From assembly GCA_002937505.1 (NCBI GenBank), contig PTJY01000001.1, positions 186,001-250,000 of the forward strand: 64,000 bases of DNA, in the 5' to 3' direction. Source of the stretch: Alphaproteobacteria bacterium MarineAlpha12_Bin1 (lineage in GTDB: Bacteria; Pseudomonadota; Alphaproteobacteria; UBA6615). Under the pieces are notes generated by a model. That model had not been told where the DNA came from. It saw only the letters and a list, made by a program, of their open reading frames with translations, and ran no database searches. A program made the translations under genes and the position numbers. Of the stretch, positions 1 to 64,000 are shown one piece after another (the stretch's first letter is position 1; the number at the start of each line of letters is the position of its first letter).

Positions 1-1
1 A

Positions 2-532
2 ACAATTATATTACCGACAGTAGAGGGCATGGCATTAGAAGGTACTCCGTTTAAGGGGGTTCTTTATGCAGGGCTAATGCTTACGAGTGAGGGTCCTAAA
101 TTACTTGAGTATAACGTGCGTTTTGGCGATCCCGAATGCCAAGTGCTGATGATGCGATTGCGCTCGGACATCCTTCCAGCATTATTAGCCACAAACCAGG
201 GAACACTAGATAATTTTAGTTTAAGATGGTCACAAGATGCGGCTTTAACAATTGTAATGGCCGCAAAAGGCTATCCTGGAAAATATAAAACTGGTGAAAA
301 AATTGTTGGATTAGAATCTATTAAAGCCAATGAGGCCCTAATTTTTCATGCTGCCACCAAGTCAAAAAGTGGACAACTTGTTTCAAATGGTGGTCGCGTA
401 CTAAACATTTGTTCAAGTGGAAAAGAAATCAAAGACGCACAAAAAAAAGCCTATAGCGCCATTAAAAAAATAGAGTGGGAAGGAGGATTCTATCGTAATG
501 ATATTGGCTGGAGAGCAATTAGTGAGAGTTAA
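2..532 (+). CDS. purD: Phosphoribosylamine--glycine ligase, C-terminal part (5' end outside window)
   Basis: This is the C-terminal portion of the ATP-grasp enzyme that joins glycine to phosphoribosylamine to give GAR in cytosolic purine synthesis. The frame is open from base 2, before the first ATG at 29, so the gene starts upstream of the window. The visible part carries the family hallmark run Gly-Val-Leu-Tyr-Ala-Gly-Leu-Met followed by EYNVRFGDPECQ, which holds Mg/ATP-binding Glu and Asn residues. The later beta-rich C-terminal domain ends near GGFYRNDIGW. The stop overlaps the convergent ureohydrolase gene by 14 bases. Identity is secure; the N-terminal and central domains cannot be checked. 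Confidence 0.95.
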   Translation, partial: TIILPTVEGMALEGTPFKGVLYAGLMLTSEGPKLLEYNVRFGDPECQVLMMRLRSDILPALLATNQGTLDNFSLRWSQDAALTIVMAAKGYPGKYKTGEKIVGLESIKANEALIFHAATKSKSGQLVSNGGRVLNICSSGKEIKDAQKKAYSAIKKIEWEGGFYRNDIGWRAISES

Positions 533-1415
533 AAAAACGATAACCTAAAATTTTGTAAGCAAGTTTGGCGGCTAGAAAGTCATAAGCAGGAAAACCTTTA
601 ATAGGAGCTAGTTCAACTATATCTGCTCCAACTATGTTTGAAGCAACTTGCGACGCCTTATGAATTATTTTGATTACTTCTTCCCATGACATACCTCCCG
701 GCTCTGGGGTGCCGGTAGCTGGCATAATACTAATATCAAAGCCATCAAGATCAACACTCAAATATGTTTGAGTATTGCGCAGAGGAGAAATAATTTCATC
801 TATATTCCAGGACTCTTTATCCTTTGCCCAATATATATTTATACGATCGTTATTAGATTCATAAAAGGAAGCTTCTTGGGAGGATATACTCCTAACTCCA
901 ACGCTAACCACTCTTACATCTTTATAATCCAAACATCTCCTGATTACTGTTGCATGAGACAATTTTTTCTGATCATACCTGTCTCTAAGATCAGCGTGGG
1001 CATCAATATGAAGAAGAGAAAGACCCTCTCCACTTTTTAAAAAAGGGCGTATGGCTCCTGCCGTTAAGGAATGTTCCCCACCTAAAATCAGAGGAAAAGA
1101 ATCGTCTTCCAATATATGACTTACGACTCCCTCCAACTGTTCCAAAGCGGGGCGAATTCCTGATTTAATGGTAAAAGGTGCAAGAGTTTTAAGATTAAAG
1201 TCCTTATATGGCTCATAACAAAGCTCCTCATCAAATAATTCCAACTGATGAGATGCTTTTATTATAGCTTCTGGGCCTTTAGATGTGCCTCGACCGTAGG
1301 TCACTGATTCCTCTATACCGAAAGGAACAACCGTAACCTTCTTCTTTCCGCGTCCGATTAAGAATTCTTTATCAGATAAACCCAAAAAACCCATCTTCGG
1401 AGATAAGATCTTCAT
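519..1415 (-). CDS. speB: Agmatinase-type ureohydrolase
   Basis: The protein has 298 residues, normal for the arginase/agmatinase family of binuclear-manganese ureohydrolases, which release urea from agmatine or related guanidino compounds. Metal-ligand motifs are intact: GGEHS at 112-116, HIDAHAD at 136-142 and Asp222/Asp224 in SVDLDGFD. It is the last gene of a minus-strand operon after an ornithine decarboxylase and a deoxyhypusine-synthase homologue, and its start overlaps the preceding stop by 4 bases, implying translational coupling. The setting points to polyamine metabolism, so agmatine to putrescine is the favoured reaction. A different guanidino substrate is possible, because sequence alone does not separate the subfamilies. 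Confidence 0.85.
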   Translation of the reverse strand: MKILSPKMGFLGLSDKEFLIGRGKKKVTVVPFGIEESVTYGRGTSKGPEAIIKASHQLELFDEELCYEPYKDFNLKTLAPFTIKSGIRPALEQLEGVVSHILEDDSFPLILGGEHSLTAGAIRPFLKSGEGLSLLHIDAHADLRDRYDQKKLSHATVIRRCLDYKDVRVVSVGVRSISSQEASFYESNNDRINIYWAKDKESWNIDEIISPLRNTQTYLSVDLDGFDISIMPATGTPEPGGMSWEEVIKIIHKASQVASNIVGADIVELAPIKGFPAYDFLAAKLAYKILGYRFFNSH

Positions 1416-2497
1416 TTACTGACAGAATCTTTATAAATCGACGCAAACCTCCTTTGAGGACGTTTCTTCCAGCTACCTCTATGGTATGCATCACTTGCTA
1501 ATAAAGGCATTACACTAGTTGCTTCAGCAAAGACCATTTGTTCCATTTTCGTATCAACTTTTCCCCACGATGAAGCCTCCTCAAGAGTAGATGAACTACA
1601 TGCACCATCGCGCACATCAGCAACAGTGATTTGAATAGCGTATTTATGCATTTCTGATTGATTACCTAATTTTTCGGCACAGACAACAATATCTTGTGCA
1701 TAATTTTTAGCCATACCCCCACCTATCATCAAGAGACCAGTAGTCCCCGATTTAATTTTGATTTCTGTTAACTCTCGAAAATCTCGCACAGAATCTATTG
1801 TTAGGTGTTTCTTGGGGTTTTTTTCTTGATGAATAACCAATCCCATTCCAGCACTGGAGTCAGTAAACGCTGGACAAAAGACAGGGACTTCTTTTTCAAA
1901 AGCCGTCTGAACTAAGGATCCAGATTTACGCGCATTTCCAGACGATAAGTAAGACCCCATATGACTGATAAATTCCCTGGAAGTATATGGACGATCTTCC
2001 AGCTGATCTGCAATATCTGCTATAACGTTGTCACAGAATTGCAGGTCGTTTTCTCTAATGAATGTATCATAAATTCGATCAATTCCGATTCGCCTTAACT
2101 CACCATCGTCAATTTTTGAATCTCCACGAAAATGGCGAAAACCAAGGGCTTCAAAAAAATCCATGTCAACGATACTTGCCCCAGAAGCAACAACCACATC
2201 AACCATATTATATCTGACAAGATCAGAATAAATTTGCATGCAACCACCGGCAGAGGTTGAGCCTGCTATGGTCAAGATAATACTACAACTAAGGTCTTCC
2301 AGCATGCAGTTATAGATTTGGGCTGCTCTAGCTAATTCTCTTGAGCTAAAAGACATCTTTGACATTGAATCGACAATACTTCTAGCATCAAAACTAGTGA
2401 AATCAATGTGTTCAATAGGACTATTCAGTAGTGCTTTGCTATTTATTTTTTCTTTAATGTTCATACAGAGATCCAAGGTAAAAGAGGTTTCAACCAC
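1412..2497 (-). CDS. Deoxyhypusine synthase-like protein
   Basis: This 361-residue protein belongs to the deoxyhypusine synthase family, NAD-dependent enzymes that transfer the aminobutyl group of spermidine. The sequence EASSWGK places a lysine at residue 313 where the family has its catalytic imine-forming lysine. Gly-rich NAD-contact segments (SGAS, MIGGGMAKN) are also visible. Bacteria lack eIF5A, so the acceptor is not the eukaryotic one; a homospermidine-synthase-like or other aminobutyl transfer to a small amine is an inference. The gene lies between ornithine decarboxylase and agmatinase with overlapping ends. The GTG start at 2497 overlaps ODC by 8 bases; an ATG at 2464, 11 residues in, is an equally plausible start. 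Confidence 0.85.
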   Translation of the reverse strand: MVETSFTLDLCMNIKEKINSKALLNSPIEHIDFTSFDARSIVDSMSKMSFSSRELARAAQIYNCMLEDLSCSIILTIAGSTSAGGCMQIYSDLVRYNMVDVVVASGASIVDMDFFEALGFRHFRGDSKIDDGELRRIGIDRIYDTFIRENDLQFCDNVIADIADQLEDRPYTSREFISHMGSYLSSGNARKSGSLVQTAFEKEVPVFCPAFTDSSAGMGLVIHQEKNPKKHLTIDSVRDFRELTEIKIKSGTTGLLMIGGGMAKNYAQDIVVCAEKLGNQSEMHKYAIQITVADVRDGACSSSTLEEASSWGKVDTKMEQMVFAEATSVMPLLASDAYHRGSWKKRPQRRFASIYKDSVSK

Positions 2498-3671
2498 CTA
2501 CTAGCTGCCATTCATGAGAGGACCGTTGGTACATAGATAGGATCGGTAGATCAGATAATATTACAGTTCTATCTGAGTAGAATCCATTAAACCGTGTTCG
2601 CATAGTACACCCATAGGCACCGGTCTGTCCTATTTCAATATAGTCTCCTTCCTTCATGTCTTCAGGTAGAATAAATGGGCCCTTCATGTAATCCAAACCA
2701 TCACACGTTGGACCAAATAACGAATAAGGTGAAAGCGAGGCTGAGAAATTTCCAGCTTTACGGATAGGCTTAACGGGAAAAACAAAACCCGGAAATCCGG
2801 CATCAAATAGACTTCCGTAGGTGCCATCGTTTATATAAAGATGATCTTCTTTTCTATGATCTACGCGTACTAGTGTAGAGGCGCCCTCAGCTACTAGCGC
2901 TCGACCCGGCTCTGCCCAGATTTCACATTTGTTAATCACCGGAATTCTTTCTTTAATTGTTCTAATTTCATCTAAGTAGGCATCTAATGGTGGTGGCGCT
3001 AAGTTCGGATATATTGAAGGAAAACCTCCTCCCACATCAATAATGTCTAAAATTAAGCCAGATGATCGAATAATCTGCCCAACTGTTTTTAAAGCCGATG
3101 AGAAAGAAGAGGGACTCATGCACTGAGAGCCAACATGAAAACAAATACCTATCTTTTTTGACACTGGCCGAATACAAGACAGTATATGAGCTACTTTTGC
3201 AGGAGAAGCTCCAAACTTTTGCGATAGATTGAATTCCGCATAATCGTTAGGAACGGCTAGACGGACAAAAAGATTGAGATCTTCAGCATAATCAGTAGAA
3301 ACTAAAATTTTATTAAGTTCATCTACCGAATCTAGAGCAAAATCACGAACTCCATATTTAAAGTAAGCATTTTTAATTGAGCCTCGGCTTTTTATCGGAT
3401 GCATGTAAGCAAGATGACACTCCGGATAACGACCATACAAAAGCTCAGCCTCAGACAGAGAAGCGATTTCAAAATGATTTATTCCAGCATTATAGATTGA
3501 ATCAATTATTTCCAGTCTTGGATTAGCCTTAACTGCATATAATATCTTTCCGGGAAATCGATTCTTAAAGTAAGTAGCGGCTCGATTAGCCATCTCAGGT
3601 CTTAGGCAGGTAACTGGACGGTCCGGTTCATGCTGTTGGACAAGGGACCGAGCGGACGAAAATAGTTCCAT
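2490..3671 (-). CDS. Ornithine/lysine decarboxylase, fold-III PLP enzyme
   Basis: This 393-residue alanine-racemase-fold decarboxylase resembles the eukaryotic-type ornithine decarboxylases common in alphaproteobacteria. Visible landmarks are the PLP-binding lysine in YAVKANP (Lys48), HVGSQ at 179-183, the glycine loop DVGGGFPS near 212-219, the phosphate-binding EPGR at 254-257 and the CDGLD motif at 323-327, whose Cys and Asp act across the dimer interface. It should make putrescine from ornithine, possibly cadaverine from lysine, because the two specificities overlap in this family. It is the first gene of the operon with the deoxyhypusine-synthase homologue and ureohydrolase. The 131 bases upstream are AT-rich and show no recognisable riboswitch. 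Confidence 0.9.
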   Translation of the reverse strand: MELFSSARSLVQQHEPDRPVTCLRPEMANRAATYFKNRFPGKILYAVKANPRLEIIDSIYNAGINHFEIASLSEAELLYGRYPECHLAYMHPIKSRGSIKNAYFKYGVRDFALDSVDELNKILVSTDYAEDLNLFVRLAVPNDYAEFNLSQKFGASPAKVAHILSCIRPVSKKIGICFHVGSQCMSPSSFSSALKTVGQIIRSSGLILDIIDVGGGFPSIYPNLAPPPLDAYLDEIRTIKERIPVINKCEIWAEPGRALVAEGASTLVRVDHRKEDHLYINDGTYGSLFDAGFPGFVFPVKPIRKAGNFSASLSPYSLFGPTCDGLDYMKGPFILPEDMKEGDYIEIGQTGAYGCTMRTRFNGFYSDRTVILSDLPILSMYQRSSHEWQLVGG

Positions 3672-3802
3672 ATTTTGAGCTTCATCCCAGAGATACTGAT
3701 AATTAAATGTTTCTTTTAATATTTATACGCTCAATATTACGAATAAAAAATATACAAATTTTTTATCTTTTCCACGTTTTGCAATCTAATCACAATTAAT
3801 TT

Positions 3803-4996
3803 TCAAAATTCTGACCAATTAGGTAGTTCTTTAGGTAATACAACGTGATCCCGACAAATTGTATTAATATTCTTAACACCCATTACTGCCATAGTACGCA
3901 GAGTCTCTGATCGCAGAATTTCGAGAGCTCTTAAAGCCCCCGTTTCACCGGCAGCACTAAGCCCGTAGAGAGTAGGCCTACCGATCATCACAGCATTCGC
4001 ACCTAACGCTAATCCTTTTAGTATATCACTTCCACGACGAAAGCCGCTATCTACCAGAACTGTCATTCGATTACCCACACACGAAACAATATCAGGCAAC
4101 GCATCAATTGGTGCAATCCCTGCATCATTTGCGATTCCACCATGGTTTGAAACAATAACTCCATCAGCGCCCAGCTCTGCCGCCATTAGGGCATCTTTCG
4201 GATGCAGAACTCCCTTGATCAGAAGAGTTCTGGACCATCTATCTCGTATCATTTTAAAAAAATCCCAATTTATTGCATCATTCTTCGTCAGAAAGCTTTT
4301 TATAGAGTCGGACTTCAAACCATCAGGCATCTCAATATTCACGTAACGCGGCATGTGTCCTTCAGAAAGGATGTATGAACCTAAAGTACCAAACATCCAT
4401 CTAGGATGAGTTAAAGTGTCTAAAAAGTTACGGGTAGTAATCCTAACAGGAAAAGTTGCCCCATTACGAATATCAAACTCACGATTATAGGGTACGGTAG
4501 AGTCAACCGTTAGGACTAAGGCTTCGAAACCCGAATCATATGCTCTTTTTGTAGTAATCAGAGAAGATTCTATGTCTCTCCACACATACAACTGATACCA
4601 TTGTGATCCTCCTCCTTCTTCTAATATTCTTTCCATTGGCGTGTTTGCAGTACTAGATAATGTAAAGGGGATTCCTGCACTAGAGGCAGCTTTAGCAAGC
4701 TTAATTTCACCTCTATACCACACATATCCCGCTGGTCCCGTAGGGCCAATCACTATGGGTAACTGAATAGTTTTACCAAAAAGCTTTGTTTCCGCCGTCC
4801 TATCTGAAACATCCTCTAGAACACGTGGCATTAATTTTATTCGTTCCAATGCAGCTTTATTATTTTTTAAAGCTATATCGTCCTCACTTCCTCGATCTAT
4901 AAATTCGAACAAGGCCCTGCTTAGACGTTTTTTAGACATCAGCCGCAAATCTTCAATGTTTAAAGCTTTTTTCAAAACAGTTTCCACTACATGCAA
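3803..4996 (-). CDS. FMN-dependent alpha-hydroxyacid dehydrogenase paralogue 1
   Basis: The 397 residues cover the whole FMN TIM barrel of the lactate/mandelate/glycolate dehydrogenase family, and overall features resemble (S)-mandelate dehydrogenase. Against glycolate oxidase the following are kept: Tyr137 in YQLYV, Asp165, Arg172, Lys261 in IKG, catalytic His285 in SNHGG, and the FMN phosphate segment DSGFRRGSD. Two residues that normally clamp the substrate carboxylate are changed: the Tyr24 equivalent is Phe32, and the Arg of SNHGGR is Ile288. The protein should bind FMN and may abstract hydride, but its substrate is unlikely to be held as an ordinary 2-hydroxyacid. It is the second gene of a tandem pair, overlapping the first by 10 bases. 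Confidence 0.88.
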   Translation of the reverse strand: MHVVETVLKKALNIEDLRLMSKKRLSRALFEFIDRGSEDDIALKNNKAALERIKLMPRVLEDVSDRTAETKLFGKTIQLPIVIGPTGPAGYVWYRGEIKLAKAASSAGIPFTLSSTANTPMERILEEGGGSQWYQLYVWRDIESSLITTKRAYDSGFEALVLTVDSTVPYNREFDIRNGATFPVRITTRNFLDTLTHPRWMFGTLGSYILSEGHMPRYVNIEMPDGLKSDSIKSFLTKNDAINWDFFKMIRDRWSRTLLIKGVLHPKDALMAAELGADGVIVSNHGGIANDAGIAPIDALPDIVSCVGNRMTVLVDSGFRRGSDILKGLALGANAVMIGRPTLYGLSAAGETGALRALEILRSETLRTMAVMGVKNINTICRDHVVLPKELPNWSEF

Positions 4997-6171
4997 TCAG
5001 AAGAATTCAACTTAGACGGTAATACAATATGATCAGGTGCCAATGAATTTAAATTTGTTAGTCCCATTACGCCCATAGTTCTATGAATTTCTGCTGATAA
5101 AATAGAGAGGGCTCTGCTTGCTCCAGCTTCACCTGCTGCTCCAACTCCATATAACGTCGCTCTTCCAATAGCCACAGCGTCGGCGCCCATGGCCAGACCT
5201 TTTAAGACATCGCTACCGCGTCGAAACCCACTATCAACGATTATAGTCAACCGATCACTGACTGCTGAAACAATAGTAGGCAGAACTTGGATTGGAGCTA
5301 TAGCAGCATCATTTGTATTACCCGCATGATTAGAAACAATTATCCCATCAACTCCGCAGTCTGCACACCTAATAGCATCCTCTGGATGCAAAATACCCTT
5401 AACAATTAATGTTCGAGGCCATGCCTCTCTCAGCCGTTTTAGAAAGTCCCAACTCAGAGTATCATTTCTAACAAGGAAGTTGTTTTTGTTCGTTGAAGAG
5501 TACTTTTCAGGTATATATACGTTTGGAAATTTAGGCATATGACCATCGGCTAAAACGTATCGTCCTAAAGTGCCTATTAACCAACGGGGATGCAATAAAC
5601 TATCGATCGATCCACGGATTGTTATTCTGGGCGGGAAAACAATACCATTTCGAGTATCAAACTCTCTGTTATTGTACGTTGGTGAATCAACCGTTAATAA
5701 AAGTGCTTCAAAACCGGCATCCAATACTCTTTCTACTGTGACCATAGCAGCCTCTATGTCGCGCCAAACATATAGTTGATACCATTGGGTGCCACCACCT
5801 AAAGACTTTATTGTCTCCATAGAGGTATTTCCGGTACTTGATAATGTAAAGGGAATTCCTGCATTGTTCGCAGCTTTTGCCAATGCGATCTCTCCACGAT
5901 ACCAAACAAATCCTGCAGGGCCTGTTGGGCCTATTATTAAAGGTAAAGACTGTTTTTTTCCAAATAGCCTTATCTCTGTATTTCGATCAGACACATCATT
6001 TAAAATTCTTGGCATTAACTTTATACTATCTAAGGCTGAACGATTGTTTTTCATCGCAACCTCGTCCTCACTGCCCCGATCACAAAATTCAAATAGCGCC
6101 TTGGTTAAACGTCGTTTAGCCATGAGACGCAGGTCCTCAATGTTGAGTGCTATATGCGGAGAATAATTCAA
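4987..6171 (-). CDS. FMN-dependent alpha-hydroxyacid dehydrogenase paralogue 2
   Basis: This 394-residue paralogue of the next gene shares its N-terminal pattern (ALNIEDLRLM) and most of the barrel, so a local duplication is likely. FMN and catalytic positions are retained: YQLYV at 131-135, Asp162, Arg169, Lys258, His282 and DSGFRRGSD. The carboxylate-binding Arg is Asn285 and the Tyr24 equivalent is Phe29. The glycine after the active His is Ala (SNHAG), which also differs from the partner. The start is TTG, with an AGGAAAG element about 11 bases upstream. The pair may form hetero-oligomers or serve different substrates; neither can be decided from sequence. A TauD-type dioxygenase is divergently oriented upstream. 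Confidence 0.88.
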   Translation of the reverse strand: MNYSPHIALNIEDLRLMAKRRLTKALFEFCDRGSEDEVAMKNNRSALDSIKLMPRILNDVSDRNTEIRLFGKKQSLPLIIGPTGPAGFVWYRGEIALAKAANNAGIPFTLSSTGNTSMETIKSLGGGTQWYQLYVWRDIEAAMVTVERVLDAGFEALLLTVDSPTYNNREFDTRNGIVFPPRITIRGSIDSLLHPRWLIGTLGRYVLADGHMPKFPNVYIPEKYSSTNKNNFLVRNDTLSWDFLKRLREAWPRTLIVKGILHPEDAIRCADCGVDGIIVSNHAGNTNDAAIAPIQVLPTIVSAVSDRLTIIVDSGFRRGSDVLKGLAMGADAVAIGRATLYGVGAAGEAGASRALSILSAEIHRTMGVMGLTNLNSLAPDHIVLPSKLNSSDCM

Positions 6172-6346
6172 GTTTTATTATACTTTCCTGTTTTTTTAAA
6201 AGAGGTTGTTTACAAAAATTCTACCTTTTAACAATAAACAAATATAATAGGTTTTTAAATTTGGTTAATTTTTAAAATTATATATTGCAATAAGATGACC
6301 TATTAGGAAAATAAAAGCACTAAAATTGTTTACAAAGGAAATTGAA

Positions 6347-7213
6347 ATGAAAATTGTGCCTATGACGTCATCGATCGGTGCTGAGATAATTGGCGCCAAC
6401 CTAGAGAAACTATCTGAAACTGAATTTGAAAAGATACACGATGCCTTTACCAAGCACCTTGTTTTATTTTTCCGAGATCAGGATGAACTCTCGCCCGAGA
6501 CGCAAATATCTTTTGCAAAACGATTCGGTGATTTACACTATCACCCTGCTGCGCCAAAATCTAAAAAGTACCCCGAGTTGTTCGTAATTCACTCTCACAA
6601 GGACTCCAAATTTGCTGATGGTAATGGGTGGCATACCGATGTTTCTTGTGATTCAGAACCACCCTTAGGTTCATGTTTACAGCTACATGTCTTACCATCC
6701 ACTGGGGGAGACACTTTATTTGCTAGTATGTACGCTGCATTTGAAACCCTTTCATCGACAATGCAAAAGTTTTTGTCAACTTTAACTGCCATTCATGAAT
6801 CCGAACACCTCTACAGGGGTAGGTATGAGGAGAGAGGCGTTGATGATACTGACACAATTTATCCAACTGCTGAACATCCTTTAATACGAACACATCCAGT
6901 ATCTGGCAGACAATCGATATATGTGAATCCCAGTTTCACAACTAAAATAAAAGATTTATCCAGATCAGAAAGTAAGTCACTACTGTCCTTTATTTATAAC
7001 CATCAGCAAAGACCTGAATTTCAGGTACGTTTTCGCTGGTCCAAAAATGCTATAGCTTTTTGGGATAATCGCTGTACTCAGCACTTTGCTTTGTGGGATT
7101 ATTGGCCAGATGAAAGAAAAGGAAACCGGGTTACCATTAAGGGAGAAAAACCATTCTACAAACCCTCTCAATTAGTGGAGAGCAAGTTAAAAATATCTGA
7201 TAGAAATAATTAG
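6347..7213 (+). CDS. TauD/TfdA-family Fe(II)/2-oxoglutarate dioxygenase
   Basis: This 288-residue protein is a member of the taurine/2,4-D dioxygenase family. The iron facial triad is His96 and Asp98 in GWHTD plus His246 in NRCTQH. A 2-oxoglutarate-binding Arg lies in the closing NRVTIKG segment. Such enzymes hydroxylate alkyl sulfonates, sulfates, aryloxy acids or quaternary amines, and the substrate cannot be read here. The ATG at 6347 is preceded by AAAGGA at a spacing of 7 and is preferred over a TTG seven codons upstream. It is divergent from the FMN dehydrogenase pair, with about 175 bases between them that could hold both promoters. Confidence 0.9.
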   Translation: MKIVPMTSSIGAEIIGANLEKLSETEFEKIHDAFTKHLVLFFRDQDELSPETQISFAKRFGDLHYHPAAPKSKKYPELFVIHSHKDSKFADGNGWHTDVSCDSEPPLGSCLQLHVLPSTGGDTLFASMYAAFETLSSTMQKFLSTLTAIHESEHLYRGRYEERGVDDTDTIYPTAEHPLIRTHPVSGRQSIYVNPSFTTKIKDLSRSESKSLLSFIYNHQQRPEFQVRFRWSKNAIAFWDNRCTQHFALWDYWPDERKGNRVTIKGEKPFYKPSQLVESKLKISDRNN

Positions 7214-7228
7214 AACCACTAAACTAAG

Positions 7229-7687
7229 TCATGCTAATCGACGTCTCTCGAAGAATTCCTTTAAAATATCTGAACATTTCTTTTCTTCTAAGCTTCCTAT
7301 TATTTCAGGCTTATGATTACAAAATTTTTGACTAAATATTTTCACCCCATGATCAACAGCTCCGTTTTTAGAATCATATGCTCCAAAATAAAGTCGGCGA
7401 ATACGTGAAAAAGATATAGCCTGAGCGCACATTGGACATGGCTCTAAAGTAACATAAATATCGCATCCGAGTAATCTAGGTGAACAAATTTTATTGGCCA
7501 CCTCCCTCAGAACTAGAATTTCTGCATGTCCTGTGGGATCACTGTCTGCCTCTACTCTATTACCTGCTCGCGCCAAAACTCTGCCGCTAGAAGCCTCCAC
7601 GAGAACAGCTCCAACAGGAACATCTCCTCTGCTCCCAGCCTTCCTGGCTTCGGTAATAGCAATGTCCATATATTTATTTGTGGCCAT
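7229..7687 (-). CDS. tadA: tRNA adenosine(34) deaminase
   Basis: A 152-residue zinc-dependent cytidine-deaminase-fold enzyme that converts A34 to inosine in tRNA-Arg(ACG). The catalytic HAE motif (GHAEIL) and the zinc cysteines in LEPCPMC are intact, and length matches TadA when the ATG at 7687 is used. An in-frame start 15 codons upstream exists but adds an unconserved leader. TadA next to RluB and RsmD is a usual alphaproteobacterial arrangement; here a glutamine-amidotransferase-like gene sits between them. Guanine-deaminase-like relatives share the fold, but the PCPMC context and the neighbourhood favour TadA. Confidence 0.93.
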   Translation of the reverse strand: MATNKYMDIAITEARKAGSRGDVPVGAVLVEASSGRVLARAGNRVEADSDPTGHAEILVLREVANKICSPRLLGCDIYVTLEPCPMCAQAISFSRIRRLYFGAYDSKNGAVDHGVKIFSQKFCNHKPEIIGSLEEKKCSDILKEFFERRRLA

Positions 7688-7751
7688 TTTAGAAGACTCC
7701 CGATGTAAACATAAAATTGCAAGAATAGTCATATCAGGTTAAAAGACATAG

Positions 7752-8495
7752 ATGAATATACATAAGAAAATCCCAGTAATAGGAGTTACACTGGATTATG
7801 AGAATCCAGGAAACTACTCAAATACACCTTGGTATGCTCTTAGAGAGAATTACAGCACTGTGATTACTAAAGCTGGGGGACTCCCTATAGGCCTGCCACA
7901 TATGCAAAATCAGGTTAATAGTTATTTGGATGCGATTGATGGTATTGTTATTACAGGCGGCGCATTCGATATTGACCCCAAACTGTTTGGGGCCACTTCC
8001 CGTCATTCTACTGTCTCACTCAAGAAGGAAAGAACTGAATTCGAATTAGCAATCACTCAGGAAGCTATAATTCGTGACATGCCAATCCTAGGCATTTGTG
8101 GAGGTCAACAGTTGCTCCACGTTGCACTCGGCGGAAAGCTTGTTCAGCATATACCAGATGAAATAGCTGACGCTCTTATTCATGAGCAATCAAGTCCTCC
8201 AAGCAAACCAGAACATACCGTAAAAGTTACCAAAGGTACCCTTCTACACAAAATAGTTGATTCAGACATCCTCCACGTCAATAGCTCACATCACCAGGCA
8301 GCCAAAGACGCGCCCTTAGGGGTTACTATTAATGCGATTGCTCCTGATGGTGTAATCGAAGGTATTGAGGCACCAGGTCAAAAGTTTTGTCTAGGCTTGC
8401 AATGGCATCCTGAGTACGAAGTAAGTCCTGCAGATAGTGCGATTTTTAATGCATTCATAGACGCCTCATCTAATTCCAAAAATACAAATGAGTAA
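7752..8495 (+). CDS. Class-I glutamine amidotransferase-like hydrolase (PuuD/peptidase C26 type)
   Basis: This 247-residue protein has the gamma-glutamyl-gamma-aminobutyrate hydrolase layout. TGGAFDIDP is near residue 60, the nucleophile elbow is GICGGQQ (Cys), and the catalytic His and Glu are in QWHPE near the C-terminus, with VNSSHHQ before it. PuuD cleaves gamma-glutamyl-GABA in putrescine degradation. That would fit the nearby polyamine genes, but they are on another transcription unit, so the link is only suggestive. It overlaps the rluB start by 8 bases, which suggests co-translation with rRNA-modification genes. Other C26 hydrolases acting on different gamma-glutamyl amides are possible. 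Confidence 0.85.
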   Translation: MNIHKKIPVIGVTLDYENPGNYSNTPWYALRENYSTVITKAGGLPIGLPHMQNQVNSYLDAIDGIVITGGAFDIDPKLFGATSRHSTVSLKKERTEFELAITQEAIIRDMPILGICGGQQLLHVALGGKLVQHIPDEIADALIHEQSSPPSKPEHTVKVTKGTLLHKIVDSDILHVNSSHHQAAKDAPLGVTINAIAPDGVIEGIEAPGQKFCLGLQWHPEYEVSPADSAIFNAFIDASSNSKNTNE

Positions 8496-9228
8496 ATTGT
8501 TACAAAATTTTAGCGCAGAGAGAATAGCCAAGGTGTTATCCAGGTCGGGGGTGTGCTCTCGACGAGAAGCTGAACGTTTGATTTTACAAGGACGAATCAG
8601 CGTTGACGGAAAAATAATAGATAGCCCCGCTTTAAATGTAAGCTCAGAAAATAACATCTTATTCGATGGAAACCCGATTCCTGATATAGAGCCAACCAGA
8701 ATATGGCGCTATCATAAACCACCAGGGCGTTTAACCACACGAAAAGATCCGGAAGACAGGCCTACAATTTTCGATGGACTACCTAAAGAATTTTCTAATC
8801 TAAAAACAATTGGTCGCCTAGATATGAATACAGAAGGCCTTTTGTTACTGACCAATGATGGTGAACTGGCAAGATATCTGGAACTGCCAACCACTGGTTG
8901 GACTAGAAAGTATAGAATTAGAGTCCATGGGACCATTGATACTAAAATATTTCTGAAACTCAAAAATCGGGTAACCATTGAAGGTCATGAATATGGCCCT
9001 GTTATTGCAAATTTAGAGCGCCAAGTAGGTGCTAACGCATGGATTGAAATCAGTCTTCAAGAAGGAAAAAACCGTGAAGTCAGAAGACTTATGGAACATT
9101 TTGGCTATACAGTAAATCGACTTATACGGGTATCTTTTGGGCCCTTTCATCTAGGCAAGTTGCCAAGAGGACAATTCGAAGAGATTCCTCCCAGAGTGCT
9201 ATTATCAAATCTTCCAAGCGATTATTAA
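8488..9228 (+). CDS. rluB: 23S rRNA pseudouridine synthase RluB-type
   Basis: A 246-residue RsuA/RluB-family enzyme that isomerises a specific uridine in 23S rRNA. An S4 RNA-binding domain occupies roughly residues 10-70 (RIAKVLSRSGVCSRREAE). The catalytic domain has the signature GRLDMNTEGLLLLTNDG, whose Asp is the nucleophile, and the C-terminal EGKNREVRRLMEH segment typical of the family. The ATG at 8488 lies within the last codons of the preceding gene. It is followed four bases later by rsmD, the normal neighbour. Assignment to RluB rather than RsuA or RluF rests on context and general resemblance. Confidence 0.9.
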   Translation: MSKLLQNFSAERIAKVLSRSGVCSRREAERLILQGRISVDGKIIDSPALNVSSENNILFDGNPIPDIEPTRIWRYHKPPGRLTTRKDPEDRPTIFDGLPKEFSNLKTIGRLDMNTEGLLLLTNDGELARYLELPTTGWTRKYRIRVHGTIDTKIFLKLKNRVTIEGHEYGPVIANLERQVGANAWIEISLQEGKNREVRRLMEHFGYTVNRLIRVSFGPFHLGKLPRGQFEEIPPRVLLSNLPSDY

Positions 9229-9232
9229 AACG

Positions 9233-9793
9233 ATGATACGTATAGTCGGAGGCAAACATCGCGGCAAAATGATATCCGTACCAGAAGGAAATTTCACACG
9301 TCCAACAACTAATCGGGTGCGGGAATCTCTATTTAATATATTGGAATCGAAATCTTTACTACATGGAGTCAGTGTTCTGGACGGATGCGCTGGCTCAGGC
9401 TCACTAGGGCTTGAAGCACTATCAAGAGGGGCCAACCATGCAACCTTTTTTGATGTCAACAAACAAGCACTAAAAACTTTAGAGCAAAACATATCTTTTT
9501 TGAAAGAAGATAAATCAACTAATATATATCTCGCAGATGTAACAGACCCACCTAAAAATAAAAGAAAAGAGGTTTGTTCAATAGTATTCCTTGACGCTCC
9601 TTATAACAGTGATGTTCCGATCAAGGCGCTAAGTGCCTTGATAGATAAAAGTTGGATTCAAAAAGGCAGTCTGATTATTATAGAATGTGCCAAACATACA
9701 GCATTAAGAGAAAACACAAATTTAAAAGAAATTGATTTTCGTGCTTACGGTTCTACCGAACTACATTTTTTAGAATACTGCCCAACTCTTTAA
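9233..9793 (+). CDS. rsmD: 16S rRNA (guanine-966-N2)-methyltransferase
   Basis: A 186-residue SAM-dependent Rossmann methyltransferase modifying G966 of 16S rRNA. It begins with the family-typical RIVGGKHRGK. It then has RPTTNRVRESLFNIL, the SAM-binding LDGCAGSGSLGLEALSRGA, and the catalytic-loop region FLDAPY. That last motif is normally Asp/Asn-Pro-Pro-Tyr; here the first proline is alanine, a mild departure. It follows rluB with a 4-base gap and is probably co-transcribed with it. The gene ends 32 bases before the convergent mutL stop. Confidence 0.93.
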   Translation: MIRIVGGKHRGKMISVPEGNFTRPTTNRVRESLFNILESKSLLHGVSVLDGCAGSGSLGLEALSRGANHATFFDVNKQALKTLEQNISFLKEDKSTNIYLADVTDPPKNKRKEVCSIVFLDAPYNSDVPIKALSALIDKSWIQKGSLIIIECAKHTALRENTNLKEIDFRAYGSTELHFLEYCPTL

Positions 9794-9825
9794 ATAAACT
9801 TCATTAGGTTAACTTCTATATTACT

Positions 9826-11646
9826 TCACCGACGACCAAACAATCGTTCTATATCGGTAAGTTTCAGCTCAATATATGTTGGCCGACCGTGATTGCACTG
9901 GTCAGAATGAGGAGTTACTTCCATTTCTCTTAATAGGGCGTCCATTTCACTCGGGTTAAGTTGTCTTCCTGCCCTAACACTTCCGTGACATGCCATAGTA
10001 CTGCAAACTTCTTCAAGACGCTCTCTTAACGACAATTCAGAATCCATAACTTTCAAATCATCAGCCAAGTCAACAATCAACGATTTTGTGTCTGTATGAC
10101 CCAATAGACTAGGAACTTCACGTACTACGATTGCTCCATGACCAAATTTTTCTAATACTAAACCTAACTCCGTTAGTTCAGCAGCGCGATCTACTAGTCT
10201 AGTCGCTGCCTCATCATCTAGTTCAATAATTTCTGGTATTAAAAGACCTTGGCGTATGACTCCATTTCCATTGAGGGCCTTTTTCATACGCTCATACACT
10301 AATCTTTCATGTGCTGCATGCTGATCAACTATGACGATGCTATCTTCTGTTTGTGAAACAATATATGTCGCATGTAGTTGAGCCCTCGCCGCGCCCAGAG
10401 GATAATTTTTGGATATGATTTCACCATTATCCTTATTTGGACTTTCAACTTCGGTAACAAATTGGACATTTTTTAACGACTCTATGGCTCCAGATGGCGG
10501 GTAATCTATTTTTGATGTTTCATTTTTACCTTCAAATAATCGTTCTCTTAGAGGTAATTGACTCTTCAATCCTGAGTTCGGATCTCTCAAAGGAGATTGA
10601 AATTTAGACAAGGCCAAATCTGCAACTGTAGTAGATACATTTTGACTAGAACTGGATAATAATTGCTTTAAGGTGCCAACTATTAATCCCCGAATTTTAG
10701 CAGCGTCACGAAAACGAACTTCACTTTTGGCAGGATGCACGTTTACATCCACCAGTTCTGTATTAATATCTATAAATAGAGCTATCAAAGGATGTCTTTG
10801 TCGAGCTAAAAAGTCTTGATATGCTGCTCTTACTGCACCATGCAAAAGACGATCTCTCACCGGGCGGCCATTGACAAAAAGATACTGATAACGCGTAGTG
10901 TTCCGGTTGAGCGTTGGAACGCTAGCATAGCCATAGAGTTTTACCCCCTCTATTTCAGAGGAAACCATTAAAGAGTTTTCAAAAAACTCTTTTCCCATTA
11001 TCGAAGATAGGCGGCGAAGTAAAGCTGGATCACTACCTGTTAAATCAGTTTCACTTACACAAGAAAATTTGACTTTTTCTCCATCGTTGATTGAAAATGC
11101 CACCTCAGGATTCGTCATTGCCAATCGATACACAGCATCCATAATATGACTAAATTCGGTTCGGTCAGTTTTAAGAAACTTAAGCCTTGCTGGGGTTGCA
11201 TAAAACATGTCGCGTACTTCTACGCGGGTTCCATAATTCTGTGACGATAGTTTTGGACTAGATTTCTTTCCCCCTTCAACGTTTAATTCCCAAGCTTCAC
11301 TACCTTTTGGTCGTGATGTTATTCTTAGTTTACTGATAGCTCCTATAGACGGTAATGCCTCACCTCGAAAGCCTAAGGTAGTAATTTTGGATAAATCATC
11401 ATTAGGCAATTTAGAAGTTGCATGTCTTTGAACTGATAATATCATTTGCTCGGGTGTCATACCTAATCCGTCATCCGTTACTGATAAATAAGTTCTTCCA
11501 CCATTACGGATTAATAGATCTATTTTTGTAGCACCAGCATCTAAAGAATTTTCAACAAGTTCCTTTATTGCAGCTGCAGGCCTTTCAATGACTTCACCCG
11601 CGGCTATCTGGTTTACCAAGGTATCAGGTAAAACCCTTATGTTCAC
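9826..11646 (-). CDS. mutL: DNA mismatch repair protein MutL
   Basis: This 606-residue GHKL ATPase links MutS to strand incision in mismatch repair. The N-terminal ATPase motifs are clear: ENSLDAG near 31-37, DDGLGM near 58-63 and GFRGEAL near 93-99. The C-terminal dimerisation domain carries the endonuclease signature DQHA-x2-E-x4-E (DQHAAHERLVYE) and the associated ACHGS and CNHGRP segments, so this is the nicking type used by organisms without MutH. The middle region is a low-conservation linker. Its start overlaps the pgi stop by 4 bases (ATGA), indicating co-translation with pgi. Confidence 0.97.
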   Translation of the reverse strand: MNIRVLPDTLVNQIAAGEVIERPAAAIKELVENSLDAGATKIDLLIRNGGRTYLSVTDDGLGMTPEQMILSVQRHATSKLPNDDLSKITTLGFRGEALPSIGAISKLRITSRPKGSEAWELNVEGGKKSSPKLSSQNYGTRVEVRDMFYATPARLKFLKTDRTEFSHIMDAVYRLAMTNPEVAFSINDGEKVKFSCVSETDLTGSDPALLRRLSSIMGKEFFENSLMVSSEIEGVKLYGYASVPTLNRNTTRYQYLFVNGRPVRDRLLHGAVRAAYQDFLARQRHPLIALFIDINTELVDVNVHPAKSEVRFRDAAKIRGLIVGTLKQLLSSSSQNVSTTVADLALSKFQSPLRDPNSGLKSQLPLRERLFEGKNETSKIDYPPSGAIESLKNVQFVTEVESPNKDNGEIISKNYPLGAARAQLHATYIVSQTEDSIVIVDQHAAHERLVYERMKKALNGNGVIRQGLLIPEIIELDDEAATRLVDRAAELTELGLVLEKFGHGAIVVREVPSLLGHTDTKSLIVDLADDLKVMDSELSLRERLEEVCSTMACHGSVRAGRQLNPSEMDALLREMEVTPHSDQCNHGRPTYIELKLTDIERLFGRR

Positions 11647-12914
11647 TTCAAACCCCTTAGATATGTTCGAACTAGATTCTTGCCTTCTTCCACTGCAGGT
11701 TGATTAAAAGGATTTACATCCAGTAGCCTGGCTGCAATTACAGTTTCTAACATGTAATGCATCATTAGTGCCCCTACAGTTGATTCGTCTACGCTATCTA
11801 TTTCAAACGTTCGGACAGGAATACCTTGAGATATAATCGTTTCTGTGGTTATTTTTTTCTCCGCAGAGATAACATCTCCCACTGTACAATCAGCTAAATA
11901 CTCCAAGCCAGTTTGATTAGATAAAGTTGGATCAATATCCGGACCTACACCTAAATAATTAGGCGAGATTATAGAGATCATCTTATCTCTTGGCCCATCT
12001 AAATAAAGTTGCAACTGGCTATGTTGATCTACAGAACCCAGCGCTGGAACTGGGGTTATACCTAGACCCCGTTTGCCCAGACTTTCAGCCCAAAGCTGTC
12101 TATACCAAAGAGTAAATTTATTTAGCTTATCGCTATAAGGCATTAAAACTGAAATATTTATAGCTTTCTCTCTATATAAAGCAATTGATACGGCAGCTCC
12201 TAAAACAGATGGAATTTCTTCAACGTTATCTGTCTCAATGGCATTTTTTAGTACTTCACTAGCCCCTAGACAGACAGCTTCCGCATCAACCCCGGCCATC
12301 AATGTTGGTATTAACCCGACAATACTAAAGGCACTATAACGTCCACCTATATTAGGGTCATGTTCTAGAACTGAAATACCTCTCTTCAAAGCAAAACGAT
12401 ATAATGGAGTATCACCTTTTTCGGTAATAATAAGTGTTTTTTTTAGGTTATAAGATTCCAAATTCGTCACAAACGTAATAGCTTGCACTAGGGTTTCCAG
12501 AGTTTCTCCTGACTTGGAAATAACAAGTAAACCTATGCGTTTAGTTCTATTTTGTGACAAACATTTATCTATAGTAAACGGATCTATGTTATCGAGAAAT
12601 TGTATTTGGGGACTTCCATTATCACTAGATAAGGAGCTTAGGGCCTGTCCGCCTAGGCTTGCCCCACCTGTGCCCAAGACAAAAACTAAATCACATTCCT
12701 TATAAAATTCACTTGCCACCTCTTTTGACTGATACAGGTTAGTATCATTTTTAGACAAATCAAAAGCAGGTAAATTACCAGCGTCAATATCCAGTTTCAT
12801 TGACTCCAGCGCATTTCGAGCTTTCTCGAGATACTTTTCAAAGATTTCTCTATTCAGCCCCTTTTTACCAATTACGGAGGAAAAACAAGCTGATATATTC
12901 TGCTGATATTTCAT
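11643..12914 (-). CDS. pgi: Glucose-6-phosphate isomerase
   Basis: A 423-residue cytosolic enzyme interconverting glucose-6-phosphate and fructose-6-phosphate. It has two SIS-type sugar-phosphate subdomains. The phosphate-binding SKSGETLET lies around 152-160, preceded by GTGGASLGGQAL, and GLGITP-like and YLDGPRDK segments are in the second half. It is shorter than the E. coli enzyme of about 550 residues. The N-terminal and C-terminal ends look complete, and short forms are usual in many alphaproteobacteria. It is translationally coupled to mutL downstream. Confidence 0.93.
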   Translation of the reverse strand: MKYQQNISACFSSVIGKKGLNREIFEKYLEKARNALESMKLDIDAGNLPAFDLSKNDTNLYQSKEVASEFYKECDLVFVLGTGGASLGGQALSSLSSDNGSPQIQFLDNIDPFTIDKCLSQNRTKRIGLLVISKSGETLETLVQAITFVTNLESYNLKKTLIITEKGDTPLYRFALKRGISVLEHDPNIGGRYSAFSIVGLIPTLMAGVDAEAVCLGASEVLKNAIETDNVEEIPSVLGAAVSIALYREKAINISVLMPYSDKLNKFTLWYRQLWAESLGKRGLGITPVPALGSVDQHSQLQLYLDGPRDKMISIISPNYLGVGPDIDPTLSNQTGLEYLADCTVGDVISAEKKITTETIISQGIPVRTFEIDSVDESTVGALMMHYMLETVIAARLLDVNPFNQPAVEEGKNLVRTYLRGLK

Positions 12915-12952
12915 CGAGTCAACGAACCACTAGAAACTGATAAGGAGCATTT

Positions 12953-12990
12953 CACATTTCCTGATAAACATTAGCAACAGGAGAAATGTG
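12953..12990. repeat. Inverted repeat between the M16 peptidase genes and pgi
   Basis: An 8-base perfect inverted repeat, CACATTTC and GAAATGTG, is extended inward by CTG/CAG after a 2-base bulge, with about 14 bases of loop. It lies in the 133-base gap after the M16 pair stops and before pgi starts. On the plus strand it is followed by an A/T-rich run ending in five T, but no plus-strand gene ends here. On the minus strand the T-tract is on the wrong side for a standard terminator. It may be a minus-strand RNA-processing hairpin or an operator for pgi. Confidence 0.4.
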
Positions 12991-13047
12991 GATAAATTTT
13001 TCTATATTTAATTTATTTCTAAACCTAGAGCTAAAATTTAAAATGAA

Positions 13048-14403
13048 TCATTTAGGATTTAAGGTCTTCACATCCTTTAGACCTTCAGGTTGACCTACAA
13101 CAATAAAATCTAGAAAATCTGGATCTATCCATTTTTTTGCTATTCTCCTTAAATCTTCTAAAGTAACCGATTTAAACTTTTTATTGCGCTCATCTATATA
13201 ATTGACTCCTAGCTTCCGTCTCTGAAGAGCAACTAAAATGTCGGATATTGAAGAAGTACTATCAAATCTTAAAGCAAGCGAACCAGTAATGTTGTCCTGT
13301 GCAGAGGACAACTCTTGCTGCGTTATTTGTTCTTTGTGAATTCGACCCCACTCATTTTGTATGATTTGAATAGTCTGACTTGCTGTCAGATTATCTGTGG
13401 ATGCCCCACCAACCCATAAAGCCGAATATTTCATAGGCAACAAATAACTATAAACAGAATAAGCCAGTCCTCTTTTCTCACGAACTTCTTCATAAAGACG
13501 TGAAGTAAAGCTACCTCCACCTAATATATGGTTAAGTATATAAGCTCCATAGTAATCTGGGTGATCTCTTGGCAAACCTCTGTGACTAAATAAAATATTA
13601 CTCTGGGATTGTCGTAGCCGATAAACATAAACATCGCCCCTAACACTAGGCTGTATCGACTCAATTATTGGTTTGACTTGAAGTTTCGGAAGTTGCGAAA
13701 AAGTACTATCTAGTAGAGCAGCAAGTTCAGATGGTGTAATATCACCAGCTACACCGATCCGCATATTAGATAGAGCAAACCTCTTTTCTACATAATCATG
13801 CAAGTCATACTTAGTAATAGCTCCAATACTTCTGTCTGTCCCAAGCGTCTTACTAGCATATGGATGATCTGGAAAATTTATAGACCACATGGCTTCCTTG
13901 GCTATATGATCGGGATCTTTCCTTTTACTAGCAATTTCCGCTAAAAGCTGACTACGAATGCGTTCTACATCAACATTATCAAAACGTGGTTCGGTAATTG
14001 CTAATTTTAACATTTCAAAAGCTTTAATACGGCTTCTATTAAGGGTTTTAAGGCTGCCACTGAAATAATCTTTAGAAACGGAAAAACTCATTTTAATAGA
14101 TCTATTCTCCAGAACACGTTTGAATTCTTTAGAATTAAGCTCTCCTGCTCCCTCATCAAGTAACAAAGATACCATTTTAGATAATCCAGCCTTATTCACA
14201 GGATCAGCTGAAGCACCAGAAAGAACCGAAAATGAGATCGAGGTGATTGGCAGCATGCGATCCTCAAGCAGCCAAGCTTTAACACCTCGAGAACTGATCA
14301 CCTGTTGGATTTCAACAGCTCTAGCATTTTGCGTAAAACAAATAATTATACAAAGCACACATGCAAAAATGATTTTGTTATCAATTTCACTACAATGTTT
14401 CAT
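13048..14403 (-). CDS. M16-family peptidase-like protein, non-catalytic subunit
   Basis: This 451-residue secreted or periplasmic protein has an N-terminal signal peptide (hydrophobic run IIFACVLCIIICF, then an Ala-rich cleavage region). It has the two-lobed M16 fold, but the zinc motif HxxEH is degenerate: the aligned stretch reads KMVSL. It does keep the C-terminal R/Y substrate-binding element (RGLAYSVYSY). That pattern matches the non-catalytic partner in heterodimeric M16 peptidases. The catalytic partner lies immediately upstream, 9 bases away on the same strand. Loss of the zinc site is therefore normal for this subunit rather than a sign of decay. Confidence 0.88.
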   Translation of the reverse strand: MKHCSEIDNKIIFACVLCIIICFTQNARAVEIQQVISSRGVKAWLLEDRMLPITSISFSVLSGASADPVNKAGLSKMVSLLLDEGAGELNSKEFKRVLENRSIKMSFSVSKDYFSGSLKTLNRSRIKAFEMLKLAITEPRFDNVDVERIRSQLLAEIASKRKDPDHIAKEAMWSINFPDHPYASKTLGTDRSIGAITKYDLHDYVEKRFALSNMRIGVAGDITPSELAALLDSTFSQLPKLQVKPIIESIQPSVRGDVYVYRLRQSQSNILFSHRGLPRDHPDYYGAYILNHILGGGSFTSRLYEEVREKRGLAYSVYSYLLPMKYSALWVGGASTDNLTASQTIQIIQNEWGRIHKEQITQQELSSAQDNITGSLALRFDSTSSISDILVALQRRKLGVNYIDERNKKFKSVTLEDLRRIAKKWIDPDFLDFIVVGQPEGLKDVKTLNPK

Positions 14404-14412
14404 TGGAACATA

Positions 14413-15777
14413 CTAGTTTTTTACTTTAGGCATCAGCACGCCAGTAACAAAAGCTTGAGAGGCTAATATTTCTCTAGCTACTGAATTGACCTGTTCAACT
14501 GTTACTTCGGAAATTCTCTTTGACCATTGCTCTACATCAGAGACCGACTGTCCTGTAGAAAGCGCAACTCCAAATAAATAGGCAGGGCCACTTAAACTAT
14601 CTCTAGTGTAAATCGAACTATCTATCAGCCTATTTTTAGCTATTTTTAGCTCTTCCTCTTTTACACCAAATTGTTCAACGAGTTTTAGTTCTTTTTCTAA
14701 AGAGATTACCACTCGATTAATATCAACATTTGGTCGAGGACTGATCCAAATTCCCAGTGATGATTCACCCAAGTAATTCGGAAAATACCAAGCTCCTGTT
14801 GATACTGCTAAGGGCTGATCTACAACCAAAGAAGAGTAGAGCCTACTTGAAAGTGATCCTCCTAAAATTTCGACAAAAACTTCAATTGCAAATGCTTTGT
14901 CTTTATAATTACTTGAATAGCTGGGAACCACCCATCGTCTGATCCAGGTTGGATACCCAACCTTTTCATCTTTTAAAATCACTTTTTTTTCTACTCGAGC
15001 AAAAGGTTCTAGCACTCTCTCTCGGAGAGGCACAAAACGAAAAGGAACTTTTCCATAAGAGCTCTTTGCCAATTCAAATACTTGAGAAGAGGACACGTCT
15101 CCGCTTACGACCAGCACAGCGTTATTGGGGCTGTACCAAGTTTCATAAAACTCAACTATGTCTTTAGTTTCCAACTCTAGTATCTCATTTTCCCATCCAA
15201 TTACAGGAATCCCATAGGGATGATTTATAAAGAGAGCCGCATCGATCTGTTCGTTTAATAAGCTCTGGGGATTATTTTCTACTCTAGATCTACGTTCTTC
15301 AAGTATAACTTTTCTCTCTGAATTAACTAACTCTTCATTTAAAACTAGCCCAGTCATGCGATCAGATTCGAGCTCCATTATTAAACCTAGGTGTTCAACT
15401 GGAACAGTTTGGTAATAACCGGTATAGTCATGCCCGGTAAAAGCATTTTCTTTTCCTCCAAGTCTTGCAACAGTTTCGGAAAACCTCCCCGGAGGATTTT
15501 TTTTCGTTCCTTTGAACATTAAATGTTCGAGAAAATGAGCTAATCCGGACTTGCCATATGGGTCATCTGCAGACCCCACTTTGTAAAATAACATCTGAGT
15601 TACTACAGGTGCACGGTTGTTTTCAATAACAACAATATGTAGTCCGTTATCGAGAATAAGTGTTTTAGGATTGTAAGCTTGTGCCAATACTCCGCTAAAA
15701 CTTGTAAGGAGTATCATTAAAGATAAACCCCAAAAGCTGACAATTAACAAACTGAATTGATTATAGAAACGTGACAT
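14413..15777 (-). CDS. M16-family zinc metallopeptidase, catalytic subunit
   Basis: A 454-residue pitrilysin-family zinc peptidase with a signal peptide (residues about 1-33). The inverted zinc motif is HFLEH at 81-85, with the distal glutamate in the MELESDRM region. It lacks the R/Y element found in its downstream neighbour, so the two probably form a heterodimer in the periplasm. Members degrade small proteins and peptides and have been linked to processing of secreted polypeptides; the actual substrate here is not evident. It follows the DUF3035 lipoprotein gene after a 44-base gap, an arrangement common in alphaproteobacteria. Confidence 0.9.
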   Translation of the reverse strand: MSRFYNQFSLLIVSFWGLSLMILLTSFSGVLAQAYNPKTLILDNGLHIVVIENNRAPVVTQMLFYKVGSADDPYGKSGLAHFLEHLMFKGTKKNPPGRFSETVARLGGKENAFTGHDYTGYYQTVPVEHLGLIMELESDRMTGLVLNEELVNSERKVILEERRSRVENNPQSLLNEQIDAALFINHPYGIPVIGWENEILELETKDIVEFYETWYSPNNAVLVVSGDVSSSQVFELAKSSYGKVPFRFVPLRERVLEPFARVEKKVILKDEKVGYPTWIRRWVVPSYSSNYKDKAFAIEVFVEILGGSLSSRLYSSLVVDQPLAVSTGAWYFPNYLGESSLGIWISPRPNVDINRVVISLEKELKLVEQFGVKEEELKIAKNRLIDSSIYTRDSLSGPAYLFGVALSTGQSVSDVEQWSKRISEVTVEQVNSVAREILASQAFVTGVLMPKVKN

Positions 15778-15821
15778 TAAAGAATAATGGAGTTAAAAAA
15801 ATTAGGAATTAGTACTAACAA

Positions 15822-16427
15822 TCAAAAAAGTTTAAGCAATTGTTTTGATTTACGGCCAATATATGGGGTGGGGCCTTCTGTAGGTTTTTTCCCTAGCTCT
15901 TTGTTTTCTATTAAACGTTGGGACTCTTTATTTGCGTCAACCACAATACCTTTTTCTGGTTTGTGGTTTAATAGCTTAAGTATAAAAGTCATATCAGCTT
16001 CAGCTAAAATAGAACTTTCACGATCGATTCTGGTACGAATGTTTGGCTCAACTTTATCCGCTCCACTAAGTTTAAGTAGGGCCTTTTCACCTTCTGTGAA
16101 TTGTTTGCCCTTAAACTTAGTTAAAAAATTGGTGTTTTTTCTTTGAAAAACAGTATTTCTTGCCTGTTCCCTAGGAGTGGCAACACCTGGCCTTTCTGCA
16201 CCTGGCTTAGGAGGGCGGAGTTTAAAATCTGGAGGCTGTGATAAAGGCGCGCGCTTAATAACTGCAAATTCATCGGGAGCCTGACGCTCAAGACCAAAGG
16301 TCCTTTTGGCCGAATCACCACAAGAAGCAAGTGATAGAATCAAAACAAAAGCAACTACGAAAAATTTCGAAAAACTTTGCAATCTAATGTATCTGTTTAA
16401 CTGATTTTTGTAGAATAAAGATTCCAT
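15822..16427 (-). CDS. DUF3035 lipoprotein, BamF-like
   Basis: A 201-residue lipoprotein with a hydrophobic leader ending in a lipobox (LSLASC, Cys near residue 36). The DUF3035 core follows: PDEFAVIKRAPLSQPPDF and LRPPKPGAERP. In Caulobacter a protein of this family (BamF) is part of the outer-membrane beta-barrel assembly machine; equivalence here is inferred from family and context. It sits directly downstream of the signal peptidase II gene, which would process it. The C-terminal half is charged and proline-containing with no recognised fold. Confidence 0.8.
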   Translation of the reverse strand: MESLFYKNQLNRYIRLQSFSKFFVVAFVLILSLASCGDSAKRTFGLERQAPDEFAVIKRAPLSQPPDFKLRPPKPGAERPGVATPREQARNTVFQRKNTNFLTKFKGKQFTEGEKALLKLSGADKVEPNIRTRIDRESSILAEADMTFILKLLNHKPEKGIVVDANKESQRLIENKELGKKPTEGPTPYIGRKSKQLLKLF

Positions 16428-16482
16428 TTTTAACCTACCTCAATACTACTAATTTCGATTGTCTCTGTTGTCATCAATCTAA

Positions 16483-16947
16483 TCACTTTTGAGTTGACAC
16501 ACACAAACTCTTATAGAGCAGAAGTAATGCGCCAATAACTATACAACTATCTGCCAAATTAAACGCCGGCCAATGAAACCCTAAAAAATGAAAATCTAGA
16601 AAATCTATAACAGCACCAATTATTATACGATCAACCAGATTACTCAAAGCCCCTCCTAAAACCAAAACTAGACATATAACAACATAAACACTTTTTGAGC
16701 GAAACAACCAAATAAATAAGATTAAAATTAAAACTATCGCGACAATAACAAGAATCCATCGCCCTAATTCACTACCTGTATTAAAAAAACCAAAACTTAT
16801 GCCCGTATTGTAAACAGGAACCAAGTTAAAAAAACTGGTAACTTCTATAACCCTATATGGGTTAAAAATCATACCGATTATGATTTTCTTTGAAATTTGA
16901 TCAATTATCACAATCAAAATAACTAAAAAAAGCGCCCAGGCACGCAT
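16483..16947 (-). CDS. lspA: Lipoprotein signal peptidase (signal peptidase II)
   Basis: A 154-residue inner-membrane aspartyl peptidase that removes signal peptides from diacylglyceryl-modified prolipoproteins. Four hydrophobic membrane segments are visible. The catalytic aspartates sit in the two usual motifs, SNLVDRII with VIDFLDF, and FNLADSCIVIG. The gene follows ileS with a 3-base gap, the classical ileS-lspA pairing, and precedes a lipoprotein gene whose product it should process. Confidence 0.95.
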   Translation of the reverse strand: MRAWALFLVILIVIIDQISKKIIIGMIFNPYRVIEVTSFFNLVPVYNTGISFGFFNTGSELGRWILVIVAIVLILILFIWLFRSKSVYVVICLVLVLGGALSNLVDRIIIGAVIDFLDFHFLGFHWPAFNLADSCIVIGALLLLYKSLCVSTQK

Positions 16948-16950
16948 CCT

Positions 16951-19803
16951 CTATATATCACCCTCACTATTTTCCGTCGGTAGTGCTTCAACAGCCTGAA
17001 CGCACCGACCACATATATCTTTATGTCCGTGTGTGCCGACATCTATTAGCACCTGCCAACATCGCACACATTTTACCCCTTCAGCTATTTTAGATACAAC
17101 ACCAATATCTGGCGTTTCTTCAATTGTAAAACTTTCATCTGAAGGAATGCCCTCTATAAGACGGCCAGAAGAAGTTATTGATATTTCAGCTAGGTCAATG
17201 CCTTCCATAGCTAAAATGGATTCATTGTCAGCGTAGACATCTATATCAGCTTCAAGACTTGATCCAATTCGCTTTTCTGATCTTTCTACCTCAAGTGCCC
17301 CGGTTATTACTCGACGCAACCGTCGAATTTTATCCCATTTTAAAGCTAACTCATCATCTCTCCAACTTTTCTCGACTAATGGAAAAGTTCTCAAATGCAC
17401 ACTTTTAGACAGATCATCTCCGTGCCTTGTAATCCATGCCTCTTCAGCTGTGAAACACAAAATAGGTGCCAGCCAGACGGTTAAATAATCGAATAAAATA
17501 TCTAACGTTGTTAGACAAGAAAGACGTTTATGCGAATTTACAGCATCACAATATAAACAGTCTTTCCTGATGTCGAAATAAAAAGCAGACAAATCAACAG
17601 CGCAAAAATTATGTAAAATAGTCCACATATTGTGAAAATCAAAATCATCGATACATTTTCGTATTGTACCATCTAACTCCCACAACCTATGTAAAACCCA
17701 ACGCTCAAGTTCAGGCATCTCGTCCGTAGAAACCCTCTGACTATTTTTAAACTCGTGCAGGTTTCCTAATAAAAATCTCAGTGTATTGCGAACACGACGA
17801 TATAAATCAGACTGATGCTTTAGAATTTCAGGACCGATACGCAAATCTTCTGAATAATCGGAGCTGACCACCCAAATTCTCAATATATCAGCACCCAGTT
17901 GCTCGATTACACTCTGGGGCGCAACAACGTTTCCAAGAGATTTTGACATTTTTCTCCCATCTTCAGCCATAACAAAGCCATGGGTGAGCACTGCGTCATA
18001 TGGAGCCCGTCCGCGTGTGCCTGCTGATTCTAATAAAGAGGAGTGAAACCAGCCTCTATGCTGGTCTGATCCCTCCAAATATAGAGAAGCCGGCCACTCT
18101 AATTCTTGTCTGTCCTCAAGAACAAAACTATGTGTTGATCCTGACTCGAACCAAACCTCCACTATGTCAGATACCTGATCATAGTCCTGAACATTATAGT
18201 CATCACCAAGAAACCTTGAGGAAGGGCTAGAAAACCAAGCATCTCCTCCCTCTAATTCAAAAGCTTCTGCTATCCTATCAAAAACTTTTTGATCCTTGAG
18301 AATTTGACCTGTCTTTCTTTCAACAAACACTGTAATGGGAACACCCCAAGCTCTTTGACGGGAAATGCACCAATCGGGTCTGGTTTCAATCATTGACCTT
18401 AAACGCGTTCTTCCCGCACTAGGTACGAATCTGGTTTCGTCAATTGCCGTAAGAGCCTTTTCTCGTAATCCATTAGTCTCCATAGAAATAAACCATTGAG
18501 CTGTATTACGAAAGATAAGGGGGGCTTTAGAACGCCATGAATGAGGGTAAGAATGTCTGAGGCTTCCTTTAGCCAAGAGATGTCCAACATTTGAAAGTTC
18601 TTTTATAACCCCACCATTAGCGTTCCCAAACTTACCATCCTGATTAATTACCTGCATACCACTGAAAATTGGCACATGGTCATAGTACTTGCCATTTTCA
18701 TCTATCATATCAGGTACCTGAATTGAGTTTTCTAAGCAAAGATAATAATCATCCTCTCCATGACTAGGGGCAATGTGAACAAAACCAGTTCCCGTTTCAG
18801 TTGTAACAAAGCTACCCTGAAATAGGTCTACGTCATAATCAAAGTTCTTCCCTCGCAGCGGATGTGCGCATGATGTACCAGACAATTCACTACCGCAAAA
18901 TCGAGTTATTTCAGATGTTTTTTCTATTCCACATTCAGATTTGAATGAATCCATTAATTCTATACAGACCACTAGACGATCACCAACTTTTGGAACAGCT
19001 CCTTCACTTACCTCGTCCACGTTTATCACTGCATATTCAATATTCTCTCCGTATGCGATTGCCCGATTTCCGGGAATAGTCCAGGGAGTGGTAGTCCAAA
19101 TAACAATTCCAGCGTCTTTAAGTTCCTCAATACTAGAGTGGACCACAGGAAAACGGAGATAAATAGTTGGTGACTTGGCTTCCTCATATTCCACCTCAGC
19201 ATCAGCCAAAGCAGTTTTTTCTGGAACGGACCACAATACCGGTCTTGTGCCTCGATATAAGCCCCCGTTCATAGCAAATTTGCCTATTTCACGAGCTATC
19301 TGTGCTTCAGCTCTAAAGTTCATAGTGGTATAGGGGTTTTTCCAGTTTCCTATAACACCTAATCTCTGAAACTCTTTTGATTGTTCTTCAACCCATCTTT
19401 GCGCAAAATCTCGACATTCCTGACGAAACTCTATAACTGGAACCTCATCTTTATTCTTACCAGCAGCTCGATACTCTTCTTCCACCTTCCATTCGATAGG
19501 TAATCCATGACAATCCCATCCAGGCACATAGTTTGCATCTTTTCCAATCATCTGCTGCGAACGATTTATAACATCCTTGAGAATTTTATTAAGTGCATGA
19601 CCTATATGGAGGTTTCCATTGGCATAAGGAGGACCATCATGAAGAATAAACTTCTCTCTACCCGAGGAAGCTTCACGTTGTTTGTTAAACAGATCTATTT
19701 TTGCCCATCGTTCTAGTAAGTCTGGTTCTTTTTTTGGCAAGCCTGCCCTCATTGGAAATTTAGTCGAAGGAAGAAAAATCGTATCTTTGTAATCAGTTGC
19801 CAT
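16951..19803 (-). CDS. ileS: Isoleucyl-tRNA synthetase
   Basis: A 950-residue class-I aminoacyl-tRNA synthetase charging tRNA-Ile. HIGH is in GNLHIGHALNK (near residues 67-77), KMSKS in DGRKMSKSLGN, and the editing CP1 domain lies between, with its TTTPWT-type signature (WTTTPWTIPGN). The C-terminal zinc ribbon has two C-x2-C pairs (CVRC and CGRC). Length is full. The gene lies between ribF and lspA as in many proteobacteria. The 113-base leader before the start contains nested inverted repeats, described separately. Confidence 0.97.
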   Translation of the reverse strand: MATDYKDTIFLPSTKFPMRAGLPKKEPDLLERWAKIDLFNKQREASSGREKFILHDGPPYANGNLHIGHALNKILKDVINRSQQMIGKDANYVPGWDCHGLPIEWKVEEEYRAAGKNKDEVPVIEFRQECRDFAQRWVEEQSKEFQRLGVIGNWKNPYTTMNFRAEAQIAREIGKFAMNGGLYRGTRPVLWSVPEKTALADAEVEYEEAKSPTIYLRFPVVHSSIEELKDAGIVIWTTTPWTIPGNRAIAYGENIEYAVINVDEVSEGAVPKVGDRLVVCIELMDSFKSECGIEKTSEITRFCGSELSGTSCAHPLRGKNFDYDVDLFQGSFVTTETGTGFVHIAPSHGEDDYYLCLENSIQVPDMIDENGKYYDHVPIFSGMQVINQDGKFGNANGGVIKELSNVGHLLAKGSLRHSYPHSWRSKAPLIFRNTAQWFISMETNGLREKALTAIDETRFVPSAGRTRLRSMIETRPDWCISRQRAWGVPITVFVERKTGQILKDQKVFDRIAEAFELEGGDAWFSSPSSRFLGDDYNVQDYDQVSDIVEVWFESGSTHSFVLEDRQELEWPASLYLEGSDQHRGWFHSSLLESAGTRGRAPYDAVLTHGFVMAEDGRKMSKSLGNVVAPQSVIEQLGADILRIWVVSSDYSEDLRIGPEILKHQSDLYRRVRNTLRFLLGNLHEFKNSQRVSTDEMPELERWVLHRLWELDGTIRKCIDDFDFHNMWTILHNFCAVDLSAFYFDIRKDCLYCDAVNSHKRLSCLTTLDILFDYLTVWLAPILCFTAEEAWITRHGDDLSKSVHLRTFPLVEKSWRDDELALKWDKIRRLRRVITGALEVERSEKRIGSSLEADIDVYADNESILAMEGIDLAEISITSSGRLIEGIPSDESFTIEETPDIGVVSKIAEGVKCVRCWQVLIDVGTHGHKDICGRCVQAVEALPTENSEGDI

Positions 19804-19824
19804 CAGCTTTCCTTAAAATTGAAT

Positions 19825-19880
19825 GCCGCCTACAAATCCAATCCTGTTTGATAAATTAATCAAAACTGTAGAAAGGCGGC
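19825..19880 (-). promoter_or_regulatory. Nested inverted repeats in the ribF-ileS intergenic leader
   Basis: Two concentric stems can be drawn in the RNA between ribF and ileS. The outer arms are GCCGCC (19825-19830) and GGCGGC (19875-19880), extended inward by TACA/TGTA after a GAAA bulge. The inner arms are TTTGAT (19847-19852) and ATCAAA (19859-19864) around a 6-base loop. The structure ends about 20 bases before the ileS start and has no immediate U-run on the minus strand. It could be a leader hairpin affecting ileS expression or a weak terminator and processing site for ribF. No named riboswitch family was recognised. Confidence 0.45.
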
Positions 19881-19916
19881 TCCCAAGTACCATTTTTTAA
19901 ATAATAGTTTAAATTT

Positions 19917-20876
19917 CTATTGATTTCTATTAAGTGATTTTTTTGCCAGATTTTTTCTAGCTGTCTCACAGTCTAATTTTATTTGATCTTTAAGAGCCTC
20001 AAAACTCTCGAACTTTCGTTCTGGCCTTAGGTAATCGACTAGCCCAACTCGCAAATTCTTGCCATACAAATCATCTTCAAAATCAAACAAATGAGTTTCA
20101 AGCAAAAGCCTGGCTCCTTCTACAGTCGGCCGGTCACCAAAATTTGCAACCCCATCAAACCATTTTGTCGTCCTATCATACAAAATACCCGCTCGCACAG
20201 AATATACACCCTTAGCCGGCTGAATATATTCAATGAGTTCAATATTTGCCGTAGGAAACCCAATAGTCCGTCCTCTTTGATCTCCCTTAATAACCCTTCC
20301 CTCAATTTCCCAAGTGCGTCCCAACTGCATAGCAACTTCCTGCATCTTGCCCTCAGACACATACTGGCGAATTGCCGAAGAAGAAAAAAGATTTCCATTA
20401 CTGTCCCTGGCTGGTTCAACAATCGTAATCCCAAAGTCAAGCTCTAAACTTTTATTCTTGAGAACCATCGGATTGCCTGAACGTTTGTTTCCAAATGTAA
20501 AATCGTGGCCAACGGTTACGTGGGAAACCTCAAGGTCTCCTATTAAAATATCTTCAACGAATTCTTTTGCTGATAAATTGGCCAAATTATTGTTAAATCT
20601 ACAAACTATTATATTATCAACTCCCAAATCGGAGATAGCTCTTATTTTTGCCCTAAACGGAGTTAGCCTAAAAGGTTTTTCATTCGGACGAAAAAAGCGA
20701 CGAGGGTGTGGTCGAAAAGTTAGTACATTAAATGGCTTAGAAAGCTGTTCAGCAACTGAACGGGCTTCAGAAATAACTAATTGGTGCCCTTTGTGCAAAC
20801 CGTCAAAGTTTCCAATAGCCACCACACCACCACGAGCATGATCGATAACGCTTGAATTATATCTAATTAAGTGCAT
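19917..20876 (-). CDS. ribF: Bifunctional riboflavin kinase / FAD synthetase
   Basis: A 319-residue two-domain enzyme making FMN and then FAD from riboflavin. The N-terminal nucleotidyltransferase domain has GNFDGLHKGHQ (HxGH type) at about residues 22-32. The C-terminal kinase domain has GRTIGFPTANIEL near 200-212 and a GVANFGDRPTV segment. It heads the ribF-ileS-lspA-DUF3035-M16 run on the minus strand. Supply of FMN and FAD is relevant to the flavoenzymes elsewhere in the window but is a general housekeeping role. Confidence 0.95.
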   Translation of the reverse strand: MHLIRYNSSVIDHARGGVVAIGNFDGLHKGHQLVISEARSVAEQLSKPFNVLTFRPHPRRFFRPNEKPFRLTPFRAKIRAISDLGVDNIIVCRFNNNLANLSAKEFVEDILIGDLEVSHVTVGHDFTFGNKRSGNPMVLKNKSLELDFGITIVEPARDSNGNLFSSSAIRQYVSEGKMQEVAMQLGRTWEIEGRVIKGDQRGRTIGFPTANIELIEYIQPAKGVYSVRAGILYDRTTKWFDGVANFGDRPTVEGARLLLETHLFDFEDDLYGKNLRVGLVDYLRPERKFESFEALKDQIKLDCETARKNLAKKSLNRNQ

Positions 20877-20990
20877 AACCGCGGGATTTACCTGTCGTGT
20901 GCTACGATTTCAAGGGGGACATTCAACAAATTCATATAAACACACCTATACTCCAACTTTAATTTGAGTATCTCATTCATAACTATAACA

Positions 20991-22430
20991 TTATATTGAT
21001 TTTGATTTTGGCCCAGAAATAGGGTTAATAGGAGTAGTAAGTCCAAGGTCAACTATTTCTTCGAGTTTCGCAGCAAATGATAGTAATTGTGCTTCACCAC
21101 GTGGTTTACCTACTAACTGTAAGCCAACTGGAAGACCAGAGCTCGTAAAACCACAAGGAACTGATATTGCTGGTAAAGATGCCAAAGTAGCTAAATACGA
21201 AACGTAAACCCATTCAATATAATTATTAAATTTGTGATCTCCCAGACTATCCAAGTAACGGTTGTTAACATCAAAAGGAGGCACAATTGCACTAGGCAAG
21301 GCCAATAAGTCATACTGATCAAACCAAGAAATGACTCGTCTATATAGTTCTCCTTGCGCTACCCACGCTTTGCTAACGTCTCCAACAGATTGATTCATGC
21401 CCTTTTCAATATTCCATATCACCTCTGGTTTAAGAAACTCCCGATGTTTCTCCAAAAGGGGCGCCCTTAGCCCCACAAATAAGGCAGCTCGCAGAACTTG
21501 AAAAATATCAATAATACCAGAGCAATCAGGAGAGGATTCAACAACTATTGAACCTTCGCTTTCAAATTTTTGAGCTGCAATAGAGCAGATTGTTGCCACT
21601 TCTTGATCCACTGGTCCAATTCCTAAATCAGTTGTAAAACCAATTTTTGCTGGAGCTTGTGGCCTAGCAGCAAACTCCTGAAAAGAATATAGCGGATGTT
21701 CTAATGAAATTGGATCCTCGTTTCGTCTCCCCACCTCTGCATCCAACATTAGAGCCACATCGCCGACTGTCCTTCCCATCGGGCCATCTACTGACAACAT
21801 TTGGAAGGGATTTCGGCTAGGACCATGAGGCACTCTTCCAGGACTAGGTCTCATTCCAACTACTGAGCAAAAGCTAGCCGGGGTTCGCAAAGAACCACCA
21901 AGATCTGAGCCTGTTGCTAACCAAGCCATTCCCGTAGCCAAAGCAACTGCTGATCCACCCGAAGATCCACCACAAGTGAGGTCAGTATTCCAAGGATTAA
22001 GAGTTTTTCCAAAAACTTCATTAAAAGTATTTGCTCCTGCACCAAACTCAGGTGTGTTGGACTTTCCTATAAATACTGCACCGCTGCGGCGTAGATTGGA
22101 CACAGATATTTCATCGCTTTCAGGAATATGATTAGAAAAGATATTGGATCCATATGTCGTAAGGACATCCTCAATTTCGTTTAGGTCCTTAACCACTATT
22201 GGCAGGCCCGCTAGCCATCCAGCATCCTCTGCATCAGGTTTAATCAACATACTGCACTGCTCGTAAGCCTTATCTAGGCATAATGTGGGCAGGGCGTTCA
22301 CCTGACAATTTACTTCTTCAATACGCTTTGCTACTGCGTCCACCAATTCTGATGGAACAATTTCTCCTAATTTAAGAAGTTCAACAGCTTTTTGAGCGGT
22401 AAGATTTGTGAGCTCTACGTCTCCTGTCAT
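20991..22430 (-). CDS. Amidase signature-family hydrolase
   Basis: This 479-residue protein carries the amidase Ser-cisSer-Lys triad: lysine in VVKDLNEI near residue 83, then the glycine/serine signature GGSSGGSAVALA and SDLGGSLRTPA. It is not GatA by context because no gatC or gatB lies nearby. It precedes genes for a YciI-like protein and an FAH-type hydrolase on the same strand, so it probably belongs to a small catabolic unit acting on an amide or carbamate. The substrate is unknown. Length and ends look complete. Confidence 0.88.
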   Translation of the reverse strand: MTGDVELTNLTAQKAVELLKLGEIVPSELVDAVAKRIEEVNCQVNALPTLCLDKAYEQCSMLIKPDAEDAGWLAGLPIVVKDLNEIEDVLTTYGSNIFSNHIPESDEISVSNLRRSGAVFIGKSNTPEFGAGANTFNEVFGKTLNPWNTDLTCGGSSGGSAVALATGMAWLATGSDLGGSLRTPASFCSVVGMRPSPGRVPHGPSRNPFQMLSVDGPMGRTVGDVALMLDAEVGRRNEDPISLEHPLYSFQEFAARPQAPAKIGFTTDLGIGPVDQEVATICSIAAQKFESEGSIVVESSPDCSGIIDIFQVLRAALFVGLRAPLLEKHREFLKPEVIWNIEKGMNQSVGDVSKAWVAQGELYRRVISWFDQYDLLALPSAIVPPFDVNNRYLDSLGDHKFNNYIEWVYVSYLATLASLPAISVPCGFTSSGLPVGLQLVGKPRGEAQLLSFAAKLEEIVDLGLTTPINPISGPKSKSI

Positions 22431-22479
22431 ATGATTACTCCTTAAATTGTGCCTTTTTGGGATAAATCAGCTATTTTTA

Positions 22480-22800
22480 TTATTCTAGGGGCACACGTTT
22501 TAAGAACGGCTCTATTATCACTTTGTCGAATATACCACCCATTGTGTAAGGATCTTCATAGTGTAAAGCCTCAGCGGCAGCACGGTCAGGTACATCCACT
22601 ACCAGCATATTACCTATAACACCCCGAATACCCTCTTCGTTATATTCAAAATTAGATTCATTAATACCCTCTTTAACTAAACCACCACCAAAAACTATCA
22701 ATGACATAAACGCTTTCTGATACTCAGCGTGTTTTGACAATAGTCGTGCTCGTTCATCAGCCATGCCTTCTTTGTCTTTTCGGGCTATCACATAAAGCAT
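22480..22800 (-). CDS. YciI-like (YCII domain) protein
   Basis: A 106-residue ferredoxin-like alpha/beta protein of the YCII family. Typical features are the opening MLYVIARKDKEG, the HAEYQ helix region and the C-terminal DPYTMGGIFDKVIIEPF. Some members resemble chlorogentisate dehalogenase-type or muconolactone-isomerase-like enzymes, but most have no assigned reaction. It lies 12 bases after the FAH-family gene on the same strand and 49 bases before the amidase gene, so it is likely part of their operon. An AGGAAG ribosome-binding site precedes the ATG. Confidence 0.85.
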   Translation of the reverse strand: MLYVIARKDKEGMADERARLLSKHAEYQKAFMSLIVFGGGLVKEGINESNFEYNEEGIRGVIGNMLVVDVPDRAAAEALHYEDPYTMGGIFDKVIIEPFLKRVPLE

Positions 22801-22812
22801 ATTTCTACTTCC

Positions 22813-23784
22813 TTAGCTGTTTGATACTGGGTTACTAAGTTTACCAATGCCTTCTATTTCTACTTCCACCAAATCTCCCGATTTCATATAAACTGGAGGA
22901 TTTCGTCCAGCTCCCACACCGGGAGGAGATCCAGTCGTAACAATATCACCTGGACTAAAACGATACCACTTCGAGAAATAACTTATTATTTGTGGAAGAT
23001 TAAAAATTAAATCATCAGTTCTAGATGACTGCATTACTTTCCCATTTAGAGTAAGAGTTAACTGCAAGTTATGTGGATCAGGAATCTCATCTTTCGTGAC
23101 AATAACCGGTCCACAAGGGCAAAAAGTTGGTAATTGTTTACCGAGGAGATTACGATCCCAGGCACTTATTCCCTCGAAAGGCTTTTCTGCCTTAAAAACT
23201 GGAGCAACCCAGTCACGAGCAGAAACATCATTAGCAATGGTATAGCCAGCAACATAATCCATAGCTTCATTCTCAGAAACATCATAACAATACTTGCCAA
23301 ACACAAAGCAAAGCTCTCCTTCAAAATCAATCATGTCTGGACATTGAGGAGGTACCACAATTGGTTTTCCTGAACCATTAAGTGCCTGATGAGTCATAAG
23401 AAACGCTGGAGGGTAAGGTAATGCAGGGGCATTCTGCATTTCTTTCAAATGCGCATGGTAGTTCATACCAACGGACAAAATAATTGTTGGATCAGGTACT
23501 GGGGGAAGAAAAGACACTTCATCCCAATTTAATAGAATATTGGACTGCTTTAAAGCTTCTCGTTCATTATCTTTCAAAATCAATAACCTGATCTCTTCCA
23601 AGCAGTCTAGTATTTTGGTTAGAACATCTGCACCACCAGCAAGTAAATCTTTCATGTTCTCAGGGATTAAATTAGCCTGCGGCAAAAAACTCCTTAACTC
23701 ATAAAGGTCCAAGAGCAGATCTTGATCAAACACAACGGCTAGGTGAACTTGATTTGTGTCATTCTCTATACTAGCTAGTTTCAT
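22813..23784 (-). CDS. Fumarylacetoacetate hydrolase-family protein
   Basis: A 323-residue protein with the FAH catalytic fold in its C-terminal two thirds. VGMNYHAHLKEM begins the domain. The metal-binding acidic residues are in IDFEGELCFVFG, followed by GYTIANDVSARDW and TTGSPPGVGAGRNPP. Family members hydrolyse C-C bonds of 2-oxo or acylpyruvate compounds, or decarboxylate or isomerise aromatic-catabolic intermediates. The N-terminal roughly 90 residues match the smaller FAHD-associated domain. It heads the minus-strand unit with YciI and amidase; the start is preceded by GGGAGCAGC. Confidence 0.88.
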   Translation of the reverse strand: MKLASIENDTNQVHLAVVFDQDLLLDLYELRSFLPQANLIPENMKDLLAGGADVLTKILDCLEEIRLLILKDNEREALKQSNILLNWDEVSFLPPVPDPTIILSVGMNYHAHLKEMQNAPALPYPPAFLMTHQALNGSGKPIVVPPQCPDMIDFEGELCFVFGKYCYDVSENEAMDYVAGYTIANDVSARDWVAPVFKAEKPFEGISAWDRNLLGKQLPTFCPCGPVIVTKDEIPDPHNLQLTLTLNGKVMQSSRTDDLIFNLPQIISYFSKWYRFSPGDIVTTGSPPGVGAGRNPPVYMKSGDLVEVEIEGIGKLSNPVSNS

Positions 23785-23955
23785 AATGCTGCTCCCACAA
23801 TATTGTATTATTAGAGATCCGGTTTTTTGATAAACAGTCGTTCCACAAACGATTTATATAAGTTTAAAACCAACTAATATACAGGGTGATTTGTTTTTTT
23901 CACATATGCGACCTATCATTTAGGTTTATAAACACAAGCCTAGAGGAAACGGAAG

Positions 23956-25605
23956 TTGCGCATAACTGATGATATAATGGTGCAGATGCGAGACGGGGTT
24001 AAAATTAGCCTTCGCTTGTATCAGCCAGATGACAACCAGGCATATCCCACACTATTTGCCATTTCGCCATATAGATACGATACAGATGACATCCCAGTGC
24101 ATAATTTATTTCAGTGGAGAGAAACTGGCCCGGTAGAGTGGTACGTAGAACAAGGTTACACCTATGTTCATGCGGATGTTCGCGGTAGCGGCAGGTCAGA
24201 GGGAAGTTATGGTTTTTTTGATAAGACCGAACAACAAGACTACTACGATTTAATTGAGTGGATAGCTGATCAACCCTGGTCGACAGGAAAAATCGGTGGC
24301 ATTGGTCAATCATATTATGCAATGGCACAATGGTTTATGGGAATTTTGAATCCACCCCACCTTGCGTGTATAGCCCCTTACGACGGAATGATAGATATGT
24401 ACCGTGATTCCGCTTATAACGGCGGAATATTCAGCGAATTCTTTGTGTGGTGGTACAATCTAGTAAGAGCGAACAACATATTTAGAGCTCCAGGCGATAA
24501 AAACGGAAAAGTGATGGAACCAGACATTGCTTTAGAAATAATGCGTCATCAAACCTATGATGATTGGTGGGATGAACGTGCAGCACATCCAAGATTATCT
24601 GAAATAAAAGTGCCAGTCCTTAGTGTCGGAGCCTGGGGCAAGGTAGGGTTACACCTAAGAGGAAATTTAACTGCTTTTGAAGAATTGAAGTGCCCTAAGA
24701 AATTAGTGGTTACAGGAGCAGCAGACATAAATGAAGCCGTACACATGTTCGATAAACCTGATTTTCATGAACGTTTTTTTAAACCATTTTATGATTACCA
24801 CCTTAAAGGGATCGATAACGGTGTTATGGATGGGCCCAAAGCAACCATTTTTATTCGTGGCATTAACGAATATAGAAATGAGAATAATTGGCCAATTGAA
24901 CGTGCCAATTATGTCTCTTATTACCTATCAAGTAATAACTCAGGCAGTGTTAATTCTTTAAATGATGGAAGCCTCACTTTAAATGAACCTCAGGATAAAA
25001 TTCAAAATTCTATAAGTAAAACCTCCTACCAATACCCTGATCCAAAATGGGGCCTGGGAGTTGTTGCTATGGGTAAATTCGGTCCAGATCCTGTTGGACG
25101 CGTATTAACCTTCACTAGCGAACCTCTAACTAAAGACATAGAAATAGCAGGACCTATTGTTTTAAAGTTATTTGTTTCTTCTGATCAAACTGATACAGAT
25201 TTTATAATCAAATTGTCGGATCAATTCCCTCTGACCGAGACAAAACGTAATCAAGGTCATCAACCAACGTTTTTAACTCTTACTAAAGGATGGCTTAAGG
25301 CATCACATAGGAATAAAGATGAAAGAAAGAGTAAAGAATACCAGCCGTTTTATTATCATAACAATCCTCAACCCCTAACACCTGATGAAATTTACAGTTT
25401 CGATATTGAAATTCATCCTACAGCACACGTCTTCATGAAGGGACATAGAATTCGGCTAGAAATATCAAATGGCGACTCTCCATTGACTGATGCTGTATTT
25501 ACACACCAATATATGCCTCATAAACATGGAATAGATACCATATACCACGACAATATTTACAAATCGCGCTTAGTTCTGCCAGTAATTGAAAATAAAAATC
25601 AATAA
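23956..25605 (+). CDS. CocE/NonD-family alpha/beta hydrolase
   Basis: A 549-residue hydrolase of the cocaine-esterase / X-Pro dipeptidyl-peptidase group. MRDGVKISLRLYQP opens the alpha/beta domain. The nucleophile Ser119 sits in GIGQSYY, and VHADVRGSGRSEG marks the oxyanion region. A C-terminal jelly-roll domain follows from about residue 370 (DPVGRVLTFTSEPL, RLEISN). The preferred start is TTG at 23956 with GAGGAAA 8 bases upstream; an ATG seven codons in is the alternative. It is divergent from the FAH-amidase unit and followed by a VOC gene. It probably cleaves an ester or amide; the substrate is unknown. Confidence 0.87.
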   Translation: MRITDDIMVQMRDGVKISLRLYQPDDNQAYPTLFAISPYRYDTDDIPVHNLFQWRETGPVEWYVEQGYTYVHADVRGSGRSEGSYGFFDKTEQQDYYDLIEWIADQPWSTGKIGGIGQSYYAMAQWFMGILNPPHLACIAPYDGMIDMYRDSAYNGGIFSEFFVWWYNLVRANNIFRAPGDKNGKVMEPDIALEIMRHQTYDDWWDERAAHPRLSEIKVPVLSVGAWGKVGLHLRGNLTAFEELKCPKKLVVTGAADINEAVHMFDKPDFHERFFKPFYDYHLKGIDNGVMDGPKATIFIRGINEYRNENNWPIERANYVSYYLSSNNSGSVNSLNDGSLTLNEPQDKIQNSISKTSYQYPDPKWGLGVVAMGKFGPDPVGRVLTFTSEPLTKDIEIAGPIVLKLFVSSDQTDTDFIIKLSDQFPLTETKRNQGHQPTFLTLTKGWLKASHRNKDERKSKEYQPFYYHNNPQPLTPDEIYSFDIEIHPTAHVFMKGHRIRLEISNGDSPLTDAVFTHQYMPHKHGIDTIYHDNIYKSRLVLPVIENKNQ

Positions 25606-25622
25606 AAGCACGGAGTTTAGCT

Positions 25623-26120
25623 ATGAATACCGCCAACACGGATATAGAAAACTGCTCTTTAAAACTAAATTTTTTGTCACATGGAACAATAGAGACTACA
25701 GACACTGAGAAAAGTAGAAAGTTTTACGAAGACTTTCTCGGTCTTGAAGTGATTCGCACAAGCCCCATCTCGTTACTTCTGAGGCTAGGGGGAACAAATG
25801 TATTAGCCTGCGTGGAAGTTAAAGAAAAAGTCGAAATGCCGATGTTAAATCATAATGGTCTCGACGTATTAACAAAAGCAGATGTTGATGAGGCCTACAG
25901 GGTAGCAGAAGCTCAATCTAAAAAGTGGGGAATAAAAAAAATAACCCGTCCTTTAGATCAGCACGGCACTTACGCATTCTTCATCTGTGATCCAGACGAT
26001 AACTGGTGGGAAATCTTGACTAATCCAGAAGGAGGCTATTCTTGGATGTTCGACCGAGGGGAACAAACCGGAAGAGGACACCTGGATAAAGATTTTGAGA
26101 GGCCCGAAGAAACACTTTAA
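25623..26120 (+). CDS. VOC-family (glyoxalase/dioxygenase fold) protein
   Basis: A 165-residue vicinal-oxygen-chelate protein with paired beta-alpha-beta-beta-beta modules. Likely metal ligands are His in LSHGTIETTD, His in LNHNGLDV and Glu in NWWEIL, a spacing typical of extradiol dioxygenase-like or glyoxalase-like members. The DPDDNWWEI element is a strong family marker. It starts 17 bases after the CocE-type hydrolase on the same strand and is probably co-expressed. The reaction cannot be named; ring-cleavage, lyase or isomerase activity are all possible. Confidence 0.87.
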   Translation: MNTANTDIENCSLKLNFLSHGTIETTDTEKSRKFYEDFLGLEVIRTSPISLLLRLGGTNVLACVEVKEKVEMPMLNHNGLDVLTKADVDEAYRVAEAQSKKWGIKKITRPLDQHGTYAFFICDPDDNWWEILTNPEGGYSWMFDRGEQTGRGHLDKDFERPEETL

Positions 26121-26136
26121 TGAAAAAGATTGAAGG

Positions 26137-26640
26137 CTAAGCTCGTTTGTACTTATCTCGTTTAACGCCCTCAAGATTCTGGCCTTCCATCCGGATCAAC
26201 CGAGTATCGCTATCTCGTTTGGGTGAGTGAAGATCGCCAACATTATAGGCCACTGCCATACCTGGCGTAAGAGTATAGATCTTTTTTGGTGATGCGAGCC
26301 CAGGTTCATCATCAACCTGACCTTTGACTTTTTCATACTCCGTCATCTCTGTTTTTCCGGCCGCTTGTCCATAAATTGCCCAAGACGGCCCGTGATCATG
26401 GGGTGGAGCGTCACTAGCACCCTTATAAACATGGGCCAAAATACAAAAACCGAGTTCTTGGTCTTCGTATAATATCTTTCGAACCTCATTATTCTCTGGG
26501 CCTAAATAAACTGAGGTAAATCCCTCATCTATTAGAAGAGGTTCTAAGCTCGAACGAACTTTCTCTAACCCCTTCGGGCCTGAATCTGCTTTTAATATTC
26601 GGTTACATTCGGCTGCAAATGCCTCTAATTTCTTTTCCAT
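26137..26640 (-). CDS. Cupin-fold protein, cysteine-dioxygenase-like
   Basis: A 167-residue single-domain cupin. The first metal motif is PPHDHGPSWAIYGQ with Glu and Tyr following (KTEMTEYE), resembling cysteine dioxygenase-type thiol dioxygenases. A downstream His is in GDLHSPKRD. The ATG at 26640 has AAGGGAGAG about 8 bases upstream and is chosen over an in-frame ATG ten codons earlier. It follows the E2 gene of the dehydrogenase operon after a 114-base gap, so co-transcription is possible, and it converges with the VOC gene. Its substrate is unassigned; many such cupins act on thiols or small carboxylates. Confidence 0.8.
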   Translation of the reverse strand: MEKKLEAFAAECNRILKADSGPKGLEKVRSSLEPLLIDEGFTSVYLGPENNEVRKILYEDQELGFCILAHVYKGASDAPPHDHGPSWAIYGQAAGKTEMTEYEKVKGQVDDEPGLASPKKIYTLTPGMAVAYNVGDLHSPKRDSDTRLIRMEGQNLEGVKRDKYKRA

Positions 26641-26754
26641 TCTAGTAACTCTCCCTTGAGGATCTAGCATTCAAAATTCAGCACAGAGTTAACTTAAATC
26701 ATTGCCTTACAATAGTTAATTTATCACATTAGCTTTAACAAATATAAAATAAAA

Positions 26755-27999
26755 TTAGTCGAATATATCTAATTCTATTTTCCAATTATTACCTTTAATG
26801 CGATCACTTAGACTTCTTAAAAAAGATGCAGAGTAAGCTCCATCAAAAGCTCTGTGGTCAAAAGATTGTGCGAGAACACCAATTGGACGAATAGCAATAG
26901 AATCGCATTCTCCATCTGAGATAACTACCGGCTTTTTTATAACACCATCCATCGACAAAATTGCAACCTGTGGCTGGTTAATTATTGGAGCAGTAATTAA
27001 AGTACCAAATGGACCAGAGTTAGAGATCGTATAGGTGCCTCCAGTTAGTTCCTCTGGTAAGAGCTTTTTCTTTCTTGCCCTGCTGGATAAATCGTGAATT
27101 TCTGTAGCTAATTCGGCAAGTGATTTAGACGCTGCATTTTTAATCACTGGAACAACCAAACCTTCAAAATCAAGATCTACAGCAATTCCAATATTTATTT
27201 GCTCATAAACAAACAGACTGTTTTCTTTAACCTCAGCGTTTATCTTTGGAAACTCTTTCAAAGTCTCACAAACTGCACTGACGATAAAAGGTAGATAAGT
27301 TAGTGAAAATCCTGCTTTTGATCTCCACTCATCCTGAACAGAGGATCGAATAGCGTCGATTTTAAAAAAATCTGCTTCTACTGCCTGCAAAACATGTGGG
27401 CTTACTTTTTTTGAAAGGAGCATGTGCTCTGCAGTAAGTTTTCGTATATTATCAAATGGAATTATAGTTTGCTCTTCTCTTGGAGCATCTGAATGGGATG
27501 TATTACCTAAGGTATTGCTATCTAAATACTCCATAACGTCGTCACGAGTAATTCGACCTCCTCTACCTGTACCTTTAATCTCATCAACATCCAGATCATA
27601 TTCTGAGAGCAGCCTACGAACTACAGGTGAGAGTGGTTTTCCTTTTGAATCTTTTTTACCAATTTTATTTTTTGATACAGAATCAAGCTTAGCTTCTTCA
27701 TTTAAAACTTCTAATTCTTTATCAGCCGTGTTTATTTCTTCAACCTGCTCCCCTGAATTTTCTTCCTTTCCATCATTTATGATGGCTAATGTTGTGCCAA
27801 CAGCAACAGTCTCACCTGCATTAACAAGTATCTCAACCAACTGACCATCAACCATGGAAGGAATTTCCATTTCTACTTTGTCCGTGGTTACATCAAAAAG
27901 ATTTTCACCGGCAGAAACTTGATCACCAATTTTTTTATGCCAAACAGACACTGTACCTTCTTCGACTGTCTCGCCAAGCTGAGGCATTATTATATTCAT
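26755..27999 (-). CDS. 2-oxoacid dehydrogenase complex E2 (dihydrolipoamide acyltransferase)
   Basis: This 414-residue core enzyme has one lipoyl domain (lipoylated Lys41 in TTDKVEMEIP), an acidic linker, a peripheral-subunit-binding domain near 120-160 (SPVVRRLLSEYDLD, GTGRGGRITRDDV) and a catalytic domain ending in SFDHRAFDGA with the active His. It accepts an acyl group from lipoyl-bound E1 product and passes it to CoA. It follows the E1-beta gene after 47 bases. No E3 lipoamide dehydrogenase lies nearby, so E3 must be shared with another complex. The general layout fits acetoin, pyruvate or branched-chain complexes. Confidence 0.92.
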   Translation of the reverse strand: MNIIMPQLGETVEEGTVSVWHKKIGDQVSAGENLFDVTTDKVEMEIPSMVDGQLVEILVNAGETVAVGTTLAIINDGKEENSGEQVEEINTADKELEVLNEEAKLDSVSKNKIGKKDSKGKPLSPVVRRLLSEYDLDVDEIKGTGRGGRITRDDVMEYLDSNTLGNTSHSDAPREEQTIIPFDNIRKLTAEHMLLSKKVSPHVLQAVEADFFKIDAIRSSVQDEWRSKAGFSLTYLPFIVSAVCETLKEFPKINAEVKENSLFVYEQINIGIAVDLDFEGLVVPVIKNAASKSLAELATEIHDLSSRARKKKLLPEELTGGTYTISNSGPFGTLITAPIINQPQVAILSMDGVIKKPVVISDGECDSIAIRPIGVLAQSFDHRAFDGAYSASFLRSLSDRIKGNNWKIELDIFD

Positions 28000-28046
28000 G
28001 TTTACCCTATAAAGTAGGCTAATCTAGTTGGTTAATAATATTCGTA

Positions 28047-29024
28047 TTAGTTCATCGACTTTCTAACTTCTTCATAGATACGATCTACAGAAGGTATCAT
28101 CAAATCTTCCAGATGATCGGCCGACGCAAGTGGAATATGAGGAGTTGTTATACGAACAATCGGTCCATCAAGGTCAAAAAACATTTCTTCAGCGACAATT
28201 GAACTTAATTCAGCTCCCCAACCACATAGTCTAGGATTCTCCTCAACCGTAATCATCCGACCTGTGCGAGATACCTCTGAGAGAATAGTGCTGGTATCTA
28301 AAGGAACAAGTGATCTTACGTCTATAACCGTCGCTGAAATCCCATCAATTTCCTGGAGTCTATCTGCTGCTTCTAATGCGCGGGGAACCATAAGAGCAAG
28401 CGCTACTATTGTCACATCGCTGCCCTGTCTAAGAACCTTGGACTTTCCCAATTCTTCGATATGCTCTCCGTCAGGTACTGTGCCTTTTATCGCATAAAGA
28501 GATTTCTGTTCAAAAAATAAAACTGGATTATCATCTCTTATAGCCGCAGCTAATAAGCCCTTAACATCAGCAGGAGACGAAGGAGCAACCACTTTAATTC
28601 CTGGAATAGCCATTGCCCAATTTTCAACAGACTGAGAGTGCTGTGCTCCAAAACGAGAACCACCACCATTTGCTGTTCTAACAACTAATGGGACAGATAT
28701 TTGGCCATCTGTCATATACCTTGCTTTTGCCATCTGATTTGCGACTATATCCCAACAAACAGCCAGAAAATCAGAAAACATTATTTCGGCAATAGGCCTT
28801 AATCCTGTCATGGCTGCCCCCATAGCAGCCCCGAGTATTGCCTGTTCAGATATTGGTGTGTCTCTTACACGAATAGGACCAAACTCATCAAGTAACCCAA
28901 CAGTAGTTTTAAACACCCCTCCTGCTGCTGCTATATCCTCACCAAGAAACACTACGTTTTCGTCTCGTTTCATTTCTTGCCTAATACCATCCGCAACGGC
29001 TTCTCTATATGTTAATTCCGCCAT
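28047..29024 (-). CDS. 2-oxoacid/acetoin dehydrogenase E1 component, beta subunit
   Basis: A 325-residue transketolase-like beta subunit that completes the thiamine-diphosphate site. It opens with the typical LTYREAVADGI and GEDIA, and has the ThDP-activating Glu region in DTPISEQAILG, the MARYMT and GAQHSQS elements, and a C-terminal transketolase domain (VEENPRLCGWG). It overlaps the alpha-subunit gene by 13 bases, so the two are translationally coupled in a heterotetramer. Whether the substrate is acetoin, pyruvate or a branched 2-oxoacid is not clear from sequence. Confidence 0.92.
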   Translation of the reverse strand: MAELTYREAVADGIRQEMKRDENVVFLGEDIAAAGGVFKTTVGLLDEFGPIRVRDTPISEQAILGAAMGAAMTGLRPIAEIMFSDFLAVCWDIVANQMAKARYMTDGQISVPLVVRTANGGGSRFGAQHSQSVENWAMAIPGIKVVAPSSPADVKGLLAAAIRDDNPVLFFEQKSLYAIKGTVPDGEHIEELGKSKVLRQGSDVTIVALALMVPRALEAADRLQEIDGISATVIDVRSLVPLDTSTILSEVSRTGRMITVEENPRLCGWGAELSSIVAEEMFFDLDGPIVRITTPHIPLASADHLEDLMIPSVDRIYEEVRKSMN

Positions 29025-30043
29025 GTGGAACTCCCATCAGCCCATACTTCTGTGGCCATGACTTCTTCGGTCGGAGGTGGAGATGATTTAGCAATTTCAG
29101 TGGCCTCATCAACACGTTTCATTACGTCTGCTTCCATTTCTAAAACCTCATCTTCAGATAAACCAAATTCTAGTAAACGACTTCGATACATAGGAAGGGG
29201 ATCACGCTCCAACCAAGATTCGAGCTCCCCATCTGGTCTGTAGTCTCCAGGATCTGCTCGGGAGTGACCACTATGTCTATAAGTCTTAGCCTCTATAAGC
29301 GAAGGCCCTTCGCCTTCTCTCGCTTTTTCCATAGCTGCCTTAGCATGACGGTAAACCTCGTCCGCATCATTTCCATCTACTATTATTGATTCTAACCCAT
29401 AAGCACCTGCCCTATCAGCAGCTGGATTTTCAACTGCGGTTACTTCGCTTATGGGAGTGTATTCCATATAAAGATTATTCTCACAAACAAATATGACCGG
29501 TAATTTCCATACCTGGGCCATATTTAGCGCCTCATGAAAAGCGCCAATATTTGTTGTTCCATCGCCGAAGAAACAAACAGTAACCTGATTAGATTTTCTA
29601 TACTGCGCTGACCAGGCCGCACCAATTGCAATTGGTAGATGAGCTCCAATTATAGCATAAGAGCCCATTGCTCCATGCTCCACACTCGTAAGATGCATTG
29701 ATCCGCCCTTACCCCCAAGGAGCCCACATTGTCGACCCATAAGTTCTCCAAGTACACCTGTCATTGAGGCACCTCTTACCAACGTATGATTATGACCCCT
29801 GTATGTACAGAATGTGTAATCACCTTCTTTCATAGCGCCACCAAATCCGGCAGCGATCGCTTCTTGACCTAAGCCCAAATGGCTGGTTCCTTTAATTAGA
29901 TTCTGTAAAAAGAGATCATAAGCTTTTTGCTCGACATGCCTGCATTCCAACTGAAGACGAAACAACTCTTTCCTAACAGTTTCACCTATGTCATCGTTCG
30001 ACAAATAATTTTTAATTGATTTCTTTTCTGGCTCTTTTGCCAA
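29012..30043 (-). CDS. 2-oxoacid/acetoin dehydrogenase E1 component, alpha subunit
   Basis: This 343-residue ThDP-dependent subunit shows the thiamine-diphosphate/Mg motif GDGTTNIG ending in the ENN segment (VIFVCENN). The phospholoop is YRHSGHSRADPG. GKGGSMHLT and GSYAIIGAHLPIAIG are also present. The residues after ENN (LYMEYTPISEV) are nearer to acetoin-dehydrogenase-type than to the classical pyruvate-dehydrogenase GMGTS type, which mildly favours AcoA-like function. The start is a TTG, strongly supported by AAGGGAGGA 6 bases upstream. It lies 113 bases after an M24-family gene on the same strand. Confidence 0.92.
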   Translation of the reverse strand: MAKEPEKKSIKNYLSNDDIGETVRKELFRLQLECRHVEQKAYDLFLQNLIKGTSHLGLGQEAIAAGFGGAMKEGDYTFCTYRGHNHTLVRGASMTGVLGELMGRQCGLLGGKGGSMHLTSVEHGAMGSYAIIGAHLPIAIGAAWSAQYRKSNQVTVCFFGDGTTNIGAFHEALNMAQVWKLPVIFVCENNLYMEYTPISEVTAVENPAADRAGAYGLESIIVDGNDADEVYRHAKAAMEKAREGEGPSLIEAKTYRHSGHSRADPGDYRPDGELESWLERDPLPMYRSRLLEFGLSEDEVLEMEADVMKRVDEATEIAKSSPPPTEEVMATEVWADGSSTWRN

Positions 30044-30156
30044 AGTATCCTCCCTTATCCCTATTGACTTTAAATCGTTTACTTGAAGTGAATATTTCAG
30101 AAAACGTGGAAAATTAATTTTTCCGGTTAAATATCCCTTTTAACTGAAACTTCATA

Positions 30157-31458
30157 TCAATATTTATGAGATATCGGTAATTCTTCAGCCGGAAATAGTG
30201 TTATAAGTCTGCATCCGTCATTAGTCACTATAACCTCTTCTTCAATTCTTGCAGCCGACATTCCATCACTCGCAGGACAAAAAGTCTCTAGAGCAAAGAC
30301 CATGCCTTCTTTAATTTCAAGAGGATGATCAAATGACACTAATCGACTAATAACTGGTCTCTCATGTAGATTGAGCCCAAGTCCATGTCCAAACTGAAGA
30401 CCAAATGCCTCCATTTCATTAGCAAATCCAAAATCTTCTGCCTTAGGCCACACTGCAGCAATCTGATCCGTTGTTGTCCCCGGCTTCACCAATTCTATAG
30501 CCGCGTCAATCCACTCTCTCGCCTTTTTATATGCGTCTTCTTGAGCATCAGTAGCCCGACCAATATTGAAGGTTCGATAATAGCAAGTTCTATAGCCATT
30601 GAATGATTGAATAATATCAAAAAATGCCTGATCACCTGGTCTAAAGATACGATCGGTAAAATTATGAGGGTGAGGAGAACACCTCTCTCCAGAAATAGCG
30701 TTTATTGCCTCAACATCATCTGATCCCAGCTCATAGAGTTTTTTGTTTGCTAAAGCTACAATATCAGATTCCCGAATCCCTGGCTTCAATTCTTCCATTA
30801 TCATATGATAAGTGCCATCAACCATCGCGGCAGCCTGGTTTAATAAAATTAGCTCATCCTGACTCTTAACCTCCCTAGCATCCAGCATCATTTGTTGACC
30901 ATCCAGAACAGTAATTCCTACACGTTCAAGTTCCATCTGCATGGGAGGTTCAATATAATCAACACCCACGGGTTGATCAGCTACACCTTCTTCAACGAGG
31001 ATTTCTTTTATTTCTTCAGCGTGCCCTCGCATCAAGCCGGCAGAAGGAGGAACCATACCTCTCATCCCCAGAAGGCCCGCCCGACAGTGATCAGGCTTAA
31101 GCCATGGAGCGTAGAGTCTGTGATGTAAGGCCGCAGAACCAAAGTCCCAAACATATGGATCTCCGTTACCTGTCAACAGGGAGAACCTGGTAAGCTTATC
31201 TCTCGACCACTCACCTATCACGGTACTTGTCATGTACCGTATGTTATTATTATCAAAACATAACATTGACCCTAAATCGGTTTCTGCTAGAGCAGCACGA
31301 AGACGAGCTAACCTATAATTATGTAAACGAGAAAAGTTTACTCGCTCTTCAAAATCAACATTTCTCTGTCCGGGTGCTGGAACCGCTTTATCCCATATGT
31401 GTCCAGGGTCTATATCATCAAGTTTTAGTACCCCTGAATCACTTTTATTTTCTGCCAT
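30157..31458 (-). CDS. M24-family (pita-bread fold) hydrolase/lyase with altered metal site
   Basis: A 433-residue creatinase/aminopeptidase-P-like protein; the general layout also recalls the DMSP lyase DddP. Retained positions include Asp281 (AFFDI), the His in QFGHGLGL, Glu in FALETF and Glu in RIEEEV. The second metal aspartate of the usual GYxxDxxRT motif is Cys292 (GYRTCYYRT). The N-terminal creatinase-like domain contains DNNNIRYMTST. The ATG at 31458 has GGAGGAG close upstream, so it is preferred over one 11 codons earlier. It is first in an apparent operon with E1-alpha, E1-beta and E2 genes. Peptidase, C-N hydrolase and lyase activities are all possible. Confidence 0.85.
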   Translation of the reverse strand: MAENKSDSGVLKLDDIDPGHIWDKAVPAPGQRNVDFEERVNFSRLHNYRLARLRAALAETDLGSMLCFDNNNIRYMTSTVIGEWSRDKLTRFSLLTGNGDPYVWDFGSAALHHRLYAPWLKPDHCRAGLLGMRGMVPPSAGLMRGHAEEIKEILVEEGVADQPVGVDYIEPPMQMELERVGITVLDGQQMMLDAREVKSQDELILLNQAAAMVDGTYHMIMEELKPGIRESDIVALANKKLYELGSDDVEAINAISGERCSPHPHNFTDRIFRPGDQAFFDIIQSFNGYRTCYYRTFNIGRATDAQEDAYKKAREWIDAAIELVKPGTTTDQIAAVWPKAEDFGFANEMEAFGLQFGHGLGLNLHERPVISRLVSFDHPLEIKEGMVFALETFCPASDGMSAARIEEEVIVTNDGCRLITLFPAEELPISHKY

Positions 31459-31705
31459 ATTTTCTCCTCCAATATCACCAGACAAAATCACTATGTTTAC
31501 CTAATATAGGCCTCTGAGTTTTCAGAGATTAACTAACATTCTAAGCTTTCCAGCCATGGATCATCATGTCAATTCAAAATAGCCTAGAATTTTTCATCTT
31601 ATTTAATTAAATTTATAATATTGTGGTGTTGCCACTGGTCAATGACATCTCTAGGGTCGACGACCGGAAATTATTAAAAAAAACTGGAGGGTTGGAGAGC
31701 CTTTC

Positions 31706-33409
31706 ATGACAAAAAATAATGTTAAACTAAACAGAAACAGGCGATCCATGATTGCTAATGGAGCGGCGACCTTAAGTAATGCGGTGGGTGTTACTCTAGG
31801 TCCAGCAGGATCAAACGTTTTGGTTGAAAAAGAATTGGGTCCTCCACAAGTTACTAATGATGGTAGCGTAATTGTTTCACAGATTGAATTCTCTAACAAT
31901 TATGAAAGCATTGGCGCTCGCCTGCTTCGAGAAGTAGCCCGAGAAACGGGCTCTGTAGCAAACGATGGCACAACAACCGCCGTTTTGCTAGCAAACTCAA
32001 TATTTTCTGAAGGTCTTCGTGCCGTTGAAGCAGACTTAGACCCTATAGGAATAAAGCGGGGAATAGACAGGGCTGTTTCAAAGTCATTGAAGCACATCTC
32101 CGCCTCAGCCAAACCAATCAATAAAATTAGTCAAGTCGCAGAGATTGCAACAACAGCAAGCAACAATGATTTAAAAATAGGGAAAGCCGTTGCACAAGCG
32201 TATTCAAAAACAGGTGAATTCGGTGAAATTTTTATCAAGTCAGGTAACTCGATAAAAGATCAAATAGAAATTAATAATGGGATGTGGTTCGATAGAGGAT
32301 ATATATCACGGGCTTTTGTAACTAATGAGGCAGACCTAAGCGCCGAACTACGAAATCCATTGATTCTTCTATACGGAAAAAAAATTAAAACTCTACAAGG
32401 GATTATTCCTTTCCTTGACAAGGCAATAGAGAAAAAGCGACCTCTTCTTATTATAGCCGAAGACATTGAACAGGAAATACTAGCAACGCTGGTGATAAAT
32501 AGAGAAAGAGGAGGTCTAAAAGTCGTCGCTGTTAAGTCGCCAGGGTTCTCTGAACGCAGGAGACAAATGCTGGATGACATCGCGATTATAACCGGCGCCG
32601 AAGTCATTTCAGGTGAGCCAGGTTTAGATCTAATGAATTCAAGCCCAGATCAAATGGGGACTGCCGGCACCGTAAAAATCACGGCCAGTAAAACAATAAT
32701 TATTGATGGAGGCGGTTCTCTCAAAAATATTAATAATAGATGCAAACTATTATCTAATTATCTTGAAAAATCTGACTCTAAAGAGGAAAGAGAGTTTTAC
32801 AGTCGAAGAATTGCAAAACTTAAGAGCTCTGTAGTCAATATAAAAGTCGGTGGCTTCACAGAACAGGAAATTACTGAAAGAAGTGAAAGGTATAACAAAG
32901 CACTTAAGTCAGTTTTCCAGGCAAAAAATAGTGGTTTTGTAGTCGGTGGTGGAATTATGTACCTGCGCGCCTCTTCGTTACTAGGATCTTTAAAAGGCAA
33001 GGATTGTGAAGAGCAGATAGGTATCAACATTGTTAGACGGGCCCTTCTAAAGCCTTGCTATCAAATCCTGGAAAATGCCGGAGGAGACATTAGCCAGTCC
33101 ATGGACTTTATTTCAAGCCACACCAATCCCAATATGGGAATGGACGCTAGATCATTAAGTTATGTTGATATGATAGAAAAAGGAATTATTGATTCTGCTG
33201 GAGTCCTCAGCACTGCTCTCTCTAAAGCTTCATCAATTGCCGGCTCTCTAATAACCAGTATGGCAATCGTTCCTGAAAAGAAAATTAAGACGTTTCCGCG
33301 TCACCCCTTTGCATGCAAATGTTCCGACCATGATCACCATCATTACCCGGGAGACCCTTATCATGCTCATCACCACGCACATCCAAATACTCCGGCGCAT
33401 AACCACTAG
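31706..33409 (+). CDS. Divergent GroEL-type chaperonin with His-rich C-terminus
   Basis: The 567-residue HSP60 homologue aligns almost without gaps to E. coli GroEL. Asp52, NDGTTTA (Asp87), the LLIIAED and LATLVIN apical segments, and VVGGG are all present. The position of catalytic Asp398 is Lys398 (YNKAL). The usual Gly-Gly-Met tail is replaced by a roughly 37-residue tail with 12 His and 2 Cys. No groES is adjacent. It may be a specialised, slow or non-cycling chaperonin, possibly metal-binding through its tail; M. tuberculosis GroEL1 is a precedent for a His-rich tail. Upstream, TATAAT at 31614 and a GGAGGGTTGGAGAG element before the ATG suggest its own promoter and strong translation. 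Confidence 0.92.
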   Translation: MTKNNVKLNRNRRSMIANGAATLSNAVGVTLGPAGSNVLVEKELGPPQVTNDGSVIVSQIEFSNNYESIGARLLREVARETGSVANDGTTTAVLLANSIFSEGLRAVEADLDPIGIKRGIDRAVSKSLKHISASAKPINKISQVAEIATTASNNDLKIGKAVAQAYSKTGEFGEIFIKSGNSIKDQIEINNGMWFDRGYISRAFVTNEADLSAELRNPLILLYGKKIKTLQGIIPFLDKAIEKKRPLLIIAEDIEQEILATLVINRERGGLKVVAVKSPGFSERRRQMLDDIAIITGAEVISGEPGLDLMNSSPDQMGTAGTVKITASKTIIIDGGGSLKNINNRCKLLSNYLEKSDSKEEREFYSRRIAKLKSSVVNIKVGGFTEQEITERSERYNKALKSVFQAKNSGFVVGGGIMYLRASSLLGSLKGKDCEEQIGINIVRRALLKPCYQILENAGGDISQSMDFISSHTNPNMGMDARSLSYVDMIEKGIIDSAGVLSTALSKASSIAGSLITSMAIVPEKKIKTFPRHPFACKCSDHDHHHYPGDPYHAHHHAHPNTPAHNH

Positions 33410-33493
33410 TTAAACATAAAAAACCACTATTAATATTCATTGCACAGAGCTCTACAAATCCAATTGTAGATCAAGCTCACGGAGGAAACGCCC

Positions 33494-33808
33494 CTAAACC
33501 GGGGATAGAATATGAATAGTACGCTCTGCTATAAGGTCTTTTGATTTTGCTGCATAAGCCAACATATGATCTGACGAAGCGTGCGCCTTGAGGGCGTCCA
33601 TACTCTCCCATTCCTCAACTACAACAAATGAATCATCACCAAATTTAGTCTGTATCGAACCACCATCCTCAGTATCGATAACAGGCTGATATTGAATGCA
33701 TCCATTTTCAGCAAGAACCAGGGGTACGTTATCAAGAAAAAGTTTTAATAAATCCTTACGCAACCCCGTCTTGGCTTTAATTACAGCTACGATATGAACC
33801 GATTGCAT
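33494..33808 (-). CDS. ABM-domain (antibiotic biosynthesis monooxygenase / YgiN-like) protein
   Basis: A 104-residue ferredoxin-like dimeric protein of the ABM family. HIVAVIKAKTG begins the first strand. A central VVVEEWESMDALKAHASSDHM, with an aromatic-acidic pair and the His, is typical of the YgiN/LsrG-like branch. Members oxidise quinols or isomerise small carbonyl compounds without cofactor. It stands alone, convergent with the GroEL-like gene. The function is unassigned; the annotation rests on the fold pattern. Confidence 0.83.
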   Translation of the reverse strand: MQSVHIVAVIKAKTGLRKDLLKLFLDNVPLVLAENGCIQYQPVIDTEDGGSIQTKFGDDSFVVVEEWESMDALKAHASSDHMLAYAAKSKDLIAERTIHILSPV

Positions 33809-33896
33809 TAAATTTCTCCCAGTAATATCTATCTACAAGTGTTTTTATGAACCCTTTCGGATACACTAGTCATATAGACAGAAAAAAGGAATTAGT

Positions 33897-34391
33897 ATGA
33901 ATGACCAAGATGTAAAAAAGTTTCAGGTAGTGTTTGATTGTGATGCTCGTGCAGTAGGTAAAATGCGCTGTGAGATGGATGTGCGTCTAACACACCCTGA
34001 AAAACTTCACTGGGAATTTGCCTCAGATGAATATGGTTTTCATGGTGGTGACGGAACTGCTCCACTCCCAATTGCATACTTTATGGCGGGTTTAACCAGC
34101 TGTTTAATGACCCAGTTCCGAGCTTTTTCCAAACGTCTGAGAGTGAATGTTAAAGATGTAAATATTTATTGTGAGTGTCAATGGGAAGCTACACAGGTTG
34201 GTCGTGAACCCTATGAGTCCAGTCCCAAAAGCATCCGCATGGATATGGTGGTGGAAAGCGATTCGACCACAGAAGAAATCACAAAAGTTATAAATGCAGC
34301 TAAGAAGGGATGTTTCATAGAGCAGATGATGAATAAACAAAATAATATCGAACACAGACTTAAAGTTGGTGATGAGTGGATGAACGTTTAA
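33897..34391 (+). CDS. OsmC-family protein
   Basis: A 164-residue member of the OsmC/Ohr superfamily of thiol peroxidases. The two cysteines lie in the expected places, one in LTSCLMTQF and one in KKGCFIEQM, consistent with Cys-dependent reduction of organic hydroperoxides. The N-terminus is not typical of Ohr, so a general OsmC-like name is used. It is followed immediately by a 50-codon open stretch and a small membrane-protein gene. It is possibly related to oxidative stress, as an inference from family only. Confidence 0.87.
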   Translation: MNDQDVKKFQVVFDCDARAVGKMRCEMDVRLTHPEKLHWEFASDEYGFHGGDGTAPLPIAYFMAGLTSCLMTQFRAFSKRLRVNVKDVNIYCECQWEATQVGREPYESSPKSIRMDMVVESDSTTEEITKVINAAKKGCFIEQMMNKQNNIEHRLKVGDEWMNV

Positions 34392-34392
34392 T

Positions 34393-34545
34393 TTGAATGA
34401 ATCATCATTGCATGTATTAATAATTTCAGGCTTTGCCGGAGCAACTGATTTCAAGGTTAGAGTTGAACAGCACGATGAAGAGGGTAAAGCGACTCAGGAA
34501 GCATTAAAACCTATTAAGCTTCGTGGTTGGCAGCGAGTTCACTAA
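34393..34545 (+). other. Short open reading stretch after osmC-like gene (fragment or small protein)
   Basis: A 50-codon open stretch begins at a TTG one base after the OsmC-like stop and ends TAA. The peptide starts NESSLHVLIISGF and finishes IKLRGWQRVH; the residues look protein-like rather than random. No family is recognised and there is no clear ribosome-binding site. It lies in a patch with decayed genes, so it may be the C-terminal remnant of a lost gene; a small translationally coupled protein is the alternative. Confidence 0.35.
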
Positions 34546-34569
34546 ATATTTAGATTAAGAGGATTGCGT

Positions 34570-34743
34570 ATGGATGAGCAAGAGTTTTTAGGACATTTTA
34601 TAATTTGGGTAATTTGTTTTGCGCTAGCAACACTGGAAGGTAAGGAAAGCGGCATTTCCTTACTGACGGCAATTGGAACATCATTAATAATCTTTATCCC
34701 AATAGAAGTTTTCTTTTGGGCGATGCATTATATAATTTTCTAA
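34570..34743 (+). CDS. Small two-segment membrane protein, 57 residues
   Basis: An ATG preceded by AGAGGA at a spacing of about 7 opens a 57-residue frame. Two hydrophobic stretches are visible, residues about 8-21 (FIIWVICFALA) and 31-57 (LLTAIGTSLIIFIPIEVFF), separated by a charged turn, Glu-Gly-Lys-Glu. This is the profile of a small inner-membrane protein with two helices. No family is recognised. It lies between the OsmC-like gene and a decayed FAH-family gene. Confidence 0.55.
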   Translation: MDEQEFLGHFIIWVICFALATLEGKESGISLLTAIGTSLIIFIPIEVFFWAMHYIIF

Positions 34744-34753
34744 GTCTAATTAG

Positions 34754-35017
34754 AAGTTACGATGCATAATCAGGGTTAATGGAGAGGTTAGACAAGATTG
34801 GTCAACATCAGATATGATATCTGGATTTGCTGAGTCAGCTGCTTACTTATCAAGTTAAATTGCGTTGGCTCCAGGTGTTATTTTGTGTTCTGGCACAGGT
34901 CCGGGGACAGTAATTGAAAGTGGTGTTGATGAGGATCGATGGCTTAAACCCGGAGATCAACTCTCGGCGGAAACTCACATCGTTGGTGTTCTAACGAATG
35001 TGTTAGGAAACTGTTAG
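34754..35017 (+). pseudogene. Decayed C-terminal remnant of a fumarylacetoacetate hydrolase-family gene
   Basis: One reading frame gives the C-terminal part of an FAH-family protein: NGEVRQDWSTSDMIS, then an in-frame TAA at 34856-34858, then LAPGVILCSGTGPGT, WLKPGDQLSAETHIVGVLTN. The order of motifs (NGE..RQ, PGxxxxxGTxxG, LKPGD) is that of the last roughly 85 residues of the family. The upstream catalytic part is absent and the frame is closed by stops before 34754, so the gene is truncated as well as interrupted. It is not a copy of the intact FAH gene at 22813-23784, whose matching segment differs. Confidence 0.8.
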
Positions 35018-35141
35018 AATAGGTAGAGTTTGTTACAGCGCGGACGTAATAATAAATAAACTTAGTTAGTTATTTCATTATATATAATTAAACCAATTCA
35101 ACTGTTGCTTTTATATTAAATTATTTGATTTGGAGCTATTC

Positions 35142-35978
35142 ATGGGACGGTTTTCACGCGACAAAGTGATTAGTAAATTACAAACTACCCTCGATGATAA
35201 TGGTGTCATATTTGATGCCTTCTGCGGATCGGGTATAACGGCTAAAATGGCGGCGATTGGAGGAGCTGATATGGTCACAACCCATATTTTAGCCTTTTAT
35301 CGGATGCAAGGCTTGAGCTCTATGGCTGGTTATTTGCCAATTGGAGATGCCAATTCTATAACACTTGATATAGGACAAAGTTATTTTAGAAGAGTTGTTC
35401 CTGACACCCCACTTTTTGCAGGTATACTTTGCTGTGATCCAACAAAGGACATGCAACAATTTGTACACACACTGATTGCAGCTGGATTTGATGGTATTAT
35501 GAATTGCCCGACTGTAGCTTTAATTGATGGTCAGTATCGCAAAGACCTTGAAGAGACCGGTTTAGGTTATTCTCACGAGATTGACATTTTGAGTTATGCC
35601 GCTGGCCAGGATATTTATACTAAAGCGTTTTGCACTAATTCTGATGAAGCCTTAGCCCTAGCTGAGGTAGGAGTTGATAATATTGTATTACATTTTGGTA
35701 ATAGCTCAGGTGGATCAATTGGTTCTTCTACAGTGTTAGCATTAGCTGATATGGTAGATAGGGCGGCAGTAATTTGTGACGTATTAGACAGTAAATTTCC
35801 CGGGAAACTTATTACTGCACATGGTGGTTCAATAGAGTCAGCAAGTGACTTTAGAGCGTTACTTAAAGAAGTACCACGATTGGATGGCTATATTGGAGGT
35901 TCTTCTGCAGAGAGGCTACCTATTGAAGAGGCAGTGCCTAAGGCAGTTCAAGCTTTTAAAGGCGTCAGAAATATTTAG
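35142..35978 (+). CDS. Phosphoenolpyruvate hydrolase-like TIM-barrel protein
   Basis: A 278-residue TIM barrel of the PEP-hydrolase-like / Tm-1 C-terminal family. Features include GSGITAKMAAIGGADM near the start, YLPIGDANS, GFDGIMNCPTVALIDGQYR, and the late AHGGSIESASDF and IGGSSAERLP phosphate-loop segments. In plants and fungi the same barrel is fused to an ATP-binding UPF0261 domain; here it stands alone. The ATG at 35142 has TGGAG just upstream and is preferred over a TTG four codons earlier. The true substrate is unknown. Decayed gene fragments lie on both sides. Confidence 0.82.
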   Translation: MGRFSRDKVISKLQTTLDDNGVIFDAFCGSGITAKMAAIGGADMVTTHILAFYRMQGLSSMAGYLPIGDANSITLDIGQSYFRRVVPDTPLFAGILCCDPTKDMQQFVHTLIAAGFDGIMNCPTVALIDGQYRKDLEETGLGYSHEIDILSYAAGQDIYTKAFCTNSDEALALAEVGVDNIVLHFGNSSGGSIGSSTVLALADMVDRAAVICDVLDSKFPGKLITAHGGSIESASDFRALLKEVPRLDGYIGGSSAERLPIEEAVPKAVQAFKGVRNI

Positions 35979-36229
35979 TTGTAAGGGTACATCCATCCAA
36001 CCGGGAACTAAAGGAAAACATTGAGGCTTTGAGAGTTCTCGACCTCGGCTACCGTGTAGATGCACTTTTTGTCCCAAAAGCGATTCCTGCCACCTACGAA
36101 GATGATAGAGCTCGGTATGATTAAGCTTTAAGGGCTAAATATTTCAGTGATTTTGAGGAATCTAACTCCATCAAAACATGCCAGAGTTTTTGTATAAGAA
36201 AACTACTTCTAATTGACCAAAGATGCTAA
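35978..36229 (+). pseudogene. Unidentified gene remnant with in-frame stop
   Basis: A single frame after the TIM-barrel gene reads as protein-like sequence: RELKENIEALRVLDLGYRVDAL, FVPKAIPATYEDDRARYD, then TAA at 36122-36124, then ALRAKYFSDFEE and on to a stop at 36227. The two parts read smoothly across the stop, as if a sense codon had mutated. There is no plausible start codon. I cannot place it in a family. It fills most of the 292-base gap before the quinone oxidoreductase gene. Confidence 0.5.
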
Positions 36230-36270
36230 GCCCTATAGCTAGTTATTAATTAATATTAGAGGAATAAAAT

Positions 36271-37254
36271 ATGCGTGCAGCATTTTACGATACACTCGGC
36301 CTAGCTAAAGAGGTTCTCACTGTTGGAGAACAGCCTACACCTGAGCCCGGTTCTGGCGAAGTACGAGTTAAATTGCGTAGCTCTGGTGTTAACCCATCTG
36401 ACACCAAGGCTCGACTGCGCGGCCGAGGTGGATCAATTCCGTTTCCGTTGATTATTCCTCAGAGTGATGGCGCCGGAGTGATAGACGCCATCGGGGAAGG
36501 AGTGAATGATCAACGACTTGGCAAACGGGTCTGGCTTATGAATGGACAATGGCAGCGTCCTTTCGGTACAGCGACAGAGTATATCTGCATTGAATCTAAA
36601 TATGTAATTGAATTGCCTGATGGTGTTGATATGGCTGTAGGAGCTTGTTTCGGGATTCCATACCTTACCGCACATCGCGCGGTAATGTTTGATGGGTCGG
36701 TTTCTGGTGAGACAATTCTTGTTCAAGGTGGAGCCGGAGCAGTTGGCTCTTATGCAATTCAAATTGCCAAGTTTTATGGAGCACGAGTCATCACCACTGT
36801 CAGTTCAGATGAAAAAGCTGAATATGTCCTCAATGTAGGTGCTGACGAAGTCATAAATTACCGGACCGAAGATGTACCTGAACGTATTACTGCAATGACA
36901 AAGGGGCGGGGTGTGAACCGTATAGTGGAACTTAATATTTCCGCAAATGGACCGATGTATGACAAAATACTTTCACAGGGGGGGACAGTCATTGTCTATG
37001 GAACCCATGAAATGACTGCGAGTTTTATGGCACAGAATTTCTACACCAAGTGGGCTTCACTTAAAGGGTTTCTTGTTTATACGATTGACGACGCTCAGCG
37101 TCTTGAAAGTGTGACATCACTCAATAAGATGTTAGCCGATGGTGTTCTCAAAACAACGATTGCAAAACGATTCACTCTTAATGATATTGTGCTGGCACAC
37201 GAGATGGTAGAATCTGCCAGGCATATTGGTAATGTGGTTATTGATGTGAGTTAG
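36271..37254 (+). CDS. Zinc-independent quinone oxidoreductase / MDR-family reductase
   Basis: A 327-residue medium-chain dehydrogenase/reductase of the NADPH:quinone reductase branch. The GroES-like N-terminal domain lacks the structural-zinc cysteine cluster (SSGVNPSDTK, FPLIIPQSDGAG). The Rossmann domain has the dinucleotide motif QGGAGAVGSYAIQIA and the NADP-type TVSSDEKAEY. AGAGGA precedes the ATG. It is alone on its strand and ends 20 bases before the convergent tRNA-Phe gene. The likely role is reduction of quinones or enones; the substrate is uncertain. Confidence 0.9.
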   Translation: MRAAFYDTLGLAKEVLTVGEQPTPEPGSGEVRVKLRSSGVNPSDTKARLRGRGGSIPFPLIIPQSDGAGVIDAIGEGVNDQRLGKRVWLMNGQWQRPFGTATEYICIESKYVIELPDGVDMAVGACFGIPYLTAHRAVMFDGSVSGETILVQGGAGAVGSYAIQIAKFYGARVITTVSSDEKAEYVLNVGADEVINYRTEDVPERITAMTKGRGVNRIVELNISANGPMYDKILSQGGTVIVYGTHEMTASFMAQNFYTKWASLKGFLVYTIDDAQRLESVTSLNKMLADGVLKTTIAKRFTLNDIVLAHEMVESARHIGNVVIDVS

Positions 37255-37274
37255 TTAGGGTTTATAGGGAAAAG

Positions 37275-37350
37275 TGGTGCCCAGGGGCGGAATTGAACCA
37301 CCGACACAAAGATTTTCAGTCTTCTGCTCTACCAACTGAGCTACCTGGGC
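37275..37350 (-). tRNA. tRNA-Phe (anticodon GAA)
   Basis: Reading the minus strand gives a complete 76-base cloverleaf with encoded CCA. The acceptor stem is GCCCAGG/CCTGGGC, the D-arm GCTCAGTTGGTAGAGC, the anticodon loop CTGAAAA with GAA, the variable loop is short, and the T-arm has GGTTCAATTCC. It stands downstream of yacG on the same strand, a conserved alphaproteobacterial order. Confidence 0.97.
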
Positions 37351-37388
37351 TTTTTTTAGTGACGAGCGGGTATACGAAATAAAAACTT

Positions 37389-37400
37389 CCCTGTACAGGG
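37389..37400. repeat. Perfect 12-base palindrome between yacG and tRNA-Phe
   Basis: CCCTGTACAGGG is a perfect palindrome in the 95-base gap between the yacG stop and the tRNA-Phe 5' end. Its position just upstream of the tRNA on the transcribed strand would suit a processing site or a regulator-binding site. A chance palindrome of this length cannot be excluded. Confidence 0.3.
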
Positions 37401-37445
37401 TCTAACTTCGAATAAATTTAGTTTTTTTTCATAACTTCAATTTGA

Positions 37446-37625
37446 TTAACACTCTTCATCTAATGCCGGGTCACCCCCTCCCTGATGCACCGTAGGCGCC
37501 TCATCTGTAGGAATTCGATACCTACCTTCAAACCATCGAGCCAAATCAGCATTTGCGCATCTTTCCGAACAAAAAGGCCTGTGACGTTTTACTGCCAATT
37601 TTCCACAATTGGGACAATCCGACAT
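37446..37625 (-). CDS. yacG: Zinc-ribbon protein YacG (DNA gyrase inhibitor family)
   Basis: A 59-residue zinc protein. It starts MSDCPNCGK and has the second cysteine pair in RPFCSERC, then ADLARWFEGRYRIP, the full YacG signature. The E. coli homologue binds gyrase and inhibits it. It lies 59 bases after the RNase G gene on the same strand and before tRNA-Phe, matching the usual alphaproteobacterial arrangement. Confidence 0.93.
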   Translation of the reverse strand: MSDCPNCGKLAVKRHRPFCSERCANADLARWFEGRYRIPTDEAPTVHQGGGDPALDEEC

Positions 37626-37684
37626 AATATTACCTATTAGTATTCCAATCTAATTCTGACTTTAATAGACTAACATAAACCAAA

Positions 37685-38911
37685 TTAATCATGGGAAATT
37701 CTTATTTTATCTGGAACGATCTCCCATTTCTCTGATGTCCTATCTGAGCAAATTTCGATTGTAACCTGACCTATTTTACTTGCAGCTTCCGCAAAAGTAT
37801 CCTTTAGGTCACCGTTCAAAACATTAACCACTTCAGCTGAAGCACGTAGCGTGTAGCCAGCAGATTTTGCCTTACGGCCGATTCCAACCATTTCTCGCAT
37901 AAGATTATAAGCGATGGTTTCAGCCGTCGGCACTGACGATGATATATTTTTTGTCAAACTCTCTGACAAAGATGGACCTCGACGAGCCCTGGTCATTTCT
38001 ATCAGACCTAGATGGGAAAAACCGAGTACATGGGTTGGAAAGGGGTCATCCTTGAGTTGTTCACGTAGAGCTTTTAAAACCACCTTACGATCATCATTAC
38101 TATTCATTTTTAAAGCATCTATAACAATTGCCCCGCCTAAACGCCTTAGACGTAATTGTCTCGCTATCTCTTGCATGGCGAAAAGGTTTATATCGAGTGA
38201 TCCACGTTTAGCCTGACCAGCAAACTTTGCCGAGTTAACGTCTATGGCGCAAAGCGTCTCATATTGTTCAAAAACAATTTCAGCACCGTTTTGTAGTATC
38301 ACTTTTCTCAAAAGAGCACTGGAAATTGCGTCATCTACTTCATACTTTTCAAATAAAGATGGTTCTTCATATTCAAGCCTGAAGGACTCTCTTTTTCCTT
38401 CAACCTGTAGCCATTCCATTAATTTTTTTTCAATATAGGCGTCGGAAAACACCACCCGTGAAACCTTATCTCGAATACACATGGACAAAATTGAATCAAG
38501 TGGCTCTGGCGGTGGATTTATGCACGCTGGAGCTTGATGCTTTGGGCTACTTACGTCTAACTGTAATTGCTTAAGTCGAGGGCCCTTATTTGCAAATCCA
38601 TCAGCTGTAACCTCAACCTTTATAGTCTGGCCCTCATGAATTAGCTTATTTATTGATAGCGCCTCTGATTTTCCATTAGTCGATACTGCATCCTTTGCAC
38701 TCAAAAACCCTATAATATTACTTCCTAAATCTATAAAAGCTGCATTCACTGAAGGATCAACATAAGTGACCTTCCCCAAATGGATTCCACCCACTTTAGT
38801 AGGCTCTATTTTCCGGTAATGATTCACCTGCCATACTTTATTATCACGCACATGTGCCGTACGGATTTCACCCGGAGATCTCTCTATAAGTATGGTCCAA
38901 TCTTTTACGAT
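37685..38911 (-). CDS. rng: Ribonuclease E/G family protein; start codon uncertain
   Basis: A single-strand endoribonuclease of the RNase E/G family. An S1-type domain (VGGIHLGKVTYVDPSVNAAFIDLG) is followed by the DNase-I-like catalytic region LCAIDVNSAKFAG and EIARQLRLRRLGGAIVID. The zinc-link CPxC motif of longer homologues is not seen. The first standard start codon is GTG at 38851. The conserved N-terminal strand ILIERSPGEIRTAH lies upstream of it in the same frame, open back to a TAA at 38915-38917, with no ATG, GTG or TTG. Coordinates here extend to the ATC at 38911 to include it; the minimal model is 37685-38851. The frame overlaps the end of maf. Confidence 0.85.
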   Translation of the reverse strand: MVKDWTILIERSPGEIRTAHVRDNKVWQVNHYRKIEPTKVGGIHLGKVTYVDPSVNAAFIDLGSNIIGFLSAKDAVSTNGKSEALSINKLIHEGQTIKVEVTADGFANKGPRLKQLQLDVSSPKHQAPACINPPPEPLDSILSMCIRDKVSRVVFSDAYIEKKLMEWLQVEGKRESFRLEYEEPSLFEKYEVDDAISSALLRKVILQNGAEIVFEQYETLCAIDVNSAKFAGQAKRGSLDINLFAMQEIARQLRLRRLGGAIVIDALKMNSNDDRKVVLKALREQLKDDPFPTHVLGFSHLGLIEMTRARRGPSLSESLTKNISSSVPTAETIAYNLMREMVGIGRKAKSAGYTLRASAEVVNVLNGDLKDTFAEAASKIGQVTIEICSDRTSEKWEIVPDKIRISHD

Positions 38912-39483
38912 CGTTTAAAACCTAAACCAGTTAACATAGCTATAGCAGAGGCGATATCAAGTCCAACTATGTTAGTATAAGATCCATTTATTGATAGCAC
39001 AAATGAGCCCGCAAGTCCCTGTATCGCATATCCCCCTGCCTTGTCCTTCCATTGGCCTGTCAATATAAATGCATCTATCTCATCAGGGGTAAGCCTTTTA
39101 AATCGAACAATAGTTGAGATAGACTTAAGAGATAAATCTCCTTTAGGAGAAATAACGCATATCCCGCCATATACTCTATGGCGTCGGCCCGATAGTTGTT
39201 TAATATAGGCCCTAGCGTTATCAGGGTCAGAAGGTTTTCCCATCAGCCGACGCCCGGCTGATACAATTGTATCAGCTCCTATAATAAAATTATTAGGGTT
39301 ACGCTCATAAACATATTTAGCTTTGCTTAATGCAAGTCTTTTTACTAAATGTGACCCAGTTTCATTTTTGATTATAGACTCGTCTAGATCGGCGGGTTCA
39401 ACCTTGTCCGGGTGCACGCCGGCAGAGGCCAAAAGACTTAACCGCCTTGGAGAAGCAGACGCTAGGATTAATTTTTGCGACAC
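38905..39483 (-). CDS. maf: Maf-type nucleoside triphosphate pyrophosphatase
   Basis: A 192-residue Maf/YhdE-family protein hydrolysing non-canonical or modified nucleoside triphosphates to monophosphates. It begins with ILASASPRRLSLLASAGV, the nucleotide-binding P-loop-like signature, and continues with ADTIVSAGRRLMGKP, SGRRHRVYGG and GSYTNIVGLD. Length is normal. It lies between infA and rng, the conserved order, and its stop overlaps the probable start region of rng. Confidence 0.94.
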   Translation of the reverse strand: MSQKLILASASPRRLSLLASAGVHPDKVEPADLDESIIKNETGSHLVKRLALSKAKYVYERNPNNFIIGADTIVSAGRRLMGKPSDPDNARAYIKQLSGRRHRVYGGICVISPKGDLSLKSISTIVRFKRLTPDEIDAFILTGQWKDKAGGYAIQGLAGSFVLSINGSYTNIVGLDIASAIAMLTGLGFKRS

Positions 39484-39549
39484 GACTTTTGCTCAATGCT
39501 ATTTAGGTATAGCAAGATAATCAAAAAAGAATAAATTGACAGGTACAAT

Positions 39550-39768
39550 TTATTTATATCGGAATGTAATGCGTCCTTTTGACAGGTCATACGGTGTCAT
39601 TTCAACATTTACCTTATCACCAGCTAAAACACGGATGCGATGTTTTCTCATCTTCCCCGCCGTATGAGCCAAAACTTGATGATCGTTATCTAGTTTAACT
39701 CTAAACATTGCATTCGGAAGCACCTCAGTTACAGTGCCAGAAAATTCTAATAAGTCCTCTTTTGCCAT
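39550..39768 (-). CDS. infA: Translation initiation factor IF-1
   Basis: A 72-residue OB-fold factor binding the ribosomal A site during initiation. The sequence from [13 protein letters not shown] through the [19 protein letters not shown] core to RITFRYK is textbook IF-1. The ATG at 39768 gives the standard length; an in-frame start four codons upstream is less likely. It leads the infA-maf-rng-yacG run on the minus strand. Confidence 0.97.
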
Positions 39769-39932
39769 ATTGTATCCCATTGTTGTTTTTGCCTAAAAAC
39801 AGCTTGTAATAAGAGTTGGAACTCATTTTTATTATAAACTCAACCTCTATTTTTAATTTGACACTTGCAAAATCAAAAAAAAATGTTGCCATTAACCAGT
39901 TGTAACACAAAAAGTAATGGAAGGAGATACCT

Positions 39933-40724
39933 ATGGCTGACGATATTTTATATGAAACAGTTGGACCTATCCGAATAATCACAATTAATAGACCCTCCAA
40001 AATGAACTCGTTAGATTTCTCCGCCAACGATAAATTAATAAATGCCTTTAAAATGTTTGATGAGGATAACGAAGCGCGTGTCGCTATAATCACTGGATCA
40101 GGATCTGATTCTTTTTGTGCAGGAGCTGATTTAAAAAGTTACACACTAGAATTCGCTACAACCCCCCCTGATCAATTTCATACAAAGTATACCAATGGAT
40201 ATGGCTTAGGAGGAATCACAAGAAACCTGAATATTAATAAGCCAATCATAGCATCAATTAATGGTTATGCTATGTCGGGAGGCTTCGAAATAGCTCTGGC
40301 TTGTGACATACGCATTTGCTCCGATAATGCTATTTTTGCATTACAGGATGTAAAATGGGGTTTTCACGCATGTGATGGAGCCTTAGTTAGACTTCCACAC
40401 ATTATTGGCCTTACTCATACTATGGAAATGTTTTTAACTGGAAATCGCTATGATTCAACCTGGGCAGAAAAAGTGGGCCTAGTAAATACAGTGGTTGATC
40501 AATCTTCACTTATGGATAAATGTCTTGAAATGGCCAATTTAATAGCGACTAGATCACCTACAGCTATACAACTCGGCAAAGAAACCATTTTCCATGCTCT
40601 CGGAAGACCATTATCAGATGGCCTACAATTCGAAAGCACCTCATTTCGTAAACTTGGAGATAACAATGATTTGATCGAAGGAACGAGAGCCTTTGCCGAA
40701 AAACGAGAGCCCACATTTAAATAA
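39933..40724 (+). CDS. Enoyl-CoA hydratase/isomerase-family (crotonase) protein
   Basis: A 263-residue crotonase-fold protein. CAGADLK gives the oxyanion-hole segment, and MSGGFEIALACD carries the first catalytic glutamate (Glu144 of rat hydratase). The position of the second glutamate (Glu164) is Asp in LQDVKWG, so classical hydratase chemistry is not assured. Lyase, isomerase or hydrolase activity is possible. AAGGAGA sits just before the ATG. It is the only plus-strand gene within the housekeeping block between UPF0262 and infA. Confidence 0.88.
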   Translation: MADDILYETVGPIRIITINRPSKMNSLDFSANDKLINAFKMFDEDNEARVAIITGSGSDSFCAGADLKSYTLEFATTPPDQFHTKYTNGYGLGGITRNLNINKPIIASINGYAMSGGFEIALACDIRICSDNAIFALQDVKWGFHACDGALVRLPHIIGLTHTMEMFLTGNRYDSTWAEKVGLVNTVVDQSSLMDKCLEMANLIATRSPTAIQLGKETIFHALGRPLSDGLQFESTSFRKLGDNNDLIEGTRAFAEKREPTFK

Positions 40725-40733
40725 AAAAATGGA

Positions 40734-41225
40734 CTAAGCCCTAATGTGAAGTGCACATATTAGAGTAAACAGGCGTCGGGCTGTATTGTCATCCAATCCA
40801 ACTTTATCGAAGAGAAGCGTCTTTAGCCTATCAGACCCATCATTATGAAGAGCTCGTCTTCCAAAATCGATAGCCTCAATTTTTTCTGGAGACGCTTTTT
40901 TTGTAGCCTCATAGTAATTTTCACAAACGACAAAATATTCTTTAATGACTTTTTTTAGGGGCCGAACAGAGAGAGCTAATTCCCCTAGTTTTGCTTTATC
41001 TTGACCAGATATATCAATAATAACTCTGCCCTCATGAACAAAAACTCTTATGTCATATGGGCCTATATGGCCCTCTCCAAAAAAACTTGGCTGAGGTTTA
41101 AAATAGTTTTTCTCCACCAGATCGTGGATTGCAATTTCGATCTCTTTTTGAATGTGAGGCTGATATCGAATTACACCTGAATTGTGCAGTGTCACAGACG
41201 AAATTTTTTGATTGCTATTAAACAA
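40734..41225 (-). CDS. UPF0262 family protein
   Basis: A 163-residue protein of the alphaproteobacterial UPF0262 family. It is recognised by IEIAIHDLVEKNYF, GPYDIR, the KVIKEYFVVCENYYEA helix, IEAIDFGRRALHNDGSD, and the terminal TARRLFTLICALHIR. The function is unknown. It is usually found in the hisD-to-infA block, as here, which supports the lineage. It converges with the crotonase gene. Confidence 0.9.
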   Translation of the reverse strand: MFNSNQKISSVTLHNSGVIRYQPHIQKEIEIAIHDLVEKNYFKPQPSFFGEGHIGPYDIRVFVHEGRVIIDISGQDKAKLGELALSVRPLKKVIKEYFVVCENYYEATKKASPEKIEAIDFGRRALHNDGSDRLKTLLFDKVGLDDNTARRLFTLICALHIRA

Positions 41226-41478
41226 TTTACCTTACCAACCCTTATTATTTTGAATTATTTATTAATTAACTATTGAGCTATAGATTAAGATCTTGAGTAA
41301 CCTGATCGCCGCGGTTCAGTAATATATAGAAAGAAATATTACAGAACAAGACATATTTGATAAGATTTATAATAGAATATGTAATAAAATTACAAAACAC
41401 TATTAAAAATTCTATCAAATTGCTTAGTTTAATTGAGAGTCTTGGAGATCGGCTTTAATTCTCGATCAAAAGTTATAT

Positions 41479-42795
41479 TTATTTCTCCGGCATTAGATTG
41501 CTTAGTCGCAGAGAAACTGAAAGAGCATGACCCTCCAGACCTTCAGCATTCGCCAAAGTAACAGCCTCAGGACCTATCATCTGTAAACTAGAGGGGCTAC
41601 ATGAAACTAATGACGTCCGTTTCATAAAATCAAGAACACCAAGCCCAGAAGAAAAACGAGAGGTCCGACCAGTCGGAAGAACGTGATTAGTCCCGGCAAT
41701 GTAATCACCTATGGCTTCAGGTGTATGTGCCCCTAAAAAGATGGCTCCAGCATTTATGACCCTATCAGCTATAAACTCGCACTGGTCACACGCGAGCTCA
41801 AGATGTTCCGGTGCTATTAGATTAATAGTTGGTATTGCTGATTCAATTTCTGGCACTAGAATTATTGCTCCGTTCCTCTCCCAGGAAGATCGAGCAACTA
41901 TAGATCTAGGTAAATTATTTAGATGCTCTAGCACAGCTAGCTCCACAGAGTGAGCAAATGATTTGTTATCAGTAATTAAAATTGCTTGAGATGATTCGTC
42001 ATGCTCAGCCTGACTCAGCAAATCTGCAGCTATCCATATAGGATCATTATTTGAATCGGCAACTACAGTTATTTCCGAAGGTCCTGCAATCATATCAATG
42101 CCCACAACCCCAAAAACCTGTTTTTTAGCTGCAGCAACATAAGCATTACCGGGCCCTACTATTTTGTTTACTGAGGCAATGGTTTCTGTGCCATATGCTA
42201 AAGATGCAATAGCTTGTGCTCCACCAATCCGATAAATTTCATTAACACCGGACAGTCCAGCTGCTGTTAAAACTGAGGGATTAAGATAACCCTCAGGAGC
42301 AGGAACTACCATAACAATTCTCTCTACTCCTGCAACTTGTGCAGGAATAGAATTCATCAACACGGAAGAGGGATAAGCTGCAGTGCCGCCTGGCACATAT
42401 AAACCTACAGACTCTATTGGACGCCATCGACTGCCTAAACGTACACCACAATCATCTGTATAATCTATATCCTTCGGTATTTGGGTTTTATGAAACTCGG
42501 TGATTCGAGAGTGAGCCTTAATCAGTGCTTTTTTGACATCATCAGGACAAGCGGACTCAGCATGAGCAATTTCAGATTCAGAAACACGCATCCCAGAAGG
42601 TTCAAGCAATACCTTATCAAATTTTTCAGTAAAATTAATTACAGCTGAATCACCATTTTTTGACACTGCTGATAAAATTTTTTGTACGCTTTTGTTAATA
42701 TCCTTTTTTGATTCTCTTTTTTTTGAGAGAAATCTATTAAATTCCTTTTCAAAATTAGAATCTAATAAATCAAAATTATGCGGCATCTGAATCAA
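41479..42795 (-). CDS. hisD: Histidinol dehydrogenase
   Basis: A 438-residue zinc enzyme performing the last two NAD-dependent oxidations of histidine synthesis. Signature segments are [51 protein letters not shown] and the histidines in APEHLELA and [13 protein letters not shown]. It overlaps hisG upstream by 20 bases, so the two are translationally coupled. The 253-base stretch after it contains no gene. Confidence 0.96.
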
Positions 42796-43450
42796 CCTTA
42801 ACTACGAGACGAAATTTTTCGATCCAGGATCCAAGTGTTCTTGCACATGTTTTTAAAGAGGCTCGATTAACAACAAGGCGACTGCTGACATCTGTAATTG
42901 TTTCAATTTCTACTAAGCCATTAGACTTCAATGTTTCTCCAGTTGACACGAGGTCAACTATACGTCGGCAGAGGCCCAGCATTGGGGCCAGCTCAATCGC
43001 GCCATTAAGCTTAATACATTCCGCCTGAACACCCCTCTGGGAAAAGTGATTTTGTGTAAGGTTCGGATATTTAGTAGCAACCCTAACGTGGCTCCACTGT
43101 GAAGGGTTATCAGCGACAATAAGGGCTTCGGGAGCAGCAACTACTAAACGACATTTACCAACACCTAAGTCTAAAGGAGAGTAAAGCTCTGGATAGTCAA
43201 ATTCCATAGAAACATCATTACCACAGATCCCAAAATCAGCAGCTCCGAAAGCAACGAAAGTTGCTACATCAAACGGCCGCACCCTTATTATATCTAAATT
43301 TGGATCGGAAGTTGTAAATCTCAATGCTCGAGAATCTATATTGTCAAAATCTTTTTCAACAACAATTCCTGCACTGTCAAGTATTGGCATAACCTCCTTT
43401 AAAATTCGACCTTTTGGCAAAGCAAGAACTAATTTCTTTTCCTCATTCAC
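42776..43450 (-). CDS. hisG: ATP phosphoribosyltransferase, short form
   Basis: A 224-residue catalytic subunit of the first step of histidine synthesis. It lacks the C-terminal regulatory domain of long-form HisG and so should depend on a HisZ partner for activity and feedback inhibition. [27 protein letters not shown] and [14 protein letters not shown] are family signatures. No hisZ is present in the window. The gene heads the hisG-hisD pair and follows DUF2948. Confidence 0.94.
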
Positions 43451-43514
43451 AAACTGTCTCCAATATACTAATTAAAAATTAATGTCTAATTGCTCTAGAA
43501 TAAACATGTTTCTT

Positions 43515-43964
43515 TTAATCAAAACTATGTCCTGGCCGTTTATTTGCTGACCAAGGCTCGCCAAAGTCTTCTAGATGACACAAGAGCTGAGAAGTTTCCA
43601 GCCGTATTGCCGCACCTCTGGAAAAAGTGATTTCAACTATGAAGCCCCTATTAGAGTTTATCTCAAGGTCAACAGCTAATAAATTTAAAAACAGTCCAGG
43701 TTTATGGCGCTCCAAACATTTACGCTTCACTCCTAATACATGGTGAAACGTTATGCCAGAATGAACTCTCTCTCCTGCAAATTCACTATTTTTATTAGCT
43801 GTTTCCCAGCGAAAGCGATTGGCAGCAAACATAAATTGCTTATTATTTTGGTCATAAGCAAGATCTAAGACAGGTACTATCGCATCTTGCAAAGCAACAG
43901 AAATAACTTTTAGGTCCTCTTTGTCAACCGCCTTTAGCCTCAGCAGGCCACTATTTTTTTTCAC
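43515..43964 (-). CDS. DUF2948 family protein
   Basis: A 149-residue protein of the alphaproteobacterial DUF2948 family. [21 protein letters not shown] opens the domain. NRFRWE, the VLGVKRK core, [10 protein letters not shown] and LEDFGEPW are the family elements. The role is unknown, but the location between murA and hisG is conserved. Its start overlaps the murA stop by 4 bases. Confidence 0.87.
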
Positions 43965-45253
43965 GTCTCGTCTTTCACCCGCTCGATATCTGCACCTACA
44001 TTCGCTAATTTTTCTTCTAAGCGCTCATAGCCCCTATCTAGATGGTAAATACGACTTATCAAGGTTTCCCCCTTAGCAGCGAGCCCAGCTAGTACTAAGG
44101 AGGCACTAGCCCTCAGATCTGAGGCCATCACTGGTGCGCCAGTTAAATATGATACGCCAGTAACAACAGCCGATCCACCTACCAGATCGATATTTGCCCC
44201 CATCCTTTGTAACTCTGGCACATGCATAAACCTGTTTTCAAAAATCGTTTCACTAATTATTGATTTTCCTTGGGCTCCAGTCATCAAGGAAATAAACTGT
44301 GCCTGCAGGTCGGTTGGAAAGCCAGGATATGGTTCTGTCCCTATATTAATACTTTTCAATCTACCTTCTGATACCTCTATCGTTATGTTCTCATTTTTTT
44401 TCTTTACAGAAACACCAGCCATTATCAAATTATCTAAGGTTGAACTCATATCTTCCTGGTTTGCTCCAATCAACTCAATAGACCCACATGTAATTGCTGC
44501 AGCCATCGCATATGTTCCTGCCTCAATTCTATCTGGCATAATAGTGTGTCTGGTACCCATAAGTTTTTTAACACCATTAATAGTTAAGGTATCCGTACCC
44601 TTTCCCTCAATTTTTGCTCCCATTGATATCAAACAGTTCACCAGATCTCCTATCTCGGGTTCCTTAGCTACATTCTCTAATACAGTTTTTCCCTCAGCAA
44701 GAACTGCAGCTAGTAATAAATTTTCAGTGGCTCCAACTGAAATTTTAGGAAATACAATATGTGCTCCTGTCAGGCCCTTATTAGCAGTTGCACGAATATA
44801 TCCGTTCTGAACAAAAACTTTGGCCCCCAGCTTCTCTAGTCCTTGTATGTGCAAATCGACTGGTCTAGTTCCAATAGCGCAACCTCCAGGGAGAGAAACT
44901 TCTGCCTCTCCAACTCTGGCCAATAGCGGGCCAAGAACTAGTATGGAAGCACGCATCTTACGAACAAGGTCATATGGGGCAATCGTATTAGAAATATTTC
45001 CAGCATTTAAGGACAAAACACGCCCTATATGTCCATCTCTAAGGTCCTGTCCCTCTAGAGACACATCCACACCATGCTGACTTAGTAAATTGGCCATGGT
45101 CGTTATATCTGCCAAATGAGGAACATTCGCTAATACAACTGAGTTATCAGTGAGAAGGCTGGCACACATTAATGGCAAAGCAGCATTTTTCGACCCGCCA
45201 ATAATTATTTTACCGCATAGTGGAGTTCCACCAGTAATCCGCATTTTATCCAT
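43961..45253 (-). CDS. murA: UDP-N-acetylglucosamine 1-carboxyvinyltransferase
   Basis: A 430-residue enolpyruvyl transferase that starts peptidoglycan precursor synthesis. The catalytic and fosfomycin-target Cys125 is in [11 protein letters not shown]. Other signatures are [10 protein letters not shown] at the start, [14 protein letters not shown] and [10 protein letters not shown]. It is full length. It leads the murA-DUF2948 coupled pair on the minus strand. Confidence 0.96.
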
Positions 45254-45330
45254 TGTTTGACCGCCGGAAATTCATTTTACAGGTACACTTTAATTAATAC
45301 ATAATTTGGTCTGGTCACATATTCCATGAA

Positions 45331-45885
45331 TCATAGTTTGGGTATAGTTATCCCCTGCTGGCGCATATACTTACCTTTTCTGTCAGAATAAGACACCTCT
45401 GGAGGAGACTCTCCTTTTAAAAATAAAAACTGGCAAGCTCCCTCATTAGCATATATTTTTGCTGGTAGAGGCGTAGTGTTCGAAAATTCTAACGTCACAT
45501 GACCTTCCCATTCGGGCTCTAAAGGGGTGACATTGACTATGATGCCACAACGAGCATAGGTAGATTTTCCTAGACAAATAACCAAAATATCTCGAGGTAT
45601 ACGAAAATATTCAACTGTCCGCGCTAAAACGAAAGAATTGGGTGGAATAATGCATTCAGCACCTTCTCTATCCACAAAACTACCTTCCTTAAAGTCCTTA
45701 GGGTCCACTGTCACAGAATTTACGTTTGTAAATATTTTAAACTCAGGAGAAACTCTAGCATCATAACCATATGAAGAGAGGCCATAAGAAATTACACCCT
45801 CCCTTACCTGGTCATCTACGAACGGCTCAATCATGCCATCCTCTAGCGACTTTTGTCTGATCCAGCTATCCGGCATGATCGACAT
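45331..45885 (-). CDS. dcd: dCTP deaminase
   Basis: A 184-residue trimeric enzyme deaminating dCTP to dUTP for thymidylate supply. The signature [12 protein letters not shown], the [13 protein letters not shown] core and [28 protein letters not shown], with the catalytic Glu, are intact. A bifunctional dCTP deaminase/dUTPase is possible but not indicated. A 77-base gap separates it from murA. Confidence 0.95.
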
Positions 45886-45999
45886 AGCCGCACTCTCCTA
45901 CATTATTTACCAAATTTTACTATCACTTTTTATATAATACCTAACATTCAATGGCTTGCCATGTTTATAAACACCGTGTCGACATAATAGCCGATTCGG

Positions 46000-46182
46000 T
46001 TAATTAGAGATTGATGTAGTCTTCTTTTTTTGAATGTTTTTTGCTGAACTTCTTTGCTTATTTCTTTTTTTTAAATTCTGGCGAAGCGCGTTGGCCTGAC
46101 GTTCAAACCGCTCCTGCGCCCTCACTTGACCTCTCTTAGGCGTTTCTTGGCCTTGGCCGAGATTTTGGCTGTTGTCATTCAT
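46000..46182 (-). CDS. Small basic protein, conserved near murA in alphaproteobacteria
   Basis: A 60-residue, strongly basic and Gln/Asn/Lys-rich protein. The core RFERQANALRQNLKKRNKQR resembles the short LxxALRxNLxxRKxQ proteins found beside murA in many alphaproteobacteria. No membrane segment or enzyme motif is seen. The ATG at 46182 lies one base after the RidA-like stop; an upstream in-frame start eight codons earlier would overlap that gene. The function is unknown. Confidence 0.65.
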   Translation of the reverse strand: MNDNSQNLGQGQETPKRGQVRAQERFERQANALRQNLKKRNKQRSSAKNIQKKKTTSISN

Positions 46183-46183
46183 T

Positions 46184-46567
46184 TTACTTTGCCGCAACTG
46201 CCTCAATCTCTACCTTCCAATCAGGAGAAGCTAAGGCTTCTACTATAACCAGCGTTGAGGCAGCAGCATGTCCACCTGACCAACGATCTCGTATTTCGCG
46301 AAATTTTCCTACATCTCCACCAGGGGTTAAATACGCATTCAGACGCACAAGGTCAGTTGTTGTCATATTTATAGCTTCCAGTGCTAGAGTCAGGTTGTCC
46401 AATGTTTGTTCTACTTGCTCAGCAAAATCTTCGGAACAACTACCGTCTGGTTTAGCACCCACTTGACCAGATATAAAGGCCATTCTAGCCCCACCGGTAA
46501 TCTCTACTATATGACTATAGTTGCTCGGAGGAGAATATAAAGTTTCTGGATTTGTTAGTTTTAGCAT
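46184..46567 (-). CDS. RidA-family (YjgF/UK114) protein lacking the catalytic Arg
   Basis: A 127-residue trimeric Rid-fold protein with FISGQVGAKPDGS, LDNLTLALEAIN and the C-terminal VEIEAVAAK. The arginine that defines deaminase-active RidA (in the PAR-S-x-VEV strand) is not present; the corresponding stretch reads HAAASTLVIVEAL. It is therefore probably an Rid-family member with a different, unknown role. It lies upstream of the small basic protein gene on the same strand. Confidence 0.87.
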   Translation of the reverse strand: MLKLTNPETLYSPPSNYSHIVEITGGARMAFISGQVGAKPDGSCSEDFAEQVEQTLDNLTLALEAINMTTTDLVRLNAYLTPGGDVGKFREIRDRWSGGHAAASTLVIVEALASPDWKVEIEAVAAK

Positions 46568-46801
46568 TCTATATTCCTGTAGTTATAGCTTGATTAGGCT
46601 TACTTATTCAGATTCTTATATAAACATAATAGTATTGAAATTTAAAAATAGAGATTCAAAAAAATAAATATAAGAAATAATTTATAACTAGTAACATATA
46701 AATTTTAAATAAGCCTTATTCTATAAAACTTAAAACAAACTTATCATGACTATTGCCGCTGTGGATAATGATATGTCATAAGGCTGTTAGCGTAAGTTTG
46801 T

Positions 46802-46876
46802 GCCGCCGTAGCTCAGTGGTAGAGCGCGCCATTGGTAATGGCGAGGCCGATAGTTCAATCCTATCCGGCGGCACCA
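46802..46876 (+). tRNA. tRNA-Thr (anticodon GGT)
   Basis: A complete 75-base cloverleaf with encoded CCA. The acceptor stem is GCCGCCG/CGGCGGC, the D-arm GCTCAGTGGTAGAGC, the anticodon stem-loop CCATTGGTAATGG, and the T-arm contains AGTTCAATCCT. It is isolated, with 234 bases before it (after the RidA-like gene) and 246 bases after it; neither flank holds a recognisable gene. Confidence 0.96.
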
Positions 46877-47122
46877 TAAACAGACAAAACAAAAGTAAGG
46901 TCAAAAGATTAATAAATTAATTTAGAAGTATCATATCCCAGAATTTTCTTATAAATTTATATTATCTGTCCTCAAGTTTTTCTTGTAGTAATTAACGAGA
47001 AAGAAGTATTTTTAAATAAAAATATTGTTTTGTCATGTTAGTCAGATATTTTGATAGACTAGAAATATGCAGAAACTTTATTGAAGTTGTCGTAGGATAA
47101 TAATTCTGATCAGAGGTAGAGT

Positions 47123-47914
47123 ATGTCGTTGTTTGGGCGAGGATTTTCACTTGGTCTCAGAGTCCTGTTGTTAACGGGAGTAATTGCTATTTTAATTACT
47201 ACTCCTGCCACCAGCAATTCGTACAAAGAAAAAGATAATAGAGATCCGTTCGAAAGTACAAATCGACTGGTTTTTTCCTTCAATGTCGGTTTAGACCAAC
47301 TAGTACTTGAGCCAGTTTCTATAGCTTACAGAGACTTAATGCCAAACGAATTAAAGACACCCATAAATAATTTGCTCGATAACTTACAAATGCCACTCAG
47401 CTTTGTTCACTCTTTACTACAGGGCGACATTGATAATGCAAACCGAGCGGCTTCTCGTTTCTTTGCTAGCATCCCTACTCTTTTATTGGGAAACCCATTT
47501 CCTGATCAAAATCTTTTATATGAAGACGGTGGACAAACTCTTGCAATTTGGTTTGAAAATCCAGGACCTTATATAATGTTGCCTGTCTTAGGACCGTCAA
47601 ATCTTCGAGATACTGTTGGCATAATAATGGACTTTTTTATAGATCCATTTAGTATGGTTGCAAGTCCGGGTATACGCAGTATTCGTAGCGTAGGATCTAC
47701 GATACGCTTTAGGTCAGCTAATATTGAACAAATCCGGATTATGCAGAGAGACTCTTTTGATTATTATGCGGCAGTAAAAAGTCTTTATGAGCAAAGTCGT
47801 GAGAATGAAATTCGGAATGGTCACTATAAGCCCGACAGTATGTCACCAACAATTGGACTAGAACTTGACGCGGCCCCAATGCTAAAAAAGATTCTTGATA
47901 CAGCAATAAAGTAG
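47123..47914 (+). CDS. mlaA: MlaA/VacJ-family phospholipid-transport protein without lipobox
   Basis: A 263-residue outer-membrane lipid asymmetry component recognised by DPFESTNRLVFSFN, the amphipathic MPNELKTPINNLLDNLQ region and GQTLAIWFENPGPYIMLPVLGPSNLRD. The N-terminus has a hydrophobic signal (VLLLTGVIAILIT) ending in ATPATSNS, but no cysteine, so it should be cleaved by signal peptidase I and not lipidated, unlike the E. coli protein. It is followed 5 bases later by an mlaC gene. The ATPase and permease parts of the Mla system are not in the window. Confidence 0.92.
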   Translation: MSLFGRGFSLGLRVLLLTGVIAILITTPATSNSYKEKDNRDPFESTNRLVFSFNVGLDQLVLEPVSIAYRDLMPNELKTPINNLLDNLQMPLSFVHSLLQGDIDNANRAASRFFASIPTLLLGNPFPDQNLLYEDGGQTLAIWFENPGPYIMLPVLGPSNLRDTVGIIMDFFIDPFSMVASPGIRSIRSVGSTIRFRSANIEQIRIMQRDSFDYYAAVKSLYEQSRENEIRNGHYKPDSMSPTIGLELDAAPMLKKILDTAIK

Positions 47915-47919
47915 ATGAA

Positions 47920-48546
47920 ATGGCATTTAGCCACTTAATTAGTAAAATAACTTTTCCCTTCGTTATTATTTTAATTTTAACAGGAACTGTTCAAGCTGAC
48001 CAACACTTGGTTAGGTCATCTGAATTTGTTCGTTCTTTAACCCAACAGGCTATCGACACTTTAACTGAAGAAGGAATCAGTAATTTAGTTAGAAGAAAAA
48101 GATTTCGTAACATATGTAGAGAAAGCTTTGCTATAAATGGTATCGCAAAATTTGCCTTGGGTAGATACTGGCGTAATACGACGGAAAACACCAAAACAGA
48201 ATATTTATCTTTATTTGAAGACGTTATTGTAGCAACCTGGGCAGATAAATTTTCTTTATATTCAGGAGAAAAATTTGAGATACAAAATGCTCTTGATGCT
48301 TCCATCAGAGGAAGATCTGAGCGCACTGCCATAGTACGAAGTATTTTTTACCTGGATACTAGGAGTCAGATTCGTGTTGATTGGCGAGTATCTAACTATG
48401 AAGATTTGTATAAGGTTACAGATGTGACAATTCAGGGTATAAGTATGTCTAAGACAACGCGGGACGAATTTTATTCAGTTATAAGGGGGAATGCAGGAGA
48501 TATAAACGCTCTACTCAAATTACTCCGCGAAAAACGAAACAGATAA
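47920..48546 (+). CDS. mlaC: MlaC/Ttg2D-family periplasmic phospholipid shuttle
   Basis: A 208-residue periplasmic lipid-binding protein with a signal peptide (FPFVIILILTGTVQA). The Ttg2 fold is recognised from FAINGIAKFALGRYWR, EYLSLFEDVIVATWADKF and DWRVSNYEDLYKVTDVTIQGISMSKTTRDEF. It should ferry phospholipids between MlaA at the outer membrane and an inner-membrane MlaFEDB transporter encoded elsewhere. It is coupled with mlaA. Confidence 0.92.
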   Translation: MAFSHLISKITFPFVIILILTGTVQADQHLVRSSEFVRSLTQQAIDTLTEEGISNLVRRKRFRNICRESFAINGIAKFALGRYWRNTTENTKTEYLSLFEDVIVATWADKFSLYSGEKFEIQNALDASIRGRSERTAIVRSIFYLDTRSQIRVDWRVSNYEDLYKVTDVTIQGISMSKTTRDEFYSVIRGNAGDINALLKLLREKRNR

Positions 48547-48602
48547 AAACACTAATCACAGTATACTTAAAAGTCCTGTAAAAACCTTATAGATTCCCTT
48601 AT

Positions 48603-49238
48603 TTAGCTAATCTTTTTAAGACGATTGACTAACTGCTGTTCTACGTCGATAAGTTTTATTAAATAAACATCTATTTTTTTGTATAAGCCAGAATGAGTAT
48701 ATGGCTCCTTCGCTAAAAATTCATTCACACTGTCACAATCTTGTAGCTGTATAACAAACTCTGAACCCATCCATTTGTCCTTTGATTCTGACCATAATGG
48801 ACCTCGCACTATAAATTTGTTTTGGTAATTATTTTCTATGAAGTAACGCCTATGGTCACTGAGTAAATTGTTTCGTTTTTCACTCATGCCTTCATTGGCA
48901 TACCCTATAATCAAATATATTTGTTGTTCAGCAGAGTAACAGCTAAATTCCCACATATTCTGCTTCATGGCATTTTGACACCGATAAAAGATCGTGTTCC
49001 TGTAGTGATTAGACCGAACTAAAGGGTGATCTTGTATAAAATCTGCCGCAGCTCTTTCACCGTTAAAATTCAACAAATAGGTGTATCCACATTCCACATT
49101 ATTTTCTGTAATGAAAGTTTGTCCACGCAGAACCACCAAATCTTTGTGCAGATCCATAAAGCTAGCTTCTGCGCCTATCTCTTTCTCATCTAGGTTTAGA
49201 TCAAGAGAGTTTTTTTTAAGGTGAATAAAGTATTCCAT
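48603..49238 (-). CDS. Tandem YciI-like two-domain protein
   Basis: A 211-residue protein that seems to contain two YciI-like ferredoxin-fold repeats. The first is at residues about 1-90 (FMDLHKDL, FNGERAAADFIQDHPLV, NTIFYRC). The second is at about 107-200 (YLIIGYANEGMSEKR, LLSDHRRYF, SVNEFLAKEPYTHSGLYKK). Both end with the D/E-x-P pattern that closes a YCII domain. No catalytic residue can be assigned. It sits between mlaC and queG with no close partner. The family call is moderate because the sequences are divergent. Confidence 0.6.
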   Translation of the reverse strand: MEYFIHLKKNSLDLNLDEKEIGAEASFMDLHKDLVVLRGQTFITENNVECGYTYLLNFNGERAAADFIQDHPLVRSNHYRNTIFYRCQNAMKQNMWEFSCYSAEQQIYLIIGYANEGMSEKRNNLLSDHRRYFIENNYQNKFIVRGPLWSESKDKWMGSEFVIQLQDCDSVNEFLAKEPYTHSGLYKKIDVYLIKLIDVEQQLVNRLKKIS

Positions 49239-49257
49239 TTTTAATCGAAAAAAATTT

Positions 49258-50418
49258 TCATTTTAGCGCTATGTCCCATTCATTCTGAACATGTACAACC
49301 TTCTCCTGTGAGAATCTTTTTTTACGATAATCTAAAAATCTATCGACACAAACAAGTTGAAATAGTGCCCACACAGCGGCTCCACGGACAATTGAAGATG
49401 GGTCATCAAGAAGTGATTCCACCGTACTTACCTCTCTTGGGTTTTTACTATTACCTATAGCAATAAGAACATTGCGAACAAACCGATCTCGTCCAGTGCG
49501 TTTAATTGAAGTTTTAGAAAATAGTTTTCGAAACATTGTATCATTAAGACCAGCTAACTCGGAGAGGTTTGGCTTCTCTAGCAATTTGTGGGCCTTTAAA
49601 TCTGGATCCGCAGCTGCCTGAGCAAACTTATTCCAGGGACAAACGGCCAAACAATCGTCGCATCCAAATATACGGTTTCCCATCAAAGGCCTTAACTCAG
49701 GATCTATGGGACCATCGTGCTCTATAGTAAGGTAAGAAATACATTTTCTAGCATCAAGTTGATATGGCGCCGGAAATGCTTTTGTAGGGCATATCTCCAT
49801 ACACCTTTGACAACTTCCACAGTGCCCTACTAATGATTGGTCCAATTCTGTCTCTTGAGATAGGTCTATGTTAATAAAAACCTCTCCTAAAAAAAGCCAC
49901 GACCCATGTTCTCTAGAAACGAGATTTGTGTGCTTACCCTGCCAACCCAGTCGGGCTCTCTGAGCCAAAGGCTTTTCCATTACTGGCGCTGTATCAACAA
50001 ACACTTTTACTGAACAAGAGAATTTTTCACTTATCATCCGACCTAAACTTTTAAGTCTTTTTTTCATGACTTCGTGATAGTCTCTTCCTCGAGCGTAAAC
50101 GGAAATATTACCGACATCATGATCACTAAGGTTCATAAGAGGATCTGAGTCTGGGGCATAAGAACAAGCTAATGAAATTATAGTCAACGCATCAGACCAT
50201 AGTTTTTTGGGGTCAGTTCTTTGATTTATATTAGAAGTCAGCCAGCTCATTTCTCCCTGATAACCGCGATGTGTAAACTCAATCATATTATCTTTAGTCT
50301 CAGGAATTAATTGAGCCTCACAAAACCCAATGGCTGTAAATCCATGCTCAATAGCGTACCTTTCAATTTGCTCTCTGATAAGCTTCGCGTTATCTATGTT
50401 TTCTGTATAACCGGACAA
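49258..50418 (-). CDS. queG: Epoxyqueuosine reductase
   Basis: A 386-residue cobalamin and [4Fe-4S] enzyme for the last step of queuosine synthesis in tRNA. Two ferredoxin-like cysteine clusters are present: CGSCQRCMEICP with AFPAPYQL, and CDDCLAVCPWNKFA. The N-terminal cobalamin domain includes FVDTAPVMEKPLAQRARLGW. A C-terminal HEAT-like helical region follows (DDPSSIVRGAAVWAL). It lies 84 bases after queA on the same strand; queA acts one step before it. Confidence 0.95.
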   Translation of the reverse strand: MSGYTENIDNAKLIREQIERYAIEHGFTAIGFCEAQLIPETKDNMIEFTHRGYQGEMSWLTSNINQRTDPKKLWSDALTIISLACSYAPDSDPLMNLSDHDVGNISVYARGRDYHEVMKKRLKSLGRMISEKFSCSVKVFVDTAPVMEKPLAQRARLGWQGKHTNLVSREHGSWLFLGEVFINIDLSQETELDQSLVGHCGSCQRCMEICPTKAFPAPYQLDARKCISYLTIEHDGPIDPELRPLMGNRIFGCDDCLAVCPWNKFAQAAADPDLKAHKLLEKPNLSELAGLNDTMFRKLFSKTSIKRTGRDRFVRNVLIAIGNSKNPREVSTVESLLDDPSSIVRGAAVWALFQLVCVDRFLDYRKKRFSQEKVVHVQNEWDIALK

Positions 50419-50502
50419 CTAATTAACCCCTGTAACTAACGATAATCGTATCGGATCTAATTAAAACAAAAGAGAGTTTCAGATCTTAATTATCTAATTT
50501 AT

Positions 50503-51576
50503 TCAATCGTCTTCACCATTACTACGCGCCAAGAGCACTGCATCCCCGTAAGAGTAAAAACGATACCTGTCCTCGACTGCGTGACTATAAACCCTTTTAA
50601 TCTTTTGTGATCCAGCAAAAGCACTAACTAACATCATAAGCGTCGACCGTGGTAAATGAAAATTCGTTATTAACAAATCGACAACCCTGAAACGAAATCC
50701 TGGAGTAATAAAAATATTTGTTTCACCAACGAAAGGAGATACCATCCCGTTCGCTGTAACTGAACTCTCCAATAAGCGCATTGAGGTAGTTCCAATGGAT
50801 ATAATCCTAGAACCATTCATTCGTGCATTATTGATGATTTCAGCACTTTTGGTGCTTATTTCACCATACTCAGCATGCATTTTGTGATCATTTATATTCT
50901 TACTTGTCACAGGCAGAAAAGTTCCACCACCAACGTGTAATGTTACCGGAACCATAATTACACCGCGTTTTTTTATTCTTTCCAATAGCTTTTCGGTAAA
51001 ATGTAAACCAGCCGTTGGAGATGCAACTGCTCCATCATTTTTAGCAAATAAAGTTTGATAGTCAGAACTGTCTTTTACATCTGAACCTTTCGAGCGCTTT
51101 ATATAAGGTGGCAAGGGTACGCTACCATGCTGCGCAAGTTTATTTTTAAAGTCGTCGCTATTAATATTGAAAGTTAATAAAACCTCTCCCCTAAGGAGTT
51201 TTTTCTCAACTTTGGCCCAAAACTCATCTCCAAATATTATACGATCCCCTTTTTTCAATTTTTTTGATGGTTTCGCAAATGAATACCATGAGTTTTCATC
51301 TTTTTGCCTATGCAGGGTAATTTTGATTTTACCCGACAAAGAAGATACTTCACCATCAAGCTCTCTTTCCCTATTTCCAGAGAGTAAAGCAGGAATGACT
51401 CTAGTATTATTGAACACAACCAGATCTCCGGATTTGAGTAAATCAGGTAGCTCATAAAATTTTCTATTTACTAACTGATTTTGAGCATCTAAAAGGCGTG
51501 AGCTGTCTCGAGGAACAGCTGGTCTCTGGGCAATTAAGTCTAGTGGTAAATCAAAATCGAATTCAGAAGTTTTCAT
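50503..51576 (-). CDS. queA: S-adenosylmethionine:tRNA ribosyltransferase-isomerase
   Basis: A 357-residue enzyme that transfers and rearranges ribose from SAM onto preQ1-modified tRNA to make epoxyqueuosine. FDFDLPLDLIAQRP starts the protein; SRLL, ASPTAGLHFT, LHVGGGTFLPV and TNFHLPRSTL are signatures. The ATG at 51576 matches the usual N-terminus; an in-frame ATG 19 codons upstream adds an unconserved leader. It is adjacent to queG and divergent from the queuosine-precursor transporter gene. Confidence 0.95.
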   Translation of the reverse strand: MKTSEFDFDLPLDLIAQRPAVPRDSSRLLDAQNQLVNRKFYELPDLLKSGDLVVFNNTRVIPALLSGNRERELDGEVSSLSGKIKITLHRQKDENSWYSFAKPSKKLKKGDRIIFGDEFWAKVEKKLLRGEVLLTFNINSDDFKNKLAQHGSVPLPPYIKRSKGSDVKDSSDYQTLFAKNDGAVASPTAGLHFTEKLLERIKKRGVIMVPVTLHVGGGTFLPVTSKNINDHKMHAEYGEISTKSAEIINNARMNGSRIISIGTTSMRLLESSVTANGMVSPFVGETNIFITPGFRFRVVDLLITNFHLPRSTLMMLVSAFAGSQKIKRVYSHAVEDRYRFYSYGDAVLLARSNGEDD

Positions 51577-51649
51577 TTTTATCTCGAGTGATTGACAGAA
51601 TTTTAGGTTGGGATCTAATACTGTCTTCTTCACGGTAAGTTGAAAAAAT

Positions 51650-52342
51650 ATGTGTCAAACGCAAAAAACAGAACTTTCACAAATATCAAGCCACTTTTTA
51701 TTGGTTTCTATAGCTTTTGTTACCTGCCTTGTTGTTTCAAATATAATAGCGGTAAAGTTGATTGATATATCTGGCTATATTTTAACAGGCGCAATAGTGA
51801 TATTTCCAGTTACCTACATAATTGGTGACATCCTCACTGAAGTCTACGGTTATTCAAAAGCCAGGCAAGTCATTTGGTTGGGGTTTATAGCAAATAGCTT
51901 CGCAGTATGCGTATTTGCGATTGTTGGAATGTTACCCGCAGCAGAAATCTGGAATGACCAAAACGCTTATGACACTATATTTGGAGCAACACCTAGAATC
52001 CTAATTGCTTCAATGGCTGCTTATTTGGTGGGAGAATTTGCCAACTCATATGTTTTGGCTAAACTAAAAATACTTACTCATGGCCGTTTTTTGTGGGTAC
52101 GAACAATAGGCTCAACACTTGTTGGCCAGTCTTTAGATTCCATAATATTTATCTTCATAGCCTTTAGCGGTATTCTGCAAATAGAAAGCCTACTTATGGC
52201 TACCGTAGTAACAATAATCGCTAAATCTGGCTATGAAGCATTGGCAACGCCTATAACTTATATTGTAGTTAACAGGCTCAAAAAGAAAGAAAATCTGGAT
52301 ACTTACGACTTGGATACTCGTTTCAATCCATTTGTTAGGTAA
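51650..52342 (+). CDS. yhhQ: Queuosine precursor transporter, YhhQ/COG1738 family
   Basis: A 230-residue inner-membrane protein with about six hydrophobic helices. FPVTYIIGDILTEVYGYSKARQVIW is the family hallmark. WVRTIGSTLVGQSLDS and KSGYEALATPITY follow. YhhQ-type proteins import preQ0/preQ1. The divergent queA-queG genes use the modified tRNA made from such precursors, so context supports the role. The window holds no preQ0 synthesis genes (queC, D, E) or tgt. Confidence 0.9.
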   Translation: MCQTQKTELSQISSHFLLVSIAFVTCLVVSNIIAVKLIDISGYILTGAIVIFPVTYIIGDILTEVYGYSKARQVIWLGFIANSFAVCVFAIVGMLPAAEIWNDQNAYDTIFGATPRILIASMAAYLVGEFANSYVLAKLKILTHGRFLWVRTIGSTLVGQSLDSIIFIFIAFSGILQIESLLMATVVTIIAKSGYEALATPITYIVVNRLKKKENLDTYDLDTRFNPFVR

Positions 52343-53078
52343 ATTTTTTATTTTTTTCCCAGCAATCAATTACCTCTTCTGACTTGACAACTTGACCGAA
52401 CCAACGATCGATATTTACCAACGTTGCTTGATGCATTTCTTCACTAACTGTTGCTGTACAATCATCAGTGAAAACAATGTAATAATCGTGAAAAAAGCCA
52501 TCTCTTGCAGTTGATTCAACGCAGCCATTTGTAATAGCTCCAGTCATAATTAAAGAGCGAATACCATTAGATCTTAAAACCATATCTAAATTGGTGCCAA
52601 TAAAACCGCCATATCTATGCTTGTGTATAATTGGCTCTCCTGGCAGGGGAGCTATTCCCTCATAAAATTCACCTCCCCAACCACCTTCTAAACATACAGG
52701 ATATTCTATAAAACGGCCTTTCCACTGACGAAGAGATTGCTCAAGCCACACATCAGACATTAAATTCATCTCTGCATTATAAATGGTCTGTATATAAACA
52801 ATTAGACAGCCTGCGGCGCGAGCCTGATCAATTAAATTTACCAAACGTGGAACCATATTTTTAATTCTAGAAATATTAAACCCTTCAGTATCTAGCATAC
52901 CCCCTTCGGCGCAAAAATCATTCTGGACGTCAACTACAATTAAGGCTGTATGTGTAGGGTCAGTTTTAGCCCCTAGTGTTGTCAGAGCTCTGGCTAGAGT
53001 CTTATCGATATTTTCCCTCATTAAAGGAGTAATTTTATCATTATTTCGATTTGAAATATTGGTGTTTCGTTCGGCCAT
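52335..53078 (-). CDS. Isochorismatase-family cysteine hydrolase
   Basis: A 247-residue hydrolase with the Asp-Lys-Cys triad: Asp in VVDVQNDF, Lys in HKHRYGGF, and Cys in TNGCVESTARDG preceded by the usual cis-peptide region. An N-terminal extension of about 40 residues precedes the core. Members cleave amides such as carbamoyl compounds, biuret, nicotinamide or ureidoacrylate; the substrate here cannot be named. It overlaps the yhhQ end by 8 bases in a convergent arrangement. A GGAAAAATC element lies before the ATG. Confidence 0.9.
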   Translation of the reverse strand: MAERNTNISNRNNDKITPLMRENIDKTLARALTTLGAKTDPTHTALIVVDVQNDFCAEGGMLDTEGFNISRIKNMVPRLVNLIDQARAAGCLIVYIQTIYNAEMNLMSDVWLEQSLRQWKGRFIEYPVCLEGGWGGEFYEGIAPLPGEPIIHKHRYGGFIGTNLDMVLRSNGIRSLIMTGAITNGCVESTARDGFFHDYYIVFTDDCTATVSEEMHQATLVNIDRWFGQVVKSEEVIDCWEKNKKFT

Positions 53079-53253
53079 GATTTTTCCTATAAAGTCTACT
53101 TACTAGGCTTATTTTAATATAATAAAGTTAACGCGAGATAACAAACAGGTCAAAACAATACCTTTTTGTTTAAAAAAGTTTAAATAAATTTACTAGTTTT
53201 TCCGCCACTAATAATAAGTTATCCTGAAACAATGAATAGCAATTATACGCCTT

Positions 53254-53273
53254 TTGACCATGTTGAAGGTCAA
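53254..53273. promoter_or_regulatory. Inverted repeat upstream of the small protein / SMP-30 unit
   Basis: TTGACC and GGTCAA form a perfect 6-base inverted repeat with an 8-base spacer, about 40 bases upstream of the start at 53315 and within the divergent intergenic region shared with the isochorismatase-family gene. The spacing suits a dimeric transcription-factor site. No regulator gene is nearby, so this is only a candidate operator. Confidence 0.3.
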
Positions 53274-53314
53274 TATCTCTTAATCAAAAATACATCATAG
53301 AAAGATACTGAATA

Positions 53315-53563
53315 ATGAATGATTATTTTAAACCTGATCTTGGATCGGATCCTGACAATCCTTTTGCCAGGGACGGAGAGGGCAAGCTCGTAAGGCGCAC
53401 ATACTGGCTCGACATGACAGACAAATCTCTTATCTTAGCAATGACACAAGGAGTTGGTGGCAGTCTCTCTAATGAGCAAAAGCGCTTACACATGAAGGAT
53501 CTAGGAAAAGAGTCCCTTATTGATCAAATTTGCATACAGGAAGTAATTCCTCCTAGCTCTTAG
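53315..53563 (+). CDS. Small hypothetical protein preceding the SMP-30 gene
   Basis: An 82-residue soluble protein, acidic at the N-terminus, with NPFARDGEGKLVRRTYWLDMT and the helix-rich SNEQKRLHMKDLGKESLIDQI. No signal peptide, membrane segment or metal motif is seen. It is not recognised as a known family. It lies 15 bases upstream of the SMP-30-type lactonase on the same strand, so the two are probably co-transcribed and functionally linked. Confidence 0.6.
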   Translation: MNDYFKPDLGSDPDNPFARDGEGKLVRRTYWLDMTDKSLILAMTQGVGGSLSNEQKRLHMKDLGKESLIDQICIQEVIPPSS

Positions 53564-53578
53564 TTTGGGCAAAATATA

Positions 53579-54550
53579 ATGATTAATAACGCAGGTTATG
53601 AAATAGTTGTTGATGATTTTGTCCAATTTGTAGATACGGGCAATAAACCCGAAAGGTTGTGTACCGGTTTTAAATGGACCGAGGGTCCTGTTTATGTTTG
53701 TGAGAAAGAAGCTCTATTATTTAGTGATATTCCTAATAATTGTATAATGCAGTGGCAGAGAGACAAGGGCGTTAGCTATTATTTAAAGCCGTCTAACTTT
53801 AGTAATGGAAATTCTCTAGATAAAGATGGACTTTTAATCACCTGCGAACACGGAGGTAGAAGGGTTATTCGTCATCTTTCAAATGGAAAGAAAGAAATAC
53901 TTGCGGATAATTTTAAAGGAAGAAAGCTTAACTCGCCTAACGATGTGGTAATATCTCGAGACGGAGCTATCTGGTTTACGGATCCTCCTTACGGCATTCT
54001 TAGTAATGTAGAAGGTTATAAGGCAAAAAGCGAATTAGATAAAAACTACGTGTTCAGGATAGACCCACATACAAAAAATATCGACATTGTAGCCGATGAT
54101 TTTGATAAACCGAATGGACTAGCATTCTCTCCTGATGAAAAAAAGTTATATATAGCAGATAGTGGAGCTATTAATGGCGCTTCGGATCCAAGTTTTAATC
54201 CGCATGCTCCCCATCATATTCGTTGTTTTGACGTTTTAAAGGGTCGATCTATTAGAAACAGCAAAATATTTGCGACTATCAGTCAAGGTGTTCCTGATGG
54301 AATACGCGTTGATTCTGAAGGCTTTGTATGGAGCAGTGCTGCAGATGGAGTACATTGCTATTCACCTACGGGAACTCTTTACGGAAAGATTTTAATACCA
54401 GAGGTAGTAGCTAATTTAACATTTGGGGGTCAGAACGGCTCATATTTGTTTATAACCGCATCTACATCAATTTATGGAGTAGAAACATATAGGCAGGACG
54501 CAAAAAAAGATCAGGCCTCTCTTAAAAAACCACCGTCATCTAACAAATAA
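53579..54550 (+). CDS. SMP-30/gluconolactonase-family lactonase
   Basis: A 323-residue six-bladed beta-propeller of the SMP-30/LRE family. A likely metal-ligand Glu is in FKWTEGPVYV. Asn and Asp ligands are expected in LNSPNDVVIS and KPNGLAFSPDEKKLYIADS, and the later VPDGIRVDSEGFVW completes the site. Family members hydrolyse sugar-acid or aromatic lactones with Ca or Zn. The lactone substrate is not evident. No signal peptide is visible, so it is likely cytosolic. Confidence 0.9.
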   Translation: MINNAGYEIVVDDFVQFVDTGNKPERLCTGFKWTEGPVYVCEKEALLFSDIPNNCIMQWQRDKGVSYYLKPSNFSNGNSLDKDGLLITCEHGGRRVIRHLSNGKKEILADNFKGRKLNSPNDVVISRDGAIWFTDPPYGILSNVEGYKAKSELDKNYVFRIDPHTKNIDIVADDFDKPNGLAFSPDEKKLYIADSGAINGASDPSFNPHAPHHIRCFDVLKGRSIRNSKIFATISQGVPDGIRVDSEGFVWSSAADGVHCYSPTGTLYGKILIPEVVANLTFGGQNGSYLFITASTSIYGVETYRQDAKKDQASLKKPPSSNK

Positions 54551-54580
54551 GAAACTTTTTTACCACCAAACTCAGAAAGT

Positions 54581-54657
54581 TGGTGGGCCCGGCAGGACTC
54601 GAACCTGCGACATGACCGTTATGAGCGGCCTGTTCTAACCAACTGAACTACGGGCCC
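54581..54657 (-). tRNA. tRNA with anticodon CAU, probably tRNA-Ile2
   Basis: The minus strand gives a 77-base cloverleaf with encoded CCA: acceptor GGGCCCG, D-arm GTTCAGTTGGTTAGAAC, anticodon loop CTCATAA, T-arm CAGGTTCGAGTCCTG. A CAU anticodon can be initiator Met, elongator Met or lysidine-modified Ile. The paired first position and the GGGCCCG/CAGGCCG pattern favour Ile2. The D-arm G-to-A change (GTTC/GAAC in place of GCTC/GAGC) is compensatory and keeps pairing. Elongator Met is the alternative. Confidence 0.85.
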
Positions 54658-54827
54658 TAAAAAATTTATTGGCTACATTTAAATAATCCATATTAGGACA
54701 GACATATATCATAGAAAATAATTTGTTCCAGATGAGGTTATTAAAAAGATTCCAAAGCTATAGATATGAAGAATAAGTACAAACATATCAACAGAAAAGA
54801 TTTAGGGTTCTTATTTTGACAGCTTTA

Positions 54828-56909
54828 CTAGTGATCTAGAAAACTTCTCAGTTTTCTAGAACGAGAAGGATGTTTCAATTTTCTAAGTGCTTTAGCTTCG
54901 ATCTGTCTTATTCTCTCTCTTGTAACAGAAAACTGTTGCCCGACTTCTTCTAGGGTATGGTCTGTGTTCATTCCTATTCCAAATCTCATGCGCAAAACGC
55001 GTTCTTCACGAGGAGTTAAAGTCGCTAATACTCTCGTGGTAGTTTCACGCAAATTAGCCTGGATAGCTGAATCTATAGGGAGTATAGCATTTTTATCCTC
55101 TATAAAATCACCCAAATGAGAATCTTCTTCATCCCCTATTGGAGTTTCTAAAGAAATTGGCTCTTTAGCAATTTTCAGAACCTTACGCACCTTCTCAAGA
55201 GGCATATGAAGCTTGATAGCTAACTCATCAGGTGTAGGTTCCCGACCAATCTCGTGTAACATTTGACGTGAAGTACGAACCAGTTTGTTGATGGTCTCAA
55301 TCATATGTACAGGAATACGGATAGTACGAGCCTGATCTGCAATAGAACGAGTAATTGCTTGACGAATCCACCAAGTGGCGTAGGTCGAAAACTTATAACC
55401 TCTTCGATATTCAAACTTATCAACGGCCTTCATTAGACCAATGTTACCCTCTTGGATTAAATCTAGAAACTGCAACCCTCGATTGGTATACTTCTTCGCT
55501 ATAGAAATAACTAATCGTAAATTAGCCTCAACCATTTCCTTCTTGGCCCGGCTAGCTTCTTTCTCACCTTGCTGAACGGTACTCACTATGCGCCGAAACT
55601 CGGACACTGGTAGCCCAACTCTAGTTGAGATTTCATGTATTTCTTTACGAGTAGTTTTAATTTCTTCAGTTTTTTTAGTAGAAAAATCGCTCCAGCCCTT
55701 GGCTTTAAGGCGACCCACTCGGCTTACCCACCGAGGCTCTATTTCATTGTCAATATATTGTTCAAGAAAGTCGGCTCTACTAACACCCGAATCTACAGCC
55801 AAACGTAGCAGTTTGCCTTCGAAATTAGTCAAACGTCTATTAAGACCATAAAGCTCATCAATCAAAGTCTCTATTCGAGCATTGTTGAGACGCACTGAAT
55901 CCATTAAGTCAACTAACTCTGCCTGCAACTTTCCATAACGCCTTTCTTGCGCAGTAGAGAGTTGCTCAGATTTCTTTCTTAAACCAACAAGCCTCTGATC
56001 TTGCAGCTTTCGCAGTTTTTTATATGTTTTACTGATTTCATCAAAATTTTTGAGTACGTCAGGCTTTAAACGCGTCTCCATTGCAGCCAAAGATAAATTG
56101 ACGGAATCTTCATCGAATTCTTCATCACTATCTTCATCAGTTTCTTCATCAGATTCTTCAGTGCTATCCTGCTTGCCCTTAACGTCATTTGCTGGAATGT
56201 TTTCAATATGGCCATTGGCTGAAGCAGTTCCGTTTGCCCCAGTCTCACCACCTTGGCCATTTATATTCAAACTTTCTTGGGTTAGCCCGTTGGCGCTGGC
56301 ACCAGCTCCTAAACTGTGATCAACTTCAGGAGTATCTGATCCAAGGGTCGCATCCAAGTCAATCACATCACGAAGTAATATTCGTTCGTCTTGAAGAGCA
56401 TCACGCCACTGAATAATAGCCCGAATAGTTAGCGGAGATTCACAAATTGCTCCGATCATTTTTTCTCGTCCAGCTTCGATGCGTTTAGCTATGGCGATTT
56501 CACCTTCTCTTGATAATAGCTCCACGGTGCCCATTTCGCGTAGATACATCCGCACTGGATCATCAGTTCTGCCAATATCTTCTGAAGAGCTAGACGTGGA
56601 GGTAGATTTTTCACCGCCCTTGGCATCACTCTTATTTGAAGAAGCTGAGCCTTCCGAATCGTCTTTATCTTCGCCCTCCACAACATTAATACCCATCTCT
56701 GAAAGCTGGGCTAAAATATCTTCAATTTGCTCGGAAGAAACCTGTTCCTGAGGCAAAGTCTCGTTTATTTCATCGTATGTTATGTAGCCTCGCTCTTTAC
56801 CTTTAGCTATCATTTTTTTGACAGCTTGAACTGAGCTATCCATTAATGGACCATCGGCCACCTCATCTCTTTCTTCCGCCATTACTGATGATTCTTGTTT
56901 ACTCGCCAT
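54828..56909 (-). CDS. rpoD: RNA polymerase primary sigma factor (sigma-70)
   Basis: A 693-residue housekeeping sigma factor. Region 1.1 is near residues 30-80 ([12 protein letters not shown]), region 1.2 near 118-150 ([11 protein letters not shown]), and region 2 includes [40 protein letters not shown] and [10 protein letters not shown]. Regions 3 and 4 end with the helix-turn-helix [23 protein letters not shown]. Two low-complexity inserts are notable: a Ser-rich stretch near 85-115 and a Gly/Asn-rich then very acidic stretch near 200-270. GAGGT precedes the ATG. It follows dnaG in the usual dnaG-rpoD macromolecular-synthesis arrangement. Confidence 0.97.
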
Positions 56910-56960
56910 TATTACCTCATTTGACAGCTCAATTTATTATAACCAGACAATATTAAGGCT

Positions 56961-58757
56961 TTAAATCCCACCCGAACCTGATTGCTCCCTAAGGATTTCC
57001 AATAATTTATTACTGTTTTCTTCGTTCATTTCATCCGCAAGTTCCTCTTTTGCCACATCACGGTCCACCCTTAACCTTTTGAAACGATAAGACAAAACTA
57101 TCTCCTCTAGAGCTGAAGCAGCTAAATCTTTAGAGGAACCTGGTGCTGCAAACAATGCCTGTCTGTAAATCTTTTTGTTTAAAACACCCAACAACTGACT
57201 TTCAAATCCATTAGTAACCAGATGGCTCTGCAACGCTTCACTGTCAAGGTCTGGAGAATCAACTGTTACGTTTAAAATCTCACGCAACATATTGTCAAGA
57301 TCCTTATTAGATAAAGAAATCTCGGCTAACTCTTCAACTAGACCATGCACCAAGTCATTATGATTGATCAAAATGGATAATAATACCATTTCCTGACGCT
57401 CTTTAAGAGATAAGATATCCCCTCTTGGGCCAAATTGACTTGATGTTGAAACACGATCGAACGAGTTTTCATACTTTCTATTGTTAATCTTATCTTGAAA
57501 AAAAGACTTTATTTTTGTTCGAAGACTTTGCCGATAATGATACTGTACGCTCCGATCATTAATACGATTAACATGATAATTAAATTTACTTTCTAATTCA
57601 GCTCTTCTTTCAGGTGTAGAGAAATGCTTATTATTTGTTTCCAGGGCCCAAATCATATCAACTAAAGGTGATGCCTTATCCATAATTAACCTCAAACCCT
57701 GAGCTGTTCTCTTATGTATAATACTATCTGGGTCTTCACCTTCTGGAAGGTTAATAAATTTAAGTGACTTCCCAGGTTTTAGCATAGGCAAAGCCCGTTC
57801 CGCCGCCCGAAAACTAGCTCTAAGTCCAGCATTATCACCATCAAAACATAACAGAGGCTCATCTGCTATGCGCCACAACAACAAAATCTGTTCCTCAGTA
57901 AGTGCGGTCCCTAAAGGGGCAACAACATTTAGTATTCCTGCTTGGGATAGAGATATAACATCAGTATAGCCTTCAACAACAATTACAGAGCCATTTTCCG
58001 CCGCAGCTTTCCTAGCCTGAGGCCAATTGTATAAAACTTTGCCTTTTTGGAAAAATGATGTTTCAGGTGAATTTAGGTATTTTGGCTGACCGTCACCAAT
58101 TAGTCTTCCGCCAAAACCAACAACTTTGTTCCGCCGGTCAGCAATGGGAAAAATAACTCGATTAAAGAAATAATCCCTATCAGCGCCGGATCCCTCTGAA
58201 CGTTTAAGCAAACCACAGCTAATAAGCTGCTCATTACTAATGTTATGTTGCTCCATTACTTGTCTTAACAAACCTCGGCCACTAGGAGCAAAACCAAGCC
58301 TAAATTTCTTAATGGTATCTTCAGAAAAACCTCTTTTTAGCAAGTAATCCATAGCCTCCTTTCCGGTTGGCTGTGACAACTGCATTTGGTACCAGGCACA
58401 AGATTTTTCAATTACCTGCTGTAGATCAGCATGCTCTTTCATTGCCTTTTTTTCATGAATAGAGGTTTCCGGAATAGGAAGCCCTGAAATTTCCGCTAAT
58501 TTTTCAACGGATTCCAGAAAGCCCAGGCCATCTGACTGCATTAGAAAACTAATTACATCTCCATGAGCCCCACAACCAAAACAGTGAAAAAAACCTTTAA
58601 TGTCATTTACGGTGAATGATGGTGTTTTTTCGTTATGGAATGGGCAAAGACCTGTAAACTCTTGTCCCCTTTGAACTAAACGCACCTTAGGACTCACAAT
58701 TTCTGAGACCCTTACTCGAGCCCGTAATTCGTCTAAAAATTGATTAGGAAATGCCAT
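56961..58757 (-). CDS. dnaG: DNA primase
   Basis: A 598-residue primase making RNA primers at the replication fork. The N-terminal zinc finger is in CPFHNEKTPSF and FHCFGCGAHGD. The RNA-polymerase core contains the TOPRIM motifs VVEGYTDVISL and LCFDGDNAGLRA. The C-terminal helicase-interaction domain is divergent, as is usual. It lies upstream of rpoD with a 51-base gap and downstream of the yqeY gene on the same strand. Confidence 0.96.
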   Translation of the reverse strand: MAFPNQFLDELRARVRVSEIVSPKVRLVQRGQEFTGLCPFHNEKTPSFTVNDIKGFFHCFGCGAHGDVISFLMQSDGLGFLESVEKLAEISGLPIPETSIHEKKAMKEHADLQQVIEKSCAWYQMQLSQPTGKEAMDYLLKRGFSEDTIKKFRLGFAPSGRGLLRQVMEQHNISNEQLISCGLLKRSEGSGADRDYFFNRVIFPIADRRNKVVGFGGRLIGDGQPKYLNSPETSFFQKGKVLYNWPQARKAAAENGSVIVVEGYTDVISLSQAGILNVVAPLGTALTEEQILLLWRIADEPLLCFDGDNAGLRASFRAAERALPMLKPGKSLKFINLPEGEDPDSIIHKRTAQGLRLIMDKASPLVDMIWALETNNKHFSTPERRAELESKFNYHVNRINDRSVQYHYRQSLRTKIKSFFQDKINNRKYENSFDRVSTSSQFGPRGDILSLKERQEMVLLSILINHNDLVHGLVEELAEISLSNKDLDNMLREILNVTVDSPDLDSEALQSHLVTNGFESQLLGVLNKKIYRQALFAAPGSSKDLAASALEEIVLSYRFKRLRVDRDVAKEELADEMNEENSNKLLEILREQSGSGGI

Positions 58758-58908
58758 TAGGTCCTTATAGCTTTTAAACGATATAAATGGAGTGACTAAT
58801 ATCGGTCACTCTAGACGGTATTTTCATATTAAACTTAGTTACGCTAACTGATGACTTTTATCTTAGCATAATAATAAAGAGATTGGGGATAACTCTGACA
58901 GTATTCTT

Positions 58909-59370
58909 CTAACCTGTCCCTAGCCGGGATTTTACCAAAGCACCAGCCTTACCAAAATCCATTTGACCAGAATATATTTTACGAAGCTCACCCATAACAT
59001 TACCCATATCTCGGAGGTTTTCTGCGCCAATATCTCTTATCACCTGATCTACTATATTCTTAATTTCTTCGTCACTTAATTGTTTAGGCAAAAACTTTTC
59101 AATAACCGTAATCTCTTCTGCTTCTTGCTCAGCTAAATCCAATCGACCGCCCTCCTGATACATGTTTATCGATTCCCTGCGTTGCTTAACCATTGTTTGA
59201 AGCATTTGTAGTATTTCATCATCAGGAATGCCTTCAGAATCGCCTTTAGAGCGAGCGGCTATATCACGATCTTTTAACGCAGCCATAATTAAGCGCACCG
59301 TAGATATAGTCCTCTTATCTTGAATCTTAAGTGCTGCTTTTAGGGTCTCTGGAAGCGCGTTTCTAAGCAT
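58909..59370 (-). CDS. yqeY: GatB/YqeY domain-containing protein
   Basis: A 153-residue helical protein with the YqeY domain: MLRNALPETLKAALKIQDKRTISTVRLIMAALKDR, VKQRRESINMYQEGGR, and the tail domain VMGELRKIYSGQMDFGKAGALVKSRL. It resembles the tRNA-binding tail of GatB but stands alone and its role is unknown. The ATG at 59370 gives the normal start; a TTG nine codons upstream is also in frame. Its place between carA and dnaG is conserved in alphaproteobacteria. Confidence 0.9.
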   Translation of the reverse strand: MLRNALPETLKAALKIQDKRTISTVRLIMAALKDRDIAARSKGDSEGIPDDEILQMLQTMVKQRRESINMYQEGGRLDLAEQEAEEITVIEKFLPKQLSDEEIKNIVDQVIRDIGAENLRDMGNVMGELRKIYSGQMDFGKAGALVKSRLGTG

Positions 59371-59617
59371 ATCTTTATCTAAATATATATCTTGCAATGA
59401 TTATAACTTATTTTAAAAATAGTAGCAAAATGATTACCAACCTATAACTTCATGTTTTAAAACAATTTTTCTATTTTGGTCAACGCTTGACGACTCAAAG
59501 ATCGTAGCTTAGAAATGGCAAGATCTGTGCCTTGTTTTAGTTTAATTCCTTTGGGTGAAATAACCTAAGACAAAATTACAAAATACTCAAAATCTCTCTT
59601 TTTAGGAACCCACTTTG

Positions 59618-60790
59618 ATGACCGCTTATTCGGGTTACGACTGGAAACAGCCCGAATGGGCAACCGGAGCACTTATTTTGGCCAACGGCAAAATTTTTTG
59701 GGCTAAAGGTGCAGGTTCCGAGGGCATCGCAGTTGGTGAAGTATGCTTCAATACTTCTATGACTGGCTATCAAGAGATAATAACGGATCCATCATACGCA
59801 GGCCAAATAATCACCTTTACTTTCCCGCATATAGGCAATGTTGGAGCTAATCCTGAAGATTATGAATCTACAACACCATCAACCCGAGGTTGTATTTTTC
59901 GATCGCCTATAACCAAGCCTGCAAACTGGCGTTCAACAAGTAGTCTTGATTTGTGGCTGAAAAACCGGAGCTTGGTCGCCGTTAGTGACGTAGATACGCG
60001 CCAATTAACGAACGAGATTAGAACCGGTGGAACCCAAACTGGTGTCATCGTACATCAGTCCCAAAAACCCATCGATGTAGATGAATTATTACAGACAGCG
60101 CAGTCTTGGCCTGGGTTAGTGGGAATGGATCTTGCAAAGGAAGTTACCTGTAAGAATACGTATGTGTGGAATAGTGATGAAGCGTCCACTGAAAAATATT
60201 GTGAACAGTTGCCCCCCATAAAACACCATATTGTTGCTGTTGATTATGGAGCAAAACAGAATATTTTAAGATGCTTCGCCAATTTAGGCTGTCGTATCAC
60301 CGTTTTGCCCGCTTCAGCGACTTCTGCCGAAATCTTTAGTCATACCCCTGATGGCGTTTTTTTGTCTAATGGTCCCGGAGACCCTGCTTCTACTGGCATA
60401 TACGCAGTTCCAATGATAAAAGAAGTCATATCTTCAGGCCTTCCTGTTTTTGGTATTTGTTTAGGGCATCAAATGATGGCTTTAGCCTTGGGCGCCAAAA
60501 CAGAAAAAATGCACCACGGCCATCATGGAGCAAATCACCCAGTAAAAAACATAGTTACTGGTAGAGTAGAAATTACTAGCCAGAACCATGGTTTTGTTGT
60601 AGCCAGCGAATCACTACCAACCGATTTAATGGTTACACACAGATCACTGTTTGATAATAGTTTGGAAGGTTTGCGCTTAAAGGATAAGCCAGTTTTTTCT
60701 GTTCAATATCATCCTGAATCCTCACCGGGACCTCATGATTCTAGATATCTTTTCGAACTTTTTCTTGAAATGATCGACTCAAAAGAATGA
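59618..60790 (+). CDS. carA: Carbamoyl-phosphate synthase small subunit
   Basis: A 390-residue glutaminase subunit feeding ammonia to carB for arginine and pyrimidine synthesis. The N-terminal domain has SMTGYQEIITDPSYAGQI. The class-I amidotransferase domain has LSNGPGDP, the nucleophile Cys in GICLGHQ and the His-Glu pair in VQYHPESSPGP. The ATG at 59618 is chosen because a TTG immediately before it adds only one residue; AGGAA lies about 10 bases upstream. The 247-base region before it, divergent from yqeY, contains no gene. carB begins 3 bases after its stop. Confidence 0.96.
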   Translation: MTAYSGYDWKQPEWATGALILANGKIFWAKGAGSEGIAVGEVCFNTSMTGYQEIITDPSYAGQIITFTFPHIGNVGANPEDYESTTPSTRGCIFRSPITKPANWRSTSSLDLWLKNRSLVAVSDVDTRQLTNEIRTGGTQTGVIVHQSQKPIDVDELLQTAQSWPGLVGMDLAKEVTCKNTYVWNSDEASTEKYCEQLPPIKHHIVAVDYGAKQNILRCFANLGCRITVLPASATSAEIFSHTPDGVFLSNGPGDPASTGIYAVPMIKEVISSGLPVFGICLGHQMMALALGAKTEKMHHGHHGANHPVKNIVTGRVEITSQNHGFVVASESLPTDLMVTHRSLFDNSLEGLRLKDKPVFSVQYHPESSPGPHDSRYLFELFLEMIDSKE

Positions 60791-60793
60791 ATT

Positions 60794-63700
60794 ATGCCTA
60801 GACGAAACGATATCAACACCATAATGATCGTGGGAGCAGGCCCGATTGTGATTGGGCAAGCTTGCGAATTTGATTACTCAGGAACTCAGGCGATAAAAGC
60901 TCTTCGGGAAGAGAATTATCGGATTGTTTTAGTAAATTCAAATCCAGCAACTATAATGACCGACCCTACTATGGCGGATAGAACTTACATTGAACCAATT
61001 ACTCCAGAAATCGTTGAAAAAATTCTAGAATTGGAGCGCCCCGAAGCTATTCTTCCCACGATGGGCGGCCAAACAGCGTTAAATACTTGCTTGAGCCTTG
61101 AGCGCACAGGAGTGTTGGAAAGATTAAATGTGGAGATGATTGGCGCAAAGGCAAAAGTAATAGACAAAGCTGAGGATCGACTTCAATTCAGAGAAGCTAT
61201 GTCGGAGATTGGTCTTGAATCTCCTTCTAGCTTGTTGATTAAGGACATTGCTGATGCAGAGCAAGGACTCAAAAAAGTTGGGCTTCCTGCAATTATACGC
61301 CCCAGTTTTACTTTAGCGGGCACAGGTGGAGGTATTGCTTATAATCGTGAAGAGTACTTTGAAATCGTAAAAGGCGGATTAGCAGCGTCCCCTGCAAGCG
61401 AAGTTTTGGTAGAAGAATCCGTATTAGGCTGGAAAGAATATGAAATGGAGGTAGTGCGCGATTACAAGGATAATTGCATTATAATTTGCTCTATTGAGAA
61501 TATTGACCCTATGGGCGTTCATACCGGAGATTCTGTAACTGTTGCTCCCGCCCTTACCTTAACAGATAAAGAGTATCAACTAATGCGCAGCGCTTCAATC
61601 GCGTGTCTTCGAAAAATTGGAGTAGATACAGGTGGGTCAAATGTTCAGTTTGCGATAAACCCAAAAAACGGTCGTATGGTGGTTATTGAGATGAATCCGA
61701 GGGTAAGTCGATCTTCTGCCCTTGCTTCTAAAGCAACTGGGTTTCCTATTGCTAAAATCGCGGCAAAGCTTGCGGTTGGTTACACATTAGATGAGCTGGA
61801 CAACGATATAACAGGTGTTACCCCAGCAAGCTTTGAACCAACACTTGACTATGTAGTAACAAAAATCCCGCGCTTTACTTTTGAAAAATTTCCAGGCACT
61901 GAAGCTTCACTTACCACCTCAATGAAATCTGTTGGAGAGGTGATGGCAATTGGTCGTACTTTTTCAGAAAGCTTACAAAAAGCCATGCGTTCACTCGAAA
62001 CAGGTTTGACGGGGTTAAATGAAATCGAGATTCCAGGGGCTTTTAATAAAGAAAATAAAACACTTTATGAGCCAGATGTTTTGCGTGCTGCACTTGGACG
62101 TCCTAGTCCTGATCGACTTTTAATAATCGCCCAGGCAAGAAGACTGGGCATGAGTCTTAGTGAAATAGAAAGGGTCACAAGATACGACAAGTGGTTTCTT
62201 GAACAAATAGACAATATTGTACAAACCGAGAATCAAGTGATAGCCAACGGACTGCCGAATAGCTACGATGAGCTAATTAGCTTAAAGAAAATGGGTTTTT
62301 CTGATGCCAGATTAGCGGAACTTAGTAAAGTGTCAGAAAAGAGTATTACAGAGCTCCGCCGATCGTTATCATTAAATCCTGTCTATAAAAGAGTGGACAC
62401 CTGTGCAGCTGAGTTTTCGAGCCAAACGCCGTACCTTTATTCGACTTATGAAGGCAATTACAGCAACCCTGGTGAGTGTGAATCAAAACCTAACAATAAT
62501 AAAAAAATAATTATTCTTGGTGGTGGGCCAAATCGCATCGGGCAAGGAATAGAGTTTGATTATTGCTGTGTCCATGCAGCATTTTCTCTTTCTGAAGCGG
62601 GATACGAAACAATAATGATTAATTGTAACCCTGAGACTGTCTCGACTGATTACGACACCTCTGACCGGCTTTATTTCGAGCCTTTATCTGGAGAAGACGT
62701 AATTGAAATTTGTAAGCTTGAGGAAACAAGAGGAGAATTACTAGGGGTTATTTTACAGCTAGGTGGACAGACCCCTCTTAACCTAGCAAAAGCTTTAGAA
62801 GCTCAGAACATACCTATTCTGGGAACCTCCTCTGAATCGATTGATCTTTCAGAAGACAGAAAAAAATTCCAAAAACTGCTTCAAAAATTAAACTTTCTAC
62901 AGCCTGAAAACGGTATAGCTGCAAGCAAAGAAGAGGCAATTTCAGTTGCTGAGGACCTATCTTACCCAATATTAATTCGACCATCATATGTTCTAGGCGG
63001 CCGAGCAATGGAGATAGTACATGATATCGAAAGTCTAGAAAAATACATTTCTGAAGCCGTTAATGTGTCAGGCGAAAGTCCAGTTTTGCTTGATAGCTTT
63101 CTACAAGAAGCAACCGAAGTTGATGTCGATATGCTTTGTGACAAAGAAGGAGATATATACATAGCCGGAATTATGGAACATATAGAAGAGGCGGGTATAC
63201 ATAGCGGAGATAGTGCTTGCGCCTTGCCCCCATTTAGCCTATCGGATGCAATTTTAGACAAAATACAAAAACAGGCTTCAGAATTAGCCAGAGCCCTTAA
63301 AGTGGTTGGGCTGATGAATATACAATTTGCAATTAAATCCGATGAAGTTTATTTCATAGAAGCTAACCCAAGAGCAAGCCGGACTGTTCCATTTGTGGCA
63401 AAAGCAACAGGAGTGCCAATAGCAAAAATTGCTGCAAGATTGATGACAGGAGAATTACTTTCTGAGTTTAAATTAGGCGAAGGGTTTCTAAAAACAGCCC
63501 CCAAACAAAATCACATTGCCGTTAAAGAAGCTGTTTTTCCATTCACTCGATTTCCTGGAGTTGATACAATTTTGGGTCCTGAAATGAAGTCAACCGGAGA
63601 AGTTATGGGTTTGGATGTAGACTTTGGTCACGCCTTTGCAAAATCACAGATTGCAGGAGGAAACCACGTGCCGGTAACAGGAAACGTGTTCATCTCAGTA

Positions 63701-64000
63701 AAAAATGGAGATAAAGACCAAACTACTGAGCTCGCTCGCCGCTTACTAGAAATGAACTTTAATATTTTGGCCACTAGAGGCACTGCAGACTATTTAACTA
63801 AACATGGAATAAAGGTTATGACTATAAATAAGGTATTAGAAGGGAGGCCTCATGTTGTGGATGCCATGACAAATAATGAAATAGACTTGGTCATAAATAC
63901 TACTGAAGGAAGTCAATCAATTTCAGATAGCTACAGCCTGCGCAGAACAGCGCTAACACAGGGAATTCCGTACTATACCACTATAGCTGGAGCTAGAGCA
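60794..64000 (+). CDS. carB: Carbamoyl-phosphate synthase large subunit (3' end outside window)
   Basis: An uninterrupted frame of 1069 codons runs from the ATG at 60794 to the last base, so only the last few tens of residues are missing. Two ATP-grasp halves are present: the first with [17 protein letters not shown] and [17 protein letters not shown], the second with [20 protein letters not shown] and [17 protein letters not shown]. The C-terminal methylglyoxal-synthase-like allosteric domain begins about residue 960 ([12 protein letters not shown]). It makes carbamoyl phosphate from bicarbonate, ATP and the ammonia delivered by CarA. Confidence 0.97.

Follow-up and report, generated by a model that had tools for sequence, protein, structure and literature searches.

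The window, by which we mean the whole 64,000-nucleotide stretch analysed here, carries two tandem, overlapping genes for paralogous FMN-dependent dehydrogenases. We refer to them as I type and N type, after the residue (Ile or Asn) that each has at the position of Arg257 in spinach glycolate oxidase (GOX). The positions and frames of these two open reading frames were correct in the earlier note, as re-checking the coordinates showed. The pair and its surroundings are as follows.

3803..4996, minus strand: I-type FMN_dh paralogue, 397 aa, SNHGGI motif, Ile288 at the GOX Arg257 position
4987..6171, minus strand: N-type FMN_dh paralogue, 394 aa, SNHAGN motif, Asn285 at the GOX Arg257 position
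4987..4996, minus strand: overlap of the I and N genes, 10 bases, from the ORF coordinates
4397..4408, minus strand: HPRW in the long loop-4 segment of the I type, as in membrane-associated mandelate dehydrogenase (MDH) and LldD
5581..5592, minus strand: HPRW in the long loop-4 segment of the N type
519-3671, minus strand: three consecutive genes, for agmatinase, 1,9-bis(guanidino)-5-aza-nonane synthase (both over their NCBIfam cut-offs) and a decarboxylase of the ODC/DAP type
6326-7213, plus strand: TauD-like dioxygenase, divergent from the N gene, 288 bits against a taurine dioxygenase cut-off of 313

The I and N proteins are about 62% identical to each other and score 393 and 400 bits against the PF01070 (FMN_dh) profile, far over its cut-off of 24.9, which places both in the family. 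Their top NCBIfam scores are to LldD models, both under cut-off: 287 and 281 bits for NF008398 (cut-off 376), and 250 and 240 bits for NF033901 (cut-off 550). AlphaFold2 models of the I type (pLDDT 90.3) and N type (pLDDT 90.4), which as predictions speak to the TIM-barrel fold only, both have as their top PDB match the monotopic membrane MDH 6bfg, with Z scores of 48.9 and 49.6. This (S)-mandelate dehydrogenase of Pseudomonas putida resembles I and N in fold (Z 49-50), in sequence (37-40% identity), in its long HPRW membrane loop, in having Gly at GOX 79, and in its His, Lys, Asp, Tyr and Arg164 residues, but it has Arg277 at GOX 257 and Tyr at GOX 24, where I and N have Ile/Asn and Phe. Escherichia coli LldD likewise shares family, loop 4 and catalytic residues with I and N, but not their lack of Arg257 and Tyr24. 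The two window proteins, encoded in tandem, are paralogues, and the small clade to which they belong consists of alphaproteobacterial FMN-dependent dehydrogenases of the mandelate/L-lactate dehydrogenase type.

Active-site residues were numbered by alignment to GOX, with the query checked against 1gox. The alignment bears out two observations of the earlier note, that the FMN, base and proton residues are retained in both paralogues and that the Arg of the SNHGGR motif has become Ile288 or Asn285 and the equivalent of Tyr24 Phe in both. It also reveals what that note overlooked, namely that GOX Arg164, a second Arg that contacts the carboxylate, is retained. The codons concerned, all placed by the GOX alignment, are these.

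4133..4135, minus strand: Ile288, GOX Arg257 position, I type
5317..5319, minus strand: Asn285, GOX Arg257 position, N type
4901..4903, minus strand: Phe32, GOX Tyr24 position, I type
6085..6087, minus strand: Phe29, GOX Tyr24 position, N type
4481..4483, minus strand: Arg172, retained at the GOX Arg164 position (second substrate Arg), I type
5665..5667, minus strand: Arg169, retained at the GOX Arg164 position (second substrate Arg), N type

Tyr129, Asp157, Lys230, His254, Asp285 and Arg164 (GOX numbering) are unchanged in both proteins, the catalytic Lys and His being Lys261/258 and His285/282 in I/N. Among the seven residues conserved in 2-hydroxy acid oxidases and dehydrogenases, Tyr129, Lys230, His254, Asp157 and Arg164 are present, and the carboxylate-binding Tyr24 and Arg257 are replaced by Phe and by Ile or Asn. 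Further changes in the pocket fall at the positions of GOX Trp108, Leu161/Gly162 and Leu259, and the pocket has new polar residues: Thr at GOX 108, Asn at 110 and Asn or Ser at 259. The paralogues also differ from each other, with Tyr170 beside Ile in the I type and Asn167 beside Asn in the N type. An Arg has been gained at GOX 87 (Arg95/Arg92) and is invariant in the clade; it does not look like a specific replacement of Arg257, since both MDH and LldD carry a basic residue (Lys or Arg) at this position together with an ordinary Arg257.

At 69 residues in both I and N, loop 4 is longer than in soluble GOX (46 residues) and close in length to that of membrane MDH (65), and both proteins have the extended, HPRW-bearing form that is a feature of the membrane-associated MDH type. 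GOX Ala79 is Gly in both, as it is in MDH and LldD. By analogy with these enzymes, and because of the long HPRW loop 4, I and N are probably membrane-associated, quinone-linked dehydrogenases; it is the loop by itself that suggests electron transfer to quinone.

Loss of Arg257 is rare. We sampled 120 genomes across Pseudomonadota and recovered 59 FMN_dh proteins from 40 of them, and Arg257 was present in every one (59/59) and Tyr24 in 56/59. The Ile or Asn state, by comparison, is invariant within its type among 43 relatives (19 Ile and 24 Asn sequences). Of 24 genomes in the family to which the window belongs, 20 have one or both types and at least 14 have both. Across a class-wide sample of 289 genomes, strong matches were confined to that family, and four genomes outside it gave weaker matches in which the Arg is retained. 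More I or N proteins were found in OCS116, TMED25, MarineAlpha3 and some soil and freshwater Hyphomicrobiales metagenome-assembled genomes (MAGs). A literature search found no described subfamily lacking Arg257, and the only other Arg257-less group that we met in this analysis is MftD.

In an LG+C20 tree, the Arg257-less proteins form one clade (support 100/100), which indicates that Arg257 was lost once on the lineage of the window. The Asn-type sequences in turn form a clade (100/100) that lies within the Ile-type ones; an initial change from Arg to Ile, with the Asn paralogue arising afterwards, is therefore the probable course, although the branching order among the Ile-type groups is weakly supported. 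The nearest relatives of the clade are betaproteobacterial and Pseudomonas proteins that carry both Phe24 and Arg257 (97/87), and the change from Tyr24 to Phe is therefore probably older than the loss of the Arg. The earlier note had asked whether the two changes mark a conserved subclade; the Arg-less state does, whereas Phe24 extends into the Arg-bearing sister group. This sister, an alpha-hydroxy acid oxidase subfamily with an SNHGGRN motif, is about 50% identical to I and N and shares their long loop 4 and, mostly, Phe24, but has Arg257 intact. SNHGGRN-like members occur in Caballeronia, Bordetella petrii, Pseudomonas and others (L154:8980-10212, L089, L083, L077), and we know of no characterised one. 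Our search pattern for relatives favoured Phe24, but the plasmid matches L154 and L155, found without the pattern, also have it. On the Burkholderia multivorans plasmid (L155:5570-9167), an Arg-bearing relative lies in an apparent operon with an aminotransferase and a 2-hydroxyacid dehydrogenase, and has Asn aligned at the otherwise invariant Tyr129.

That the lost residue is essential in the members studied raises the prospect that I and N are degenerated duplicates, weakly active or non-oxidative. This is very improbable. Between the window and a 93% identical relative (L036), dN/dS is 0.070 for N and 0.069 for I, similar to the 0.073 of the adjoining TauD-like gene; both genes are under strong purifying selection and are not decaying. 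The catalytic residues are, in addition, invariant across the 43 sequences, and the genes persist in 20/24 genomes of the family.

The arrangement of the genes is less constant than their active sites. I and N overlap in the window and, by 1-4 bases, in three relatives (L036-L038) from the two genera that share the syntenic locus, which suggests translational coupling there. Two further genera of the window's family, however, have I and N on different contigs or at a distance of more than 500 kb, the OCS116 and TMED25 genomes have N only, and the Hyphomicrobiales MAGs have one type or the other, although many of these are drafts in which a missing copy is not a proven absence. Single-type genomes and distant copies led us to reject an obligate I/N pair, and the earlier suggestion that duplication implies a paired or hetero-oligomeric function does not hold as a necessity; where the genes are in tandem a hetero-oligomer may form, but the family does not require it.

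Nor did the neighbourhood serve as a clue to the substrate: synteny is limited to two genera, other lineages differ and no pathway is shared. The genes at 519-3671, which would give this marine alphaproteobacterium an alternative, homospermidine-type route to polyamines, are syntenic in L036-L038; together with the TauD-like gene they accompany the pair in two genera only, with the decarboxylase also in a third, and their conservation beside the pair coincides with a wider conserved gene order. At eight loci (L046, L047, L048, L053, L058, L060, L068 and L109), a gene of the 3-hydroxyisobutyrate dehydrogenase/2-hydroxy-3-oxopropionate reductase type is found immediately, or almost immediately, upstream of I. 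In two Hyphomicrobiales MAGs the I gene is followed by the same aromatic-acid-type MFS transporter (L069:11310-12722, L071:11304-12716) and preceded by a tartrate dehydrogenase in L069 and a KdgT-like permease in L071. Around N genes the neighbours are different, and they vary from lineage to lineage. No RiPP or cofactor partner gene was found beside the pair.

The TauD-like gene, found beside the pair in two genera, and the invariant Arg at GOX 87 together raise the idea that the substrate bears another acid group, such as a phosphonate, sulfonate or phosphate, held by Arg164 and the gained Arg, with the dioxygenase acting in the same pathway. We consider this unlikely. Most of the clade's loci lack the dioxygenase gene; where it does adjoin the pair the surrounding genes are syntenic too, and the link may be one of shared gene order. 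The score of the protein is also below the taurine dioxygenase cut-off, and its own substrate may not be taurine.

What the loss of Arg257 should do can be judged from studied homologues. In MDH, whose Arg277 corresponds to GOX 257, the R277G substitution lowers kcat and raises KM by about 400-fold each (PMC12018205), and in the p-hydroxymandelate oxidase Hmo the equivalent R255A enzyme is inactive (PMC6677016). In avLOX the carboxylate pocket is created by Tyr40 and Arg268 (PMC4908395). In a screen of 24 FMN_dh proteins, ten showed no activity on hydroxy acids, and in eight of these one or more of the seven conserved residues was missing (PMC8491902). The Tyr is another matter. Wild-type Hmo, which differs from I and N as an oxidase with Ala79 that keeps Arg255, has like them Phe at the Tyr24 position, in its pocket, and yet oxidizes mandelate (PMC6677016). 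Because the sister subfamily also pairs Phe24 with Arg, we rejected Phe24 as a mark of lost carboxylate binding: of the two changes, it is the missing Arg257 that carries the meaning, and the missing Tyr24 is not diagnostic. The earlier note had taken both losses as changed carboxylate binding. For the Arg this stands, in view of the conserved subclade, the MDH and Hmo mutants and the MftD parallel described below; for the Tyr, Hmo and the sister subfamily speak against it.

MftD offers the best precedent, by analogy, for the activity of an Arg257-less member. Four annotated MftD records (from Mycolicibacterium, Streptomyces, Tsukamurella and Thermomicrobium) have Asn at 257 and Ala or Ser at 24, and retain Arg164, Lys230 and His254. 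MftD (TIGR03966) shares with I and N the replacement of Arg257 and Tyr24, the retention of Arg164 and the catalytic residues, and a long loop 4, but it has Leu259 and Phe108 where the window proteins have Asn and Thr. MftD proteins fall on a branch separate from the I/N clade, and their loss of Arg257, to Asn, is therefore independent and convergent. The substrate of MftD is AHDP, an amino-lactam that the enzyme deaminates oxidatively (PMC7491314), and L-lactate use does not require MftD (PMC8406134). I and N are not themselves MftD of a mycofactocin system, a candidate that we rejected: they score 236.7 and 232.0 against TIGR03966 (cut-off 470.85), and the genome of the window gave no match to the MftC maturase at E <= 1e-10, a search in which 12/14 control genomes matched, none over cut-off, so that the controls offered no true positive. 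A phylum-wide TIGR03966 search found none, but its control genomes gave no match either.

Two readings of the substrate then deserve most weight. The enzymes may still be 2-hydroxy acid dehydrogenases that hold the carboxylate with Arg164 and the new polar residues, perhaps with the Arg at GOX 87, and act on a specialized sugar or aromatic hydroxy acid. The mobile second Arg is invariant across the Arg257-less clade, Phe24 is compatible with hydroxy acid oxidation, as in Hmo, and some neighbours look hydroxy acid- or sugar acid-like (the 3-hydroxyisobutyrate-dehydrogenase-type gene, tartrate dehydrogenase, the aromatic-acid-type MFS transporter and the KdgT-like permease). However, those neighbours are inconsistent across lineages, Arg257 is universal among the sampled family members, and its loss leaves Hmo inactive and lowers the kcat/KM of MDH by some five orders of magnitude. 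We regard such an activity as a tentative alternative, credible but the less probable of the two.

The other reading is that the substrate of I and N has no free carboxylate and is an alpha-hydroxy or alpha-amino carbonyl compound, for which we judge the chances about even. Our fuller explanation is that the clade evolved, independently of MftD, to oxidize a non-carboxylate substrate (an alpha-hydroxy or alpha-amino amide, a lactam, or a modified peptide or cofactor), each paralogue having one of two related substrates; we put its probability a little lower, at about 0.45. The single-origin loss, the presence of Arg257 elsewhere, the convergence with MftD and the concerted changes at GOX 108, 162 and 259 argue for a non-carboxylate substrate, as do the MDH R277G and Hmo R255A defects and a dN/dS of 0.07. 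So does Hmo R163L, which lacks the other Arg and still oxidizes mandelamide to the ketoamide (PMC6677016, PMC6778850). On the other side stand the invariant gained Arg at GOX 87 and the kept Arg164, whose homologue contacts the carboxylate in hGOX and Hmo; in hGOX this mobile residue, Arg167, can reach the carboxylate too (PMC10153336). Because MftD also keeps Arg164, that residue decides neither way. Among the loci compared, we found no clue to an amide or peptide from a substrate, a cofactor pathway or a consistent neighbour gene.

If the substrate does lack a carboxylate, family knowledge suggests how it might be handled. His285/282 with GOX Asp157 would act as base or proton shuttle, and Tyr129 and the kept Arg164 would hold the alpha-oxygen or alpha-nitrogen and the adjoining carbonyl. 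A hydride or its equivalent would pass to FMN, and the reduced flavin would give its electrons to quinone. The former carboxylate site could take a neutral acyl group such as an amide, lactam or ester, as may happen in MftD with its Asn there. Given the Ile/Tyr170 and Asn/Asn167 pockets, I and N probably oxidize related but different substrates.

The departure from this well-studied family is real, conserved and of single origin, with one independent, characterized parallel in MftD. Best-score annotation would label I and N as lactate dehydrogenases or alpha-hydroxy acid oxidases. Should the Arg-less pocket indeed mean a non-carboxylate substrate, a conserved group of marine enzymes is misannotated and oxidizes an undescribed metabolite. 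Alongside MftD, the clade is a second independent case of Arg257 replacement, and GOX position 257 would then provide a simple, testable sequence rule with which to predict non-hydroxy-acid substrates in a very large family.

Follow-up and report, generated by a model that had tools for sequence, protein, structure and literature searches.

Why do many bacteria retain additional GroEL proteins, and what is the role of the unusual tails that some of these carry? These questions are raised by a locus in Alphaproteobacteria bacterium MarineAlpha12_Bin1, where a GroEL paralogue lies within the window (the whole 64,000-nucleotide stretch of DNA analyzed here). The 2.34-Mb genome (12 contigs) encodes exactly two GroELs and one GroES, located as follows:

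31706..33409, + strand: GroEL paralogue P0001, 567 amino acids, comprising a type I chaperonin body (residues 1-530) and a replacement tail
C1:416448-417956: canonical groEL of the same genome, with Asp398, a GGM tail and an adjoining groES
C1:416448-418363: canonical groESL pair, the possible presence of which elsewhere in the genome had been raised in the original prediction

The open reading frame of P0001 starts with ATG and contains no internal stop. Its product can be aligned to the genome's own canonical GroEL with no gaps (41% identity over 525 residues), and the Cpn60_TCP1 domain (PF00118) covers residues 23-525 at 214.6 bits against a cut-off of 34.3. The protein passes the broader PRK GroEL subfamily models (PRK12849, PRK12850, PRK00013, PRK12851) and falls below the cut-off of the NCBIfam GroEL equivalog TIGR02348 (523.8 vs 582.1 bits). 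Residues are numbered according to E. coli GroEL (groL, UniProt, Met = 1), which places the D52, D87 and D398 of the literature correctly. Alignment to this reference bears out the two features first noticed in the sequence: Lys is present at position 398 with Asp52 and Asp87 retained, and from residue 531 the GGM tail is replaced by 37 residues that include 12 His and two Cys.

A search of 60 relatives recovered five further copies of the paralogue at 53-91% identity, two of them in congeneric species and three elsewhere in the family, with all other GroELs at most 44% identical to P0001. In a tree of 45 sequences (44 different rows, none mycobacterial), the six paralogues form one clade with 100/100 support, the inner order of which is unsure due to long branches; the 39 comparison GroELs include a few genes taken twice. 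All six members combine Lys398 with the His-rich tail, a clade for which a check had been suggested at the outset, and Asp398, the occurrence of which in close homologues had been regarded as incompatible with the original prediction, is found in none of them. The bodies of the clade members are as little as 50% identical. In a scan of approximately 85,000 species genomes, the exact tail DNA pattern occurred in only five records beyond the genome itself, all of them alphaproteobacterial MAGs and one labelled Rhodospirillaceae. Matches in the class sample were confined to the same bacterial family, and the exact pattern was absent from IMG/VR. Likewise, protein searches of 388 genomes of the phylum and 357 of the class (E <= 1e-139) detected no relatives outside the family, and no plasmid GroEL reached 60% identity to the paralogue (best approximately 43%).

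The genes surrounding the paralogue provide the first indication of what it may do:

30157..31458, - strand: M24 ‘pita-bread’ metalloenzyme-family protein, the divergent neighbour and proposed client
29012..30043, - strand: 2-oxoacid dehydrogenase E1 alpha
28047..29024, - strand: 2-oxoacid dehydrogenase E1 beta
26755..27999, - strand: 2-oxoacid dehydrogenase E2
33494..33808, - strand: ABM-domain (PF03992, ‘antibiotic biosynthesis monooxygenase’) protein, the next gene, near the paralogue in at least four of the six genomes

The M24 gene is divergent from the paralogue in all six genomes, where the M24 proteins are 88-98% identical, and of the 24 genomes in the family, the six with the paralogue are also the only ones with M24 at 88% identity or more. 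Wherever the contig extends, M24 is followed by the genes for E1 alpha, E1 beta and E2 (among the open reading frames listed for G010, a longer antisense one occupies the E1 beta position, and the G014 contig runs out), and the flanks beyond this block differ between genera. Because these six genomes have a common descent, the linkage counts as a single retained event. Genes for metal transport or stress responses are not found in the block in these genomes. It had also been stated that neither groES nor a monooxygenase gene is adjacent. The former holds, while the latter needs a slight correction given the ABM domain next door, which is a fold label only. In another family, a small ABM-like protein (L097:1148-1456) likewise precedes an M24 homologue of 71% identity. 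Further along, the window encodes an OsmC-like protein (33897-34391) that matches the NCBIfam OsmC-related (seleno)protein model NF041052.

Regulation appears to differ between the two GroELs. A CIRCE-like element with two mismatches lies approximately 57 bp upstream of the canonical groES. As CIRCE is absent from the window with up to three mismatches allowed, the paralogue is probably outside the HrcA heat-shock control that this element implies. The divergent intergenic region contains a block, TGTCAATT(C/T)AAAA at 31567-31579, which is common to four genomes and is possibly a shared operator or promoter element.

The M24 protein is itself unusual. Its metal-ligand positions read D-C-H-E-E, such that four of the five classical dinuclear ligands are retained and at the fifth, equivalent to MetAP D108, every subfamily member examined has Cys in place of Asp. 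On the basis of these residues the protein likely binds metal, at what would be an unusual site, although the Cys found throughout the subfamily weakens the case. The protein is not the DMSP lyase DddP, given that it reaches 109.7 bits where the NCBIfam cut-off is 600 and lacks the Asp ligand set. This Cys-ligand subfamily (motif GYRTCYYRT; 30157-31458, L072, L096-L105) occurs in many alphaproteobacterial genera. Homologues of 66-71% identity are present in eight other genera without a GroEL or COG0523 gene in evidence beside them, in genomes whose GroELs are at most 44% identical to P0001; hence, the M24 enzyme has no universal need for this chaperonin. Most of these homologues accompany E1 genes, an aldehyde dehydrogenase and sugar-type ABC transporters, and those in small (1.4-Mb) genomes are found with iolE/iolC/iolB-like inositol genes. 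The genome studied here also encodes a second M24 paralogue (G000:C8:91814-93022; L077:6785-8044), approximately 41% identical, which shares the Cys-for-Asp change and has neither a chaperonin nor a COG0523 gene alongside.

More distant homologues (approximately 50% identity) in the same bacterial family have a different neighbour. In G009, G011 and G015 a COG0523/CobW-type GTPase, a member of a metallochaperone family, adjoins the M24 gene or is one gene off, and in G019 it is approximately 1 kb away. Three of the GTPase genes near such homologues are:

L075:1-1071: COG0523/CobW-type GTPase
L076:9275-10342: COG0523/CobW-type GTPase
L106:810-1994: COG0523/CobW-type GTPase

With either a COG0523 protein or a His/Cys-tailed chaperonin beside M24, a candidate metal-delivery protein repeatedly accompanies M24 in this family. 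The COG0523 parallel is limited to four related genomes, as no COG0523-linked M24 type was detected in a search across the class at E <= 1e-150 (a strict threshold, in a sample without a positive control).

Linkage of this kind may reflect a chaperonin dedicated to folding or assembly alone, serving M24 and/or the E1 alpha2-beta2/E2 complex with a tail whose role is to tune the cavity or retain the client and whose metal binding is incidental. The persistence of E1 alpha, E1 beta and E2 in the block would fit such a role. Dedicated GroEL-like proteins are known or proposed elsewhere (gbu, PMC10653785; MmoG, PMC9324122), and GroEL tails do touch clients (PMC5497066). We nevertheless consider this explanation rather unlikely, given that a folding-only role leaves unexplained why Cys-X-Cys and DHDHHH are residue-invariant in proteins whose bodies have diverged to 50% identity. 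These motifs lie in the tail:

33296..33406, + strand: His/Cys tail PRHPFACKCSDHDHHHYPGDPYHAHHHAHPNTPAHNH, in place of the GGM tail

Across the six genomes, 25 of the 26 residues of the tail core (RHPFACKCSDHDHHHYPGDPYHxHHH) are invariant, compared with 193 of 530 columns of the body and 20 in its best 26-column stretch. Together with the presence of Lys398 in six of six members and none of the 39 other GroELs, this excludes chance. Pairs with 50-59% body identity have tail cores differing by 0-1 amino acid and 13-18 bases; the base differences are nearly all synonymous, with up to 18 synonymous codon changes. Between this species and G002, dN/dS is approximately 0.15 for the body, 0.02 for the tail and 0.02 for the M24 gene. 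The synonymous-rich differences and low dN/dS of the tail point to strong selection at the protein level rather than recent transfer. The paralogue is thus real, conserved and under selection, and these ratios rule out a pseudogene.

The tail is predicted from its composition to bind metal. Cu(II) is bound in vitro by DHDHHHGHAH, the tail of mycobacterial GroEL1 (PMC10170517). H. pylori HspA has a His/Cys tail that binds Ni, and hydrogenase maturation is impaired when this tail is deleted (PMC3856676). The resemblance to the Cu-binding tail, combined with altered ATPase and substrate-face residues, would suit a protein that buffers or sequesters metal, or a holdase acting under stress, without a client of its own; a role of this kind has been proposed for mycobacterial GroEL1. 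Such a role is unlikely for a protein that is paired with a single catabolic gene block in all six genomes, with no metal-transport or stress genes there, and that retains the rest of its ATP pocket.

Changes in the body itself include those at three sites:

32897..32899, + strand: Lys398 codon AAA, replacing the ATPase residue Asp398
33005..33007, + strand: Cys434 codon, clade-specific, equatorial and near the ring-ring interface
33059..33097, + strand: inter-ring contact strip, residues 452-464, with Arg452 replaced by Tyr and Val464 by Gln in P0001

The Asp52, Asp87 and Asp398 set of type I chaperonins is incomplete in the clade, where residue 398 is Lys in six of six members and Asp in all 39 other GroELs. 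Residue 434 is Cys in all six and E, D, N, H, A or S in the others. Six further residues that are invariant in the 39 others are changed throughout the clade: R452 (Y/C/M/G/G/Y), P202 (R in six of six), Y203 (A/A/K/A/A/H), K327 (A/S/V), and both E409 and R501 (retained in none). V464, which is Val in 31, Ile in seven and Leu in one of the others, is Gln or Met in all six. As D83, R58 and E209 are likewise lost, three salt-bridge pairs are gone from the clade, namely D83-K327, R58-E209 and E409-R501; the latter two we take to be T-state pairs of GroEL. In GroEL, D83 pairs with K327, and R452, E461 and V464 take part in a contact between the rings (PMC3326522), while the single-ring mutant SR-1 is altered at R452, E461, S463 and V464 (PMC3813556). 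These losses suggest that ring pairing would be weaker and allostery altered in the clade.

Other elements of the machine are retained. These include D52, D87, R197, E386, F204, L237, L259 and V263, the nucleotide-binding core (Asp52, Asp87, Thr30-Leu-Gly-Pro, Gly414-Gly415 and Asp495), and most apical-face and GroES-contact residues. GroEL D398A binds ATP normally and has 2-3% of wild-type ATPase activity, yet retains GroES binding, encapsulation and folding (PMC3326522, PMC3813556). By analogy, the paralogue has presumably lost ATPase activity, though Lys at this position could act differently from the Ala of D398A. AlphaFold2 models were set aside, with mean pLDDT values of 35.8 for the paralogue (four-row alignment) and 33.4 for M24 (five-row alignment).

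It is improbable that the paralogue is a functionally ordinary second GroEL that tolerates Lys398 and cycles with GroES. While the protein is full-length, under purifying selection and equipped with most GroES-contact residues, the otherwise invariant D398 is replaced in all six members together with R452, K327, E409 and R501, and the score remains below the GroEL equivalog cut-off. Decay of a duplicate, which might be suspected from the long branches and the many conserved sites that have changed, is hardly credible with the frame open in six genomes and the dN/dS values given above.

We instead favour, tentatively and at slightly below an even chance, a type I chaperonin dedicated to the pathway encoded next to it and, most likely, to the divergent M24 enzyme, with a slow or one-shot cycle and a metal-binding tail that would help to fold and metallate its client. 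The paralogue would bind ATP and share the single GroES of the genome. Its cage, possibly a single ring, would close once and reopen very slowly. Seven tails would lie at the cavity base, as in GroEL, and bind a transition metal through Cys537/Cys539 and the DHDHHH cluster. There they would touch the unfolded M24 chain and hand over the metal during folding. The choice of M24 as client follows from the linkage and from PepQ, a pita-bread metalloprotease of the M24 family in E. coli and a stringent GroEL substrate, which was folded in a non-cycling SR1-GroES complex and whose folding intermediate is contacted by the GroEL C-terminal tails and pulled toward the cavity base (PMC5497066). Taken together, the D398A, PepQ, GroEL1 and HspA literature suggests a closed cage with metal-charged tails beside a folding pita-bread domain. 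The original prediction of a holding or metal-handling chaperonin with abnormal cycling agrees with the Lys398 clade, the lost contacts, the invariant tail and the M24 link, except for holding: folding in a slow or one-shot cage is likelier than a pure holdase role because D398A folds and because Asp52, Asp87 and most of the apical face are kept. The more specific proposal of a natural metallochaperone-chaperonin, in which a one-shot and possibly single-ring cage inserts metal into one M24 client via its His/Cys tail, is possible but on balance doubtful.

Comparison with known systems clarifies what is distinctive about the paralogue. It resembles canonical GroEL/Cpn60 in family, domain order, Asp52/Asp87 and most apical residues, but differs in its Lys398, Cys434 and His/Cys tail, its lost ring and T-state contacts, and the lack of an adjacent groES and CIRCE. 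Mycobacterial GroEL1 (Cpn60.1) is also a GroEL paralogue with DHDHHH in a His-rich C-terminal tail, a feature of its group that P0001 shares with 12 His in 37 residues; the marine tail, however, is longer and contains Cys-X-Cys, and the marine protein has a paired M24 gene and, in what may be a further difference, Lys398. MmoG/MimG and the gbu-cluster GroEL-like proteins are likewise encoded beside enzyme genes that they are thought or shown to serve (PMC9324122, PMC10653785), and a protein of the latter type is required for the gbu pathway at 37 C (PMC10653785). The paralogue differs from both in its metal-type tail, and neither a soluble diiron monooxygenase operon nor gbu genes were found beside it, its neighbours being M24, E1 alpha, E1 beta, E2 and the ABM protein. 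Of the positions altered in engineered SR-1, D398A and their combination, two of the four SR-1 positions (R452, V464) and D398 are naturally changed in the paralogue, which nonetheless has Lys rather than Ala at 398, keeps Asp at 461 and carries many further changes. H. pylori HspA and SlyD are chaperones with a His/Cys-rich metal-binding C-terminus that act in metalloenzyme maturation (PMC3856676); whereas these are a GroES co-chaperonin and an FKBP respectively, the tail of the paralogue would lie within the cage.

Asp398, the residue classically tied to GroEL ATPase activity, is replaceable in nature, and its replacement has been maintained. In addition, the M24 partner shares its family with PepQ, which serves as the model client in work on tail contact. 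With a tail, an ATPase switch, ring contacts and a candidate client in one conserved package, the idea of a client-tuned, cofactor-delivering chaperonin becomes directly testable.
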